Of a stretch of 64,000 nt of DNA, positions 1 through 64,000 are shown piece after piece (the stretch's first letter is position 1; each line of letters starts with the position of its first letter). The position numbers and the translations under genes were made by a program. Source of the DNA: a bacterium (GTDB taxonomy: Bacteria > JAMCPX01). Location: contig JAJYUJ010000001.1 of NCBI GenBank assembly GCA_021792615.1, positions 90,526 to 154,525 of the forward strand, in the 5' to 3' direction. The notes under the pieces were generated by a model. That model searched no databases and was not told where the DNA came from. It saw only the letters and a list, made by a program, of their open reading frames with translations.

Positions 1-1355
1 ACCGCCTATTCAATAACAATGACATTATAGGAATAGAAGGATTGGTTAAATCCGACAAATTGAACGACCCTGTTTATAGGCCTGTAACGAATGAGGGTTT
101 TGGGGGTATTGGCTTTATGACTGCCAACCTGTTTTTGAAAACTGAAATATTCAATAGAATAAACGGATTTGATGAACGATTTGATCATCCGCATTTCAGA
201 GAGGATACGGATCTTGGGTGGAGGGCGGTAAAATTCGGTAAAATACCTTTTAGCGATAAGGTACAGGTGTTTCATCCACCGCATCTTCGTGCGATAGAAA
301 GAGAGTCACAGAAGGAACGGAATAAATTTTTTGAAAAGGATGCTCTTTTACTCAAAAAACATCCAATCAATTATCTGAAATTATTTCTATCAGAAAACCA
401 CTGGAAAAATACGGATGGTTTTTGGGAAAACTTATTAAAAGGAGCACAGAAGTACAATGTAGATATCTCTCAATATGAAATATATAATTACTACCGGGAT
501 TACATGCATCAAGAGGATCCCGTCGTCAAAATGTTTCAGGGGATTACCTATGAAAATAAAAACTATTTTCCTCAATCAACGCTTACTGTAACATCCCGTT
601 CAAGAACTGAGGCGATAAAACTTCTGAATAAAGTAAAAAATAAAATATCCGATCAGCCTGATGATGTTAAAAGCTATTTTGAAACCTCAATTGAGCGTTA
701 TACTTTTACCCTCCAATTAGTTCTGGGACATACGGAGAAAGAGATAAAAAAGGTATTAGAATTAGGCTGTTCCCCCGGACATCTTGGGATGGCTTTAGAT
801 GCAATGGGCTTAGATGTTTTTGGTATTGACCTGAACAAAGAGTATCTTTACAAGTATCCTGAATCTTTTGTTGAAAAGCTGCACATAAAACAGTGTAATT
901 TTGAGAATGATGTAATCCCTTACCATGACAATGAATTTGATTGTGTCATTTTTACAGAAGTACTTGAGCACATTGCAATTAAACATCCCGTTAAGATATT
1001 AGAGGAAATAAAGAGATTATTGTCTCCCGGCGGGATTCTCATCTTATCTACACCGAATGTATCATCCATCGGTAATGTTTTTGCATTGATGCGCGGCGAT
1101 AATGTATTCTGGGATCCAAAGATATTTTATGGGAGTACGGATAGGCATAACCGAGAATATACTCCGAAAGAAGTATTTTCACTGTTACAGGATGCCGGCT
1201 TTCAGAATATAAAAATAGGATATATAAATACCCCATCAAACTGGAACACTAAATCAGCCGGTCTAACGATGCAGTTTCTTGCACAAATTGATAATAAACA
1301 GGCAAACGAGCCGTTTTTTAAGAATACAATATTTATAAAGGCAGAGAAACGTTAA
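1..1355 (+). CDS. Glycosyltransferase (GT2 C-terminal part) fused to a C-terminal class I SAM methyltransferase; 5' truncated by window edge
   Basis: Frame is open upstream of the track start at 42 (RLFNNNDIIGIEGLVKSD...). GT2-like 'GFDERFDHPHFREDTDLGWRA', then methyltransferase 'VLELGCSPGHLGMALDAMGLDVFGIDL'. Confidence 0.8.
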   Translation, partial: RLFNNNDIIGIEGLVKSDKLNDPVYRPVTNEGFGGIGFMTANLFLKTEIFNRINGFDERFDHPHFREDTDLGWRAVKFGKIPFSDKVQVFHPPHLRAIERESQKERNKFFEKDALLLKKHPINYLKLFLSENHWKNTDGFWENLLKGAQKYNVDISQYEIYNYYRDYMHQEDPVVKMFQGITYENKNYFPQSTLTVTSRSRTEAIKLLNKVKNKISDQPDDVKSYFETSIERYTFTLQLVLGHTEKEIKKVLELGCSPGHLGMALDAMGLDVFGIDLNKEYLYKYPESFVEKLHIKQCNFENDVIPYHDNEFDCVIFTEVLEHIAIKHPVKILEEIKRLLSPGGILILSTPNVSSIGNVFALMRGDNVFWDPKIFYGSTDRHNREYTPKEVFSLLQDAGFQNIKIGYINTPSNWNTKSAGLTMQFLAQIDNKQANEPFFKNTIFIKAEKR

Positions 1356-1404
1356 ACTAGATGCATACACCCATCTTAAAACGTCGCATTCAACTCCCAA
1401 AAGA

Positions 1405-2601
1405 ATGAAAAAACTCATTGTTCTTTCACCCTATTTCCCCTATCCCCTCGATGAAGGCGGACACATAAGGACGTTCAACATAATACAGGCACTGAGTAAA
1501 GAGTTTGAAATCCATCTTTTTTCTTTTCTTGTTGAACAGCGAGCCATAGAAACATCAGAGCTTATGAACTACTGCAAAGATTACTCTACCATAAACGTCC
1601 CCACACATAAAAAAGATATACTGCACAGGTTGATGCGGAACGGCAGGAGAATTCTTTTATTAAAAAACCCTTCTGCAGACACCTTCTTTTTTAAAGAAGC
1701 AAAACGAGGTTTATCAGATTACATAAACACAATTAAGCCCGACATAGCTATTATCGAACATTCATGGCTTGCAGGCTATGCTGCAATGTTAAAGGCAGCA
1801 GGCATAAAAATTATTCTTGATGCCCATAATGTGGAGTCAGACCTCTGGAAACAATTTTATCAGAATAGTGCTATGAAGGAAAAGATCCCATACTATTTCT
1901 TCTGGAAGTCTATGGTCTTGAACGAAAAAAGATTTATGAAGCGTTTTGATTTGATTGTCTCTACGTCTAAAAAAGAAGATGAAAAAATAAAAAAAATAGC
2001 GCCTCAGGTACCGAGAGAAGTCGTACCGAACGGTATAGATCTGGACAGGTCTGTAGTGGATGTACCGGAAGAGCAGAACTCTATCGGTTTTATCGGGCTT
2101 ATGCGTTATCCCCCCAATGTGCAGGCTGTCCTTTATTTTTTAAAAACAATCTTTCCTCTTGTGAAACAAGCTATTCCTGACGTGAAGTTTTTTATTGCAG
2201 GAAAAGATCCTTCAGGGGAAATCTTGAAATTATCGGACAATAAAAATGTCTTTGTAAAAGGATATGTCCCTGACGCAACAACATTCATGTCAAAATGCGC
2301 TATAATGATAACCCCGCTGCTTCAGGGCAGCGGGACACGGACAAAAATTCTTGAAGCCATGTCACTCAAAAAGCCCGTAGTCTCAACTTCTCAAGGAGCT
2401 GAAGGCCTTATGGTTGAAAACGGCAAGGACATACGTATAGAAGATAATCCCGAAGTCTTTGCAAAAGCGGTTATCTCTCTCCTGAAAAATAAAGAACTCA
2501 GGAAATCCATTGGCGGAGAGGCGTACAAGACTGTAGTGTCGCACTATTCGTGGGCATCAATAGGAAACAAGTTAATCTCTGTTATAAAAGACGTTGTGTG
2601 A
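1405..2601 (+). CDS. Glycosyltransferase family 4 (GT-B)
   Basis: N-term 'SPYFPYPLDEGGHIRTFNIIQAL'; C-term 'LLQGSGTRTKILEAMSLKKPVVSTSQGAEGL'. Confidence 0.85.
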   Translation: MKKLIVLSPYFPYPLDEGGHIRTFNIIQALSKEFEIHLFSFLVEQRAIETSELMNYCKDYSTINVPTHKKDILHRLMRNGRRILLLKNPSADTFFFKEAKRGLSDYINTIKPDIAIIEHSWLAGYAAMLKAAGIKIILDAHNVESDLWKQFYQNSAMKEKIPYYFFWKSMVLNEKRFMKRFDLIVSTSKKEDEKIKKIAPQVPREVVPNGIDLDRSVVDVPEEQNSIGFIGLMRYPPNVQAVLYFLKTIFPLVKQAIPDVKFFIAGKDPSGEILKLSDNKNVFVKGYVPDATTFMSKCAIMITPLLQGSGTRTKILEAMSLKKPVVSTSQGAEGLMVENGKDIRIEDNPEVFAKAVISLLKNKELRKSIGGEAYKTVVSHYSWASIGNKLISVIKDVV

Positions 2602-2603
2602 TA

Positions 2604-4700
2604 ATGGGTACCGTTCATAAATCTATAATTCATAAACTTATTGTATTTTCAATATACATTATTCTCTCTGTCATCATAACCTATCCTGCAATACTGAATA
2701 TAAGAACCGCATATATAGGGAACGGATCAGATCCGGAGCTGTTCATGTGGTTTATTAAATGGGTCCAGTATGCTATTGGGCATTTCCAGGATCCATTGAT
2801 CAGCAGGCATATATTATTCCCCGACGGCGTTAACCTCATGTGGAATTCGTCGATAATACTACCAGCGTTAATCCTTTCGCCTTTGACAAAGTTCTTTGGT
2901 GCAATATTCTCATACAATATTATAGTTATAGGAGCACTATGCCTTTCTGCATTTACAGCGTATATAGCCACATTACGCTTTGTTAATTCTCATAGTGCAT
3001 CTTTTTTCTCAGGACTTATTTATGGATTTTCCCCATACATGATAGCGCAATCTATGGGACACCCGCACGTTACTTTGGCATTTATCCCACCATTATTGGT
3101 TTGGTTAGGATACGATATCCTGGTTTCTCGCAAGATCGGAATGTGGAAGTCAGGAACCATTCTGGGCGTATTACTTTTTTGTCAGCTCCTTTTGGGAGAA
3201 GAGATGCTGGCTTCAGAAATAATCATTAGCATGGTTGCTGTTGCGGTGATCTGCATAGTGGACAGACAAGATTTAAAACAACATTTCGTTTCTGTTTTAA
3301 AAGTTATCCTGATAGGTATACCTCTGTTTCTTGTGCTTTCGCTGCCCTTTTTATACATGCAATTTGCCGGATCGGCGAGACCTATAGGCTTATTGCAACC
3401 GCAGAACGTGTTTGTTACCGACCTGTTAAACTTTATCATCCCCGGTCCTTTTCAGTTGATGAAAACCGTGATAACATCAAATATTGTTTCAAAATTCACC
3501 GGTAATGCAAGCGAATGGGACGGCTATATAAGTATACCTTTTTTACTAATCATTTTTTATACAATTAAAAGATGGTACGAAGATAAAAACGTAAAGTTCT
3601 TAGCCTACATGATACTTGTTTCAGCACTATTATCCTTGGGACCATACCTCCATGTTAATGGTCATATAACAAAGATCCCTCTGCCATGGATTTTGTTTGA
3701 ATCATTACCCTTATTAGAACATCTTCTGCCCGGCCGGATTGCGTTGTACGTGATTTTATTCTCAGGCATTACAATTGCCATATTTATTTCAAAAGTGAGC
3801 AAGCAGGAGAAAATACTGAAATTTACAGCGTATGCGGTTTTTACTGTTGGACTTTTTTGCATCATACCTGTATTCCTTGTATCACCCTATCCAGTGCAGA
3901 AACCATCCATACCTGCTTTTTTTAAGAACTCATCTATACAGCATTATATACCTGAGAATAGCAACGTTTTTGTTGTTCCTGTGTCCCGGGGGGCCGAAGG
4001 GACAGCCATGCTGTGGCAAATATACAGTGATATGTGGTTTAAAATGCCTGAAGGGTTTGCAATAAACCGGTATGGATTCGGCCCCATGCCTTCTTTATTT
4101 ATCAAAACAGTAGATTCCATCCAGAAAAACGGCGTTTCCCCTCAAATGGATCATGGCTCCAAAGCAGAAATTTACGGTTACTTGAAATACTACGATATAC
4201 GCTATATTATTGTCGGGCCGACAAAGAATATACAGAACATCGTATCGTTCTTTACTTCTATTCTAGGTAAAGGGCCTTCAATGGCGAATGGTGTATATTT
4301 GTGGATGATAGACCCCTCTGCTTTAAAACAAGGATATTTTATAAGCGGAGATAAATACAGTACCTATTACAAAGACATGGACTGGATTGGCAGGCAAATA
4401 GAAATAACCACATACAATACTATCGTTACCATAGAAATCAGCGGCAAATGGAGGCACAATGGAATCCCTATGAATATTAACGTATGTAGCAAGGATTTTT
4501 TATCTGGGGAAAAGATATTCGGACGAAGCTACACGATGACTGATGCTACCAACATATCATTGGAACTTCATAGGAACACATGGACTCAAATAACTGCTAA
4601 TCGTACATGGGTCCCGGATAAGTATATACATAACGGAGATCGCAGGAAATTATCTGTTTTATTTGAGGTGAAAAGTATACAAGATGAAAACAGAAAATAA
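2604..4700 (+). CDS. Polytopic membrane protein, GT-C/YfhO-like putative glycosyltransferase
   Basis: Multiple hydrophobic segments and large C-terminal soluble domain; ATG at 2604 preferred over the overlapping track start 2550. Confidence 0.6.
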   Translation: MGTVHKSIIHKLIVFSIYIILSVIITYPAILNIRTAYIGNGSDPELFMWFIKWVQYAIGHFQDPLISRHILFPDGVNLMWNSSIILPALILSPLTKFFGAIFSYNIIVIGALCLSAFTAYIATLRFVNSHSASFFSGLIYGFSPYMIAQSMGHPHVTLAFIPPLLVWLGYDILVSRKIGMWKSGTILGVLLFCQLLLGEEMLASEIIISMVAVAVICIVDRQDLKQHFVSVLKVILIGIPLFLVLSLPFLYMQFAGSARPIGLLQPQNVFVTDLLNFIIPGPFQLMKTVITSNIVSKFTGNASEWDGYISIPFLLIIFYTIKRWYEDKNVKFLAYMILVSALLSLGPYLHVNGHITKIPLPWILFESLPLLEHLLPGRIALYVILFSGITIAIFISKVSKQEKILKFTAYAVFTVGLFCIIPVFLVSPYPVQKPSIPAFFKNSSIQHYIPENSNVFVVPVSRGAEGTAMLWQIYSDMWFKMPEGFAINRYGFGPMPSLFIKTVDSIQKNGVSPQMDHGSKAEIYGYLKYYDIRYIIVGPTKNIQNIVSFFTSILGKGPSMANGVYLWMIDPSALKQGYFISGDKYSTYYKDMDWIGRQIEITTYNTIVTIEISGKWRHNGIPMNINVCSKDFLSGEKIFGRSYTMTDATNISLELHRNTWTQITANRTWVPDKYIHNGDRRKLSVLFEVKSIQDENRK

Positions 4701-5032
4701 CATATTAATGCTTACCTCGAATTAGAGTTTCCCGACTATTCTTCACCTGATTTAAATATCATCGGCATCTCACCTTCGGATCTTCGCGACGCTGACATTC
4801 TGTGAACTTTATGAGAAAGAAATTATGCACTATTCGTCAGATTAAAAATTGCCTGCCAGTAACAGGAGGTGTGTCTTTATATTCAAGAGAACGAGATGAG
4901 AAATAGTTGTTTTATATTTTCTATATCCGCTTTTCATTCTGGAACACACCCGGTTAAATCAGGTCTGCCTTCCTTTATAACCCCGTCAGTAGAGAGAGCT
5001 GATTATTAACCCGGAAAAATGTATGTTCCGGG

Positions 5033-6175
5033 TCAGCCGATCCGCTTGTTAAATCTGCTCACGCTGAGGAGGAACAGGACAATGCCGAAGGCCGCAAGTG
5101 CGAGCGTATCAGGCCAGAGGATGGACATGCCCGAACCCTTCATGAATATGGAGCGTACGATTACGATGAAATAGCGCAAGGGAATGAGGAGTGTAAAATA
5201 CTGTACTGCCACGGGCATATTGTCTATGGGAGACATAACGCCGGAGAGCAGTATGATCGGCATAATGAGCAGCATGGAAATCATCATGGCCTGTTGTTGG
5301 GTCTTGGAAACGGTCGAGATCAGGAGTCCGAGTCCGAGCGTCGTCAGCATGAAGAGTGCGGACAGCGCAAATAAAAGTATAAAACTGCCGTGGAGAGGTA
5401 TCTGAAACCAAAACACCGCAACCATGGTAACGAGCGTTATGTCGACCAGGCTTATGATTGCAAAAGGCAATAGCTTTCCCGCTATAAGTTCTATAGGCTT
5501 TATGGGGGTAACGATGAGCTGTTCGATGGTACCGCGTTCCTTTTCTTTTACGATTGCCATGGAGGTAAGTACCGTGCTTATTATCATGAGTACGAGTGCA
5601 AATACCCCGGGGACCATAAAGTCCCTGCTCTTGAGTGTGGGATTGTACCAGACCCTTGGTTGTATATTCAGAGGGGTAAAAGGTTGCAGTCCGTTTTTTG
5701 ACATCTGTTCTGCAGATAGTTCGAGTGCCCTGTTGGTTACGATCCTTTCAAGGTACGACCTTACCATGGTCGCATAGATGGCATTCGAGCCGTCGATGAT
5801 GGTCTGTATGTGCCCTTTTTTCCCTCCATCGATGTCCCTCTCGAGCCCATCGGGTATAACAATACCGACCATGGCATTACCGTTGTCCAGGCTCTTTCTC
5901 ACATCGCTGATAGAAGGTACCCTGCCCTGAATTACAAAGTAGCCCGAAGCCGTAATATCATTGAGTATGGCCCTGCTCTGCATGCTCTGGTCCATGTCGC
6001 AAACAACAACAGGCACGGATTTCACGTCCAGCGTCGCTGCGTACCCGAACAAAGTGAGCTGTATTATGGGCGCCATGAACGCAATGAACAGCATACGCCT
6101 GTCTCGCCGCAGCTGGATGAATTCCTTGCGCGCTATGGCCTTAACCCGCAGTAAAAATATTTTCCACTTATTCAT
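5033..6175 (-). CDS. ABC-2 type transporter permease (YbhR/YbhS-like)
   Basis: 'RKEFIQLRRDRRMLFIAFMAPIIQLTLFGYAA', 'KEKERGTIEQLIVTPIKPIELIAGKLLP'. Confidence 0.9.
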   Translation of the reverse strand: MNKWKIFLLRVKAIARKEFIQLRRDRRMLFIAFMAPIIQLTLFGYAATLDVKSVPVVVCDMDQSMQSRAILNDITASGYFVIQGRVPSISDVRKSLDNGNAMVGIVIPDGLERDIDGGKKGHIQTIIDGSNAIYATMVRSYLERIVTNRALELSAEQMSKNGLQPFTPLNIQPRVWYNPTLKSRDFMVPGVFALVLMIISTVLTSMAIVKEKERGTIEQLIVTPIKPIELIAGKLLPFAIISLVDITLVTMVAVFWFQIPLHGSFILLFALSALFMLTTLGLGLLISTVSKTQQQAMMISMLLIMPIILLSGVMSPIDNMPVAVQYFTLLIPLRYFIVIVRSIFMKGSGMSILWPDTLALAAFGIVLFLLSVSRFNKRIG

Positions 6176-6176
6176 A

Positions 6177-7322
6177 TCAGTCCAGACTCTTCTTTGTTTT
6201 TATGATGCAGAGCGTCAGGACGATAACCGAGATCAGGATCATGATCAATATCTGGGGCATAAGAACGACCACACCCGAGTTTTTCAGAAAGATGCCCCTC
6301 AGAACGACGAGGAAATACTTTGCAGGAACAACATACGAGAATACCCTTAATGCAAGCGGCATACTATTGATGGGGTATATGAATCCGGAGAGCAGCAGCG
6401 AGGGCAGCATGGTCCCGACAAAGGACATCTGCATTGCAACCTGCTGCGATTTGGTGACGGCAGAAAACAGGAAACCTATGCCCATGGCACTCACCAGGAA
6501 TAGAAACGTGGTAAAGGTGAGGAGCAGGAGGCTCCCTTTCAGCGGCACATGAAAGACCAGTACCGCGATAAGGGTAACGAGAGTGACCTGCACAAATCCT
6601 ATGAGGATATACGGCACGAGCTTGCCTATGATAAGCTCATACACCTTGACCGGCGAGACGATGAGCTGCTCCATGGTGCCCCGTTCATACTCTCGGGCTA
6701 CGCTCTGCGATGTCATGAGAACGCCGAGGATCATGAGTATGGTCGCTATGAGTCCGGGTACTATAAAGTTTTCCGTCCGCAGCGTTTGATTGTACCATAT
6801 CCTGAGCCGCTGGGACAAGAGCGGGAAATTTTTTAAAAGACTTGCGCCCCCCTGTTCATTGAGCATACGCTGCGTAATATCGAGAGAGTATCCCTGTGCA
6901 GCGGCTATGAAATAGCCGAGAGCAACACCGCCCACATTTGCGTCGGTCCCGTCGATGAGGAGCTGAACGCCGGCCGTCTTGTTTGCATTGATGTCCTCTG
7001 CAAAGCGGGGCGGAATAATAACGCCTATCTTGATATCCCCTTTCTCGAGCAGGGTGTTGATCTCCGTCCTGCTGTTTGCATTGTCTGCAACGAGGAAATA
7101 CGAGGACGCCGTTACAGCACGTATGAGCTGCCTGCTCTCCTGCGTGTGCGATTGATCGAAGATGCCCATGGGAATGTGCTTGATATCAAAGCTCACTGCA
7201 TAGCCAAACAACAGGAGCTGGATAATGGGAATCAGTATGACAACGGCAAGGCTTATGGGATCCCTGATGATCTGGATAAATTCCTTTTTTATTACCGGTT
7301 TGAGCAGGTTATTTTTTATCAT
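6177..7322 (-). CDS. ABC-2 type transporter permease (YbhR/YbhS-like)
   Basis: 'KKEFIQIIRDPISLAVVILIPIIQLLLFGYAVSFD', 'EYERGTMEQLIVSPVKVYELIIGKLVPY'. Confidence 0.9.
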   Translation of the reverse strand: MIKNNLLKPVIKKEFIQIIRDPISLAVVILIPIIQLLLFGYAVSFDIKHIPMGIFDQSHTQESRQLIRAVTASSYFLVADNANSRTEINTLLEKGDIKIGVIIPPRFAEDINANKTAGVQLLIDGTDANVGGVALGYFIAAAQGYSLDITQRMLNEQGGASLLKNFPLLSQRLRIWYNQTLRTENFIVPGLIATILMILGVLMTSQSVAREYERGTMEQLIVSPVKVYELIIGKLVPYILIGFVQVTLVTLIAVLVFHVPLKGSLLLLTFTTFLFLVSAMGIGFLFSAVTKSQQVAMQMSFVGTMLPSLLLSGFIYPINSMPLALRVFSYVVPAKYFLVVLRGIFLKNSGVVVLMPQILIMILISVIVLTLCIIKTKKSLD

Positions 7323-8265
7323 GGCTGTCTTCCTGTTTTATCAGACTTATGAATATGTCCTCGAGGGATGGGGGGATCGTATTAATCCTGCTGACCGTTA
7401 TTCCGTTCTGCTTCATAAGCTGTTCTATGTTTTTCATAACCTGATCTGTTGCGCCTGCGGGTGAAGCGGTAACTGCATGTATGAGCCTGCCGAAAAAGGA
7501 CACCTCATCCATGGTTTCCATGGGTTTTATAAGCCTCAGTGCTTCCGAAGGGGCATCCGTATCAAGCTCTATGATGGTGCCTTTCATCTGTGTCCGTTTT
7601 ATCTCCAGCGGTGTTCCCGATGCAACCATTTTACCGTTATAAATAAAGCCGAGCCGTGTGCAGTTTTCCGCCTCATCCATGTAATGGGTTGTCACAAACA
7701 TGGTCATACCATTTTGTGCAAGATCGTAAATAAGGTCCCAGAACATCCTGCGAGAATCAGGGTCAACACCTGCCGTCGGCTCATCGAGGAACAGGATCCT
7801 TGGCTCGTGGATAACCGAACATCCGAGTGCAAGCCTCTGCTTCCATCCGACCGAGAGTGTTGATGTTATGACGTGCTCCTTGCCTTCGAGTCCCGTTAGT
7901 TTGATAATCTCCTTTTTCCTTACCCGTAAGCTGCTGTTATCCATGCCGTATATGTTCCCAAAAAAATCTATGTTTTCCGAAACCGTGAGGTCGCTGTACA
8001 GGGAGAACTTCTGGGACATATAGCCTATGGAACTTTTAACGTCATCCGGCTGAGTGGCGATATCGAATCCCGCAACCTTCGCAGAGCCAGAGCTCGGCAT
8101 GAGCAGGCCGCAGAGCATCTTCACGGTCGTCGTTTTTCCTGCACCGTTCGGACCGAGAAAGCCGAACACCTCGCCCTTTTTTACGCTCAGGGTTATATTA
8201 TCGACCGCGACAAAATCACCGAATAAGCGTCTCAAATTTACCGCTTCAACGGGAAACCCGGTCAT
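7309..8265 (-). CDS. ABC transporter ATP-binding protein
   Basis: Walker A 'GPNGAGKTTTVKML', Walker B 'ILFLDEPTAGVDP'. Confidence 0.92.
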   Translation of the reverse strand: MTGFPVEAVNLRRLFGDFVAVDNITLSVKKGEVFGFLGPNGAGKTTTVKMLCGLLMPSSGSAKVAGFDIATQPDDVKSSIGYMSQKFSLYSDLTVSENIDFFGNIYGMDNSSLRVRKKEIIKLTGLEGKEHVITSTLSVGWKQRLALGCSVIHEPRILFLDEPTAGVDPDSRRMFWDLIYDLAQNGMTMFVTTHYMDEAENCTRLGFIYNGKMVASGTPLEIKRTQMKGTIIELDTDAPSEALRLIKPMETMDEVSFFGRLIHAVTASPAGATDQVMKNIEQLMKQNGITVSRINTIPPSLEDIFISLIKQEDSHDKK

Positions 8266-9188
8266 GCGCGTTCCTTTTCAATGATAGATACAAAAACGTC
8301 CTCGAGCGTCGGCGGGGTAAAGCCTGTTTGATCAACGGTTAAGCCACCGTTGTTGAGGACATCCCGGACACCGGTAATGTATCCCGGGTCCGGTTTATCA
8401 ACATACACATGAATCCTGTCACCAAGTATATGTACATGGGTGTATAAGCCGGTTGTAGTCAATACCTGTTTTGCTCGGAGTGGTTCCTTTAAGACAACCT
8501 CGAGCATGGTACCCTTAATCAGGGTTTTCATGTGCCGGGGGGTGTCAACGACAGGAAGGGTGCCGTTCATCATCAGCGCAATGGTTGTACACCGGTCGGC
8601 CTCATCCATGTAGGGTGTTGAAAGCAGAATGGTCATACCCTGATGCAGAAACGAGTCGAGTATCTGCCAGAACTCGCGGCGTGATACGGGGTCAACGCCT
8701 GTCGTCGGTTCGTCAAGGATAAGCAATTGTGGCTGATGGATAAGCGTGCATGCAAGCCCGAGTTTTTGTTTCATACCGCCGGAGAGTTTACCTGCGAGCC
8801 TTTTTGTGAACGGCTCCAGGTTGGTAAACTTCAGCAGATAATCTTTTTGCTGGAGGTATCGTTGTTTTTCAACAGACCTGAGGGCTGCAAAAAACTCAAG
8901 ATTCTCATCAACGGTCAGCTCTTCGTATAGGCTGAATCTCTGGGGCATATATCCTATCATCATGCCAGTCTCTGTCTTACGGTTTATAGCATCCGTGTCA
9001 AATATTTTGATCGAACCGCTATCGGGTGTCATGACGCCGGTAAGGAGTCTCATGAGTGTTGTTTTTCCTGCACCGTCAGGGCCAATAAGTCCAAACAGGT
9101 CTCCTTTATTTATGCGCAGATCGACGCCGCGTACCGCCTCCGTTGTATCAAAAGATTTTATGAGTCCGGAGGTTTCAACAGCAAACAT
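8262..9188 (-). CDS. ABC transporter ATP-binding protein
   Basis: Walker A 'GPDGAGKTTLMRLL', signature 'LSGGMKQKLGLA', Walker B 'LLILDEPTTGVDP'. Confidence 0.92.
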   Translation of the reverse strand: MFAVETSGLIKSFDTTEAVRGVDLRINKGDLFGLIGPDGAGKTTLMRLLTGVMTPDSGSIKIFDTDAINRKTETGMMIGYMPQRFSLYEELTVDENLEFFAALRSVEKQRYLQQKDYLLKFTNLEPFTKRLAGKLSGGMKQKLGLACTLIHQPQLLILDEPTTGVDPVSRREFWQILDSFLHQGMTILLSTPYMDEADRCTTIALMMNGTLPVVDTPRHMKTLIKGTMLEVVLKEPLRAKQVLTTTGLYTHVHILGDRIHVYVDKPDPGYITGVRDVLNNGGLTVDQTGFTPPTLEDVFVSIIEKERA

Positions 9189-10054
9189 TACTTTGTCTCA
9201 AAAACAGCATCAGCAGGCATACCCGGCTTAAGGAGCATCTGCTTGTTATCGATATAAACCTTTACGGCGAACACGAGGGAAGTCCTGTCTTCCTTTGTTT
9301 GGACATCATGGGGTGTAAATTCCGCCTTGTTCGCTATCTGCCCGACAGTCCCGTCAAACGTTTTATCGGGGAAGCTGTCGACCTTGATATGAACATGCTG
9401 TCCAAGCCGCACCCTGCCGAGGTCCATATCGCTGACATATATCTTTATCCATGGTCTGTTGAGATTACCAAGTGTGAATATGGTCGATCCCGGCATGATA
9501 ACGTCGCCGCGTTCATAGTTCTTCGTTAAAACAACGCCGGTGATGGGTGACGCGATCATACTCTCATCATATTGTATCTGTGCAAGTGCCAAAGCGCTCT
9601 GCGCCTCCTGTTCCATCGCAATTGCGGCATTCAATTGTGCTTTGGTCGCATCCGTTTGCGATCGTATAAGATCGAGCTGCTGCTGTGATGCCCCGCCTTT
9701 TTTGTAGAGTGCCTCAACCCTTTTCAGGTCCGAAGTCAAATAACTCAGTTGGGCCCGGGCCGATGCAATCTGTGCACCTGCTGCTTCAAGACCTGCCTTT
9801 GCCCTGTTCTTCCCGGCTGTCAGTTCCTGAGTCGTCAATCTTACGATAACTTCGCCACCGGTTACCGGATCACCCTCATCGACGCCAAGCCACCCGATCC
9901 TGCCCGGGATCTTCGAAGCGACATCATATTCCGTGACCTCTATGGTCCCGCTGCCGGTTACAAGATTTGCATTTTTATTCGAACAAGAAACGGCGAGAAA
10001 AATAAATATGCCCGCGATTACCGAATATACTTTTGGTATGCTTCTAAATGGCAT
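9188..10054 (-). CDS. HlyD-family membrane fusion protein (YbhG-like), probable lipoprotein/signal peptide
   Basis: N-term 'VIAGIFIFLAVSCSNKN'; 'GRIGWLGVDEGDPVTGGEVIVRL', 'ASPITGVVLTKNYERGDVIMPGSTIFTLGNL'. Confidence 0.88.
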   Translation of the reverse strand: MPFRSIPKVYSVIAGIFIFLAVSCSNKNANLVTGSGTIEVTEYDVASKIPGRIGWLGVDEGDPVTGGEVIVRLTTQELTAGKNRAKAGLEAAGAQIASARAQLSYLTSDLKRVEALYKKGGASQQQLDLIRSQTDATKAQLNAAIAMEQEAQSALALAQIQYDESMIASPITGVVLTKNYERGDVIMPGSTIFTLGNLNRPWIKIYVSDMDLGRVRLGQHVHIKVDSFPDKTFDGTVGQIANKAEFTPHDVQTKEDRTSLVFAVKVYIDNKQMLLKPGMPADAVFETK

Positions 10055-10685
10055 GTAGCTCTCCTTTGCCTGTTTTTGGATTTTTGTATTTTGTACTATA
10101 ATGCCTTCTTGCTTTATCCGTCAAAACGCCGTTAAAAAAGATATTGATTATGCCCCGGAATGCATCTTCGGTCGAAAAGGATTGGGTAGTTAAAACCTCT
10201 GGAGTCAGAATTCCCTCTACGGCAGAAGCAAGTACGAGCATTACAAGATCTTTTTGAATATCATTTCTTACAACGCCGAGCTTTATACCTTCATCAAGCA
10301 TGTTTTTGAAAATAGGAAAAATTTCCTGCTTGCGATAAAGTTCCAATCTTTTCCACAGATCCGGCCTGTGCCTTATGAGATCTTGCTGAGCTGTCTTGTT
10401 CATTCTTGATAGAAACTGACTAATGAACTCACAAAGCTTGTAAAGCCGTTCAAGATAATTAACGTGTTCGCTCATGATAGCGAGAAGGTTATTTTTTACG
10501 GAGCTTATGTTCCACTTGAACACAGCATCTGCGAGTGCGTCCTTACTGATAAAATACCGGTAAAGCGTTTTTTTACTTATGCCGAGTTCATCGCACAGCT
10601 CATCCATGGTAACCTTGGAGAAGCCCTGCCGGGGAAACAGTTCTGCCGCTTTCTCTATAATCCTTTGTCCTATATCGTTTGCCAT
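10044..10685 (-). CDS. TetR/AcrR family transcriptional regulator
   Basis: HTH 'RIIEKAAELFPRQGFSKVTMDELCDELGISKKTLYRYFISKDAL'; divergent head of the ABC export operon. Confidence 0.9.
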   Translation of the reverse strand: MANDIGQRIIEKAAELFPRQGFSKVTMDELCDELGISKKTLYRYFISKDALADAVFKWNISSVKNNLLAIMSEHVNYLERLYKLCEFISQFLSRMNKTAQQDLIRHRPDLWKRLELYRKQEIFPIFKNMLDEGIKLGVVRNDIQKDLVMLVLASAVEGILTPEVLTTQSFSTEDAFRGIINIFFNGVLTDKARRHYSTKYKNPKTGKGELHAI

Positions 10686-10720
10686 ACGAAATAAGTATAA
10701 GCAGGCAAGGAAAATAAGTC

Positions 10721-10733
10721 AACTATTATAGTT
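10721..10733. promoter_or_regulatory. Candidate TetR operator, palindrome AACTAT-T-ATAGTT upstream of the TetR/ABC operon
   Basis: Perfect inverted repeat about 35 bp upstream of the TetR start (10685, minus strand), flanked by AAATAA/TATTT. Confidence 0.4.
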
Positions 10734-10887
10734 TATTTAGTTTCCTGTGGCAAAATCTTAGAGAGAATACAAGGGGATGAATAAATCTTCCTTTTCTTGC
10801 GAGAAGTGTAAATCTTACTTTTCGATCTTTTAGTATAATGAAAAAGCCCGCGGGGTTGGTATGTATATCCGGCTACACCGTTGATAC

Positions 10888-10958
10888 GTCATTCCCACGA
10901 AAGAGGGAATCCAGTGTTTTGCGGTTTTCTTTGGATTCCGTGTCAAGCACGGAATGAC
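10888..10958. repeat. Palindromic intergenic repeat (GTCATTCC...GGAATGAC)
   Basis: gtcattcccacgaaagagggaatccag...ctttggattccgtgtcaagcacggaatgac; related copy at 16095-16197. Confidence 0.7.
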
Positions 10959-11029
10959 ATTTTGTGAGCATTCCTCGGAAACCACTGCCTTTGGCCGTAG
11001 TAATTTACTGAATAAATAAGCAAACTTTC

Positions 11030-12103
11030 CTATTGACCCTTTTGTCTCAGCAGCTCGTGTACCTCTGATAGGAGGACCTTTTCGTACTCCGTTTCTTTTA
11101 CCTTACCTGCTACCTTTCCATGCCTAAATAAGATTCCACTGCCTTTTCCGCACGCAATCCCGACATCCGCCTCTTTTGCCTCACCGGGACCGTTCACGAC
11201 ACAACCCATAACCGCAACCGTAAGCGGGTCCTTTACATTGATCAGTTTTTTTTCAAGAGAATTGACCAGCCCGATCACATCATATTCAGCCCGCGCGCAG
11301 GTCGGGCATGAAATAATCTCAACGCCATGATGGGCGAGACCGAGCGCTCTGAGAATTTCGTATCCTGCCTTTACCTCAATCACGGGATCATCGGTAAGCG
11401 AAACCCGTATCGTATCACCGATACCTTCGGAAAGAAGAATGCCCATGCCTACGGCCGATTTTATGCTGCCCGACAACACGGTGCCGGCCTCGGTTACACC
11501 GAGATGCAGGGGATAATCAACGCGTTTTGATAATTGCCGGTATGCCTCTATCATCACGAGGACATTGCTCGATTTTACGGACACTTTTATATTGCCGAAA
11601 TTGAATGCCTCAAGCTCGCGTATGTTTCTCATGGCAGTTTCAACAATGGCCTCTGCCGTCGGATGAAAATCATATTGTTCAAGAATGTCCTGAGGCAAAG
11701 AACCCGCATTGACCCCGACCCTTATCGGTATCCCTGCGTCCGCGGCTGCTCGAACGACCTCATGGATGCGGTCCTTGCTGCCGATATTCCCCGGATTGAT
11801 CCTCAGACCGTCGATACCGCTTTTGATTGATGCAAGGGCAAGCCTGTAGTCGAAATGGATGTCTGCTATCAGCGGCACCTGCACTGCCTTTTTAATGGCC
11901 TTCAGGGCAAGTGCGGAATCCTTGTCCGGAATGGCAAGCCGTACAACCTTGGCCCCGGCGTCTGCAAGCTCATTCACCTGCTTTATGGTAGCAACCACAT
12001 CCTTTGTATGGGTATTGGTCATGCTCTGGACAACGACAGGGTTGCCCCCGCCTATCTTCACATTACCAATGTTTATGACCTTTGTTTTGCGTCTCTTCAT
12101 CAT
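11030..12103 (-). CDS. ispG: 4-hydroxy-3-methylbut-2-en-1-yl diphosphate synthase
   Basis: 'VQSMTNTHTKDVVATIKQVNELADAGAKVVRLAIPD', 'LRINPGNIG', 'SCPTCARAEYD', 'VMGCVVNGPGEA'. Confidence 0.96.
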   Translation of the reverse strand: MMKRRKTKVINIGNVKIGGGNPVVVQSMTNTHTKDVVATIKQVNELADAGAKVVRLAIPDKDSALALKAIKKAVQVPLIADIHFDYRLALASIKSGIDGLRINPGNIGSKDRIHEVVRAAADAGIPIRVGVNAGSLPQDILEQYDFHPTAEAIVETAMRNIRELEAFNFGNIKVSVKSSNVLVMIEAYRQLSKRVDYPLHLGVTEAGTVLSGSIKSAVGMGILLSEGIGDTIRVSLTDDPVIEVKAGYEILRALGLAHHGVEIISCPTCARAEYDVIGLVNSLEKKLINVKDPLTVAVMGCVVNGPGEAKEADVGIACGKGSGILFRHGKVAGKVKETEYEKVLLSEVHELLRQKGQ

Positions 12104-12300
12104 ACTGTCATATAGTAATCACGATTATTATAAGGCTGTATATCAATTCCTTCCCTTATACCCTATACTCCCCTGCAGTGCTCCAACCGTAGCCTTAATA
12201 TTTAACATGTCAATTTAAACATAAAGGGCTTCTTTGAAACAGTACATTTCAGGCTCCGGCAAGTTGACAAATTCGATGTTCCTATACTATAGATTCGTCA

Positions 12301-13272
12301 ATGTACAAACAAGAAAGGCCACTGCTCTCTATTATTATAGTGAATTATAATGTGAAAGAAGAGATCATTAATTGTATTCAATCTATAAAAGACAATATCA
12401 ATTTTAATAATACGCCTTATGAAATAATAGTTGCAGACAATGGTTCGGCGGATGGAAGCACCAAAGCCATACAGGAGAGGTTCCCCTGGGTTATTGTTAT
12501 AGAGAATAACTCAAATCTTGGCTTTGGCAAAGCTAATAATATTGGTGCAAAACAAGCAAAAGGAAAGGTGTTCTTCTTTCTGAATCCCGACACAAGGGTT
12601 CTGGGAGGGATTGAAGAAATGGCCATGTTTTTGTTAAATCATCAGGAAACTGGGATATGCGGGCCGCTCATTTTTGACAGAGAGAACAAAGAAGTAACCT
12701 ATTTCGAGATGTCCGTATATCTCAATTTATTTTTGCAAATAACCGATCTTATGTTCACACCTCTTGCCAGACTATATTTTACCTATAAAAGATTTAAATT
12801 CAAGAAGAAGGTAAACAACAGTAAGCCTTTCACAATCAACCTTATACATGGAAGTGCCATGATGTTTAACAAAACGGCCTTTGATGCTGTTGGTGGTTTT
12901 GACGAGGATTTGTTTATGTATGGAGAGGAAGCTGACATAGGCATAAAAATGAAAAAACAAAACTATCGTATAACGATCTTCCCACAGGCAAGGATCGTAC
13001 ATTATGAGGGAAGTTCCACAAAACAATCAGTAAATACAAAAAAAGATAGCATGTGTACCGTAGCAATGAAAACGGTGCTCAAACGGCATTTTCCCCGTAC
13101 ATGGTATATCCGCTATCATCTAGAAATGCTGAGTCAATTAAGGCAGATTGCGATCTCTTCCATGAATGCGTATAGCTCTTATTTTAATAAGAAAAAATAT
13201 CTTAACTATCGCGGGATGGTCCTTCGGCATCTTGCACAATACAGATTATTAAAAACAATACTGCATTCGTAA
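12301..13272 (+). CDS. Glycosyltransferase family 2 (rhamnosyltransferase-like)
   Basis: 'LSIIIVNYNVKEEIINCIQSI', 'NLGFGKANNIGAKQAKGKVFFFLNPDT', 'GGFDEDLFMYGEEADIGIKMK'. Confidence 0.9.
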   Translation: MYKQERPLLSIIIVNYNVKEEIINCIQSIKDNINFNNTPYEIIVADNGSADGSTKAIQERFPWVIVIENNSNLGFGKANNIGAKQAKGKVFFFLNPDTRVLGGIEEMAMFLLNHQETGICGPLIFDRENKEVTYFEMSVYLNLFLQITDLMFTPLARLYFTYKRFKFKKKVNNSKPFTINLIHGSAMMFNKTAFDAVGGFDEDLFMYGEEADIGIKMKKQNYRITIFPQARIVHYEGSSTKQSVNTKKDSMCTVAMKTVLKRHFPRTWYIRYHLEMLSQLRQIAISSMNAYSSYFNKKKYLNYRGMVLRHLAQYRLLKTILHS

Positions 13273-13285
13273 AAGTGTGCAATCT

Positions 13286-14233
13286 TTATTTTTTATACCG
13301 CATATACAGCCTTTTACCGATAAGCAGTTTAAACATATTTTCGAGTGCTATGGATGAGAGAACAGAGTAAGGATTGTGGTTGATAGCGCTCGAAAGATAA
13401 ATCCCTGCATTTTTAAAATCACCGATAGATATAAACGCCCTTGAAAGCCTCAATGCCCTTTCAGAAATAATTTTGTTGCCGAGTTTGATACCGTATTCCT
13501 GCGCAGACGCCGTTATGCTGTTCCATGCTGCCTCTGTGGCATTGACCCATTGGACCTTATTTCTCGAATAACTGCCGGCATGTACGGATATCTGTACCGT
13601 TGTTTTATCGATAAAACCAATGCCGCCTTTCATAGCGCATCGTGTGAAAAGTTCCCAGTCTTCACGGGGGGGCAGCTTCACGTTGAACCCGTGCGTCTCT
13701 TCTAAAAGAGATGTCCTTATAATACACGTCGACGGATACCCGATCAATGCACGGAGCATAAGCTTTAGATATGCATCACCCGTACCTGTCATTATCCCTT
13801 TGATGCCGGTGTTTTTTTTCTGTGTTTGCTCGTCAATGGTTTCCCAGTTTGAAAAGGCAATGCCGATATCTTTATGCCCGTTTATAAACGTATACAGTGA
13901 ACCGAGATGATCCTGCAACCAGCAATCATCGTCATCAAGGAAGGAAATGAGTCCTGCTTTTGCGAACTTTATACCGGTGTTTCTGCAGGCGGATCGTCCC
14001 TGGTTCTTTTCATTGCGGATGTACCGTATGACCCCTTTTTCTATTTCTGCTTCAAACCCGTTTTGCACCCGCTCATTGGTATTATCTGCTGACGCATCAT
14101 CGACAACAATGATCTCGAAGTCTTTAAAGTTCTGCGAAAGTACGCTATTTAATGCCTTTTCAAGCATTTCAAAACGGTTGTAGGTCGGTATGACAACGCT
14201 TATCTCAGACATAATATTTACCCTGAACTTCAA
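13286..14233 (-). CDS. Glycosyltransferase family 2
   Basis: 'ISVVIPTYNRFEMLEKALNSVLSQNFKDFEIIVVDDASADNT', 'FLDDDDCW'. Confidence 0.9.
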   Translation of the reverse strand: MKFRVNIMSEISVVIPTYNRFEMLEKALNSVLSQNFKDFEIIVVDDASADNTNERVQNGFEAEIEKGVIRYIRNEKNQGRSACRNTGIKFAKAGLISFLDDDDCWLQDHLGSLYTFINGHKDIGIAFSNWETIDEQTQKKNTGIKGIMTGTGDAYLKLMLRALIGYPSTCIIRTSLLEETHGFNVKLPPREDWELFTRCAMKGGIGFIDKTTVQISVHAGSYSRNKVQWVNATEAAWNSITASAQEYGIKLGNKIISERALRLSRAFISIGDFKNAGIYLSSAINHNPYSVLSSIALENMFKLLIGKRLYMRYKK

Positions 14234-14424
14234 TCATTTTAATCAATTACCCCAGCAGGGGAATATGGTCAAGCAGGGGCCAAGCAACTGAGTCCGATGC
14301 AATATTAAAGATTCGGGATTTAATATGTAAAACTCAGACAGAAAATAATAAACTGGGAGCATTCTTTACAATCCGCCGATACTCATGTAGAACCTCTAAC
14401 ATACATAAACCGGGGAATAGAGAC

Positions 14425-15384
14425 ATGCCAAATCCGCAGCTTTCCATTATAATTGTTAATTACAATACCAAGGATGATTGTATAAAGTGCATACAATCCA
14501 TCTATGACAGGATATTGACCATATCATACGAGGTGCTCGTGTGTGACAATGGTTCATCAGACGGAAGTATAGAAGCAATAAACCGTGAGTTCCCCTGGGT
14601 GCACACCATAGACAACAAACAGAACCTCGGGTTTGGCAGCGCCAATAATATAGGGGCCGCACATGCAAAAGCGGACATCCTGTTCTTTCTGAATCCGGAT
14701 ACGGTTATCGATCACGGTATAGAGCAAATGTGCAGTTACATGATTGAGCAAAAGGATATAGGGTTGATTGGACCTGTTGTCCTGGATCAGAACAACAGCA
14801 GGAATTTGTTTTACCCGCCCGTGTATAGCAATATATTCCTTCAGTTAACAGATCTTGTGCTTACCCCGGTAGCGCGTCTTGGCACGACATGGAAGAAATT
14901 GGTTTATAACAGAAACATCGGTCGAAATAAAATATTTGATACCAAATACATCATTGGATGTGCAATGATGTTTAAAAGAAGTGCCTTCGATGCCGTTGGT
15001 GGTTTTGACCGGGATATATTCATGTATGGCGAAGAATTTGATGTGGGGAGGCGATTAAGAAAAAATGGCTACAGAATACAAATAGTGCCTCATGCCGCTA
15101 TCATCCATTTTGGCGGGCACTCAACAAATCAAATTCCTTCCGATCGTATTCTGGCAATAGGTACGCAATCATTTAAAAGACTGCTTAAAAAACATTTTCC
15201 ACATACATGGCATTGTAGATACACTATTGAAGCACTAACGCATATTCGACAGGCGCTCAGTGCTTGTTCAAAGATAATTATTAATTTTATTGTTAGGAAA
15301 GACAATGCCATGAATTATCAGCATTTACGCAGTCATATAAATCAGTTTAAGATCATGCGGAGGATAGTAAAGGAAAAAGATTAA
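14425..15384 (+). CDS. Glycosyltransferase family 2, paralog of 12301-13272
   Basis: 'LSIIIVNYNTKDDCIKCIQSI', 'NLGFGSANNIGAAHAKADILFFLNPDT', 'GGFDRDIFMYGEEFDVGRRLRK'. Confidence 0.9.
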   Translation: MPNPQLSIIIVNYNTKDDCIKCIQSIYDRILTISYEVLVCDNGSSDGSIEAINREFPWVHTIDNKQNLGFGSANNIGAAHAKADILFFLNPDTVIDHGIEQMCSYMIEQKDIGLIGPVVLDQNNSRNLFYPPVYSNIFLQLTDLVLTPVARLGTTWKKLVYNRNIGRNKIFDTKYIIGCAMMFKRSAFDAVGGFDRDIFMYGEEFDVGRRLRKNGYRIQIVPHAAIIHFGGHSTNQIPSDRILAIGTQSFKRLLKKHFPHTWHCRYTIEALTHIRQALSACSKIIINFIVRKDNAMNYQHLRSHINQFKIMRRIVKEKD

Positions 15385-15394
15385 GTGCGAGTAT

Positions 15395-16069
15395 CTATTT
15401 TTCTCCGGTATAGATCGTTGCAATGCCGCGGGTTAGGTTCGTCGTTTTGATATTTTTAAACCCTGCGGATGCCAGCATCCTGCTAAATGTCCCGGGATCC
15501 GGGAATGCTTCGACCGAACTCTTGAGGTAGGTGTATGCTTTTGTTCTTGAGATGAGATTGCCGAGCAGGGGAAGTATCTTTTCAAAATAGACCTTGTATA
15601 CCCTGCCGAAAAGACCGCGCGGCATGGAAAATTCGAGTATTGCTACCCGGCCGTGCGGTCTCACCACCCTGTAGAATTCTTTTAAGCCGTTTTCCCGCGG
15701 ATAGATATTGCGTATGCCGAACGCACAACTGACAAGATCAAAGGTGCTGTCCCGGAAGGGCAGGGACAGACCCGAAGCATTGATCAGCGGTAACGCTGCA
15801 TTCTTGAGTCCGGCTTTTTTCAGCATTTCCCTGCTTATGTCCACGCCATAGACAGAGAAGGAATTGTTTGCGTGTTTATAGGCAAGCGCCATGTCACCGG
15901 TGCCCGTGGATACATCGAGGATCGTTTTTACCTGCGGGGACATGCTCAGGCGTACAACCCTGCGTCTCCACCGCACGTCGGTATATCCGGACAGGATATG
16001 ATTTAACAGATCGTACCGCCCGGATATGACATCAAACAAGCCGGCTATTTCGTGTTCCGTAGGTTCCAT
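15395..16069 (-). CDS. UbiE/MenG (COQ5) family methyltransferase
   Basis: 'FDVISGRYDLLNHILSGYTDVRWRRRVV', 'TILDVSTGTGDMALAY', 'FGIRNIYPRENGLKEFYRVVRPHGRVAILEFSMP'. Confidence 0.9.
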   Translation of the reverse strand: MEPTEHEIAGLFDVISGRYDLLNHILSGYTDVRWRRRVVRLSMSPQVKTILDVSTGTGDMALAYKHANNSFSVYGVDISREMLKKAGLKNAALPLINASGLSLPFRDSTFDLVSCAFGIRNIYPRENGLKEFYRVVRPHGRVAILEFSMPRGLFGRVYKVYFEKILPLLGNLISRTKAYTYLKSSVEAFPDPGTFSRMLASAGFKNIKTTNLTRGIATIYTGEK

Positions 16070-16094
16070 GTTTCAAATTTCTCAAGTTCTTATG

Positions 16095-16197
16095 GTCATT
16101 TCGCGCTTGACACGGAATTCAGTACTGATTTGTACATCAAAATTCATTTGAAGAATCAGATTCGCTCCCTCTGGATTCCCGCTTTCGCGGGAATGAC
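16095..16197. repeat. Palindromic intergenic repeat (GTCATTtC...CTGGATTCCCGCTTTCGCGGGAATGAC)
   Basis: Same family as 10888-10958; strong terminal hairpin ATTCCCGCtttcGCGGGAAT. Confidence 0.7.
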
Positions 16198-16241
16198 AGG
16201 AAAATGAGATTCTTATTCATTAACCGCATCTTTATCGCTTT

Positions 16242-17390
16242 TCAGTACAGCCCCATCCGTTTTGCTATAATTTCCTTCATGATTTCCGTTGTACCTGCTC
16301 CGATGGTAAACATCCTCGCATCGCGGTAAGCCCTTGCTACCGGGTATTCTTCCATGTAGCCGTATCCGCCGAACACCTGGATTGCGTCATACGTAACCTT
16401 GTTTGCCACCTCGCAGGAATTGAGTTTTGCCATAGAGATCTCCTTGGTCGCGTCCTCTCCCTGATCGAGCAGCCAGGCACCATGGTAAGCGAGCTGACGT
16501 GCAGCCTCGAGCTGTGTTGCCATATCAACGAGTTTATGGGCTATGGCCTGGTGCTGCGATATGGGTTTGCCGAAGGTCATCCTTTCCTTTGCATAGTTGA
16601 CAGCGTCCTCGAGTGCAACCTGTGCGAGCGCTATGACACCGACTGACCCCATAATCCTCTCTGTCTGGAACCCTTCCATAATATAGTAAAACCCCTTGTT
16701 GATCTCCCCTACGATCATATTCTCCGGCACAAAGCAATCGTCGAAAAACAACTCCGCCGTGTGTGATGTGTGGTGTCCGAGCTTCTTCAGTTTCCTGCCC
16801 ACGGTAAAGCCCTTTGTTTTAGTATCCAGCAAGAACAGGGTGATACCCTTATGACCCTTGGCCGAGTCCGTTTTTGCTGCAACGATAATATAATCCGCCC
16901 AGGTACCGTTTGTGATGAAGATCTTTGACCCGTTGAGTACATAGCCGCCGTCCGCCTTTTTTGCGGTGCTTCGTATCCCTGCAACGTCCGAACCAGCGTT
17001 CGGCTCTGTGTAGCCTATCGCAAAAACAGCATCGCCTTTTATCATCTTCGTCAGGTATTTCGTCTTTTGCTCTTCCGTGCCGTGTTTGAACAGTACCGGC
17101 GTAGCCATATCTGTATCCACCATCACGTCGAGGCACAACCCCGGCATCCTGGATCTGTAGAGTTCTTCATAAAACACAATATCGTAGAAAATATCGAGTC
17201 CCATGCCTCCATATTTTTCAGGGTAGCGGATACCGAGAAAATTCATATCAGCCAGCGTTTTGAACAATGTCTTTGGATAATCCTCTGCCTCTTCCCATTC
17301 GTTTGCATGGGGCACAAGGTTTTTGATGACAAAATCCCGTACACTCTTTCTGAACATATCGTGTTCTTCGGTGAAAAAATGTTGTTTCAT
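16242..17390 (-). CDS. Acyl-CoA dehydrogenase
   Basis: 'IGYTEPNAGSDVAGIRSTAKKADGGYVLNGSKIFITNG', 'QVFGGYGYMEEYPVARAYRDARMFTIGAGTTEIMKEII'. Confidence 0.93.
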   Translation of the reverse strand: MKQHFFTEEHDMFRKSVRDFVIKNLVPHANEWEEAEDYPKTLFKTLADMNFLGIRYPEKYGGMGLDIFYDIVFYEELYRSRMPGLCLDVMVDTDMATPVLFKHGTEEQKTKYLTKMIKGDAVFAIGYTEPNAGSDVAGIRSTAKKADGGYVLNGSKIFITNGTWADYIIVAAKTDSAKGHKGITLFLLDTKTKGFTVGRKLKKLGHHTSHTAELFFDDCFVPENMIVGEINKGFYYIMEGFQTERIMGSVGVIALAQVALEDAVNYAKERMTFGKPISQHQAIAHKLVDMATQLEAARQLAYHGAWLLDQGEDATKEISMAKLNSCEVANKVTYDAIQVFGGYGYMEEYPVARAYRDARMFTIGAGTTEIMKEIIAKRMGLY

Positions 17391-17603
17391 ACATCCTCCA
17401 ATAGCTATATTTTATTTTTTATATAAACTCTGTTTGTCAGCAAAATGCAATAAAATGTCTTGAGTAAGAAGAGCGGAATCCCGGGAAATGTGCAAATAGT
17501 TTTCCGTTCGTCTGAAAATAAGGCGGCAGCCAAGCAACAGGCTGTTTACGAATCCAGCCGGGCAGGTTGACAAAAATCTCATATGAACGATATGTTCTAA
17601 TTA

Positions 17604-17617
17604 TGAATAATAGTTCA
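17604..17617. promoter_or_regulatory. Candidate TetR operator TGAA-N6-TTCA upstream of the tetR gene
   Basis: ATTATGAATAATAGTTCAT, downstream of a TTGACA (17567-17572) / TATGTT (17591-17596) promoter-like pair; related site at 18349-18362. Confidence 0.5.
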
Positions 17618-17648
17618 TTCGTGAGATAAATTATACAGGAGAAGAAAA

Positions 17649-18263
17649 ATAGCCAATTTAAGCCGGAAGGAAAGAGACAGGCAGCTGCGCAGAGCCGATA
17701 TTTTTAATGCGGCGGAGCATCTGTTTGCCTTGAAAGGATATCATAAGACAACGATAAAGGATATCGCACAAGAAGCGCAGTATGCGGTCGGCACGGTATA
17801 TTTGCATTTTAAAGACAAGGATACCCTTTATTTTGCCTTATTTAAGGAGAAGATGAAAGGTTTGTTGTCCAAAATTAATGAAGAAAAGCCAGGACAGCCC
17901 CGGGATGCGAGAAGTAAGCTGAGGCTTTTTGTAGAGGAAAGCTCTGCCTTTTTTATGGAGAATCAGGATTTCCTCAGGATATTCAGCTCGGAAGAAGACA
18001 GGCTGCTGGTAGAAAAAAAACTCTTAAAGAGTTCTACCGGCCGGCAGCTCCGGGAGTATATTACTCTGCTCATTATACAGGCGCAGGAAGAAAGCGTCAT
18101 CAGCAGGGCGCTTGACCCCGGACAGGTAAGAGAGGTGTTTATTGCTATCATAAAAGCACTTGTTCTGGAGCAGCTTGCGGAAAAGGAAAGGGGTAATAAG
18201 AGTTTTGAAGGCATGTCCGGCATTATATTGAGATACTTTCTTAACGGCGCTGCGAGCGAATGA
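17649..18263 (+). CDS. TetR/AcrR family transcriptional regulator; start codon atypical (ATA with RBS) or TTG at 17730
   Basis: In-frame coding upstream of the track start 17730 completes the HTH: (I)ANLSRKERDRQLRRADIFNAAEHLFALKGYHKTTIKDIAQEAQYAVGTVYLHFKDKDTLY. Confidence 0.8.
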   Translation: MANLSRKERDRQLRRADIFNAAEHLFALKGYHKTTIKDIAQEAQYAVGTVYLHFKDKDTLYFALFKEKMKGLLSKINEEKPGQPRDARSKLRLFVEESSAFFMENQDFLRIFSSEEDRLLVEKKLLKSSTGRQLREYITLLIIQAQEESVISRALDPGQVREVFIAIIKALVLEQLAEKERGNKSFEGMSGIILRYFLNGAASE

Positions 18264-18348
18264 CCTTTATCTCCACAACTCTTACCGGGATCGCTTGCCC
18301 AAAATACCTTGACAAAACCTATTGAACATGAATTTTATGTCCTGATTA

Positions 18349-18362
18349 TGAACAGTAATTCA
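18349..18362. promoter_or_regulatory. Candidate TetR operator TGAA-N6-TTCA upstream of the emrA-like gene
   Basis: ATTATGAACAGTAATTCAT; TTGACA at 18309-18314 upstream. Confidence 0.5.
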
Positions 18363-18425
18363 TATAATGACGATACGTTCAAATCACGCCGTACCGGTTT
18401 ATAAAAGCCAGAGAAGGGAGATAAC

Positions 18426-19286
18426 ATGAATATGTCAGGCGATAAAAAGAAAAAACTGACGATTTTTGCCGTTGCCGCTGTGTTGGCCGCGGTCGCCGGA
18501 ATTTGGTACCTTATGAGCAGCTTTAACGCGGTTAGCACCGACGACGCTAATATTGCAGGAAGGGTCTATACGATCGCAACGAAGATTCCCGGAACAGTCA
18601 AAACGGTAAATGTCAGGGATAATCAGAAGGTCAAGAAAAACGAACTCCTCCTCGAAATCGATCCGGCAGATTATGAATTGCAGGTTAACGAGGCGCAGGC
18701 GAATCTGGACATACGGAAGAGTTTATTGGACCAGGCCTTGCGCAATAAAGACCGCGCAGAATCCCTCTCGAAGAGACAGGCGATTTCACAGGCGAGATAC
18801 GAGGATATTCTTACTGCATATAAAGTGGCACAGGCACAGGTTGAAGCTGCTGGAGCGCAGCTCAAAATAGCGCGCCTTAACCTCGGATACACGAAGATAT
18901 ATGCTCCTGCCGACGGCTTTATAGCCGAAAAATCCGTTGAGGTAGGCAATCAGGTAATGCCGGGGCAGGCGCTTATGGCCGTTGTTTCAAGCGACATGTG
19001 GATAGTTGCCAATTACAAAGAAACAGAACTTAAAAATGTACAGCCGGGACAGAAAGTCAAAATACAGATCGATGCATATCCCGGCAAGACTTTTAAAGGC
19101 CGGGTGAACAGCATTCAGCGTGGTACCGGTGCGGCATTCAGCATGTTTCCCCCTGAAAACGCTACCGGCAGTTTCGTGAAGATAGTCCAGCGTATACCGG
19201 TAAAAATAGTTTTTGATGGACAACCTGAAAAAAAATACAATTTTAGTATAGGAATGTCCGCGAGTACCGAAATAAAGATCAAGTGA
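18426..19286 (+). CDS. HlyD/EmrA-family membrane fusion protein
   Basis: 'SSFNAVSTDDANIAGRVYTIATKIPGTVKTVNVRDNQKVKKNELLLEIDPADYELQ', 'IYAPADGFIAEKSVEVGNQVMPGQALMAVV'. Confidence 0.92.
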   Translation: MNMSGDKKKKLTIFAVAAVLAAVAGIWYLMSSFNAVSTDDANIAGRVYTIATKIPGTVKTVNVRDNQKVKKNELLLEIDPADYELQVNEAQANLDIRKSLLDQALRNKDRAESLSKRQAISQARYEDILTAYKVAQAQVEAAGAQLKIARLNLGYTKIYAPADGFIAEKSVEVGNQVMPGQALMAVVSSDMWIVANYKETELKNVQPGQKVKIQIDAYPGKTFKGRVNSIQRGTGAAFSMFPPENATGSFVKIVQRIPVKIVFDGQPEKKYNFSIGMSASTEIKIK

Positions 19287-20821
19287 TGGAAAAAGCAGAC
19301 ACCGAAAATTATACTGAAGAATGGCGGCCGGGCAGTAACCCGTGGCTGATTGCCGTCGCAATCATGCTGGCCACAACCCTGGAGGTTCTGGACACTTCCG
19401 TCGCGAATGTTGCGGTACCGCATATAGCGGGAACCCTTTCCGCAACCCCCCAGGAAGGCACATGGGTTTTAACCAGCTATATTGTTTCCAATGCGATCGT
19501 TCTGCCTGCTTCTGCGTGGTTCGGCAGTCTCTGGGGACGTAAACGGGTGCTTCTTATAAGCATAGCTTTGTTTACCCTGTCTTCCATGTTGTGCGGTGTA
19601 GCGGCAAGTCTCGGACAATTGGTTGTCTTCCGGGTACTCCAGGGCATTGGAGGGGGTTCTCTTCAACCATTCTCTCAGGCGATATTGATGGAAAGTTTTC
19701 CCAAGGAAAAGCGTACAACGGCCATGGCTGTATTCGGTATAGGGGTCATTGCAGCACCGATCATAGGACCCATTCTCGGAGGCTGGATTACGGACAACTT
19801 TTCCTGGCGGTGGATATTTTTTATTAATCTGCCTTTTGGGATAGCTGCATTCCTGATGATCAAAATGTTCGTGGAAGACCCTCCCTATATCCGGAAGATC
19901 GGGAGAGGCATCGATTACTACGGATTCGCATTGATGGCCATCGGCCTCGGTGCGCTTCAGGTCATTCTGGATAAAGGTCAGCAGGTGGATTGGTTTCAGG
20001 CGGCGTGGTTGCGCTGGACCGCTATAGGGGTTTTTGTTTCACTATTTGCGTTTGTTTTCTGGGAATTCCGAACGAAGCATCCCGTGGTTGATCTGTACGT
20101 TCTGAAAGACAGAAATCTTGTCGGCGGTATGATTGTTGCTTTTATGATTGGCGCTATTATGTACGGGACAATGGCACTGTTGCCGCTTTTTTATCAAACC
20201 ATGATGCACTATACAGCCCTTTTAAGCGGCTTTATATTACTGCCGCTCGTGACGGGGGCATTATTGGGAACTATCGTGGTGGCAGTCAGTAATAAATACC
20301 TTGATAATAGAGTTATGATGCTATTTGGTTTACTCTTAATCGGGTCTGCAAGCTTTATGCTTGGGAATATCAACTTACAGATTGGCATGAATTCAATGGT
20401 AATCCCGCTCTTTGTTCTCGGTGTCGGAACAATAACTGTTTTTATACCGCTGTCAATTACCGCATTAGGGACATTGGCTGCCAGGGACATGGGGAACGGA
20501 TCCGGTCTTTTTAATTTGGCGAGAAATATCGGCGGAAGCTTTGGCATTGCAATTACAACGACAATGCTTGCCCGAATGGCGCAGTTACATCAGACCGTTC
20601 TCGTTGGCCAATTGACGCCGTTTAATCCTTTGTATCAGCGGGCAATAAGGGCATATCCCTCCAGAGCAAATGGCCTGCTATATGGGGAATTATTACGCCA
20701 GTCCGCTCTTCTTGCGTATGTCGATTGTTTCCGCTGGTACAGTGTACTTGCTTTTCTTTGTATAACCATGATTTTCCTGTTCCGGAAGGTGGAAAGCACG
20801 GGACCCATGATGGTCCATTAA
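19283..20821 (+). CDS. DHA2-family MFS drug efflux transporter (EmrB/QacA-like)
   Basis: 'NPWLIAVAIMLATTLEVLDTSVANVAVPHIAGTL', 'LQGIGGGSLQPFSQAILMESFP', 'GWITDNFSWRWIFFINLPFG'. Confidence 0.93.
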   Translation: MMEKADTENYTEEWRPGSNPWLIAVAIMLATTLEVLDTSVANVAVPHIAGTLSATPQEGTWVLTSYIVSNAIVLPASAWFGSLWGRKRVLLISIALFTLSSMLCGVAASLGQLVVFRVLQGIGGGSLQPFSQAILMESFPKEKRTTAMAVFGIGVIAAPIIGPILGGWITDNFSWRWIFFINLPFGIAAFLMIKMFVEDPPYIRKIGRGIDYYGFALMAIGLGALQVILDKGQQVDWFQAAWLRWTAIGVFVSLFAFVFWEFRTKHPVVDLYVLKDRNLVGGMIVAFMIGAIMYGTMALLPLFYQTMMHYTALLSGFILLPLVTGALLGTIVVAVSNKYLDNRVMMLFGLLLIGSASFMLGNINLQIGMNSMVIPLFVLGVGTITVFIPLSITALGTLAARDMGNGSGLFNLARNIGGSFGIAITTTMLARMAQLHQTVLVGQLTPFNPLYQRAIRAYPSRANGLLYGELLRQSALLAYVDCFRWYSVLAFLCITMIFLFRKVESTGPMMVH

Positions 20822-20965
20822 GTTACCGGGGATCGGGGAGCTGCAGGTCTTGTTTTATTCATGGAGATCATAAAGGGTGGATTTATTCCCGTAATTAACG
20901 CGCCTCCGATCCATAGCAAAATTCCTCGCAGTCTGATATGTTCGTTTTTATGAAGAGCCAACACG

Positions 20966-21970
20966 TTGAGGAAATATCAGAGCGGGTTGAAAGGTCTGGG
21001 AAGACGGGGAACCCTTCTGACAGACGTGCATTCCAAATCCCGGTTCTATCCGGCTCCCGTTTTATTCTTGGATGATATGCAGGAAAATGATTTTGACAGT
21101 ATCAGTATGACTGCCCGGTTCGTCGCTTACTGGAGACAGTATACGGACATACCCTTTTCAAAGGACGTTGCCGGACATATTCACGCCGGAGAGGTCATAG
21201 AGACCTTTCTCGGGGAGAATCACATAGCCCCGTCGGAGATAAGCTGGTATGCGCCGCTTTTCGAAGTCCGCTATAAAAGTATTGTAGAGGCCATCCGCAG
21301 AAAAGGTATCCGGCAGGTCATTGAACTGGCGAGCGGCCTGTCTTTGCGCGGGCTTGCCATGACCCGCGACCCTGCCGTTACCTATATCGAAACAGACCTT
21401 GAAAGTCTGACAAAGGAAAAGGCCGCACTTGTTTCTGTACTGAGACAAAAATATGCCCTTGCTGATTACGGCAATTTCCATCTGTCTTCGGCGAATGCGC
21501 TTGACAGGGAGCAGGTCCTTTCTGCAGCCGGACGTTTTCACAAAGACCATCCCATAGCCGTCGTCAGTGAGGGGCTGTTCCCGTATCTTACGCACCAGGA
21601 GATGGATACGGTCGTACGGAATATCAGAGACATGCTGCAGATGTTCGGCGGTGTCTGGATCACGCCGGATTTTTTATTCAAGACAGACAGTACCAGAGCG
21701 CTTGCCAGCCGCCGCAGGGTAGGAAAGGCGATTGCCAAGCTTACCGGACGCCGTCTTCATGCGACCCTGTTCGAAGACGATGGACAACTGCAAGCATATT
21801 TTGATGCATCGGGACTGCGTGTGGAAGTGCTGAACCAGGTCGACTTGGCACAGCACGTGGTTTCGCCTGGAGTTTTGAAACTGCCTGTCAGCATCATTGA
21901 AAACGCAAAACCTATGCTCCACCTTTGGATCTTGACCCCGAAAGCTATTGGGGATGCTGTTTCTTCTTAA
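20966..21970 (+). CDS. Class I SAM-dependent methyltransferase, leucine carboxyl methyltransferase-like; N-terminus uncertain (ATG at 21077 possible)
   Basis: 'QVIELASGLSLRGLAMTRDPAVTYIETDL', 'IAVVSEGLFPYLTHQEM'. Confidence 0.65.
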   Translation: MRKYQSGLKGLGRRGTLLTDVHSKSRFYPAPVLFLDDMQENDFDSISMTARFVAYWRQYTDIPFSKDVAGHIHAGEVIETFLGENHIAPSEISWYAPLFEVRYKSIVEAIRRKGIRQVIELASGLSLRGLAMTRDPAVTYIETDLESLTKEKAALVSVLRQKYALADYGNFHLSSANALDREQVLSAAGRFHKDHPIAVVSEGLFPYLTHQEMDTVVRNIRDMLQMFGGVWITPDFLFKTDSTRALASRRRVGKAIAKLTGRRLHATLFEDDGQLQAYFDASGLRVEVLNQVDLAQHVVSPGVLKLPVSIIENAKPMLHLWILTPKAIGDAVSS

Positions 21971-22034
21971 CATTCCTGCTGCTGGAAACCTCCCGATCGA
22001 ACCTTGCCATCATAATGCATCATATAAATTCAGT

Positions 22035-22751
22035 TTACACCCGCATGGCCAGGGTCGTTACGTAGACTTGTTTTATGCCTGCACGGAGGAGCGCTTTGGT
22101 GCATGCATTTACCGTGGCACCTGTTGTAATGACATCGTCTATAAGTAACACCTTTTTCCCTTTGAGTATTTTACGGTCGGTAACTTTGTAAGCGTCTTTC
22201 ACATTCTCCCGTCTTTTTTCAGCGCTGAGCCGGGACTGGGGCGGCGTTTCTTTTATCTTTTCAAGTATCTGTGGAAACACCGGTATTGATAACTTCCGGG
22301 AGAGCGCTTCGGCGAGGAGCTGTGTCTGATTGTATGACCGGTGTTTGAGCCTGTGTGTTGATAAAGGCACCGGCAGAATAGCGGTGATATTCTTTGCTCC
22401 AAAATGTGCTTCGTAGAGCTTGAAAAGCTCTTTCGAAAAGAATGACGAAAGATTGACCCGATCCCCGAACTTGAACCGGTGAATAAGTTTTACGATTGCC
22501 CCGTTATACTCGAAAACCGCCCTGGACAGGGTGAACTTGTTCTTGCCCTTGATGCAGTCGTAACAGAGGTGCGATATGCCGCTGTGCGTTGTAAACGGCT
22601 GGCCGCACTTTGTGCAATAAGGCTGCTGAATGTATCGTATACTATTGCTGCAGTCCGTGCAAACCGCGGATGTCGTTGCCCTGCCGCAGACAATGCAGCC
22701 GTTCCGGAAAAATATGCCGGATACCAGTTTGAATCTCGATATAATTTCCAT
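22035..22751 (-). CDS. comF: ComF family protein (amidophosphoribosyltransferase-like)
   Basis: Zn-finger-like cysteines 'CIVCGRATTSAVCTDC..CTKCGQPF' and PRPP motif 'KVLLIDDVITTGATVNACTKAL'. Confidence 0.9.
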   Translation of the reverse strand: MEIISRFKLVSGIFFRNGCIVCGRATTSAVCTDCSNSIRYIQQPYCTKCGQPFTTHSGISHLCYDCIKGKNKFTLSRAVFEYNGAIVKLIHRFKFGDRVNLSSFFSKELFKLYEAHFGAKNITAILPVPLSTHRLKHRSYNQTQLLAEALSRKLSIPVFPQILEKIKETPPQSRLSAEKRRENVKDAYKVTDRKILKGKKVLLIDDVITTGATVNACTKALLRAGIKQVYVTTLAMRV

Positions 22752-22758
22752 TTTTCGA

Positions 22759-23490
22759 TCAGGGCTTTTGCAGGTAGAGGAAGAATTCCTGATTGCCTTT
22801 TGTCCCCTTTATATCCGAGGGGACAACCGTTATAACATGAAATCCGATTTTTTTTGCTGCCTCTTCTATCTTAGAAACAGCCTTGGCCTGTTTTTCGGCG
22901 GACCTTACAATACCGCCTCTTTCAACATCCCTTTGTTCAAGTTCGAATTGCGGTTTTATCAATGCAAGTGCATGACCCGGGCTATTAAGGCAAAGGAATA
23001 CGTTAGGCAGTATAAGTTCGAGCGAGATAAAGGACACATCGATAGTTGCGATATCTATTGTAGTCATGACATCCTTTGGTTCGAAATGCCTGAAGTTGAT
23101 CCCTTCCATGAGAACAACCCTTTTATCCTGCCTGAGTTTGTAATCGAGCAATCCGTACCCCACATCAATCGCGAATACCTTTTCAGCCCCGTGCTGGAGC
23201 AGGCAATCCGTAAATCCTCCTGTGGAGGATCCGACATCCAATGCCACCTTTAATTTTACATCGATCCCGAGCGCTCTGAGAGCTCCAGCGAGCTTGAGGC
23301 CGCCCCTGCTGACATAGCTGACAGAGGGAAGGTCAAGGGACAGTTCATCCGTTTGTAGGACCTGGTGCCCGGGTTTGTCAACCCGGATGCCCTTTACCTG
23401 TACCTTGCCCTCCATAATATATGCTGCTGCAAGGCTGAGGTTTTCGGCAAGCCCTTTTTCGACAAGCATTTGATCGAGCCTTTTCTTCAT
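22759..23490 (-). CDS. tlyA: TlyA family rRNA (cytidine-2'-O)-methyltransferase / hemolysin
   Basis: S4 domain 'KKRLDQMLVEKGLAENLSLAAAYIMEGKV', 'ALDVGSSTGGFTDCLLQHGAEKVFAIDVGYG'. Confidence 0.93.
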   Translation of the reverse strand: MKKRLDQMLVEKGLAENLSLAAAYIMEGKVQVKGIRVDKPGHQVLQTDELSLDLPSVSYVSRGGLKLAGALRALGIDVKLKVALDVGSSTGGFTDCLLQHGAEKVFAIDVGYGLLDYKLRQDKRVVLMEGINFRHFEPKDVMTTIDIATIDVSFISLELILPNVFLCLNSPGHALALIKPQFELEQRDVERGGIVRSAEKQAKAVSKIEEAAKKIGFHVITVVPSDIKGTKGNQEFFLYLQKP

Positions 23491-23493
23491 TGC

Positions 23494-24798
23494 TCAGGTC
23501 AGGAGGATTAACTGAATGTCCATGACATTCGTGCCCGTAGCACCCGTTTTCAGGAGTGCACCTGCTTTATCAAGCACGGTATATGAGTCATTATTCAAAA
23601 GATATGTATTTGGATCCATACCTATTTTAGCTATACGGTTCGTGGTCGTGTTGTCAATAATTGCACCTGCTGCATCCGTAGGCCCGTCTGTCCCGTCCGT
23701 ACCGGCAGAGAGGAGGGTTATCTTCTGTTTCCCTGCGATATCCATGGCAAAAGCCAAAGCAAGTTCCTGGCTCCTGCCTCCTTTACCGCTCCCCGTAACC
23801 GTAACCGTTGTTTCCCCGCTGCTTATGAGGCAAACCTTCTTTCGGTTTCCCGTCTTCCGGCGTGCCATTTCATTCGCTATTGATGCGAGCACATGTCCCG
23901 CTTCCCTTGCTTCGCCATGCAGGCTTGTGGTCAGGATCACAGGGGTTATGCCCAATTTTAATGCCTGGATCTTGCATGCGTCAACCGCTTTCCTGTTGTC
24001 TGCAATGATGATGTTTTGTACCTTCGACCGTACGGCGCGGTTGTCCGTAACATTCTTTTTCCGCTCAAGCCTTTTGATGACTGCTTGCGGAACTTTATCT
24101 CTTCCGTGGTAGCGATCGATAATTTCCAAAGCCTGCTGAGGAGTTGATGTGTCCTGAACGGTGGGTCCGGAACCTATGATTTCAAGTTTATTCCCTATAA
24201 CATCAGAAATGATCAAGGTTACTATTTCTGCGGGATAAAACATGCCGGCAAGTCTGCCTCCCTTTACCAGAGAGAGTTGTTTCCGTACGGTATTCAACTC
24301 ATCAATACCGGCCCCGGACTTTAAAAGCAGTGAGGTTGTCTTTATCTTGTCACCGAGAGAAATACCATCCGGTGCAACGAGCAAAGACGATGCCCCGCCG
24401 GAAAGGAGCATAATGACGAGTGTGTGCCTGTCAACATCGCGAGCAAGCGACATCACACGTTGTGTTGCCCGGATACCCTCTCTATCCGGCAGGGGATGGG
24501 ATGCCTCTATGACCGCTATATGATTCAGGAGCCCTCCATAACCGTACTTTGTTATGACAACACCATCGTTGATGCGCCTGCCGAGGATTTCATCGAGTGC
24601 CCTTGCCATATCAAAGGATGCCTTGCCTGCGCCGAGAACGACAATCCTGTTGAAAGAGCTCAGCCGGTATTTCTTTCCTGCAATTCCGAGAGTATTATGG
24701 GTAAGTTTTACAACAGATCTTACCGCATCATAGCCCCGTACGGCATTGACTCCTGCGGCAAATATCTTTTTTACTATTCTTGAATTATCCGGATTCAT
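23494..24798 (-). CDS. Glycerate 2-kinase (DUF4147/MOFRL family)
   Basis: 'VVLGAGKASFDMARALDEIL', 'LSGGASSLLVAP', 'LISSGETTVTVTGSGKGGRSQELALAFA'. Confidence 0.9.
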   Translation of the reverse strand: MNPDNSRIVKKIFAAGVNAVRGYDAVRSVVKLTHNTLGIAGKKYRLSSFNRIVVLGAGKASFDMARALDEILGRRINDGVVITKYGYGGLLNHIAVIEASHPLPDREGIRATQRVMSLARDVDRHTLVIMLLSGGASSLLVAPDGISLGDKIKTTSLLLKSGAGIDELNTVRKQLSLVKGGRLAGMFYPAEIVTLIISDVIGNKLEIIGSGPTVQDTSTPQQALEIIDRYHGRDKVPQAVIKRLERKKNVTDNRAVRSKVQNIIIADNRKAVDACKIQALKLGITPVILTTSLHGEAREAGHVLASIANEMARRKTGNRKKVCLISSGETTVTVTGSGKGGRSQELALAFAMDIAGKQKITLLSAGTDGTDGPTDAAGAIIDNTTTNRIAKIGMDPNTYLLNNDSYTVLDKAGALLKTGATGTNVMDIQLILLT

Positions 24799-24840
24799 TT
24801 ACAATAATAGTTGTAGTACCCTGCAGGGATGGTCCCCGGG

Positions 24841-25560
24841 TTATACGAACGGATTCGCCTTGATCTCTTCCATGGTCCAGCTGAATATCTCAATAGCAAT
24901 ACGCTTTGCGGCCTCGCCGTCACCGCTTACAACCGCTTCGTACATCCTTTTGTGATTGCCATAAACAAGCTCCTGATGGGCTGTCGATTTATAGATTTCC
25001 TTTCTTACTTCCTGGAGATGGGTTGAATCCATTTCTATAAGGGTATACAGCAGGTGAACGAAGACATCGTTCTGTGTCGCCCTTGCCATGGTAAGATGAA
25101 ACTCATTGTCAGCCTTATACCACCTGTCAATGTCGCCGGATTCGGTATTTCTTTTCATGGCTTCGAGACATTGTGCGAGTTCTTTTATGTTTTGCGGCGT
25201 AGCCCGCTTGGCCGCGATATAAACAATCTGCGCATCGAGAGACTTTCTTACCTCGAACAGTTCATAGGCCCTGTGTGCGCTGCTATTTAAAAAGGCGCTC
25301 AGCGGTCCCTGGATCTCGCTGGAAGCAAGAGGCTTTACGAATATGCCCTTTCTCCGTATGATGTCTATCAGTCCCATTGCATCCAATATGTTCAGTGCTT
25401 CCCTGAGCGTTGCCCGGCTGACATTGAATTTGTTTGCAAGCTCCCGTTCGACCGGTAGTTGTTCTCCCGGCTTTAATAAGCCCGAATAGATGAGATCCCG
25501 GATCTGAGCGACTATCTCGCTGGATACCTTGAGAGGATGAATGGGTTTATACAGTGTCAT
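24841..25560 (-). CDS. FadR-family GntR transcriptional regulator
   Basis: 'QIRDLIYSGLLKPGEQLPVERELANKFNVSRATLREALNILDAMGLIDIIRRKGIFV' plus FCD-type C-term. Confidence 0.92.
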   Translation of the reverse strand: MTLYKPIHPLKVSSEIVAQIRDLIYSGLLKPGEQLPVERELANKFNVSRATLREALNILDAMGLIDIIRRKGIFVKPLASSEIQGPLSAFLNSSAHRAYELFEVRKSLDAQIVYIAAKRATPQNIKELAQCLEAMKRNTESGDIDRWYKADNEFHLTMARATQNDVFVHLLYTLIEMDSTHLQEVRKEIYKSTAHQELVYGNHKRMYEAVVSGDGEAAKRIAIEIFSWTMEEIKANPFV

Positions 25561-26273
25561 TTTGTTGTCGTAACTTCCCTTATCGCATTCCGTTTCATCA
25601 GTTGAAAGTATTTTTCTATTACCGGTTTTATTCTGCCGGGTTCTTTCGTTGTTAGTATAGTTGAGAATTCTTCCATGATGGCTATGTATGCCTTTTGATC
25701 GGTATTGTTTGCGATGATGTCATCCCTTACAGCCAGTATAACCTCCATAAACAGCCCCTTCATGTTCGTAATGGTTCGATAAAAGAAAATATTGCCGGAT
25801 AATTGTATGAGAAGCAGGAAAAGTTCAAGCTCGAACCACGTACCTTTCATCCCATTCGCAATACAGGATTTTATCCTTTCAACGGTGGTCTTTATGCTCT
25901 TTATATCATCTTCCGTTATTCTTGCCACAATAAGGGGGATTGAAGCGATCAGCATGAGTTCCATGAATTCGATAAGTTCTTTTGTTCTGTTGCTGTAAGG
26001 ATTACTATTGATACTTGGTTGATAGGTGTTGTTTCTTCCGGTGTTTGGGCCGCAGACAAAGATTCCATCCCTATGCCGTACCTCGAGAATGCCCATGGTT
26101 TTAAGTATGCTTATTGCTTCCCTGACGGAAGAACGGCTTATTCCGAACTCAATCGCCAGCTTTCGTTCGGGAGGAAGTTTTGAACCTGCAGGCAGCTTAC
26201 CTTCGACAAATTGTGTTTTGATATGGTCTACGATATTGCTGGTTACTTTTTCAGACTTAACAGCTTTTATCAT
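25557..26273 (-). CDS. FadR-family GntR transcriptional regulator
   Basis: 'HIKTQFVEGKLPAGSKLPPERKLAIEFGISRSSVREAISILKTMGILEVRHRDGIFV'. Confidence 0.92.
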   Translation of the reverse strand: MIKAVKSEKVTSNIVDHIKTQFVEGKLPAGSKLPPERKLAIEFGISRSSVREAISILKTMGILEVRHRDGIFVCGPNTGRNNTYQPSINSNPYSNRTKELIEFMELMLIASIPLIVARITEDDIKSIKTTVERIKSCIANGMKGTWFELELFLLLIQLSGNIFFYRTITNMKGLFMEVILAVRDDIIANNTDQKAYIAIMEEFSTILTTKEPGRIKPVIEKYFQLMKRNAIREVTTTK

Positions 26274-26300
26274 AAGAAAATATAATTACCACGGATCATC

Positions 26301-27275
26301 TCAAATAGCAAAAATATCGTCATACAACCTGAGATCGTATGCCTTTGTGTAGCTATCCTTTGCAAGGTGCAAAAGACCTATAAGACCCGCATCGTCCCCG
26401 AGTGTACTTCTTTTATAGACGATCCCGTTGAGCGGGAGCGAATACGCGCGGGCTTTCAGCGTTGATTCGACCGCAGGCAGGAAGAATTTTAATGCCTTGC
26501 TTACCTCCCCTGCAAAGATAATTGCTTCAGGACTTATTACATTTATGATCGTTGTCAGGGCAATGCCGAGATAATTTCCCATTCTGTAGAATGCATCGAG
26601 AGCGGCACTGTCGGATTTTTGCGCAAGTTTGTACATCTCTTCTATGGTGATTTTGCTCGGCGAACGGATTTTTTTGTATTTATTAAAATATCTGATTATG
26701 GCATCGGAAGATGCATAAGACTCCAAACATCCCCTGTTGGAACACAGACATTTCCTTCCATGAGGTTCAATGATAATGTGTCCGAGCTCCGAGGTGGAGC
26801 CGTCTTTGTTCCTGACAAGCCAGCCATTTACATATATTCCTGCACTTATCTTTTGCCCCAGCATGATAAGGATAAAATTTTTATAATTGGACGTGTAGCC
26901 GAGCTTATATTCGGCGAATGCCCGTACATTCGCTTCTGTTTCAACGATTACAAATTTCTTTAACTTTTTTGTAAGGCCTTCTTTTATGTTCATCCCGTTT
27001 AAAAGCGGTATGGCGGATGAACAGCCTATGCCTCCTTTCTTATAGTTGATTGTTGCCGGTACGCTGACAGCAATGGCATTAACATCGTCGGATTGTACGT
27101 CGGCCTTATTGAGCAGGGTGTAAAACCCAGTTTCCAGCAATTCCAGTAATTGGGAAGGAGACATGTCTTTCGGCATGGTAATTTTATGAGTGTCCCGCTG
27201 TTTGATGTCTTCATCAGCAATGCGGAATCTTACCTGTTTTTCAGTTATTTCTATTCCGGTAAAATAAATAGCCAT
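26301..27275 (-). CDS. ROK family protein (sugar kinase/regulator family)
   Basis: 'GHIIIEPHGRKCLCSNRGCLESYASSDAI' ROK Zn motif; 'NVISPEAIIFAGEVS'; no N-terminal HTH. Confidence 0.88.
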   Translation of the reverse strand: MAIYFTGIEITEKQVRFRIADEDIKQRDTHKITMPKDMSPSQLLELLETGFYTLLNKADVQSDDVNAIAVSVPATINYKKGGIGCSSAIPLLNGMNIKEGLTKKLKKFVIVETEANVRAFAEYKLGYTSNYKNFILIMLGQKISAGIYVNGWLVRNKDGSTSELGHIIIEPHGRKCLCSNRGCLESYASSDAIIRYFNKYKKIRSPSKITIEEMYKLAQKSDSAALDAFYRMGNYLGIALTTIINVISPEAIIFAGEVSKALKFFLPAVESTLKARAYSLPLNGIVYKRSTLGDDAGLIGLLHLAKDSYTKAYDLRLYDDIFAI

Positions 27276-27302
27276 GTATACAATATATTATATAATATAT
27301 TG
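27274..27302. promoter_or_regulatory. GntR-like operator (aTGTATACAA) adjoining a perfect 22-bp palindrome CAATATATTATATAATATATTG at the ROK gene 5' end
   Basis: atgtatacaatatattatataatatattg; overlaps the ROK start codon. Confidence 0.5.
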
Positions 27303-27402
27303 ATTATCAACAGAAATCTTTAATAGTACAAACAAAACAGCCGGTTACCTGTTTTGTTCCAGAAAAGGAGAGGAGATTATTGAATAAAAAAATAGATTTT
27401 AC

Positions 27403-27439
27403 TTGACATGGAATTCGATATTCTGTATATTGTATACAA
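27403..27439 (+). promoter_or_regulatory. dsr promoter: TTGACA-N17-TATATT with operator TTGTATACAA
   Basis: TTGACA 27403-27408, TATATT 27426-27431, palindrome TTGTATACAA 27430-27439 overlapping the -10. Confidence 0.7.
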
Positions 27440-27480
27440 GATTGAGATTAAAAGGTTGTGATATAAAGAAAGGAGGAATA

Positions 27481-28686
27481 ATGGCAAACGAAACAAAGAA
27501 AACAAGCACACCATTGCTTGATGAACTGGAAAAGGGCAAATGGCCAAGCTTTGTTAAGGAAATCAAGAAGATGGCTGATAAAAACCCAAGGGCGAAGGAT
27601 TTATTGGGGCAGCTTGAACAATCGTATAAGGACAAAGTTACCCATTGGAAACATGGAGGCCTCGTTGGAGTAAGGGGATACGGAGGCGGAGTAATCGGCA
27701 GATATTCCGATTCACCGGATAAATTCCCGAATGTTGCACATTTTCATACCATACGTATCAATCAGCCGTCGGGGTGGTTTTACACAAGCAAGGCGTTACG
27801 CGAAATATGTGATGTGTGGGAACAGCACGGTTCCGGGCTTACCAATATGCACGGTTCAACCGGTGACCTTGTGTTACTGGGAACATCAACCGATAACCTT
27901 GAACCTATATTTACAAAACTAACAAACAAAGGGTGGGACCTTGGAGGTTCGGGCTCGGTTTTAAGAACACCAAGCTGCTGTGCTGGTCCGGCACGCTGCG
28001 AATTTGCATGTTACGATACCCTTAATTTGACCTACGATCTTACGCAGGCCTATCAGGATGTGCTTCACAGACCCCAGTTCCCGTATAAATGGAAGTTCAA
28101 GATGTCCGGCTGCCCCAACGATTGTGTGGCAAGTGTTGCGAGGGCAGATATGTCCATTATCGGAATATGGAAGGACGATATACAGGTAGACCAGGAAGCG
28201 GTGCGTGCCTATGCAAAAAGCGGCGTCGATGTACAATCGGAAATCTGCGATCTTTGTCCTACGAAATGCATGTCATGGGATGGCAAGGACCTTAAAATAG
28301 TAAACAAATGGTGTAACAAATGCATGCACTGTATCAATGCTATGCCCAAGGCATTAAGACCCGGCAAGGAAAGGGGTGCTGCAATACTGATAGGTGCTAA
28401 GGCCCCCATTCTCCAGGGTGCGCAGATGTCCTCAGTTCTTGTTCCATTTATGAAGATGGAACCTCCTTATAAAGAGCTGAAAGACCTCGTGGAAAAGATA
28501 TGGGACTTTTGGGGAGAGTATGGAAAGAACAGGGAAAGAATTGGAGAATTGATACAGCGGGTCGGCATGGGACAATTCCTCGAGGCATTAGAGATTGAAC
28601 CAAAGCCGCAGATGGTAGCAAATCCAAGAACAAATCCATTCATCTTCTACGAAGAGTACTTCGAAGAAGAAGGTGAACAAAAATAG
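27481..28686 (+). CDS. dsrA: Dissimilatory sulfite reductase alpha subunit
   Basis: ATG at 27481 after AGGAGG. '[25 protein letters not shown]', '[22 protein letters not shown]', ferredoxin-like '[13 protein letters not shown]...[15 protein letters not shown]'. Confidence 0.97.
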
Positions 28687-28704
28687 TATAAGGAGGAAAA
28701 TATT

Positions 28705-29787
28705 ATGGAATCAGTTCAGGCAGAACAAAGAAGAACGGATATCGGTCCGCCGAAGTATGACCAGTTCTTACATCCGGTTATCAAAAAAAATTATGGAAAG
28801 TGGAAATATCACGAGATCGTAAAGCCGGGCGTCCTCGTTCATGTATCAGATACCGGAGACAAGATTTACACCGTTCGTATGGGATCCCCGAGATTGATCA
28901 ATGTAGATACCATAAGAATGGTTTGCGATCTGGCGGATAAATATTGTGAAGGATATCTTAGGTTCACGAGCAGACACAATGTTGAGTTTCTGTTGGCGGA
29001 TCAAAGCAAGATCGATCCTCTTATCAATGAGATTGAGGCAAATGGTTACCCTGTTGGCGGTACGGGCAAGAGTATTACCAATATAGTCCATACACAGGGC
29101 TGGGTACATTGCCATACACCGGCAACCGATGCATCGGGTATCGTGAAGGCGGTCATGGATGAGTTGTACGATTATTTCAAGACCATGAAACTGCCCGCAA
29201 AGCTCAGGATAGCACTTGCATGCTGCTTGAACATGTGCGGTGCCGTTCACTGCTCTGATATAGCCATACTCGGTGTTCACAGAAGGCCGCCAAAAATACT
29301 GCCGAACCTGAACAAAATCTGCGAAATTCCGACGACCGTTGCCGCATGTCCAACGGGTGCCATTGCACCGGCGGTCGTTGACGGTGTTCAGACCGTCGAA
29401 GTCAACGAGGAAAAATGTATGTTTTGCGGAAACTGCTACACCATGTGCCCTGCAATGCCCTTAGCGAATTCATTGAATGACGGTGTTTCCATATGGGTCG
29501 GAGGCAAGGTTTCCAACGCACGGCATGCACCTATGTTTTCAAAGCTGGCAATACCCTATTTACCGAACAACCCGCCAAGATGGCCCGAGGTGGTAAATGC
29601 GGTAAAAAATATCGTTGAGGTGTACGCAAAAGATGCAAAGAAATATGAAAGAGTTGGAGAGTGGATTGAGAGAATCGGGTGGCCAAGGTTCTTTAGTATG
29701 ACGGGCATAGAATTTACCAAGTACCACATAGATGACTATAGATTCGCTGCTACAACCTTCAATACGTCAACCCATTTTACGCTATAA
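28705..29787 (+). CDS. dsrB: Dissimilatory sulfite reductase beta subunit
   Basis: '[21 protein letters not shown]'-like ([21 protein letters not shown]), '[25 protein letters not shown]', '[16 protein letters not shown]'. Confidence 0.97.
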
Positions 29788-29799
29788 GGGGGTGATTAT

Positions 29800-30066
29800 A
29801 TGGCAGATTTAAGCGGTGTACCCATGGATGAACTCCAGAACGAAATATTCAAGATGGTTCAGGAAGACATGGGCAAAAAACAGTTGAAAGCAAAAGATAT
29901 AACAAATGCGATGATCCAGAAATTTGGCGAGGAAAAATGCTCAAAAGAGAGCTGTAAGGAAGCCATCAGAACACTGATAGATTCCGGTAAACTTGTATAC
30001 GGATATTTCGGTGGCAGTAGTTCGATTCAGGTTCCCCATAAGGAGGGAGCAGAGCCTGACAAGTAA
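29800..30066 (+). CDS. dsrD: DsrD, small winged-helix protein
   Basis: Position after dsrB; 88 aa 'NEIFKMVQEDMGKKQLKAKDITNAMIQKFGEEKCSKESCKEAIRTLIDSGKLVYGYFGGSSSI'. Confidence 0.9.
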   Translation: MADLSGVPMDELQNEIFKMVQEDMGKKQLKAKDITNAMIQKFGEEKCSKESCKEAIRTLIDSGKLVYGYFGGSSSIQVPHKEGAEPDK

Positions 30067-30098
30067 ACAGTATATGCTGGAGAAAAGAGGATATCATT

Positions 30099-31760
30099 AT
30101 GCCGGAACTCAAGGTTGTTAAAAAGAAAAAAGGTTTAAGGCTTGGAGGTGGAGATACATCTGAAGCGATAGGTGGGTCTTCGCTTCGTCCGCGATACATG
30201 CCGAAGGATCCCCCCTGCGCGATATCATGCCCCATAGGCACAAAGATCAGGGAATACATGACCATGATAAAGGACGGCGAGAGCTTAGAAAGGGTATGGG
30301 AACATGTTACGGATTATAATCCTTTGCCTGGTGTAACGGGCAGGGTGTGTCCTCACCCCTGTGAAGGAGGTTGTAACAGGGAACAGGTAGACGGTTCCGT
30401 AGGCGTGAATGATATCGAACGGTTTATCGGGACGTACGGCATAGAACATAAACTGCAGCATAAAAAAATATCAGATCAAAACTTTTCGGAAAAGATCGCG
30501 GTGATAGGTGCAGGTCCCGCAGGTATATCCTGCGCTTATCACCTAGCGAGGCGGGGATATCCGGTGACTGTGTTTGAGGCAAAAGAGAAAACAGGCGGGA
30601 TGCTGCGGTATGGTATACCACGGTATAGATTGCCGGATGAGGTCATAGACGCAGAGTACAATTCAATCATTAAAGACCTCGGTATTACGTTGAAGTCCGG
30701 AGTGAAGGTTGGCAAGGATATCTCATACGATGATCTTAAAAAAGAGTTTAAGGTTATCTATGTTGCCATTGGGGCTCAAAAGGGCAGTAAACTGAATATC
30801 CCCGGTGAAGATGCACTCAATGTGCTGACCGGCGTGGATTTTCTTGAACAGATAAGCTCCGGTAAGAAAGTCGATATCGGAAACAAGGTATGCGTGATTG
30901 GTGGTGGGGATACCGCTATAGATGCCGCGAGGGTTTCTAAGAGGCTTGGCGCGGATGTCACGATCCTGTACCGGAGGACGATCAACGAAATGCCTGCTAT
31001 CAAGACAGAGATACAGGAGGCTGAAGAGGAAGGTATTCATTTAGAATTTCTTACCGCACCGGTTGCGGTTGTCAAAAACGGAGACAAGGCTACCGGTATT
31101 CAATGTATCAAAATGGAACTCGGCGCTCCGGACGCAAGCGGCAGGGCCAGGCCCGTACCTATAAAAGGTTCTGAGTTTATCACGGAATCTACGGCAATCA
31201 TCGCAGCTGTCAGTCAGATAGTTGACTTTAGCGGCCTCGAAAGATTCAAAAATGAAAGAGGATGGATAAACGTAAACGACCACTATGAAACGACGGAGAA
31301 AGACGTGTATGCCGGCGGAGATGTTACACAAGAGCTCGATATCGCAGCAACAGCAATAGGACTCGGCAGAAAAGCGGCGCTTGCCATCGATAACTACCTC
31401 AGAGGCAGGGAAGAGCCGAAAGAAATTCCGCTGCCGGTAATTTCCTACAAACAAATGAACCTCGGTTACTATGAAAGACTGCCGAAGGTAAAAAAACAGC
31501 TTATCCCGGCTGCCGAAAGAATCAATAACTTCAAAGAAATAAGCTATACCATTACGGAAGAGCAGTTGCGTGCCGAGGCAAAACGGTGCATGAGCTGCGG
31601 CCAGTGCTTCTCCTGCGAAAGATGCTGGATGTTCTGCCAGTATAGTGCTGTCGTAAAACCGGCGGTCAAAACCGATCCGTATAAGTTCAAACTCGAATTC
31701 TGCATAGGATGCAAAAAATGTGCGGAACAATGTCCCTGCGGATACATTGATATGGTTTAA
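30099..31760 (+). CDS. dsrL: DsrL-type NAD(P)H:acceptor FAD/Fe-S oxidoreductase (GltD-like)
   Basis: 'IAVIGAGPAGISCAYHLARRGYPVTVFEA', 'CVIGGGDTAIDAARVSKRLGADVTILYRR', C-term ferredoxin 'CMSCGQCFSCERCWMFCQYSAV..CIGCKKCAEQCPCGYIDMV'. Confidence 0.88.
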   Translation: MPELKVVKKKKGLRLGGGDTSEAIGGSSLRPRYMPKDPPCAISCPIGTKIREYMTMIKDGESLERVWEHVTDYNPLPGVTGRVCPHPCEGGCNREQVDGSVGVNDIERFIGTYGIEHKLQHKKISDQNFSEKIAVIGAGPAGISCAYHLARRGYPVTVFEAKEKTGGMLRYGIPRYRLPDEVIDAEYNSIIKDLGITLKSGVKVGKDISYDDLKKEFKVIYVAIGAQKGSKLNIPGEDALNVLTGVDFLEQISSGKKVDIGNKVCVIGGGDTAIDAARVSKRLGADVTILYRRTINEMPAIKTEIQEAEEEGIHLEFLTAPVAVVKNGDKATGIQCIKMELGAPDASGRARPVPIKGSEFITESTAIIAAVSQIVDFSGLERFKNERGWINVNDHYETTEKDVYAGGDVTQELDIAATAIGLGRKAALAIDNYLRGREEPKEIPLPVISYKQMNLGYYERLPKVKKQLIPAAERINNFKEISYTITEEQLRAEAKRCMSCGQCFSCERCWMFCQYSAVVKPAVKTDPYKFKLEFCIGCKKCAEQCPCGYIDMV

Positions 31761-31764
31761 TGCC

Positions 31765-33360
31765 ATGCTTTGGAATATACCGAGAATCATTATATCCGGA
31801 TTGGCCGGCGGCTGTGGCAAGACCTTTGTCAGCGTCGGAGTTGCCTCAGCCTTGAAGATGCGCGGCATGGACGTTTTTCCTTTTAAGAAGGGCCCGGATT
31901 ATATCGACTCGGCATGGCTTACTTCTGCAGTCGAAAGGCCCTGTTACAATCTGGATACATTCCTTATGGGCGAGGATGGCGTAAAACGCTCTTTTGAACA
32001 GCACACAGGTATAGATACGATATGCAATTATTGTGCTGATGTGTCGTGTGCAAAGTGCGGCCGGTTGAAAGAGTTTTTAAAAAACAAGATAGCAATAATT
32101 GAAGGCAATAGAGGAATTTTTGATGGAATGGATGAAAGCGGAACGTACAGCACCGCGGAACTTGCAAAATTATTAAAAACACCGGTTATTCTTGTTCTGG
32201 ACAGTACCAAATCAACGCGTACGCTTGCGGCAGAGGTGCTCGGGTGTCAGAAGATGGACGGTGATGTCCGGATAGCAGGTGTGATACTGAACCGGATTGC
32301 TGGCAAGCGGCATGAAGAGATAGCACGTGCATCAATAGAAAAGATCTGTGGTGTACCGGTACTGGGAGCGATACCAAAACTCGAATCTGCCAGATTCCCG
32401 GAAAGGCATCTTGGCTTGGTCACGCCGGCAGAATACCCCGAAATTAAACAGGCGATAAAGTACGCAGCAGAGGCGGCAGTTTCCTGTCTAGATGTCGAGA
32501 GGCTCCTCTCTCTTGCCGCATCAGGCAAACCCTTGCCTATGATAAAAAATAATATGCATAAGGCGGTGAGCCACGCAGTACAAAAGACAAAGATAGGTAT
32601 CATAAAAGATGAGGCTTTTTCTTTTTATTATCCGGACAATATAGAAGCACTGAAAGCTGCAGACTCTGAAATCATAGAAATAAATTCCCTCGAAGATGCT
32701 GCGCTGCCTGATATAGATGCCCTGTACATTGGCGGAGGTTTTCCCGAAACGAATGCCGGACGCCTTGCAGCAAACGAGAGTTTCCGTGCATCGGTTAAAG
32801 AAGCTATAGAATCAGGTCTACCCGTATACGCGGAATGCGGCGGAGCCATGTATATGGGTAAATCGATCCAGTATAAGGATAAGACCTATCCTATGACCGG
32901 TGTTTTACCGGTAGAGTATTGTTTCGATAAGCGTCCCCAGGGACATGGTTATACCGTCGTTGAGGTGGAATCCGAAAATCCGTATTTTGAACTTCACAGC
33001 ATCATTCACGGCCATGAGTTTCATTATTCAAGAGCTGTAAACTTAGAATCCTGCGACGTAAGATTTATTTTCAAGGTTCACAAGGGATATGGATTTAATA
33101 AGACGCAAGACGGGATCTGTTACAAGAACCTGCTTGCCGTGTACTCGCATATACATGCGGCAGGAACAGCACCGTGGGCTCAAAACTTCGTACGCGCTGC
33201 GAAGGCATATTCTGCAGGCAGGAGCGAAGGCAGTATTCGTAAAAGTAAAGACGGAATCATAACTTTCGGTCATCACGGTAAAACAGCATCGTGCTCGCCA
33301 AATAGATATTCAAGATTTAACGATAATAATATTGAACAGAATTGTAAATTTAACATTTAA
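31765..33360 (+). CDS. dsrN: DsrN, cobyrinate a,c-diamide synthase-like glutamine amidotransferase
   Basis: 'IIISGLAGGCGKTFVSVGVASALKMRGMDVFPFKKGPDYID', 'GLPVYAECGGAMYMGKSI', 'HGHEFHYS'; ATG at 31765. Confidence 0.88.
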   Translation: MLWNIPRIIISGLAGGCGKTFVSVGVASALKMRGMDVFPFKKGPDYIDSAWLTSAVERPCYNLDTFLMGEDGVKRSFEQHTGIDTICNYCADVSCAKCGRLKEFLKNKIAIIEGNRGIFDGMDESGTYSTAELAKLLKTPVILVLDSTKSTRTLAAEVLGCQKMDGDVRIAGVILNRIAGKRHEEIARASIEKICGVPVLGAIPKLESARFPERHLGLVTPAEYPEIKQAIKYAAEAAVSCLDVERLLSLAASGKPLPMIKNNMHKAVSHAVQKTKIGIIKDEAFSFYYPDNIEALKAADSEIIEINSLEDAALPDIDALYIGGGFPETNAGRLAANESFRASVKEAIESGLPVYAECGGAMYMGKSIQYKDKTYPMTGVLPVEYCFDKRPQGHGYTVVEVESENPYFELHSIIHGHEFHYSRAVNLESCDVRFIFKVHKGYGFNKTQDGICYKNLLAVYSHIHAAGTAPWAQNFVRAAKAYSAGRSEGSIRKSKDGIITFGHHGKTASCSPNRYSRFNDNNIEQNCKFNI

Positions 33361-33374
33361 AAAAGGAGGATAAT

Positions 33375-33692
33375 ATGGCAAAGGTAAATCTTGGTGGTGT
33401 TGAAATAGAGGTCGATGAAGACGGGTTCATCGTGGATCCTAATGTATGGAACGAAAAAGTGGCACAGGCACTTGCTTCGACAGAGGATGTCCCGAATATG
33501 AGTGAAGAGCATTGGAAGGTTGTTAAGTATCTGAGGGATTACTATCAGAAATATAACATAGCTCCGATGATCAGGAAGATGTGTAAGGATACACAGGTGG
33601 ATCTCAAACACATGTACGAATTATTTCCAACCGGTCCTGCCAAAGGTGCATGTAAGATTGCCGGACTTCCAAAACCCACGGGCTGTGTATAA
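33375..33692 (+). CDS. dsrC: DsrC sulfur-relay protein
   Basis: 105 aa; C-terminal 'KGACKIAGLPKPTGCV' with both conserved cysteines (C-X10-C-V). Confidence 0.96.
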   Translation: MAKVNLGGVEIEVDEDGFIVDPNVWNEKVAQALASTEDVPNMSEEHWKVVKYLRDYYQKYNIAPMIRKMCKDTQVDLKHMYELFPTGPAKGACKIAGLPKPTGCV

Positions 33693-33790
33693 TTAAAAAA
33701 TAAACAACCCATAACGATAGTAATAATTGATATGGTGCCCGTTGAAATTGAGGTGCATTGTGTGCCCGAAATTAAGAGCGAATACTCTCC

Positions 33791-33828
33791 TGTCATTGCA
33801 GGTTCAGCGACTAAGTCTCGCAATGACA
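33791..33828. repeat. Inverted repeat TGTCATTGC...GCAATGACA between dsrC and the RsbRD gene
   Basis: 9-bp stem with about 20-nt loop in the roughly 190-bp dsrC-RsbRD intergenic gap. Confidence 0.55.
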
Positions 33829-33883
33829 GAGGTCTCCCGGCGGGCGATACAATATATGTTTGTCAATAGGAATGGGGGATTAT

Positions 33884-34444
33884 ATGGGACTGATTGATAT
33901 CTTATCCGGAAAAAAGGAAATCATAGAAAAAAAATGGTTTGATATGATTGCCGCTTCTTATCCTGTCAATGCCTCATCTTTTCTGAAAAATCAGAAAGAG
34001 CAGTTTGCAAACCCCGTCGGGAATACAATAGGAGAAGCGGTCCATACGGTAATCGATGTATTGATTCATGAGGGCACGAATGAAAAAGCGAATACCTGTC
34101 TGGATAAGCTGGTCAAAGTAAGAGCGGTCCAGGATTTTGCGCCTTCCATGGCCGTCGATTTTCTTTATATGCTGAAACAACTGCTGAAGGATGAACTGAA
34201 GAATGAATTTCATACCGGAGGCGTCTATGAAGAGTTTCTTCTCATCGAATCCAGAATCGATACTATGGCTCTTTTCTCGTTTGAAAGTTATCTGAAATAC
34301 AAAGAAAAAATTTACGAGTTAAAAGTAAATGAATTCAAAAATATGGCATTCAGATTGCTGGAAAGGGCGAACCTTACGTTTGAGTTTAAAGATGAGGGGC
34401 CTGCCTTCGAAAAAAGCGTTTTAGAAAGAGATACGGTGAAGTGA
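33884..34444 (+). CDS. RsbRD N-terminal-domain-like (globin-like sensor) protein within dsr cluster
   Basis: Helical protein 'LSGKKEIIEKKWFDMIAASYP...' between dsrC and dsrM; ATG at 33884. Confidence 0.65.
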   Translation: MGLIDILSGKKEIIEKKWFDMIAASYPVNASSFLKNQKEQFANPVGNTIGEAVHTVIDVLIHEGTNEKANTCLDKLVKVRAVQDFAPSMAVDFLYMLKQLLKDELKNEFHTGGVYEEFLLIESRIDTMALFSFESYLKYKEKIYELKVNEFKNMAFRLLERANLTFEFKDEGPAFEKSVLERDTVK

Positions 34445-34455
34445 GGTAATGATAC

Positions 34456-35448
34456 ATGAAACTATTGCTGGCATTTGTTATCGTGCTCGTGCTGAGTGCG
34501 GTTCCTTATATAGGAATTAAATACGCCGGGATGTCCTACGAGTTCGGCGTCATTGTACCCTATGCGGCTGTTGCAGTTTTTATTCTTGGGTTTGTTTACC
34601 GTATAGTAAAATGGGCAAAATCGCCGGTTCCGTTTCGCATACCGACAACCTGCGGTCAGGAAAAATCACTGCCGTGGATAAAGCAGAACAAGCTCGATAA
34701 TCCTTCGGGTACATCCGGTGTAGTGGGGAGGATGGCGCTTGAAGTGCTTTTTTTCCGCTCCTTATTCAGGAACACCAAAACTGAGCTGAAGGACGGCCCG
34801 AAGCTTGCGTACGGCTCAAGCGGGTGGCTCTGGCTTGCGGCCATCGCTTTTCACTGGTCATTCCTTATTATACTCATTCGGCATTTCAGGTTATTTTCTC
34901 AGCCCGTTCCTTACTTAATAAATCTGCTTGAAAATGTGGACGGGTTCTTACAGATAGGGATTCCGACTTTGTATATAACAGATATTCTTTTGCTTGCGGC
35001 TGTGCTCTATTTATTTATAAGAAGGATTGCCATACCGCAGGTAAGGTACATATCCCTTGTGTCGGATTACTTCCCTCTTTTATTAATATTCGGCATAGGC
35101 CTGACCGGTGTTTTGATGCGATATTTTTACCGGGTGAATGTTATCGGCGTTAAAGAACTTGTCATGGGATTGATTGCACTCAAGCCGGCAGTCCCTGCCG
35201 ATATCGGCAGTTTATTCTTTATACATCTCTTTTTGATCTCCACGCTGTTTGCATATTTCCCTTTCAGTAAGCTTATGCACATGGGCGGCGTTTTCCTTAG
35301 TCCGACCAGAAATCTTGCAAACAACAACAGGATGGTCAGGCATATCAATCCATGGAACTATCCGGTTCATGTTCACACATACGCCGAATATGAGGATGAA
35401 TTCAGGGATAAGATGAAGTCCGTTGGTTTACCGGTTGAAAAGGAGTAG
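34456..35448 (+). CDS. dsrM: DsrM, cytochrome b-type membrane subunit
   Basis: Polytopic, 'HWSFLIILIRHFRLFSQPVP...LENVDGFLQIGIPTLYITD', 'FSKLMHMGGVFLSPTRNLANNNR'. Confidence 0.93.
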   Translation: MKLLLAFVIVLVLSAVPYIGIKYAGMSYEFGVIVPYAAVAVFILGFVYRIVKWAKSPVPFRIPTTCGQEKSLPWIKQNKLDNPSGTSGVVGRMALEVLFFRSLFRNTKTELKDGPKLAYGSSGWLWLAAIAFHWSFLIILIRHFRLFSQPVPYLINLLENVDGFLQIGIPTLYITDILLLAAVLYLFIRRIAIPQVRYISLVSDYFPLLLIFGIGLTGVLMRYFYRVNVIGVKELVMGLIALKPAVPADIGSLFFIHLFLISTLFAYFPFSKLMHMGGVFLSPTRNLANNNRMVRHINPWNYPVHVHTYAEYEDEFRDKMKSVGLPVEKE

Positions 35449-35450
35449 CG

Positions 35451-37067
35451 ATGACAGATGAACTGAAACAAGACGACCTTGTTAAGATAAATTATAAGCC
35501 GCCGAAGAAGGACTGGATGGATACTCCTGTTAATTTCAGACATGGTACCTATATCTATCCTGCAAGGGCAAAAAACCTCAAATACCTTGATCTCCCGAAT
35601 CCACGGGAGTGGAGTCCTACTGACGAGGATTGGAAACTACCCGAGAATTGGAAAGATATAATTTTGAACGGGATGAAAGAGCGTCTTGATAAATACCGTT
35701 CCTTCAAGGTGTTTATGGATATTTGTGTGCGGTGCGGTGCATGCGCTGACAAATGTCACTTCTTCATTGGCGGCGGTGATCCGAAGAATATGCCTGTTCT
35801 GAGGGCTGAGTTGATCCGTTCTATTTATAAGGGAAACTTCACTGCGGCAGGAAAGATACTGGGCAGACTGAACGGTGCACGGGGGCTTACCAAAGATGTG
35901 ATAAAAGAGTGGTTCTATTACTTTTATCAATGTACGGAATGCCGGCGGTGCTCGGTGTTCTGTCCCTACGGTATAGATACGGCGGAGATCACCATGATGG
36001 GGAGAGAGCTTTTGACCCTGCTCGGCTGTAATGTAAATTGGGTCTTAGAGCCGGCTGCAAATTGCTATAGGACCGGCAATCATCTTGGCATCCAGCCGCA
36101 TGCGCTCAAAGATATGTTCGAAATGCTGCTGGACGACATTGAAGACAGAACCGGTGTAAAGATCGAGCCGACCTTTAATAGAAAAGGGGCGGAGATCCTT
36201 TTTGTCACACCTTCGGCGGATTATTTTGCCGATCCGGGTATTTATACCTGTATGGGCTACCTTATGCTGTTCCACGAACTCGGCCTTGACTATACCTGGA
36301 GCACGTATGCTTCTGAGGGCGGGAACTTCGGATTGTTTACATCGCACGAAATGATCAAACGGCTCAATGCAAAGATATATGCAGAGGCCAAACGTCTCGG
36401 TGTCAAATGGATAATCGGCGGTGAATGCGGACACATGTGGCGCGTTATTCACCAGTATATGGATACCATGAACGGTCCCGCTGATTTTCTTGAAGCGCCC
36501 GTATCGCCGATAACAGGGACAAAATTCGAGAATGCGAAATCAACGAAGATGGTGCACATAACGGAATTTACGGCAGACCTTATCAAGAATAATAAGCTAA
36601 AATTGGATCCAAGCAGGAACGATAAGCTCAGGATAACATTCCACGATTCATGCAACCCTGCACGGGCGATGGGTATCCTGGAAGAACCCCGCTACATCAT
36701 AAAGAACGTCTGCAACAATTTCTTTGAGATGCCGGAAAATACCGCGAGAGAACAAACGTTTTGCTGTGGCGGCGGTGCCGGTCTGGGTACTGATGAGATG
36801 ATGGAAATAAGGATGAGAGGCGGCATGCCCCGTGCGAATGCCGTTCAATACGTGCATGACAAGCATGGTGTAAACAGACTCACCTGTATGTGTGCCATTG
36901 ACCGCGCGACGCTTACGACATTGATGGAATACTGGGTTCCGGACGTAAAGGTTACCGGTGTTCATGAGCTTGTCGCAAACGCCCTTGTCATGAAGGGAGA
37001 GAAAGAGCGCATCGTAGATATTCGCGGTGAACCACTGAAAGAAAAGAAAGGTGAAGACGATGTATAA
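35451..37067 (+). CDS. dsrK: DsrK, HdrD-like Fe-S protein
   Basis: 'CVRCGACADKCHFF', 'CTECRRCSVFCPYGID', 'CCGGGAGLGTDEMMEIRMRGGMPR'. Confidence 0.94.
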   Translation: MTDELKQDDLVKINYKPPKKDWMDTPVNFRHGTYIYPARAKNLKYLDLPNPREWSPTDEDWKLPENWKDIILNGMKERLDKYRSFKVFMDICVRCGACADKCHFFIGGGDPKNMPVLRAELIRSIYKGNFTAAGKILGRLNGARGLTKDVIKEWFYYFYQCTECRRCSVFCPYGIDTAEITMMGRELLTLLGCNVNWVLEPAANCYRTGNHLGIQPHALKDMFEMLLDDIEDRTGVKIEPTFNRKGAEILFVTPSADYFADPGIYTCMGYLMLFHELGLDYTWSTYASEGGNFGLFTSHEMIKRLNAKIYAEAKRLGVKWIIGGECGHMWRVIHQYMDTMNGPADFLEAPVSPITGTKFENAKSTKMVHITEFTADLIKNNKLKLDPSRNDKLRITFHDSCNPARAMGILEEPRYIIKNVCNNFFEMPENTAREQTFCCGGGAGLGTDEMMEIRMRGGMPRANAVQYVHDKHGVNRLTCMCAIDRATLTTLMEYWVPDVKVTGVHELVANALVMKGEKERIVDIRGEPLKEKKGEDDV

Positions 37068-37467
37068 TAGCGGTAAAATCATTACGGGTCTCATTATATT
37101 TGTTGGTCTTGTAACATTGCCTTTCTGGTATAGCATAGGAAAGGCAAATATTAAGCCGGATCCAAGCCTTAATACCCCGGTGATTAATCAGATGAAGGTA
37201 AAACACTGCATTGAATCGAAACAATTCATGATAGATAATCACATGGAATTACTCAATGAATGGCGGAATGCGGTTGTGCGGGACAACAAAACCATTTATG
37301 TCAGTACAACCGGGCAGTATTTCACCATGAGCCTGGAAGACACATGCTTCCATTGCCATTCAAACGAAAAGCAATTCTGTAACCAGTGTCATAGTTATGT
37401 GAATATACAACCTTATTGCTGGGAATGTCATGTTAAGCCAGCGGAGGAGATAGCCAATGGACATTGA
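37060..37467 (+). CDS. dsrJ: DsrJ, triheme c-type cytochrome
   Basis: Three heme motifs CFHCH, CNQCH, CWECH after N-terminal membrane anchor; track start 37051, ATG at 37060 also possible. Confidence 0.92.
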   Translation: MYNSGKIITGLIIFVGLVTLPFWYSIGKANIKPDPSLNTPVINQMKVKHCIESKQFMIDNHMELLNEWRNAVVRDNKTIYVSTTGQYFTMSLEDTCFHCHSNEKQFCNQCHSYVNIQPYCWECHVKPAEEIANGH

Positions 37468-38275
37468 TAAAAGAAAATTTCTTAAAGTAATAGGGATTAC
37501 AAGCGCTCTGTGGGTGGGCAGCAGGTTTACGGGCGGTCTTTCTTCGGTATTCGGAATCGGGGATACATTGGACAAAAAAGCACTTGCAGATGCAGGGTTT
37601 GAGATCAGCAAAACATTGCCCGACCCGAAGGCTTTGATAGGCAAGCAGTGGGCGGTCGCTATAGATCTCCGTCAATTTAAAACACCGGATGATTATAAAA
37701 AATGTATAAACGTGTGTGATAAAATCCACAATATCCCGGACATTCATACAAAACAGGATGTAAAATGGATATGGGAAGAACCCTACGACAATGCCTTTCC
37801 GGAGCAGCACAACAATTATATGGAAGGACAGTTGAAAGACAAGTCCGTAATCCTGATGTGCAATCAGTGCGAATTCCCTCCCTGTGTGCGGGTATGCCCG
37901 ACCGGTGCAACCTTCAAGCGCCATGATGGTATTGTTATGATGGATTACCATAGGTGTATTGGATGCAGGTATTGTATGGCCGGATGCCCTTACGGTTCGA
38001 GGAGCTTTAACTTCCGGGATCCAAGGCCGTTCATTAAAAAGATAGATCCCGATTATCCTACCCGGACAAAAGGTGTAGTCGAGAAATGCGATTTCTGTGC
38101 TGAGAGGCTTGATAAGGGATTGATGCCTGCATGTGTCGAAGCATCCAAAGGCGCGATGGTCTTTGGGGACATCAAGGATCCGAATTCGGACGTAAGAAGG
38201 ATCTTGAGCAATAACTTCAGCATAAGGCGTAAACCAGAACTCGGGACCCAGCCGAATGTGTTCTATATAATATGA
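37457..38275 (+). CDS. dsrO: DsrO, periplasmic Fe-S protein
   Basis: N-term 'MDIDKRKFLKVIG'; 'CNQCEFPPCVRVCPTGATF', 'CIGCRYCMAGCPYGSRSF'. Confidence 0.93.
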   Translation: MDIDKRKFLKVIGITSALWVGSRFTGGLSSVFGIGDTLDKKALADAGFEISKTLPDPKALIGKQWAVAIDLRQFKTPDDYKKCINVCDKIHNIPDIHTKQDVKWIWEEPYDNAFPEQHNNYMEGQLKDKSVILMCNQCEFPPCVRVCPTGATFKRHDGIVMMDYHRCIGCRYCMAGCPYGSRSFNFRDPRPFIKKIDPDYPTRTKGVVEKCDFCAERLDKGLMPACVEASKGAMVFGDIKDPNSDVRRILSNNFSIRRKPELGTQPNVFYII

Positions 38276-38285
38276 GGTGGCAGTT

Positions 38286-39443
38286 ATGATTGAAAAGGCG
38301 TTCTACGGAAGTAAAAAATACTGGATATGGATATTGTTCTTGTTGGCGTTTTTAGGTTTATGTTTCCATTTCTATCTTATGCAGTTGAATCAAGGATTAA
38401 CGATCACCGGCATGAGCAGGAACGTATCCTGGGGCCTTTACATAGCCCAATTCACCTATCTGGTTGGAGTTGCCGCATCAGCGGTCATGCTTGTTATTCC
38501 TTATTACCTTCATCATTACAAAGCCTTCTCAAGGATGATCATCCTTGGAGAGTTCATGGCGATTGCAGCGGTCACGATGTGCATGCTTTTCATATTTGTT
38601 GATCTCGGTCAGCCCATGAGAGTCATGAATGTAATTCTGCACCCTCAACTGCATTCCGTGATGTTTTGGGACATGACCGTCTTATCCGGATATCTTGTCC
38701 TTAATCTCTTGATAGGCTGGACAACACTTGAATCGGAGAGAAAGAATGTTGCACCACCTTCATGGGTAAAACCGTTGATTTATCTTTCTGTGGTCTGGGC
38801 AATAAGTATTCATACGGTAACTGCATTCCTCTATGCAGGACTTCCCGGCAGGCCGTACTGGCTATCTGCCATCATGGCAGCCCGTTTTCTTGCAGGTGCA
38901 TTCTGTGCGGGACCGGCAATACTGCTTTTGCTTGTGTTCCTTGTACAAAAATTTGTGAAGTACAGGGTCGGGGAAGAATCCATTCAGACACTCTCAAAGA
39001 TTGTTACCTATGCAATGAGCGCCAATGTGTTTTTTTTGCTGCTCGAGATATTTACGGCTTTTTACAGCCGCATACCGGAAGACATGAATGCCTTCAGGTA
39101 TCTCTTTGTAGGTCTTGACGGACATACTACACTGGTACCATATATGTGGGTATCCGCAGGACTCGCTATCGTGTCTCTTGCTATTTTGATCCCGCCACAA
39201 TTGCGTAACAATACGAAACTTTTAACCGTTGCTTTGATTGCCCTTGTTATCTCTACATGGATTGATAAAGGTTTTAGCCTGATAGCAGCCGGGTTTGTCC
39301 CTAATCCGTTTGACAGGGTAACAGAATACCTGCCGACGTTTCCCGAGATTATGATCGTACTTGGCGTTTACACCATAGGCATTCTTATCCTGACCATTCT
39401 ATGGAAAGTTGCCATCTCGGTAAAAGAAAAAACAACGGCATAA
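38286..39443 (+). CDS. dsrP: DsrP, NrfD-like membrane protein
   Basis: 'NQGLTITGMSRNVSWGLYIAQFTYLVGVAASAVML', 10-TM NrfD family. Track start 38277; ATG at 38286. Confidence 0.93.
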   Translation: MIEKAFYGSKKYWIWILFLLAFLGLCFHFYLMQLNQGLTITGMSRNVSWGLYIAQFTYLVGVAASAVMLVIPYYLHHYKAFSRMIILGEFMAIAAVTMCMLFIFVDLGQPMRVMNVILHPQLHSVMFWDMTVLSGYLVLNLLIGWTTLESERKNVAPPSWVKPLIYLSVVWAISIHTVTAFLYAGLPGRPYWLSAIMAARFLAGAFCAGPAILLLLVFLVQKFVKYRVGEESIQTLSKIVTYAMSANVFFLLLEIFTAFYSRIPEDMNAFRYLFVGLDGHTTLVPYMWVSAGLAIVSLAILIPPQLRNNTKLLTVALIALVISTWIDKGFSLIAAGFVPNPFDRVTEYLPTFPEIMIVLGVYTIGILILTILWKVAISVKEKTTA

Positions 39444-39510
39444 TACCCTAATACCTAATAGTACTCAATAGTACGCAAAGGCTTGCTTAGGCAGACCTTT
39501 GATTCCCTCA

Positions 39511-39539
39511 GCACCCAGGCTTTCCCCGAGTCTGGGTGC
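39511..39539. terminator. Candidate hairpin terminator (GCACCCAG...CTGGGTGC) after dsrP
   Basis: 8-bp stem; no clear T-tract on the + strand, so weak. Confidence 0.4.
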
Positions 39540-39628
39540 CCCCCCCATAGTACATCCTTTATTCTCGGGTGGGTACTTTATCTCTCTTTACATAAACTTC
39601 CTTATTTTTCGGGTTAATTGATTAGTTC

Positions 39629-40537
39629 CTACAGCTTCGAGCCTTTCAAAAAGCCAACGATTGCTGAAGCAACCTCTGCGGGATTGTCTTCTTGTAAAAA
39701 GTGGGCTGCGTTTTTTACGGTTGTATGCGGCTGTCCTTTTGTACCGGGTATGGCTTGCTGCAGGAAAATATCCGCATTTTTAGTTATGGGATCGGAATCG
39801 TTAAATACTGTAAGAAACGGTTTTTTCCAGGCAAACAGCCCTTCCCATGCCTTTCTGTTCGGCACGGTTGCAGGATCTTCAGGAGAAATCGGAACAAGGA
39901 CAGGAAACTGCCGTGCTCCTGCTTTATACCTGTCGTCGGGAAAAGGGGCATTGTATGCAGCTATAACCCCGGGCACGAGATTGTTCCGGCATCCGCGCTG
40001 AACAATGTCTCCTATGTCGAATTCCTGTACGGTCTGGGAAAAATCGCGCCACCGAATAAATGCATCGCCTGCCGGGATGTCCCCTGTCGGTAGAAATGTA
40101 TTACATGCTATGATTCGTGAAAACTTCTCCGTCCATTCTCCTGCAATACGTAGGCCTATGAGCCCTCCCCAGTTATGGCATACAAGGATTAAATTTTTAA
40201 GGTCCAGTGATGCAATCAACCCTTTTATCCAATCCACATGCCTCTGATAGGTATAATCCTCCCTGCGGACAGGCTTATCGGATTTACCAAATCCTATAAG
40301 GTCAGGGGCAATTGCGCGAAAGCCAGCATTTACTACCGTCGGGATTATGTTTCTGTAAAGATAGCTCCAGGTTGGCTCACCGTGCATCATGAGTACAGGT
40401 GTTGCATGCTTTTCCCCTTCATCTACATAGTGCATTCGAAGGCCGTCAATTTCAGCGTAATGTGGTGAAAACGGATAGTCTTTCAGATTTTTAAAGCGGT
40501 CATCTGGTGTCCGTAAAAACTCTATTTTTGAGACCAT
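39629..40537 (-). CDS. Haloalkane dehalogenase-like alpha/beta hydrolase with Asn at the nucleophile position
   Basis: 'MHGEPTWSYLYRNIIP', elbow 'LVCHNWGGLIG' (codon AAC), 'VFNDSDPIT', base 'NAAHFLQED'. Confidence 0.85.
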   Translation of the reverse strand: MVSKIEFLRTPDDRFKNLKDYPFSPHYAEIDGLRMHYVDEGEKHATPVLMMHGEPTWSYLYRNIIPTVVNAGFRAIAPDLIGFGKSDKPVRREDYTYQRHVDWIKGLIASLDLKNLILVCHNWGGLIGLRIAGEWTEKFSRIIACNTFLPTGDIPAGDAFIRWRDFSQTVQEFDIGDIVQRGCRNNLVPGVIAAYNAPFPDDRYKAGARQFPVLVPISPEDPATVPNRKAWEGLFAWKKPFLTVFNDSDPITKNADIFLQQAIPGTKGQPHTTVKNAAHFLQEDNPAEVASAIVGFLKGSKL

Positions 40538-40546
40538 GGTCCCTCC

Positions 40547-42016
40547 CTATGAATGCTTTATTTTTAAGTCAGCAGCTATGCTATTGAATTGCTCCAATGC
40601 AACCTGAAGGTTTTCTGCTATATCATGCGCAATGATATCCGGGGCAGGGAGTTTGTCAGAATCCTCAAGGTTTTCATCCTTAAGCCAGAATATATCAAGA
40701 CTCGCCTTGTCCCTTTGCAGGAGTTCGTCATAGGTAAAGACTTTGAAATGCTCCGTTTCTTTTCTGTTAAAACGGTTCTTTGGATTGTAACACTTGATAA
40801 AATCCTGCAGGTCTTCATACTTCAAAGGGTTTTCTTTGAGCGTAAAGTGCGCGTTTGTCCTTAAATCATATATCCATAGGTTTTGTGTCCAGGGTTTCTC
40901 GCTTGCGGGCTTTCTGTCGAAGAACAGCACATTCGCCTTAACACCCTGTGCGTAAAAAACACCCGTGGGAAGTCTCAGGAGTGTATGCACATCGCACTCT
41001 TGCAACAGCTTCTTTCTGACTGTCTCGCCTGTTCCTCCTTCAAACAAAACGTTGTCAGGCACCACTATGGCAGCCTTCCCATTAATCTTCAGCAAAGTTT
41101 TTACGTGCTGAAGAAAGTTAAGTTGCTTGTTTGACGAAGTTGCCCAGAAGTCCTGCCGCTCATAGGAAAGCGATTCTTTATCTGCTTTGCCGTCTCCGTT
41201 GATTATAGTTATGCTGCTCTTTTTGCCGAACGGCGGATTGGTGAGTACAATCTCGAAGCGATCTCCGGGATCAGCGGAGAGTGCATCACCGGTTATAATA
41301 GGGCTTTCTTCACCGCCAATACCGTGGAGATAAAGATTCATGACACATAGTCTTACTACGTTATCGACAATATCCCAGCCTTTAAAGGTGCCGGACTTAA
41401 GAAACTTCTTTTGTTCTTTATCCAATGTCGCCGAATAATTCCTTGATAGGTAATCGTGTACAGCAAGAAGAAATCCGCCTGTACCGCATGCAGGGTCACA
41501 CACGGACATTCCGGGCTCCGGCCTTATGACCTCGACGATTGCCTTGATGAGGGCCCTTGGCGTAAAGTATTGTCCCGCCCCGCTCTTTATATCTTCCGCG
41601 TTCTTTTGAAGAAGCCCCTCGTAGATCTCACCCTTTACATCAATATCCAGACCAACCCATGTTTCTGCATTGATTAGCTCAAGCAGACGCTTTATCTTGG
41701 CAGGGTCTTGAATCTTGTTCTGGGACTTCCTGAAGATAACGCCGAGCATGCCTTTTTGCTTACCCAATGACTCGAGGACATGCCGGTAATGAACCTCAAG
41801 CGCGTCTCCGTCCTTTTCAAGCAGGCTCTTCCAGTCAAGCCCTTTGGGAATAATAGATGGCTTATTAAAGGGTGGCTTTGTCTGCTCATCAGCCATCTTC
41901 AAAAACAGAAGGTAAGTCAGCTGCTCCACATAATCGCCGTAACTTACCCCGTCATCGCGCAATACATTGCAGTAATTCCAGAGCTTCTGGACTATGGTTG
42001 AAGATTCGTTAGACAT
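40547..42016 (-). CDS. hsdM: Type I R-M methyltransferase subunit HsdM
   Basis: 'GAGQYFTPRALIKAIVEVIRPEPGMSVCDPACGTGGFLL', 'NPPFGKKSS'. Confidence 0.96.
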   Translation of the reverse strand: MSNESSTIVQKLWNYCNVLRDDGVSYGDYVEQLTYLLFLKMADEQTKPPFNKPSIIPKGLDWKSLLEKDGDALEVHYRHVLESLGKQKGMLGVIFRKSQNKIQDPAKIKRLLELINAETWVGLDIDVKGEIYEGLLQKNAEDIKSGAGQYFTPRALIKAIVEVIRPEPGMSVCDPACGTGGFLLAVHDYLSRNYSATLDKEQKKFLKSGTFKGWDIVDNVVRLCVMNLYLHGIGGEESPIITGDALSADPGDRFEIVLTNPPFGKKSSITIINGDGKADKESLSYERQDFWATSSNKQLNFLQHVKTLLKINGKAAIVVPDNVLFEGGTGETVRKKLLQECDVHTLLRLPTGVFYAQGVKANVLFFDRKPASEKPWTQNLWIYDLRTNAHFTLKENPLKYEDLQDFIKCYNPKNRFNRKETEHFKVFTYDELLQRDKASLDIFWLKDENLEDSDKLPAPDIIAHDIAENLQVALEQFNSIAADLKIKHS

Positions 42017-42025
42017 TATAATCCT

Positions 42026-42487
42026 TTATTTCATCTTTGGATCTATATACTCAACATTAAGAAATATCTTGTTAAGATGATCAAAGTCATGATCGGTCGT
42101 CAACAATGTTGCAAGACTTACCGCGGCAGTTGCAGCAATCCATATATCATTTTTACCCATGTTTTTTGCGCTCATACCTTCCGGTCGTTTTTTATGAGGA
42201 TGATAACCCTGGCTGTATGCATCAATCTCTGCATACTTATTGAGAATGTCCTGATGGTTGATATTCATGTAAGGTATTCTACGAATTAGCTCATTCAGCT
42301 TTTCTTTCTTATCATTGCCCCATTTTAATCTGAAAGAAAGCGCATAGAGCTCACCAATGGATACAACCGATATCAGTGAAATATTGGGAGGCTCGGATAT
42401 TTTAAACTCTTTCTCGATAAATTCAGAATAGACGGCACCGCGCATATAGCCCAGAAGAATACCGGTATCTAAAACATATTTAGACAT
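42026..42487 (-). CDS. PIN-domain protein (VapC-like)
   Basis: Acidic residues in 'VLDTGILLGYM', 'SIGELYALS', 'NDIWIAATA', 'TTDHDFDHL'. Confidence 0.85.
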   Translation of the reverse strand: MSKYVLDTGILLGYMRGAVYSEFIEKEFKISEPPNISLISVVSIGELYALSFRLKWGNDKKEKLNELIRRIPYMNINHQDILNKYAEIDAYSQGYHPHKKRPEGMSAKNMGKNDIWIAATAAVSLATLLTTDHDFDHLNKIFLNVEYIDPKMK

Positions 42488-43449
42488 CAGTTTTCTTTAG
42501 ATATTTCATTCAGTGCTGCAAGGAGCTGATCGATGGATTCTTCTCCAGGCCATTGGCCCCATACTTCTTTTAACGGGCTCTTTATCCCAAACTTAGCCTT
42601 TGCTTCCTCTACTTCCAATAAAGGTGATTGTGATTCTGAAATGTCCTGAAATATCTTTTCCCCGGCTTCAAATTGTTTTAGTAACTGAGCCTCGAGAAAC
42701 CGTATTTTGCCGGAAGGATTAAAATAAGCGATTCCTTTAATCGTGACATCCTTGCCCCATAGTGTCCTCATATACTCAGTATCTATTGAGGATGGGTCGG
42801 CGGATCCAGGTATATTGGCACCATTCTCCAGAGTAAGTTTAAATCTCCGGGTAGCGTGCTCTATCACGTTAAATAAACCCGTTAATACAACAGCACGCGG
42901 TTTCGGAGTCTTTGCCTTGATCTGGCTTATTTTTCCTAGTTCATCTCTGTTGATTTTGAAATGTTCTTTCGGTCTCTCCTGTGAGTCTACCTCAAATTCA
43001 CTCACATATTCTTTTAAAACTGAATCGAAAGAAAGTAAGGCCTTTAGTACTCCTGAATCGTAGTATTCACTCTCAAGATGTTCGGAGGTCACTTCTGATA
43101 CGGATTTTGAGAGTAAAGAGACTGCTGTATCTTTCGGCTCAGGGAATGTATACCAAAGGTTCTGCTGCCGAATTTGTTCAGGCGCAGCCTCCTCAAGAGT
43201 CGGGGCCTCAATTTCCAAAATTGTTGAGCCTTTTTTGATACCCGTAACCGTAAATTCAAGGGATTTTCTCAGCCATTCCGGCAATGCCCCTCGTTTCACA
43301 CTCGCCCCTTCAACCGACAAGCGTAACGCCTTTTCTGCGCCATCTAACAAATTAAGGGACAACTCTTTGAGTGCCAGCAAAGGAATCGTTCCCTCTGGTG
43401 TCTTAAGACCTTGTATTCTAATTTTGTATTGAACGCCTTTCACTTCCAT
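42487..43449 (-). CDS. Hypothetical protein coupled to the PIN gene (overlapping ends)
   Basis: 320-aa ORF ending at the start of the PIN gene; no family recognised by eye. Confidence 0.7.
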   Translation of the reverse strand: MEVKGVQYKIRIQGLKTPEGTIPLLALKELSLNLLDGAEKALRLSVEGASVKRGALPEWLRKSLEFTVTGIKKGSTILEIEAPTLEEAAPEQIRQQNLWYTFPEPKDTAVSLLSKSVSEVTSEHLESEYYDSGVLKALLSFDSVLKEYVSEFEVDSQERPKEHFKINRDELGKISQIKAKTPKPRAVVLTGLFNVIEHATRRFKLTLENGANIPGSADPSSIDTEYMRTLWGKDVTIKGIAYFNPSGKIRFLEAQLLKQFEAGEKIFQDISESQSPLLEVEEAKAKFGIKSPLKEVWGQWPGEESIDQLLAALNEISKEN

Positions 43450-43656
43450 CCCCTTTTTTTCATTTTACCAGAAATCTTCGTACTTGTCTCTATTTTTGCT
43501 CTTTCTTCCTTTATGCGATCAAGTAATCTCTAGGCAGGCAGGTCGGGCTACTGCGGCATTTCTCGTCTTGTAATTAAGCTGCGAAAAGGACTTTCCCGTT
43601 TTTTGCATAATCCGCTATAAGGGATCTTCCGCTTTTAAGCTCTTCAGGTGTTTTTG

Positions 43657-45104
43657 TCATCTGGTTTTTCCCTGTCTTGATTCTTTCTTACTATCTTTTG
43701 ATTTTTTACTCAATTTGATTCGCTCTAAAAGCACACTCGCAGGCTCGTCGTTTGGATCCTGCGGCACAAGCTTCCCCTCGAACGCCCTCTTCAAAATACT
43801 CTGCCGCAGCCTCTGGGCTTGTTGTAAACAAGCCCCTACAGTCTTCTCCACCTCATCCGCTACGGAAAACCTCCGTTCGATTTCCGAAACAATTTGTTGC
43901 TGCTCGGAGAGAGGAGGAAGGGGAAGCTTGATTTCCCTTAAAATATTTGCTGGAATCTGAGGTTGCGCTGTTCCGGATTGTTTTACTTTCAACTGAGAAG
44001 TAAAAGAAGGGGAAACAATGAATTTAATTAAAAATTTATTATTTAACAAATCGTTAGAAACTCTCAGAATTAACATCCCAGAATTAATCCGAATCCTTTT
44101 ATAAGGAATAAATTCATCATATAATGCTACATTGCCCAACGTTCCTCTGGTTGTTATGACAACATCATTGATTTGGAGTTTTCCACTCCTTAATGTTGTA
44201 TCCTTATTTTTTGTAATAAATTGATTGTCATCAAAAACAAAATTTCCATTTCTCACATTCTTGGTAGACAGAAACAAGCAATAACCATCTTGTAAGAATT
44301 CGTGTTTTTTCGGATAATTCCTGCCTCTATCTCCATCTATTGTTTTAAAAGTTCTTTCAGTTTTCTATAATGCCACCCCTCCGGCAATTCAGGCAAATCA
44401 ACAAATTCCTTCTTACCCTCCTTTGATAAAGGAGCTAGGCTCCCATCGCCGCGCAGTATTGCAATGGGAATCGGAGGATTTTTTCTTCTCCATTCTTCCG
44501 TCAACTTCCCTTCAAACGCATACTTCAAAACCGCCTGTCGATAACGCTTCAACTCGGCTCTTACCTTTTTCAGCGCCTCTATCCCTGCATCAAGCTGGCT
44601 GAAAAGCTCTTCAATCTTCGCCACAATCCGCTGCTGCTCGGCGAGAGGAGGAAGGGGATATGGTAATTCTGATAATTGTTTCTTTGTTACACCCCCTATA
44701 GTAGTACCACGGTGTTCATATCTGAATATCTGAACTGCTTGCGAAAGATAATATAAGGAATAGTCAGGAAACAACATGTCGTTTCCAACGAGAGCCTGTG
44801 AATCCTGACTGAAACACATTGATGTTTTCGTCAAGGCAACTTTTCCTAATCCTACTCGAGTAACAACAATAATACTTCCGGCAGGAACAAGATTTGTTGC
44901 TGAGTTCTCAACGGCTGCGTTTGTAATCTGTTTTCTTGATTTAATATCTTTTAGTCCATAAATATCTGCACTGGTAATCCACGGGATACGACCGGCCCAA
45001 TATTTGGTAATGTTTGTCGATGGTGTACCTCCGCCCACTATATTGTAAAGTTGTCCGACTCGTGCCCTCACCCAGTTTTTTGGAAGTTTATCTTGATCCA
45101 TCAA
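43657..45104 (-). CDS. hsdS: Type I R-M specificity subunit HsdS, split by a frameshift near 44343-44349
   Basis: 45104-44337: TRD1 plus 'PPLAEQQRIVAKIEELFSQLDAGIEALKK...RQAVLKYAFEGKLTEEW'. The -1 frame continues 'IDGDRGRNYPKKHEFLQDGYCLFLSTKN...' to 43657 with 'PPLSEQQQIVSEIERRFSVADEVEKT...RQSILKRAFEGKLV'. Confidence 0.85.
43815..43839. repeat. Palindrome GGGCTTGTT-GTA-AACAAGCCC(CTAC) inside hsdS
   Basis: Perfect 9-bp stem; encodes 'VGACLQQAQ'. Confidence 0.75.
44418..44434. repeat. Palindrome CTCCTTT-GAT-AAAGGAG inside hsdS
   Basis: Perfect 7-bp stem; encodes part of 'SLAPLSKEGKKEF'. Confidence 0.6.
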
Positions 45105-45143
45105 TTATCCCTATTTTACAGTTATTAATTTGAACAGACGTGA

Positions 45144-46994
45144 TTAAGTTTTTATGTTAAGCAATTCCAGTAATTCTTCGTCGATTTTTTCTTCTTTTTC
45201 AAAATGCAAATCAAATCTTTCATTTATCGGATATTTAGCTTCTTCAAAAATAATACTATAATTGATACATAATAAATTTATATCTTGTCGTAAGATAAAT
45301 TGTATTAACTCTACATCACGAAATGTATGCTGAAGAATTTTACCAAAATATACTGTAATAATTTTCTTATCGTCTTCATAGGATATCTTATATTTTTTTT
45401 CTGGATTATTATTCTCACCAAGGTTTTCCGATATAGATCTCAAATAAGACAGTTCAGGCCTGTGAATATTTAATCTATGTAGGAATGGTGAAGTTGGTGG
45501 CTCTGGCTCTATAGGTTCCTCGATGATCAACTCTTCCATATTTTCAACAAAGTCTATACCTTCAGGTAGTGTTATTTTTATAATTACTTCATTAGCTGTT
45601 CCATTGCCCTCATTATATACTCGAATGAGAAGAGAAAAACGAGAACAGATTAATGGAATATTCTCTTCAATATTAATTTTGTAATATTTAATCTCTTGGT
45701 TGTATATATCGACTTCTTTATTATATCTATCATAGTCTTTTGTTTCTATTACTAGCTTAGCTGGGAACATATTAGAACGAGCATCATGTTGATATTCGAG
45801 TGGAGTTTTGTTGTCCATTTTATGATGAATTATTGAATTAACGATTTTATCGTTTGGTATTGAAATTATAACATCTTTTGCATGATGTTTTTCTGCAATT
45901 ATAAATGCAGAACAATTAGGAAGGGGCTTGCCAAAAAGTCCACTTAATATGCTCTTTGAGAGATGATTTATATATGGGTCAACATTAAGAATAGAATTTT
46001 TGTATTTTTCCCATTCATTCCTTTCTGGAAACAATGGGAACCAACCTCGTCCGTTATAAATACCGTATTTCCAAAAAATCGGAAGCAATGATTTGGGAAT
46101 GTTATGGGAAAAAAGGGTTAATTTCCCTAAATTACCATATCCGCATAGGCGCTCCCTTAATTTATCATCACCCCACTCGCCCTTTTTATCAGTATACAAA
46201 TCATATGATATTTTACAGACTAAATCTTTTGCTTCTTTAGCTTCGTCTTCATTCGACCATAACTTTGTGCCATATTCTAAGTAATTATTGTAATCTTTAT
46301 GACCAGAAATAATTTCAAATTGTTTTAAATGATATTCTTCCTTTAACTTATTAGCAAGATTAGTAGACGGCGATAGCTCAATTGCGACACAATAATATAT
46401 TGGTAACTCTCTTAAAATTGCTTGTTCATTTTCTAACAGAGGGTACTTAACATGTTCTCTATGCTGAATAGTAGAACCAAACAATTCAGAAATAAATTTA
46501 TTTAGCTGATTTCCAGATGTAATATTATCGTCTACAAACACTATCCCTTTATATGCGCCAGTGCTTAAGCTAGATATAAATTGGTCGATGGTGCATATTT
46601 TATGATTAAGTTCTTCTTCAGTTATATTAAGTTTTTTACCAATTGAATATATGAGCATAGAGGCACTATCATATAAGGTTCCAACTGGGCAGATACACAG
46701 ATCACTATCTGCAATTGTTTTATAAGAATTAACGATTAGCGTAACAAGTTTATTTGTATCAAAATAATTAACATTATTAAGTAGTTTAAATGCAATTTTA
46801 ACATTGTTTAAACTGCCGAACTGTAACAACCAGTTAATAATGTTTTCTTCGTTGATAATACCTGTATAATAACTTTTAAATATACCGCTTAATTCAAAGA
46901 TATCAGAAATTTTTTCTGTAACGAATTGTCCAATATCATCAAGGATTATTTTTTCACTAATGGTATTGTTTAATTCGGTACTGTCGATCGTCAT
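45144..46994 (-). CDS. Phosphoribosyltransferase-like protein with C-terminal Ig-like/CARDB-like region
   Basis: PRPP-loop-like 'KGIVFVDDNITSGNQLNKF' (compare ComF 'KVLLIDDVITTGATV'); upstream 'CICPVGTLYDSASMLIYSIGKK'; C-term 'LLIRVYNEGNGTANEVIIKITLPEGIDFV'. Confidence 0.6.
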   Translation of the reverse strand: MTIDSTELNNTISEKIILDDIGQFVTEKISDIFELSGIFKSYYTGIINEENIINWLLQFGSLNNVKIAFKLLNNVNYFDTNKLVTLIVNSYKTIADSDLCICPVGTLYDSASMLIYSIGKKLNITEEELNHKICTIDQFISSLSTGAYKGIVFVDDNITSGNQLNKFISELFGSTIQHREHVKYPLLENEQAILRELPIYYCVAIELSPSTNLANKLKEEYHLKQFEIISGHKDYNNYLEYGTKLWSNEDEAKEAKDLVCKISYDLYTDKKGEWGDDKLRERLCGYGNLGKLTLFSHNIPKSLLPIFWKYGIYNGRGWFPLFPERNEWEKYKNSILNVDPYINHLSKSILSGLFGKPLPNCSAFIIAEKHHAKDVIISIPNDKIVNSIIHHKMDNKTPLEYQHDARSNMFPAKLVIETKDYDRYNKEVDIYNQEIKYYKINIEENIPLICSRFSLLIRVYNEGNGTANEVIIKITLPEGIDFVENMEELIIEEPIEPEPPTSPFLHRLNIHRPELSYLRSISENLGENNNPEKKYKISYEDDKKIITVYFGKILQHTFRDVELIQFILRQDINLLCINYSIIFEEAKYPINERFDLHFEKEEKIDEELLELLNIKT

Positions 46995-47004
46995 TACTTT
47001 ACCT

Positions 47005-47784
47005 TTATTTATTTACTTTCTTAAGAAGGTCATCAATGTATTTTGCAGAAGTAAAAAAGCCTATTCCCATTTGAGATGTTTCCCCTAATTCTTTCACATG
47101 TTCCATTATTTTATTGTAAAGATCTGCTGTAAGGCGTACAGGGTCTTGGCCACAATATGAAATACTTGCTCCACAAGCAGGCGAAATAATTATAGGTTTA
47201 TCTTCAAACTTCTCACTAACTTTTTGTATTATTAATCCGATAACCTTACCCGAATCACAATCAAATACCGGCCCCCCACTATCACCATGATTCACAAACG
47301 CACTTATTACAAATATCTGATTTTCACCGGGAAAAGTTCCTGCAAGGATACCTTTGTTAAGGATGGTAGAAAACAATGTAATTTGTTTGTTTATTTTTAA
47401 AGTATAAATACCTACAAAACCTATATCTTCACCTAATCTCTTTTTAAATTTAGTTTCTAATTCTACAGAAGGAAAATTTGACCCATTGATTTTTAATAAA
47501 GCGACATCTGCCTGCTTGTTTTCATTTATTAAAGTTGCCTTAATCTTACCGTTTACTGTGTACTCAGTTGCTCCTTCTAATACATGAGCTGCTGTTGCTA
47601 TATAACCATCTTTCGAAACAAAAAAGCCTGTACCAAACTCGCCTTTATTTGTTAATATTGCCACAGTAGATGGCATAACTTTTGATACTGATTCTGTAAA
47701 TTTTGAATTAGAAGTATCTGCCGCCAGCCTTTGTTGCACTGATATTAAGAATATAGCCACGAACAAAATAATATTTAATTTCAT
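47005..47784 (-). CDS. Trypsin-like serine protease with N-terminal signal peptide
   Basis: Signal-like 'MKLNIILFVAIFLISVQQRLAA'; triad context 'IATAAHVLEG', 'ADVALLKI', 'VNHGDSGGPVFD'. Confidence 0.85.
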   Translation of the reverse strand: MKLNIILFVAIFLISVQQRLAADTSNSKFTESVSKVMPSTVAILTNKGEFGTGFFVSKDGYIATAAHVLEGATEYTVNGKIKATLINENKQADVALLKINGSNFPSVELETKFKKRLGEDIGFVGIYTLKINKQITLFSTILNKGILAGTFPGENQIFVISAFVNHGDSGGPVFDCDSGKVIGLIIQKVSEKFEDKPIIISPACGASISYCGQDPVRLTADLYNKIMEHVKELGETSQMGIGFFTSAKYIDDLLKKVNK

Positions 47785-47832
47785 TTATTTATATCCTCCT
47801 AAAATTCGTTTATTTTAAATGATGCTGTAACA

Positions 47833-49701
47833 TTATATGCGATTTGTTAAGTTAGTCTGTAGTATTTTTTTTGTCTCTTCAATCCTTCCCCTTATATGGA
47901 ATGGATAAGCACTAAGTTTTAATTTTATCAGACCAGTTAATAATTTGTTAATAATTTCCGTATCTTTACTTTCCCTAATCAATAAAAGTTTATAAGATTC
48001 ATCCACAAACATTGATGGCGAAATTCGTAATAGATTTTCTATTTCATACAGTTGGGTTCTCTTATCATGCAAGATGTCATTAAGAAACTTGGCAAAAAAA
48101 GTAATACGGCTATCTGTATCAAATATTGCTTGCTTAATTGCTGTATCCCTTTTTTCTGAATCTGAATTAAGAAAGCAAAGTAACATAGCTTTTTTTACTC
48201 GATGATTTAATTCTTCGTTGAATAAATCCCAGAGTTTCTTCATATTTGCACTTGATAGGCTAAAATATGATAAGGCAATTAAGCTATTTGTTCTGATGGA
48301 CCAATGTAGATTTTCATCAACAGCATATTTATATAAAACTTCTTCTAAAGAATGAGGAGGATTGTTTTTATATTTATAAATTTCTATAAGGCGAGCAATT
48401 TGATATTCAGGGAACTCTTCTTTATTCTTGATAAAAACGAGAACTTGTTCTGGAATTCTGTTTCCTTCCTTAAAAACTTTAAAGTATCTTACAATTTTAT
48501 CAGTGAGAGCCGGAATATCTACTACCACACTAAAGCATCTATTGACAGCAATATTACTTTTCAGCAAAATTAATCCTGTAAGAATCCTTTTAAATAATCT
48601 TATATCTTTTGACTTTAACTTATAACCTATTTTTTTAAGATGTTCTTTAAATCCTTTTTCATATTCATTATGTTCTTTCTTTGTTAAGTTTTTCTTTTGA
48701 ATCCTCTTCTGGAGTTGTTCAACAAGTGGTGAAATTCCCTCAAATCTTTTATCTTGAATGTACGAATCTAATTCCGGAGAGTCGCAGATCTCTGTTTTTG
48801 ATGTTTGCATGTTTAAATGTAACTGTCTCAATACCCTATTGAAAATGAACAAAGCTTTTCTTGCGTCATTTTTATTCTTGGCAAGTATTTTCACATCATC
48901 TACATACCTCAGGTATCTTATGTCACTTAATTGTTCTAATTTCTTAAACTCTTCGTCCAATGGTATAAGATATATGTTACCAAGATAACTGCTAACATCA
49001 TTACCTTGCGGTATACCTCTGTCAATACGGTTTCCATGGGGTGGCAATACAGTCCATTGACCTATAATTTCTATTAAAAGATTGATGGGATAAGGATCTT
49101 CACTACCTGAACAACGCATTAGAGTAGCCCGAAGAACATCGTGATTAATATTTTCAAAATAACTTGTAATATCTGTAGTAGCCAAAAATTTGTAGCCTTT
49201 ATTAAAGATGTAGTCTTTTGTTTTATCATCAAATGCTGGCCATGCTTCATACCATTCTTCAAATTCTTTAATCTTTTTTCTTTGTTCAATTGGTAAAAGT
49301 GGGATGTCCCTATCTTCGAAAAGCCGATCTGCCTTCCGATTTCCTTTCGGAATTACTCTCCAAGAATAAACATTATCGGGCAGATGTTGATCAATTTTAT
49401 CTACTAACACATTAATGATTGCGTACAATACAACAAAATCTTCAAAATCTAATATTGTACCAGGTCTTGTCGCAAGATGGGATTTTGGCACTTCAATTTC
49501 CAGTGCAACTTTTGGCTTATACTGTCTTTTTAATAACTTATTACCAAGTTCTTTTAGTAATTTCTCGCTACTGTGAGTATAATCTTGGTGTCTGAAAAAA
49601 TCTGGTATAAAAAAACGCTTCGCACCATCTTTTGCATAATTAAATGCAAGCTTAAGATTATCTAATGTTGCTATTTGTTTAAGCAAGTCACTTTCGCTCA
49701 T
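47833..49701 (-). CDS. Reverse transcriptase with long alpha-helical C-terminal region (UG/Abi-type candidate)
   Basis: 'FLATTDITSYFENINHDVLRATL', 'DRGIPQGNDVSSYLGNIYLIPLDEEF', 'RYLRYVDDVKILAKN'; about 300-aa helical HEAT-like C-terminus. Confidence 0.88.
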   Translation of the reverse strand: MSESDLLKQIATLDNLKLAFNYAKDGAKRFFIPDFFRHQDYTHSSEKLLKELGNKLLKRQYKPKVALEIEVPKSHLATRPGTILDFEDFVVLYAIINVLVDKIDQHLPDNVYSWRVIPKGNRKADRLFEDRDIPLLPIEQRKKIKEFEEWYEAWPAFDDKTKDYIFNKGYKFLATTDITSYFENINHDVLRATLMRCSGSEDPYPINLLIEIIGQWTVLPPHGNRIDRGIPQGNDVSSYLGNIYLIPLDEEFKKLEQLSDIRYLRYVDDVKILAKNKNDARKALFIFNRVLRQLHLNMQTSKTEICDSPELDSYIQDKRFEGISPLVEQLQKRIQKKNLTKKEHNEYEKGFKEHLKKIGYKLKSKDIRLFKRILTGLILLKSNIAVNRCFSVVVDIPALTDKIVRYFKVFKEGNRIPEQVLVFIKNKEEFPEYQIARLIEIYKYKNNPPHSLEEVLYKYAVDENLHWSIRTNSLIALSYFSLSSANMKKLWDLFNEELNHRVKKAMLLCFLNSDSEKRDTAIKQAIFDTDSRITFFAKFLNDILHDKRTQLYEIENLLRISPSMFVDESYKLLLIRESKDTEIINKLLTGLIKLKLSAYPFHIRGRIEETKKILQTNLTNRI

Positions 49702-49741
49702 ACTTGTCTATAACCATTCTTCAAATATTTAATTCATTTAT

Positions 49742-49794
49742 ATATTTCATGCCACCAGTACCTCGTTTAATTCTCTGATGATCTTGTTCGCATC
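49742..49794. repeat. Direct repeat copy A: remnant of an hsdR 3' end
   Basis: 53 bp, 4 mismatches to 50515-50567; minus strand encodes DANKIIRELNEVLVA*. Confidence 0.85.
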
Positions 49795-49823
49795 GTAGGG
49801 GCGGGTTTGAAACCCGCCCCTTC
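49795..49823. repeat. Palindrome GTAGGGGCGGGTTTGAAACCCGCCCC
   Basis: 11-bp perfect stem; similar element inside hsdR at 51355-51381. Confidence 0.8.
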
Positions 49824-49850
49824 ATATTATGAATCCTTTTGCCCAACACA

Positions 49851-50207
49851 TTACTCTTCACTTTCATGGATATAATCTTGTCTGAGTTTTTCAAATAATG
49901 GTTGTGCAGTCGGGATATCTTCTTTGACGGTTTTCCACACAACCTTTAGGTTTATGCCGAAATATTCATGAACTACTTTATCTCTCATACCGGCAATATC
50001 CCGCCAGGGTATCTTGGGATACTTTTTTCTGACCGAAGGCGGAATATTCTTTGTGGCTTCGCCGATTATTTCTATCGCCCTTACCGTAGCAAACTGTGTT
50101 TTATCTTCTTTCACAAACTCCTCATAAGATACATTCTGAAGAAACCCCTGTGCCTTGGTCATGGCGTCAAGGACGTCATTTATATAATCGAGAATTGCCC
50201 TTTTCAT
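49851..50207 (-). CDS. hepT: HepT-like (DUF86) HEPN toxin
   Basis: 'RDKVVHEYFG' (R-X4-6-H-X-Y), 'ATVRAIEIIGEATKNIP'. Confidence 0.9.
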   Translation of the reverse strand: MKRAILDYINDVLDAMTKAQGFLQNVSYEEFVKEDKTQFATVRAIEIIGEATKNIPPSVRKKYPKIPWRDIAGMRDKVVHEYFGINLKVVWKTVKEDIPTAQPLFEKLRQDYIHESEE

Positions 50208-50497
50208 ACTGTTATTACCTCTCTCAATATCTGCTTGCCGATAACAGGTTTCAGGGCATCTTTCATGACGAGATCTACTTTTATTTTAAAAATGTCGCTG
50301 AGGTAATTTTCGATCTCCATGAATGTGAAGAGTCCGGGAACTTCTTCAAATTCCACGAGTATATCTAAATCGCTTTTTTTCTTCTGCTCGCCTCGGACAT
50401 AAGATCCAAAAACTCCTATCTCTTTGATTTTGTATTTTTCCTCAAGATATGTTTTTTGCTGTTCCAAAATATTTTTTATTTGTTCAAGTCTTTTCAT
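50204..50497 (-). CDS. mntA: MntA-like minimal nucleotidyltransferase antitoxin
   Basis: 'GVFGSYVRGEQKKKSDLDILVEF' (GS-X10-DXD). Confidence 0.9.
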   Translation of the reverse strand: MKRLEQIKNILEQQKTYLEEKYKIKEIGVFGSYVRGEQKKKSDLDILVEFEEVPGLFTFMEIENYLSDIFKIKVDLVMKDALKPVIGKQILREVITV

Positions 50498-50514
50498 AAA
50501 TCTCCTTATAGCAC

Positions 50515-50567
50515 ATATTTCATGCCACCAGTACCTCGTTCAATTCCTTTATGATCTTGTTCGCATC
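50515..50567. repeat. Direct repeat copy B: 3' end of intact hsdR
   Basis: Encodes DANKIIKELNEVLVA*; pairs with 49742-49794. Confidence 0.85.
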
Positions 50568-53303
50568 TTTGCCGAAGACTTTGTAGAACTTCGAGGATCC
50601 GCCTTTTTCATAAAACGGCGCGTACTCGAAATCCTCGGTGCTTATGTTCAATGATGTTGCTATGTGGTCTTTTATGATCATGAGCCATTCCTTTTGTTCG
50701 GGTGTGAATTTCCTGCTGTCTTTTTCCTGCTCTGCCAGCCATGAGTCAAACCTATGTGCCACGGTCTCGGGAAAAGGCTCGAGCGTATCGCTTTTGCCAA
50801 TGGTAAAGCGTATAAGAGAAACGATATTTGATAAAAGTTTCTGTGGTCCCGCACCCTTTACCTTTGATCTTTCAAGCTGCTCATAAGCGTGCCAGACCTG
50901 CTCCGTAGTAAGGTAATACGGGGGTCTTTTGATGGAGTCGGCGAGCTGTTTGATTTCCTCGTAGGTGAGATGCCGGTTGCCGTAAGGCTTGCTGTAAATG
51001 ATCTGCAAGGCTGTGAGTTCGTCCTTATTCTCTTCTATAAATTTATTGAACGTATCTATAATGGTACGCGCATTCTCTTTTGCCTGAGCGTCGAAGCCTG
51101 CAAACGTAGCTTTGTCCTTGCTTACATTGTCAATAATTTGCTCGTTCCTTCTTTTTATATCAATGATGACGTTTCTCAACACGGGGTTATCAAACGGGCT
51201 GCATGCCTCTTTGACTAGCTCCTCACCTGCTTTTTTAATTTCATTATCTGTAGGGCTGTATTGCAAGGCGCCCCTGCCAAACATCAGTTTTGCTTTTTCT
51301 ACCGACTTGTCCGGATCGACAGCATCGAGCAGATTGTTGATGGCCTGTTTCAAAGTAGGAGCGGGTTTTAAATCCGCCCCTGCGATAGCCTGTTCGATCT
51401 CTTTCCGATCTTTGTCATTGAGCCCCCTCTCAACCCTTGCAAGCCTCCCCGCGAGAGACAACAGTGTATCTTCGTCCCTGTTGCCCATGGCAACGGACAA
51501 AAGGAGCTTATCGAACGGTATGTTCCTCTTCCGCTCCAGAGGTCTGGAATCGGTCTTGTCGTTCTCACACACGCCCACTGCGTCCACGATCACAAAATGG
51601 GTCTTGTTTTGTGCATCGGCCGTAACCCCTCTGAGATCATCGGATTCAATCGTTCTTGTGCCCCTGCCCTTCATCTGCTCGAAGTATACCCTTGACTTCA
51701 CATCCCTCATAAATATGAGGCATTCCAGCGGCTTTATATCGGTTCCCGTGGAGATCATATCAACGGTTACGGCTATGCGGGGATCATGAGAGTTGCGGAA
51801 AGAAGCTATTAGATTATCCGGTTTCTCACCTGTGGTTCTGTAGGTTATCTTCTTGCAGAAATCATTACCCTTGCCGAATTCCTCTCTTACTATATGCACT
51901 ATGTCCTCTGCATGAGAATCGTCCTTGGCAAAAATCAATGTCTTGGGGACCTCTTTCCTGTCCGGAAATATGTCGGTAAAAAGCTTTTCCTTGAATGTCC
52001 GGATGATTGTTCTGATCTGGTCCGGTGCGACAATACTCCTGTCGAGCTGGTTCGGCGCATACTCAAGCACCTCATCCAGCTGCTCCCATCGGAGCTTCCT
52101 TGTCAGTCTGTCGCGCTTATCCACATAATATCCGGCATCTATCTTACTGCCCTTATCGGTAATCTCGGTTTTTATTCTGTAAACGTCATAGGGGACATTG
52201 ACACCGTCCGCAACCGCGCGCTCGTGACTGTACTCCATGACAAGGTTCTGATTAAAAAATCCGATCGTCTGCTTCGATGGTGTTGCAGTAAGACCGACAA
52301 TAAACGCATCAAAGTATTCAAGTACCTGGCGCCAGAGATGATAAATAGAGCGATGGCACTCATCGGTAACTATAAAATCAAACGTTTCTATGGGTATTGC
52401 GGGGTTGTATGAAACCGGTAGCACGGGGCTGTCATTTTTTCCTCCGTTGAACAACGATTGCTCTTCAAGGGACTCGTCCAATTCAGGCTCGCCTTTGAGC
52501 ATGGAGTAAAGCCTTTGAATGGTAGTAATACAAACGCGGTTTACCGGGTCAAGGGTGTTCGAAGTGAGATGTTGAATATTATAAAGCTCTGTAAACTTTC
52601 TGCCGTCATCGGGCGTAGCATAGTTCAGGAATTCGTATTTTGTCTGACGTCCGAGGTTGCTCCTGTCAACGAGGAACAAAATCCTTTTTGCATTCGCATA
52701 TTTTATAAGACGATAAATAAAACTTATTGCGGTAAACGTTTTCCCGCCGCCGGACGCCATTTGTATCAGTGCCTTCGGCCTGGCCTGAGCAAATGATTGC
52801 TCAAGATTATGAATCGCCTCGATCTGGCAGTCCCTTAATCCGCTGGTAATAAGCTGAGGCATGTTTCTTAATTTTCCTCTTAATGTTTGTTCAGTGGATA
52901 TCCATTCCTTGAGTGTCTCTGGTTTATGAAAGGCAAATATCCCTCTTGAGCGCGTGTCCGGGTCTCTCAAATCCCTGAAATTGGTCTCTATTCCTGTGCT
53001 TTCATAAGCAAAGGGCAGCGGTTCCTGTATATGGGGAAGATTGTCCGGAATTGCATTTACATAGTTATCAGATTGCTCTGCAACACCGCTTAATGTAGTG
53101 CCTTCAGGCTTTGCCTCTATCACTCCGACAGCGGTCCTATCTACAAAGAGCATGTAATCGACAGTGCCCGATTTAACAGGGACTTCGCGTACAGCTATAC
53201 CCACGGAAGCACCGAGATTTAATTCCTGTAAATTCTGGATTTTCCAACCCGCTGCTTCAAGAAGCTGGTCAATTTTTAACCTTGCCCTTTCCTCGGGTTT
53301 CAT
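50520..53303 (-). CDS. hsdR: Type I R-M restriction (DEAD/DEAH helicase) subunit HsdR
   Basis: 'GTVDYMLFVDRTAVGVIEAKPEG', 'QMASGGGKTFTAISFIYRL', 'DFIVTDECHRSIYHLW', 'GLTATPSKQT'. Confidence 0.95.
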   Translation of the reverse strand: MKPEERARLKIDQLLEAAGWKIQNLQELNLGASVGIAVREVPVKSGTVDYMLFVDRTAVGVIEAKPEGTTLSGVAEQSDNYVNAIPDNLPHIQEPLPFAYESTGIETNFRDLRDPDTRSRGIFAFHKPETLKEWISTEQTLRGKLRNMPQLITSGLRDCQIEAIHNLEQSFAQARPKALIQMASGGGKTFTAISFIYRLIKYANAKRILFLVDRSNLGRQTKYEFLNYATPDDGRKFTELYNIQHLTSNTLDPVNRVCITTIQRLYSMLKGEPELDESLEEQSLFNGGKNDSPVLPVSYNPAIPIETFDFIVTDECHRSIYHLWRQVLEYFDAFIVGLTATPSKQTIGFFNQNLVMEYSHERAVADGVNVPYDVYRIKTEITDKGSKIDAGYYVDKRDRLTRKLRWEQLDEVLEYAPNQLDRSIVAPDQIRTIIRTFKEKLFTDIFPDRKEVPKTLIFAKDDSHAEDIVHIVREEFGKGNDFCKKITYRTTGEKPDNLIASFRNSHDPRIAVTVDMISTGTDIKPLECLIFMRDVKSRVYFEQMKGRGTRTIESDDLRGVTADAQNKTHFVIVDAVGVCENDKTDSRPLERKRNIPFDKLLLSVAMGNRDEDTLLSLAGRLARVERGLNDKDRKEIEQAIAGADLKPAPTLKQAINNLLDAVDPDKSVEKAKLMFGRGALQYSPTDNEIKKAGEELVKEACSPFDNPVLRNVIIDIKRRNEQIIDNVSKDKATFAGFDAQAKENARTIIDTFNKFIEENKDELTALQIIYSKPYGNRHLTYEEIKQLADSIKRPPYYLTTEQVWHAYEQLERSKVKGAGPQKLLSNIVSLIRFTIGKSDTLEPFPETVAHRFDSWLAEQEKDSRKFTPEQKEWLMIIKDHIATSLNISTEDFEYAPFYEKGGSSKFYKVFGKDANKIIKELNEVLVA
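51355..51381. repeat. Palindromic repeat GTAGGAGCGGGTTTTAAATCCGCCCCT inside hsdR
   Basis: Imperfect copy of 49795-49823; in frame, encodes 'AGADLKPAPTL'. Confidence 0.75.
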
Positions 53304-53435
53304 GCTTCAAACTCTTAGCATAGTTAACCCTGTTTTACTATGAATAAATAACTTTCAATCATATCACTCATGTAGATCAAAAAGCTTTTATTCTTAGTCC
53401 AATGCTTATATTACAAACTGTAAAAGGAGGGAATC

Positions 53436-54836
53436 ATGGTATATGATTTGATTATATTAGGTGCGGGTGCAGGTGGGTTTGCTGCGGCAATTCGTGCAAA
53501 TGAGCTCAAGGTGAAGACCCTCATGATAAACGACGGACTGCCGCTCGGTGGCACGTGTGTCAATGTTGGCTGTGTGCCTTCAAAGACGCTGCTTTATGCA
53601 GGTGAATTATTGCATCTTGCAAGGCATCATGGCATTCCAGGGATTGAGCTTAATGTGAAATCCTTTGATTTTCAGAAGGTTATTCAGCATGAGCTTGACC
53701 TTGTTAAGATGATGCAGAATGAAAAGTATGAAAAGGTATTGAAACGTCTTAAACATGTAACCTTTATTCAGGACAGGGCTTTTTTTGTGTCAAAAGATGA
53801 GGTCAGGGTTGATGGTAAAAACTTACGTGCAAAAAGGATTGTCATAGCGACAGGCTCCACAGCGAGCGTCCCGGCCATAGATGGTATAAAAGAAACAGGG
53901 TTTATCACACATACAGAGGCGTTAAAGTTAAAGGCATTGCCGCGGGAGTTGATCGTTATAGGTGCGGGTCCACTCGGGCTTGAGTTTGCCCAGATATATG
54001 CACGTTTTGGTGTGAAGGTTACGATTCTCGAATTCCAATCATTCATAGTTCAGCAAGGTGAAGAAGAGATCGTTAACAGGCTTGAATCATTGCTTACAGA
54101 AGAAGGCATAACAATTAAAACCCGTGCAATGGTGAAAAAGGCATACAAAAAGGGTCGTAAGAAATTCATAACATATCTTATTGATGAAAAAGAATATGAG
54201 GTCAGCGGTGACGAGATACTACTTGCAACCGGCAAGACTCCCAACACAAAAGACCTTGAACTTGATAAAGCAGGTATTGAAACAGACAGGCGCCATGCGA
54301 TTGTCGTGAATAAATATCTCAAAACAAGTAAAGATAATGTGTTTGCAGTTGGAGATGTGATAAATCAGCCATCCAGACTCGAGACAGCAGCCGGCAGGGA
54401 AGGCAGTATTGCCGCTGAGAACGCGTTGACAGGCTCAAAGCTCAAGATGGATTATGATACTGTTCCGTATACCATCTTTACTGATCCACAGCTTGCAGGT
54501 ATAGGGCTTACAGAACAGGAGCAAATGAACAGGATGAACACCTGTGCATGCAGGAGCGTCGAGTTCAAGAATATTCCCAAGGCGATTATCCTCAACAGGA
54601 CAGAAGGTTTGATCAAGATGACCGTTCACCCGAAGTCGGGCCAGATCCTCGGTGTCCACATACTCTCACCTAATGCAGGCGAACTGATTGCACAGGCTAT
54701 GATACTTATAAAGAACAAGAACACTATCTACGATGTGATCGACTCAACGCCCGTATTCCCAACACTTTCAGAGGCGATCAAGACCTGCGCTCTCGCGTTT
54801 GTGAAGGACATATCAGGGCTTTCCTGCTGTGTGTAA
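53436..54836 (+). CDS. MerA-like mercuric reductase / FAD pyridine nucleotide disulfide oxidoreductase
   Basis: 'GGTCVNVGCVPSKTLLYAGE', C-terminal vicinal cysteines 'ISGLSCCV'; no N-terminal HMA domain. Confidence 0.8.
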   Translation: MVYDLIILGAGAGGFAAAIRANELKVKTLMINDGLPLGGTCVNVGCVPSKTLLYAGELLHLARHHGIPGIELNVKSFDFQKVIQHELDLVKMMQNEKYEKVLKRLKHVTFIQDRAFFVSKDEVRVDGKNLRAKRIVIATGSTASVPAIDGIKETGFITHTEALKLKALPRELIVIGAGPLGLEFAQIYARFGVKVTILEFQSFIVQQGEEEIVNRLESLLTEEGITIKTRAMVKKAYKKGRKKFITYLIDEKEYEVSGDEILLATGKTPNTKDLELDKAGIETDRRHAIVVNKYLKTSKDNVFAVGDVINQPSRLETAAGREGSIAAENALTGSKLKMDYDTVPYTIFTDPQLAGIGLTEQEQMNRMNTCACRSVEFKNIPKAIILNRTEGLIKMTVHPKSGQILGVHILSPNAGELIAQAMILIKNKNTIYDVIDSTPVFPTLSEAIKTCALAFVKDISGLSCCV

Positions 54837-54978
54837 AGATACAGGGGCCGCCCCTGCCGAGACATTTCTCCAGTTCCTGTATTTTTTGTTGTTAAGCAAA
54901 TATTTTATACGGTCATTTTATTATTGCCAAACCGGTTTCCCGTGGTTATTATAAAAATTAATAAGGATACGTCGCTAA

Positions 54979-55632
54979 ATGAAACCATTCATTTTTAAAC
55001 AATGCACAAACATACTGAAATCCGCACAGAGGAGGGCAGGTACGATCAAAGAGCTGCTCCACGGTATCAAAGAAGTAAGTGATGCGTCTATCTTTCATCA
55101 CACCTACAAATATTTCTTAAAAGAACACATTCTTGAATATACCAATGACTTCTCCCAATGGGTTGGCCAAAGTCTGGAAGAACATACGCTTGCAGAGCAC
55201 CTTTCCAGTGTGGATCCGTTTGATTTTACCGCGGTTTCAGCTTTAAGAGAAGAAATAGTAAGAGTAATCGATGATTATCTGGCACATTTCCCTGAACCAC
55301 GGCCTGCTATGAAAGGCAATGAATTCTATTTTAATGAGTCGGCAACTATTGTTTTTCCAACAGGGGTCATAGCCCATAATCTTGCTGAATTTTTACAGGC
55401 TTTAAAATATATCGACAGCAGTTCCATATACTACCATTTTTACGAAGGAAGGATCCATGGCATGCACGGACCGGATGACTTCTCCCTGTGGTTAAAAGAA
55501 GATTTAAATGAAAAAGAACTTTCTGAAAAACTCGTGCACATCGACCCCTTTATGTATGACATTGAGGGCATGAGAAGGCTTATTGTTCAGATAGTCGAAC
55601 AGAAGGTACAAAAGGACATGGAGACACTCTAA
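54979..55632 (+). CDS. DUF5752-like protein in trehalose operon
   Basis: Two related halves 'IFHHTYKYFLKEH...DFSQWVGQSLEEHTLAEHLSSVDPFDF' and 'IYYHFYEGRIHGMHGPDDFSLWLKEDLNEKELSEKLVHIDPFMYD'. Confidence 0.65.
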   Translation: MKPFIFKQCTNILKSAQRRAGTIKELLHGIKEVSDASIFHHTYKYFLKEHILEYTNDFSQWVGQSLEEHTLAEHLSSVDPFDFTAVSALREEIVRVIDDYLAHFPEPRPAMKGNEFYFNESATIVFPTGVIAHNLAEFLQALKYIDSSSIYYHFYEGRIHGMHGPDDFSLWLKEDLNEKELSEKLVHIDPFMYDIEGMRRLIVQIVEQKVQKDMETL

Positions 55633-56850
55633 ATGTTACAACTGTCGGATTACTCGGGCATATCTCCGAAATCGGACCTCCAGCTTATCTCCAGGCTTGC
55701 AGACAAACTTTCGTCCAAGCAATTCCTTCATATAAACTCTACCAAAGCAGGCGGGGGAGTTGCCGAGATACTCGGCAGGATGATCCCGTTGTTGAGCAAG
55801 CTTGGCATCATGGTAAGATGGGAGGTTATTCAAGGGGATCAAAGGTTCTTTACCATAACAAAAAAGATCCACAACAGTTTACAGGGGCTGCCTGAAGAGT
55901 TTACGGACGATATGTGGAAGTATCATGAAGCTATCAACGAGAAGAATGCAAAAACCCTGGATTTAAATGCCGACGTAGTATTTATACACGATCCGCAGCC
56001 TGTGCCCTTAATAAAGTTCAGGGATAAGGGGCTATGGATATGGAGATGTCATATCGATGTGGCCAATCCGGTCGAGGAGGTTTGGAACAGGATATCCGCT
56101 TATGCAGGCAAATATGACGCAGCGATTTTTTCGGTGTCGAAGTTTGCAAAACAAATGCCTTTGGATGAATTCATCATAACGCCGACGATAGACCCGCTGA
56201 GCGAGAAGAACAATGATTTGACGGCAGATGAGATCAATGAGGTGGCAAGCAGGTTTAAAATTCCTCTCGATAAACCCATAATATTGCAGGTTTCAAGGTT
56301 TGACCGGTTTAAAGACCCCAAGGGCGTTATCAGGGCATACAGAATGGTAAAAAAATATAACGACTGCCGACTGGTGCTTGCCGGCAGTTCTGCAACGGAT
56401 GATCCCGAGGGAGAAGCCGTGATCCGTGAGGTGACAGAGTTTGCCGGCAGCGATCCGGATATCCACATCCTGCTGCTGCCGGCGTTTAGCGATAAAGATA
56501 TAAACGCCCTTCAGAGAATGGCAACCGTTGTGCTGCAGAAGTCCCTGAAAGAGGGTTTTGGACTGACGGTTACCGAGGCAATGTGGAAAGGCAAACCGGT
56601 TATCGGAGGTAATGTAGGCGGTATTCCTACACAGATCATCGATGGCGTTACCGGATTTCTGGTAAACTCGGAAGAAGGATCCGCCTTCAGGATCCGGCGG
56701 ATACTGAACAACCCCGATATGGCAAGTAAAATGGGCGAAAATGCAAGACAGTATGTGCGCAATCATTTTCTTATCACACGGCAGATACGTGACTACCTGT
56801 TCGTATGGTATGCAATGCTCAATAAATCCAAAAATGTCATGGAATTATGA
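55633..56850 (+). CDS. GT4 trehalose synthase-like glycosyltransferase (TreT-like)
   Basis: 'INSTKAGGGVAEILGRMIPLLSKLGIMVRWEVIQGD', 'KEGFGLTVTEAMWKGKPVIGGNVGGI'. Confidence 0.85.
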   Translation: MLQLSDYSGISPKSDLQLISRLADKLSSKQFLHINSTKAGGGVAEILGRMIPLLSKLGIMVRWEVIQGDQRFFTITKKIHNSLQGLPEEFTDDMWKYHEAINEKNAKTLDLNADVVFIHDPQPVPLIKFRDKGLWIWRCHIDVANPVEEVWNRISAYAGKYDAAIFSVSKFAKQMPLDEFIITPTIDPLSEKNNDLTADEINEVASRFKIPLDKPIILQVSRFDRFKDPKGVIRAYRMVKKYNDCRLVLAGSSATDDPEGEAVIREVTEFAGSDPDIHILLLPAFSDKDINALQRMATVVLQKSLKEGFGLTVTEAMWKGKPVIGGNVGGIPTQIIDGVTGFLVNSEEGSAFRIRRILNNPDMASKMGENARQYVRNHFLITRQIRDYLFVWYAMLNKSKNVMEL

Positions 56851-56871
56851 GATGGGATGTATGGGGTTATG

Positions 56872-59052
56872 ATGAAACTGATAGTGGTTTCCAACAGAGA
56901 GCCCTATATACACAAAAAAACAGGAAACACGATCAGTTTGGAAAAACCCGCTGGGGGACTTACCTCGGCGCTTGACAATGTCCTGAAAAATCTGAACGGA
57001 ACATGGATAGCATGGGGAAGCGGCAGCGGGGACAGGGGGGTTGTAGACGGGCGCAACTGTGTTTCCGTTCCTCAATCCGGCCCCTCATACACTCTGAAGA
57101 GGGTGTGGCTCAATCAAAACGAGGTGGACAACTATTATGCAGGATATTCCAACCGGGTCCTCTGGCCGTTATCACACCTGACCCTGGACAGGGTTTACTA
57201 TAAAAAGCAGTACTGGGATTTCTACAAAAAGGTAAACCGGAAATTTGCAGATGCCGTGATTGAACAAATGGAACAGGATATCACCGGTACCGCCGTATGG
57301 ATACACGATTACCATCTATGTCTTGTTCCCCTGTTTATCAAAGAGACGCTCTCTTCGGTAACAACCGGACATTTCTGGCACATTCCCTGGCCGGACTGGA
57401 GTACATTCAGGATATTGCCGCAGGCCAAAGATATACTCGAAGGATTGCTGGCAAACGATCTCATAGGCTTTCAGATACCATTGTTCGTTAAAAACTTTAT
57501 GAATTGTGCCCGGGAAGGTTTGAACGCGGATATCGATTATGAAAGTGCATCCGTCTTCTATAACGGGCACAGTACCCGGTTAGAATCATTTCCTATAAGT
57601 GTCGACTTTGACAGCTTCAGTTCCATGGCTCTCTCCAAGAAACAACATTCAATAAACCACTTAAGGTCGCAACTCGGTATAAAGGATGGATATACCGGAA
57701 TAGGCGTCGACAGGCTGGAATATACAAAGGCATTATTGAAAAGACTTCAGGCAATCGATCTTTTTTTTGACAAATATCACAGCTTTATAGGGAAATTTAC
57801 CTTTATCCAGATTGCGGTTCCGACACGATTAAGCGAGCCGTATATAAGTTATAAGAAATCCGTGGAAGAATTTATAAACAGGATCAATAATAAATACTCG
57901 ACAGGTACATGGAAGCCCATTGCATACATTACGACGAAAATAGAGCATAAAGACCTCTCTCTGTATTACCGCATAGCGGATGTTGCCATCATTAGCTCTA
58001 TATACGACGGCATGAACCTTGTCGCAAAAGAATACATCGCATCTCAGGTAGATGAAAAGGGTGTTATCATACTCAGCGAATTTGCCGGTGCATCGGAGGA
58101 ACTCACCGGTGCGTTGCCTTTGAATCCTTACGACATAGAGACCTTTGCCGAAACTATCAAAAAAGCCCTGCTTATGCCTGTCGAAGAAAAGAGGAGCAGG
58201 ATGAGGGCACTGCGCGAACATGTTAAAATGAATAACCTCAGGAGATGGACAGCCGATTTTATCGGGGCGCTCGGGGAATGTTATTCGTCCGTACAAGGTG
58301 CATCAAACGGTGTGTTCCTGTTTTTCGATTATGACGGCACGCTTACACCCATCGTAGATACACCCCAGGCCGCAGTACTGGATGAGCGTATTCGCGCTAT
58401 GCTCAACAGACTGAAATCGAACTATCCGGTAGCGATAATAAGCGGCCGGGCTCTTGCCGACATCATGGGCAGGGTAAATATAAAAGATATTGTCTATGCG
58501 GGAAACCATGGTGCAGAAATATGGGACGGCAGAACTATAATCACCAAAGGCTTCGAACCTTCCGATGCCGGACTGTTAAACGAATTCAAAGAAAAAATAT
58601 CGACTGCATTGATGGGCATAGGCGGTGTTATGATAGAAGATAAGACTATGACCATCAGCATTCATTTCAGGAACGTAAAACAGCAGGACAGGGAAAACAT
58701 GACGGAGAGATTCCATGCTGTTGCCGATAGTTATAAAGACAGGTTGAAGATAACCGAAGGCAATAAGGTGTTCGAGGTAAGGCCCCTCAATGCATGGAAT
58801 AAAGGGGACGCAGTCGTATGGATACTCAAAAACTTTGGGGCAGGGAAAATGCCCATCTATATCGGTGATGATACTACCGATGACGATGCATTCAAGGTAA
58901 TAAACCAAACAGGCACTTCCATTAGTATAGGTAAAAACAGCAATGCATCGTGTTACCTTGAATCACAATCAGACGTAGAAACGTTTCTGGAGTGGATCGC
59001 GGAACACAGCAGGACAGGAGGCCAGGCTTCAAATAAGAATACCATTGTATAA
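56872..59052 (+). CDS. Bifunctional trehalose-6-phosphate synthase/phosphatase (OtsA-OtsB fusion)
   Basis: 'VVSNREPYIHKKTGNTISLEKPAGGLTSALD', 'WIHDYHLCLVP', then HAD 'VFLFFDYDGTLTPIVDTP' and 'PIYIGDDTTDDDAF'. Confidence 0.92.
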   Translation: MKLIVVSNREPYIHKKTGNTISLEKPAGGLTSALDNVLKNLNGTWIAWGSGSGDRGVVDGRNCVSVPQSGPSYTLKRVWLNQNEVDNYYAGYSNRVLWPLSHLTLDRVYYKKQYWDFYKKVNRKFADAVIEQMEQDITGTAVWIHDYHLCLVPLFIKETLSSVTTGHFWHIPWPDWSTFRILPQAKDILEGLLANDLIGFQIPLFVKNFMNCAREGLNADIDYESASVFYNGHSTRLESFPISVDFDSFSSMALSKKQHSINHLRSQLGIKDGYTGIGVDRLEYTKALLKRLQAIDLFFDKYHSFIGKFTFIQIAVPTRLSEPYISYKKSVEEFINRINNKYSTGTWKPIAYITTKIEHKDLSLYYRIADVAIISSIYDGMNLVAKEYIASQVDEKGVIILSEFAGASEELTGALPLNPYDIETFAETIKKALLMPVEEKRSRMRALREHVKMNNLRRWTADFIGALGECYSSVQGASNGVFLFFDYDGTLTPIVDTPQAAVLDERIRAMLNRLKSNYPVAIISGRALADIMGRVNIKDIVYAGNHGAEIWDGRTIITKGFEPSDAGLLNEFKEKISTALMGIGGVMIEDKTMTISIHFRNVKQQDRENMTERFHAVADSYKDRLKITEGNKVFEVRPLNAWNKGDAVVWILKNFGAGKMPIYIGDDTTDDDAFKVINQTGTSISIGKNSNASCYLESQSDVETFLEWIAEHSRTGGQASNKNTIV

Positions 59053-59082
59053 ATGTAAAAATTTAATATATAAAGAAACAAC

Positions 59083-60426
59083 ATGCTCGATACATTAAAA
59101 TCATGGTATAATCAGATTATAACAGGTACAACGAGGGACATTATCCTCGCCGTGATCATCGGTGTCCTTGCGGGGTTCTCCAGCACCTTCATCATAAAGA
59201 CAGAAAGTTTAATAGAGCACTTTCTCTATTCAACCCATACGGGCGGATGGGACGCAGCTCAGCTATTCACGTTTAAAAATCTGATCGTACTGTTCCTGCC
59301 GTTAACCGGTGCTTTATTCTATATTGCAGTAAAATCGCTTTTTTTTAAAGATCAACCCATGGGATATAGTTTCCCGGATTTCATCGTCAACGTGAACAAA
59401 AAAGAGGCACGGCTTGACCCCAAAAGAATACTCTATCTTTTGCTCTTTACACCCATCATCATTGGAACAGGGAACATGGCCGGTGTCGAGGGCCCGATTG
59501 CACAGATAGGAGGAGGTTTTGGTTCCTTGTTTTCCACCATCATGAAAGAGGAAAACAGGAAAAGAAGAAAGCTTCTTATAGCAAGCGGCACTGCGGCAGG
59601 CATTGCGTCTATTTTCAATGCACCGATTACCGGGGTATTTTTTGCCATAGAGATCGTTCTGCTCGGAGAGTATGAACTGACATCACTCAGTGTCATTGTC
59701 ATATCCGCTGTAACGGGAACACTCGTCACCAGGGCATTCATGGGAAACAATCCCATGCTTGGTGTCCCTCTGTATGAATATTCCAGTACCTACGCTTTTA
59801 TCGGATATATATTCCTCGGGCTTTTTGTCGGTGTTTTCTCGGTGTTGTTCGAGAGGTGGTTTTTTAAGACAGCGGATTATTTTAAGCGCATCCAGACAAA
59901 CCCGTTAACAAAGCCATTGATAGGTAGTATTATCATAGGATGTATCGGTGTGCTCCTGCCTATGTCTCTGGGCAACGGTTATCCTGTTATAAAAATGGCA
60001 CTCCTCGGCAAGCTCAGTTTTTCCCTGATAATATTTCTGTTTGCGGCAAAATTTTTCGGCACAGCCATAACCATTGGTTCAGGCTTACCCGGAGGCATTT
60101 ATGCACCATCTCTTTATACGGGTGCAATGCTCGGCGGGACCATCGGTTATATATTCGGATTTGTTTTTCCGGGGCATCCCGTGTCAATAGGTATGTATGC
60201 AATTCTCGGCATGGCGGCATTCCTTGCCTCGCTTACCCATGCGCCGTTTACCGGCATATTCCTTGTGTTCGAGCTGACGAACGACTACAGGATGATGCTC
60301 CCATTCATGGTTACGACCATCATCGCCATGCTGCTCAAAGCAAAGCTGTTCCCGGACTCCATAGAGCACTATCCGATACGGGAATACATAAAGCATATCG
60401 GGCAAAAGGCAGAAAATAGTCCTTAA
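59083..60426 (+). CDS. CLC-family chloride channel/antiporter
   Basis: 'GVEGPIAQIGGGFGSL', 'GSGLPGGIYAPSLYTGAMLGG'. Confidence 0.9.
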   Translation: MLDTLKSWYNQIITGTTRDIILAVIIGVLAGFSSTFIIKTESLIEHFLYSTHTGGWDAAQLFTFKNLIVLFLPLTGALFYIAVKSLFFKDQPMGYSFPDFIVNVNKKEARLDPKRILYLLLFTPIIIGTGNMAGVEGPIAQIGGGFGSLFSTIMKEENRKRRKLLIASGTAAGIASIFNAPITGVFFAIEIVLLGEYELTSLSVIVISAVTGTLVTRAFMGNNPMLGVPLYEYSSTYAFIGYIFLGLFVGVFSVLFERWFFKTADYFKRIQTNPLTKPLIGSIIIGCIGVLLPMSLGNGYPVIKMALLGKLSFSLIIFLFAAKFFGTAITIGSGLPGGIYAPSLYTGAMLGGTIGYIFGFVFPGHPVSIGMYAILGMAAFLASLTHAPFTGIFLVFELTNDYRMMLPFMVTTIIAMLLKAKLFPDSIEHYPIREYIKHIGQKAENSP

Positions 60427-60427
60427 C

Positions 60428-60650
60428 GCAAAAAATGCAATAAGGAAATTTACTTATTCGCTCAATCCCGCGATCCACCTGATATCTATAAGTTTCCTTA
60501 TAGGAACGAGCTTTTAGTCCTCTGTATGTTTATATGCTATTACCCGGTATGGTTTCCTTATCGGATTTTCGAAGCATACCTTTGTCTGACGCGGGCTTAT
60601 CGCTCATTGCATAAACTTCCTTATTTTTCAAACGCATTTTTTGGGTTAAC
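60428..60650. repeat. Intergenic element with imperfect terminal inverted repeats and four TTCCTTAT/ATAAGGAA motifs
   Basis: Left AAAAAATGCAATAAGGAAATTTAC; right CATAAACTTCCTTATTTTTCAAACGCATTTTTTGGGTTAA; internal GTTTCCTTATAGGAAC and GGTTTCCTTATCGG. Confidence 0.55.
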
Positions 60651-60848
60651 CCGTGAATGACATTAACTCCTGAAGTTTAATGAGATCATAGGTGTTCATA
60701 ATGATATACAGCCATTTTCGAATTGCCGGTCGGCGCGGTTCGCGAAGAAGGAGCGGGGGGCTTAACGAAAAGTACATCTTACTTAAAAACCATTGCCAAA
60801 CAAATTCCAGATTCCTATACTCGATGTGTAAAATGGAGGTAAACATAT

Positions 60849-61673
60849 ATGGCGATTATAACAATATCAAGAGGTACTTTCAGTGGCGGAGAAAAGCTTG
60901 CCGAGTGTTTGAGCACAAGGCTGGGTTATAAATCTGTCAGCAGGGAAGTGATAGTACATGCAGCGTCAAATTACGGTGTGTCGGAAGAAAAACTCATCAA
61001 AGCAATAGAACAAAAACCAAGTATAAAAGAGCGGCTCGCAATAGATATTGACCGGTTCCATTACCTGTCCTTCATACAGGCTGCTCTCTGTGAAGAGGCA
61101 AAGAACGACAACATCATTTATCACGGCCACGGCGGTCACCTATTGTTAAAGGGAGTGGCGCACGTGATCAAGGTAAAGGTCATAGCGGACATGGAACAAC
61201 GCATCATGTTTGCCATGGAGCGGAACAAGCTGTCCCGCGAAGAAGCCATCGTCTACATTAATAAGATCGACGACCAGAGGGAGAAGTGGACCAGGTTCCT
61301 CTACGATGTGGATTGGAACGATCCTTCACTGTACGATATTGTCATAAATCTGAAGAAGATAACAATTCCAACCGCATGTGAAATGGTAGCAGCTATGGCG
61401 AAATCACCGGAATTTCAGACCACCGAGGCTTCAAAAAAAACAATGGAAAATATCGTGCTGGCAAGCAGGGTCAAGGCTGCTCTTGCATCGAACATCGAGA
61501 CTCGCAACTGCAATGTAGAGGTGGCTGTGGATAACAGTATCGTTACGGTGAGCGGCAAGGTGGACAGCATGGACGATGTCGAGAATATCGAAGAACTGGT
61601 TAAAAATTTACCGGGCGTTAAGGGCGTAAGCTGCAAGTGCCATCCGCATTACCTGAAGGACGTTGTACTGTAA
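60849..61673 (+). CDS. Cytidylate kinase-like protein fused to a C-terminal BON domain
   Basis: N-term 'ITISRGTFSGGEKLAECLSTRLGYKSVSREVI'; C-term 'VKAALASNIETRNCNVEVAVDNSIVTVSGKVDSMDDVENIEELVKNLPGVKGVS'. Confidence 0.8.
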   Translation: MAIITISRGTFSGGEKLAECLSTRLGYKSVSREVIVHAASNYGVSEEKLIKAIEQKPSIKERLAIDIDRFHYLSFIQAALCEEAKNDNIIYHGHGGHLLLKGVAHVIKVKVIADMEQRIMFAMERNKLSREEAIVYINKIDDQREKWTRFLYDVDWNDPSLYDIVINLKKITIPTACEMVAAMAKSPEFQTTEASKKTMENIVLASRVKAALASNIETRNCNVEVAVDNSIVTVSGKVDSMDDVENIEELVKNLPGVKGVSCKCHPHYLKDVVL

Positions 61674-61800
61674 GACCCGATAGAAACTCCTCGATAGAAT
61701 GGGTTCAGGGTAGATGTCAGCCCCTGTCGTGCGTTTTTCTGGTTGATGGATGGATTCCGGACGGAACAAGCATCTCTGTTTTTAAATGTATGTTACCGGG

Positions 61801-62367
61801 TTAATGGAGAAGCAGACTTATCGAGAGAATGACGAGGACGAGAAACGTGATAAGGCCGTATTTCCAGTTTTTGTTTACTCCTACCATATAAACACCTGTG
61901 GCCAGAACCTGTACCATGGGTGCTAACAGAAGGATCATAAGCCCTGCATTCAAGAGGACCTCTGTCCGGAAATGACCAAGGGTTATAAACTGCATCTCCT
62001 TTTCGGTAAACTGATAGAAGTTTTTATAGAACATGCTGTAGTCCACATTTAAATTGTCATGCCGGATGTAAAACCGCACCATGCCTGCTACAAAGAACAT
62101 CATGGTTAGCGTAACGCCCCCTCGGTAAATGATGGATATTATGTCCTCGAGGCTTGCAATCTTTCTTATGGCGGGAATTGCGGAAAGCCTCTTCTGGAGC
62201 GTCAGTATCGTCTGCTGATGTTTCTTTATCTCATCGTTTAATTTTGCGATTGCATCTTTGTGAGATTTAATATCATCGGCTAAAACGGACGATGCACACC
62301 GATCGTCCAGCGAGCCGGGCATGGCATTGGGCGTTATTTGAGGTGGTTCGATTTTATCAACCGTCAT
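61801..62367 (-). CDS. DUF1634-like membrane protein
   Basis: Three TM segments; coupled to TSUP gene (ends overlap at 62367). Confidence 0.75.
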   Translation of the reverse strand: MTVDKIEPPQITPNAMPGSLDDRCASSVLADDIKSHKDAIAKLNDEIKKHQQTILTLQKRLSAIPAIRKIASLEDIISIIYRGGVTLTMMFFVAGMVRFYIRHDNLNVDYSMFYKNFYQFTEKEMQFITLGHFRTEVLLNAGLMILLLAPMVQVLATGVYMVGVNKNWKYGLITFLVLVILSISLLLH

Positions 62368-63182
62368 TATAAACCTCTCCAGATCATTTCAAGGGCAATG
62401 ACAATCAGAATAACAAGAAACAGTTTTCTGACAGCCTCTTCTACCATTCTTACGAGAAGCTTGGATCCGATCCATGAGCCTGCCAGCACACCGAGTATGA
62501 TGGGAACAGCAAGCCCCGGTTTAAGGTACCCCGATGCAAAAAACACACTCGAACCCGCGAGCGCAGTAATACCGATTATGTAATTGCTTGTTGTCGTAGA
62601 AACCTTTGGCGGTAAACCCATGAGGAGATCGAGGATCAAAACCTTTAATGCACCGGCGCCGATGCCAAGGAGTCCGGCAACCATGCCTGCAATAAACATA
62701 AACGGACCGCCCAGGGCGGCGTACCTGCTTTTGTAATTTATGATTCTGAACGGCGGGACCTTTTCTTCATAGCATCCCGAAAGCTCGAGGTAGTTATCTA
62801 CAATACCGCCTTTGTTGTCGTAATGTGCTACGCTTACACCTTTTTTCAGAAGGGTTATCCACGAGGTCAGCAATATAAGGCCGAACATCAAGGATAAAGG
62901 TTTTTCACTCATGTGGAGTGTTAGCGTTGCACCTACGATGGCGCCCAGGATTGTAAATAATTGCAGGAATGTACCTATTTTAAGGTTTACGATCCTTTCT
63001 TTTGCGTAAGCTGCCGTGGCTGAGCATGAAGTGGCTATAACGGAAAGCATACTTGCAGCGATGGCATATTTTATATTGATCCCGAGGAGCACAAGAGCAG
63101 GAACGATGATAATGCCGCCTCCCATGCCGCTCAGTGCACCAATGAAGCCTGCAAATACCGATATTAAAAATATTAAGGTCAT
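62367..63182 (-). CDS. TSUP family (TauE/SafE) sulfite/anion exporter
   Basis: 'GFIGALSGMGGGIIIVPALVLLGINIKYAIAASMLSVIATS'; start at MTLIF (63182) preferred over track start 63263. Confidence 0.85.
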   Translation of the reverse strand: MTLIFLISVFAGFIGALSGMGGGIIIVPALVLLGINIKYAIAASMLSVIATSCSATAAYAKERIVNLKIGTFLQLFTILGAIVGATLTLHMSEKPLSLMFGLILLTSWITLLKKGVSVAHYDNKGGIVDNYLELSGCYEEKVPPFRIINYKSRYAALGGPFMFIAGMVAGLLGIGAGALKVLILDLLMGLPPKVSTTTSNYIIGITALAGSSVFFASGYLKPGLAVPIILGVLAGSWIGSKLLVRMVEEAVRKLFLVILIVIALEMIWRGL

Positions 63183-63187
63183 CTTAT

Positions 63188-63203
63188 ATATTGTATACAA
63201 TAT
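63188..63203. promoter_or_regulatory. GntR-like operator, perfect palindrome ATATTGTATACAATAT upstream of TSUP
   Basis: Contains TTGTATACAA, identical to the 10-bp dsr operator; TTGACA on the minus strand 17 nt upstream of TATACA. Confidence 0.65.
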
Positions 63204-63325
63204 GCAAAAATGAGTGTCAATAGAATTGTAAAATAACGTGCGCACATGTGCTTGTATGCACACAAAGCATATTCCCGGGCGTATTTATGTTGATATTTCC
63301 TGCATGAATGCTTAATTAAACCATT

Positions 63326-63685
63326 ATGAATGATTACAGGGTCATTTTTCATGTTGACGAAAAGGAACGTATGCCGGTAGCTGTAGGCAATATTATGAAC
63401 CTGGTGAAAGATACCGAGTCCGGGAAACCGGAGATTGAGCTTGTTATCAATGGGACCGCCATAGCTGTTTTCGGCGATGATGCAGTTCTGCAGCAGTTGA
63501 CGGCCATACATAATCTGGGAGCGAAGATTGTCGCCTGCAGGAATTCTATTCGCATGTTTTGCAACAATAATCCTGAGTGCCCTGCAGCCGAGGATAAACT
63601 ACCTTCGTTTGTTAAGGTTGTTCGTGCGGGAGTGACGGAGATCATAAAAAGACAGCATGAAGGGTACGCATATATAAAGCCATAA
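63326..63685 (+). CDS. DsrE-family-like protein
   Basis: 'YRVIFHVDEKERMPVAVGNIMNLVKD', 'LHNLGAKIVACRNSIRMFC'-like core (IHNLGAKIVACRNSIRMFC), 119 aa. Confidence 0.7.
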   Translation: MNDYRVIFHVDEKERMPVAVGNIMNLVKDTESGKPEIELVINGTAIAVFGDDAVLQQLTAIHNLGAKIVACRNSIRMFCNNNPECPAAEDKLPSFVKVVRAGVTEIIKRQHEGYAYIKP

Positions 63686-63691
63686 AATATG

Positions 63692-64000
63692 ATGGGCAAG
63701 GGTCAATCCATGATAAAAGAAAAAGAAAAAATAAAAGGTCTCATCTTAAAAGAACAGTACAATGAATTAGGCGAACTGATAAAAGAGAAAAAAAGCAGAT
63801 TGTCTTTATTGCTTTCCTTAAGCTACACCACAGACAACAATGCCCGGTTTAAGGTTATCAAGGCTGCCGGATACGTCGCATCGGCGATCCCGGACCATGA
63901 ATCGGATTTCCTCCATACCGTTATCAGCAACCTGTTCTGGTCGGTGAACGACGATTCCGGTAGTGTGGGGTGGTCGTCTCCCGAGCTTCTTGGAGATCGG
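63692..64000 (+). CDS. Partial ORF, HEAT-repeat-like (DVU0298-like) protein; truncated at window end
   Basis: Open frame MGKGQSMIKEKEKIKGLILKEQYNELGELIKEKKSRLSLLLSLSYTTDNNARFKVIKAAGYVASAIPDHESDF...VGWSSPELLGD. Confidence 0.5.
   Translation, partial: MGKGQSMIKEKEKIKGLILKEQYNELGELIKEKKSRLSLLLSLSYTTDNNARFKVIKAAGYVASAIPDHESDFLHTVISNLFWSVNDDSGSVGWSSPELLGDR

Follow-up and report, generated by a model that had tools for sequence, protein, structure and literature searches.

A UG21-like reverse transcriptase, an HtrA-like protease and a PRTase-CE protein encoded in one AT-rich block of a type I restriction operon: a candidate anti-phage cassette

Results

Gene content and surroundings of the block

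The window analysed here is a stretch of 64,000 nucleotides from the bacterial contig JAJYUJ010000001.1. On its minus strand, three consecutive genes occupy positions 49701-45144: a reverse transcriptase (RT) gene (47833..49701; 622 aa), a gene for an HtrA/trypsin-like serine protease (47005..47784; 259 aa) and a gene for a PRTase-CE protein (45144..46994; 616 aa). The gaps are 48 nt between the RT and protease genes and 10 nt between the protease and PRTase-CE genes, in agreement with the short-gapped, minus-strand run described in the original prediction. The block lies within a type I restriction-modification (RM) operon, with hepT 149 nt upstream and hsdS approximately 40 nt downstream. 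The flanking genes had also been named correctly (hsdS downstream; hepT, mntA and hsdR upstream), as seen from the ORF list and Pfam. Besides mntA, the operon contains a PIN-domain gene and a 320-aa gene of no recognised family.

Two observations concern the operon itself. At 43657-45104, hsdS is split between an ORF of 255 aa and another of 206 aa in a different frame; hence, either the specificity subunit is frameshifted, which is probable, or the assembly carries an indel in an A/T run. At 42026-43449, the 320-aa gene overlaps the PIN-domain gene by 1 nt, and the 320-aa protein gave a weak PADLOC match to PDC-M32A; the two genes may form a toxin-antitoxin pair or an accessory pair of the RM system.

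The block had been described as AT-rich, and this was found to be real: GC content was 30-33% within the three genes, compared with 42-47% around them. When the GC3 values of window ORFs of at least 150 aa were compared, the trio gave the three lowest of 52 (0.224, 0.235 and 0.243), while the remaining 49 had a mean of 0.49 (sd 0.07) and a minimum of 0.346. That the three lowest values fall on adjacent genes indicates entry of the trio as a single foreign block. Composition thus supports joint acquisition, but is not on its own proof that the genes function together.

The intergenic stretch of 149 nt upstream of the RT gene (49702..49850, minus strand) may be a promoter or ncRNA region. It folds with a z score of -1.95 and forms a strong hairpin; it had no Rfam match above the gathering score. 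It also contains a perfect, REP-like 23-bp palindrome, GGGGCGGGTTTGAAACCCGCCCC, at 49798..49820. Allowing up to 2 mismatches, this palindrome was found at 3 sites in the genome, the others being a degenerate copy at 51358-51380 in hsdR and a third on another contig (C8).

The reverse transcriptase

The RT matched Pfam RVT_1 (E 1.2e-15) and carries the expected YVDD at aa 266-269. In the alignment, the motif A aspartate (D177) was intact, together with Y266, D268 and D269. Its best PADLOC model was RT_UG21 (375 bits, E 1e-112), followed by UG19 (245 bits), and no retron RT model was present among its 25 best matches. A maximum-likelihood tree was built with representatives of UG9, UG19, UG20, UG34 and DRT8, plasmid RTs and one retron III-A RT. 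In this tree the window RT joined a single RT, L054, with support of 97/93 and an identity of 27%; L054 was also the only other RT found for which UG21 was the best PADLOC model (252 bits). Members of UG9, UG19, UG20, UG34 and DRT8 reach roughly 400-613 bits with the models of their own groups, values that neither the window RT nor L054 attains, so 'UG21-like' is the safer name. Judged by its sequence, the RT is of the defence type and closest to UG21, in line with the UG/Abi assignment of the original prediction. Placement in a group II intron clade, which had been named as evidence to the contrary, was not observed; a group II intron was rejected, there being no Rfam intron match and a TIGR04416 score of 107 bits against a cut-off of 300.

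The AF2 model of the RT had an overall pLDDT of 71. The long helical C-terminus that had been proposed was seen in this model as an all-helical region over residues 308-621, where pLDDT was mostly about 50-80. Foldseek matches were of low TM and included DRT6, AbiP2, DRT9, DRT4, UG15, AbiA and AbiK, the values for AbiK, AbiA and UG15 being 0.3-0.4. Class 1 UG RTs carry HEAT-like repeats and, where studied, synthesize DNA without a nucleic-acid template (PMC13174585). The modelled helical half of the window RT resembles that of class 1 enzymes, a likeness that does not prove class membership. DNA synthesis that is untemplated and in many cases primed by protein is a further mark of this class.

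The protease

The trypsin-like nature of the second protein was borne out by a match to Trypsin_2 (E 7.8e-21) and an intact triad of H67, D93 and S169 (GDSGG). The protein is HtrA-like and has no PDZ domain; its nearest solved relatives include HTRA1 and the periplasmic MucD, DegP and DegS. The best PADLOC match was RT-Protease_XI. The ATG is preceded by a strong Shine-Dalgarno sequence (AGGAGG) and followed by a hydrophobic, signal-peptide-like segment (aa 1-17), and the protease may therefore be exported or membrane-anchored. Such a start is awkward for the simplest model of its role, cleavage of a cytoplasmic partner.

The PRTase-CE protein and its contexts elsewhere

The 616-aa protein has a PRTase-CE domain (PF24390, E 4.6e-31) at aa 54-323, with the loop VFVDDNITSGN at aa 152-162, confirming the PRTase-like protein that had been proposed. 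PADLOC PRTase_III-A was its best match in that collection (80 bits). Weakly, the domain is closest to a plasmid protein (L074) and to an HD fusion (L101). When 23 other PRTase-CE proteins were compared, none had a clear homologue of the C-terminal extension (aa ~330-616, ~290 aa). It had been called Ig-like, and a sub-threshold match to DUF11/B_ant_repeat (E 0.03 and 9e-4), covering aa 451-485, is consistent with this; the AF2 model of the protein, at a pLDDT of 33, was left out of the analysis. The extension is possibly Ig-like.

PF24390 was surveyed in 287 domain-wide and 396 Bacteroidota genomes, and the neighbourhoods of 21 independent loci were read. An RT adjoined PRTase-CE in nine of them, and all nine were best matched by PADLOC retron III-A models, with RT scores of 329-538 bits on their own models. 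The gene order in these nine loci was PRTase-RT, compared with RT-protease-PRTase in the window. Coupling of an RT to PRTase-CE is therefore a known pattern, and a retron III-A with a PRTase effector has already been published (PMC12548924).

NADAR genes adjoined PRTase-CE in another frequent arrangement (7/21 loci: L096-L100, L065 and L066), four being called by Pfam and those of L097, L099 and L100 by sequence recognition. This recurrent pairing suggests linked nucleotide/ADP-ribose chemistry. Other sampled loci had AAA or HD fusions, or ORC/CDC6-like or ParB neighbours. PRTase-CE genes were found within type I RM operons at L065 and L067 (the RM genes of the latter being recognised by eye), and at L104 approximately 1.4 kb from hsdS. 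Neither a trypsin-like neighbour nor a UG RT neighbour was present at any of the 21 loci. Such varied partners point to a widely shared effector whose partners are exchangeable.

Search for other copies of the trio

The sole other copy of the trio was on a 5389-bp contig (L002) of a 'Bacteroidetes' MAG that is 100% identical to window positions 44513-49901. As the identity extends to the flanks in the RM operon, this copy offers no independent evidence; most simply, it is a fragment of the same population, possibly or probably mis-binned. The check for co-occurrence thus yielded one identical metagenome contig and no independent second copy.

UG21 RTs were sought in the window's own phylum, in Bacteroidota, in 287 and 381 domain-wide genomes and in the phyla of two carriers. 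The ten leading RTs, a set that did not include the 700-aa RT L110, were compared with PADLOC models, and UG21 was the best model for L054 alone. Its contig stops 109 nt past the RT, and hence any partner genes downstream cannot be seen. Viral contigs gave no close relatives when searched by RT, by the alignment of the two RTs or by PRTase. By tblastn, plasmids and phages yielded just distant RTs and Burkholderia PRTase proteins. Among plasmids, three UG-like RTs (L071, L072 and L073) each shared an 8-nt overlap with a gene whose annotation is DNA polymerase, a pair common to plasmids of Alpha- and Betaproteobacteria. An empty insertion site was looked for in the other genomes of the family, from which hsdR was absent. 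PADLOC 2.0 models matched the trio as separate families only. In the literature searched, the combination of RT, protease and PRTase-CE was not found; that literature did not include the lists of retron- and UG RT-associated genes reportedly given by Mestre 2020 and 2022.

Discussion

We consider the trio to be a laterally acquired anti-phage cassette in a type I restriction operon, in which the RT gates the PRTase-CE protein and the protease is accessory; we give this reading a probability of about one half. Counted in its favour were the GC3 values and short gaps, the UG21-like RT with its modelled helices and fold matches, the known pairing of RTs with PRTase-CE, the exchangeable partners of that domain and the setting among RM, hepT/mntA and PIN genes. 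Counted against it were the failure to find the trio in an independent genome, the absence of a trypsin gene from the other loci fetched, the exported look of the protease and the UG21 score of the RT, which is lower than other groups' members obtain with the models built for them. The UG/DRT-type RT would monitor infection via its own DNA synthesis, and would hold or release the PRTase-CE protein. The latter would then act on nucleotides or PRPP-linked metabolites, such that the infected cell is halted (abortive infection). The presumed chemistry of the effector (nucleotide, PRPP or base exchange) follows its fold family, and the gating step is modelled on retron III-A, whose RT is thought to control its PRTase. 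The protease is the uncertain step, and would most likely serve as an accessory activator or trigger. With its domain on the cytoplasmic side, it could cleave the C-terminal tail of the PRTase; if exported, as its N-terminus suggests, it could report envelope damage. Activation of a pro-effector by a protease has a precedent in Hachiman and AVAST (PMC12799240). A more elaborate arrangement, namely a three-component DRT type in which RT-made DNA gates the protease and the protease unlocks a nucleotide-acting PRTase-CE, appears doubtful to us.

The original prediction had taken the three genes as one system. The domains, the defence-type RT and the shared foreign block speak for this, while no independent second copy was found. 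The same prediction regarded the two partners of the RT as effectors; the PRTase-CE domain is real and is taken here as the putative effector, and such a role is weakened for the protease by its signal-peptide-like start.

A somewhat unlikely but substantial alternative is that independent defence genes were gathered in an island, comprising a stand-alone UG21-like DRT, an RM-linked PRTase-CE effector and a stray HtrA-like protease; the shared AT-richness would then stem from a donor that the genes have in common rather than from a joint function. PRTase-CE genes do occur in or near type I RM operons elsewhere (L065, L067 and L104), no relatives of the trio were found, and the protease looks exported, all as expected for unrelated genes. 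Gaps of just 10 and 48 nt argue against it, however, as do GC3 values that are near-identical within the trio and clearly unlike those of the RM genes, and the frequent coupling of PRTase-CE to RTs. The signal-peptide-like start could also be read differently: an exported or anchored HtrA-like enzyme might itself detect envelope damage by the phage, with the cytoplasmic RT and PRTase responding. The signal-peptide-like N-terminus, the strong Shine-Dalgarno sequence and the periplasmic solved relatives would fit such a sensor, but neither the RT nor the PRTase has a strong membrane segment to relay the signal inward. We know of no comparable system, and regard this arrangement as quite improbable.

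Least probable of all, and very unlikely in our estimate, is a divergent retron III-A or XI, in which an upstream msr-msd RNA would be present, the RT would make msDNA and the PRTase would be the effector. The PADLOC matches of the PRTase (PRTase_III-A) and the protease (RT-Protease_XI) point in this direction, and so does the 149-nt upstream stretch with its hairpin. That hairpin, however, is the repeated palindrome with a degenerate copy in hsdR, the stretch has no Rfam match, and the gene order differs from that of the nine retron loci. Retron identity was rejected on the RT itself: its best models are of the UG type (375 bits), none of its top 25 matches is a retron RT, and in the tree it stands apart from a genuine retron III-A enzyme. 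The motifs VTG and NAxxH were not retained as a test for retrons, since L068, itself a true retron III-A RT, lacks both by the same search patterns.

The window pairs a known effector, PRTase-CE, with a different kind of RT, and adds a protease. If the trio is a system, one effector domain would operate with defence RTs of two unrelated kinds, retron and UG/DRT, and gating of the effector by the DNA product of the RT would be testable through part swaps. PRTase-CE would thereby be known from two RT contexts, and a UG21-like locus would be seen to include a protease.

Comparison with known systems

The window RT is like UG21 (UG/Abi) in its best HMM, its modelled helical C-terminus, its defence-island setting and its clade with L054; it differs in a score of 375 bits, below what RTs from other groups obtain with the models built for them, and in having protease and PRTase-CE partners. 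With retron III-A, the window shares the combination of an RT and a PRTase-CE effector. The RT of the window, however, does not belong to the retron RTs, a search for an msr-msd found none, the gene order is reversed, a protease is added and the PRTase carries its ~290-aa C-terminal extension. Retron XI, an RT-protease fusion, likewise joins an RT to a trypsin-like protease, whereas in the window the protease has its own gene and begins like a signal peptide, the RT is non-retron and a PRTase is added. The nuclease-protease pairs of Hachiman, AVAST, Lamassu and DRT loci (PMC12799240) are similar in that a defence locus holds a trypsin-like protease beside a candidate effector. In the window, by contrast, the protease is not fused to a sensor and its candidate substrate would be a PRTase; an MBL nuclease-protease pair was rejected, as the Pfam scan detected no MBL domain in the trio or its neighbours. 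PRTase-CE proteins with NADAR, AAA, HD or ORC/CDC6-like partners have the same effector domain, sometimes also in RM operons, whereas its partners in the window are an RT and a protease.
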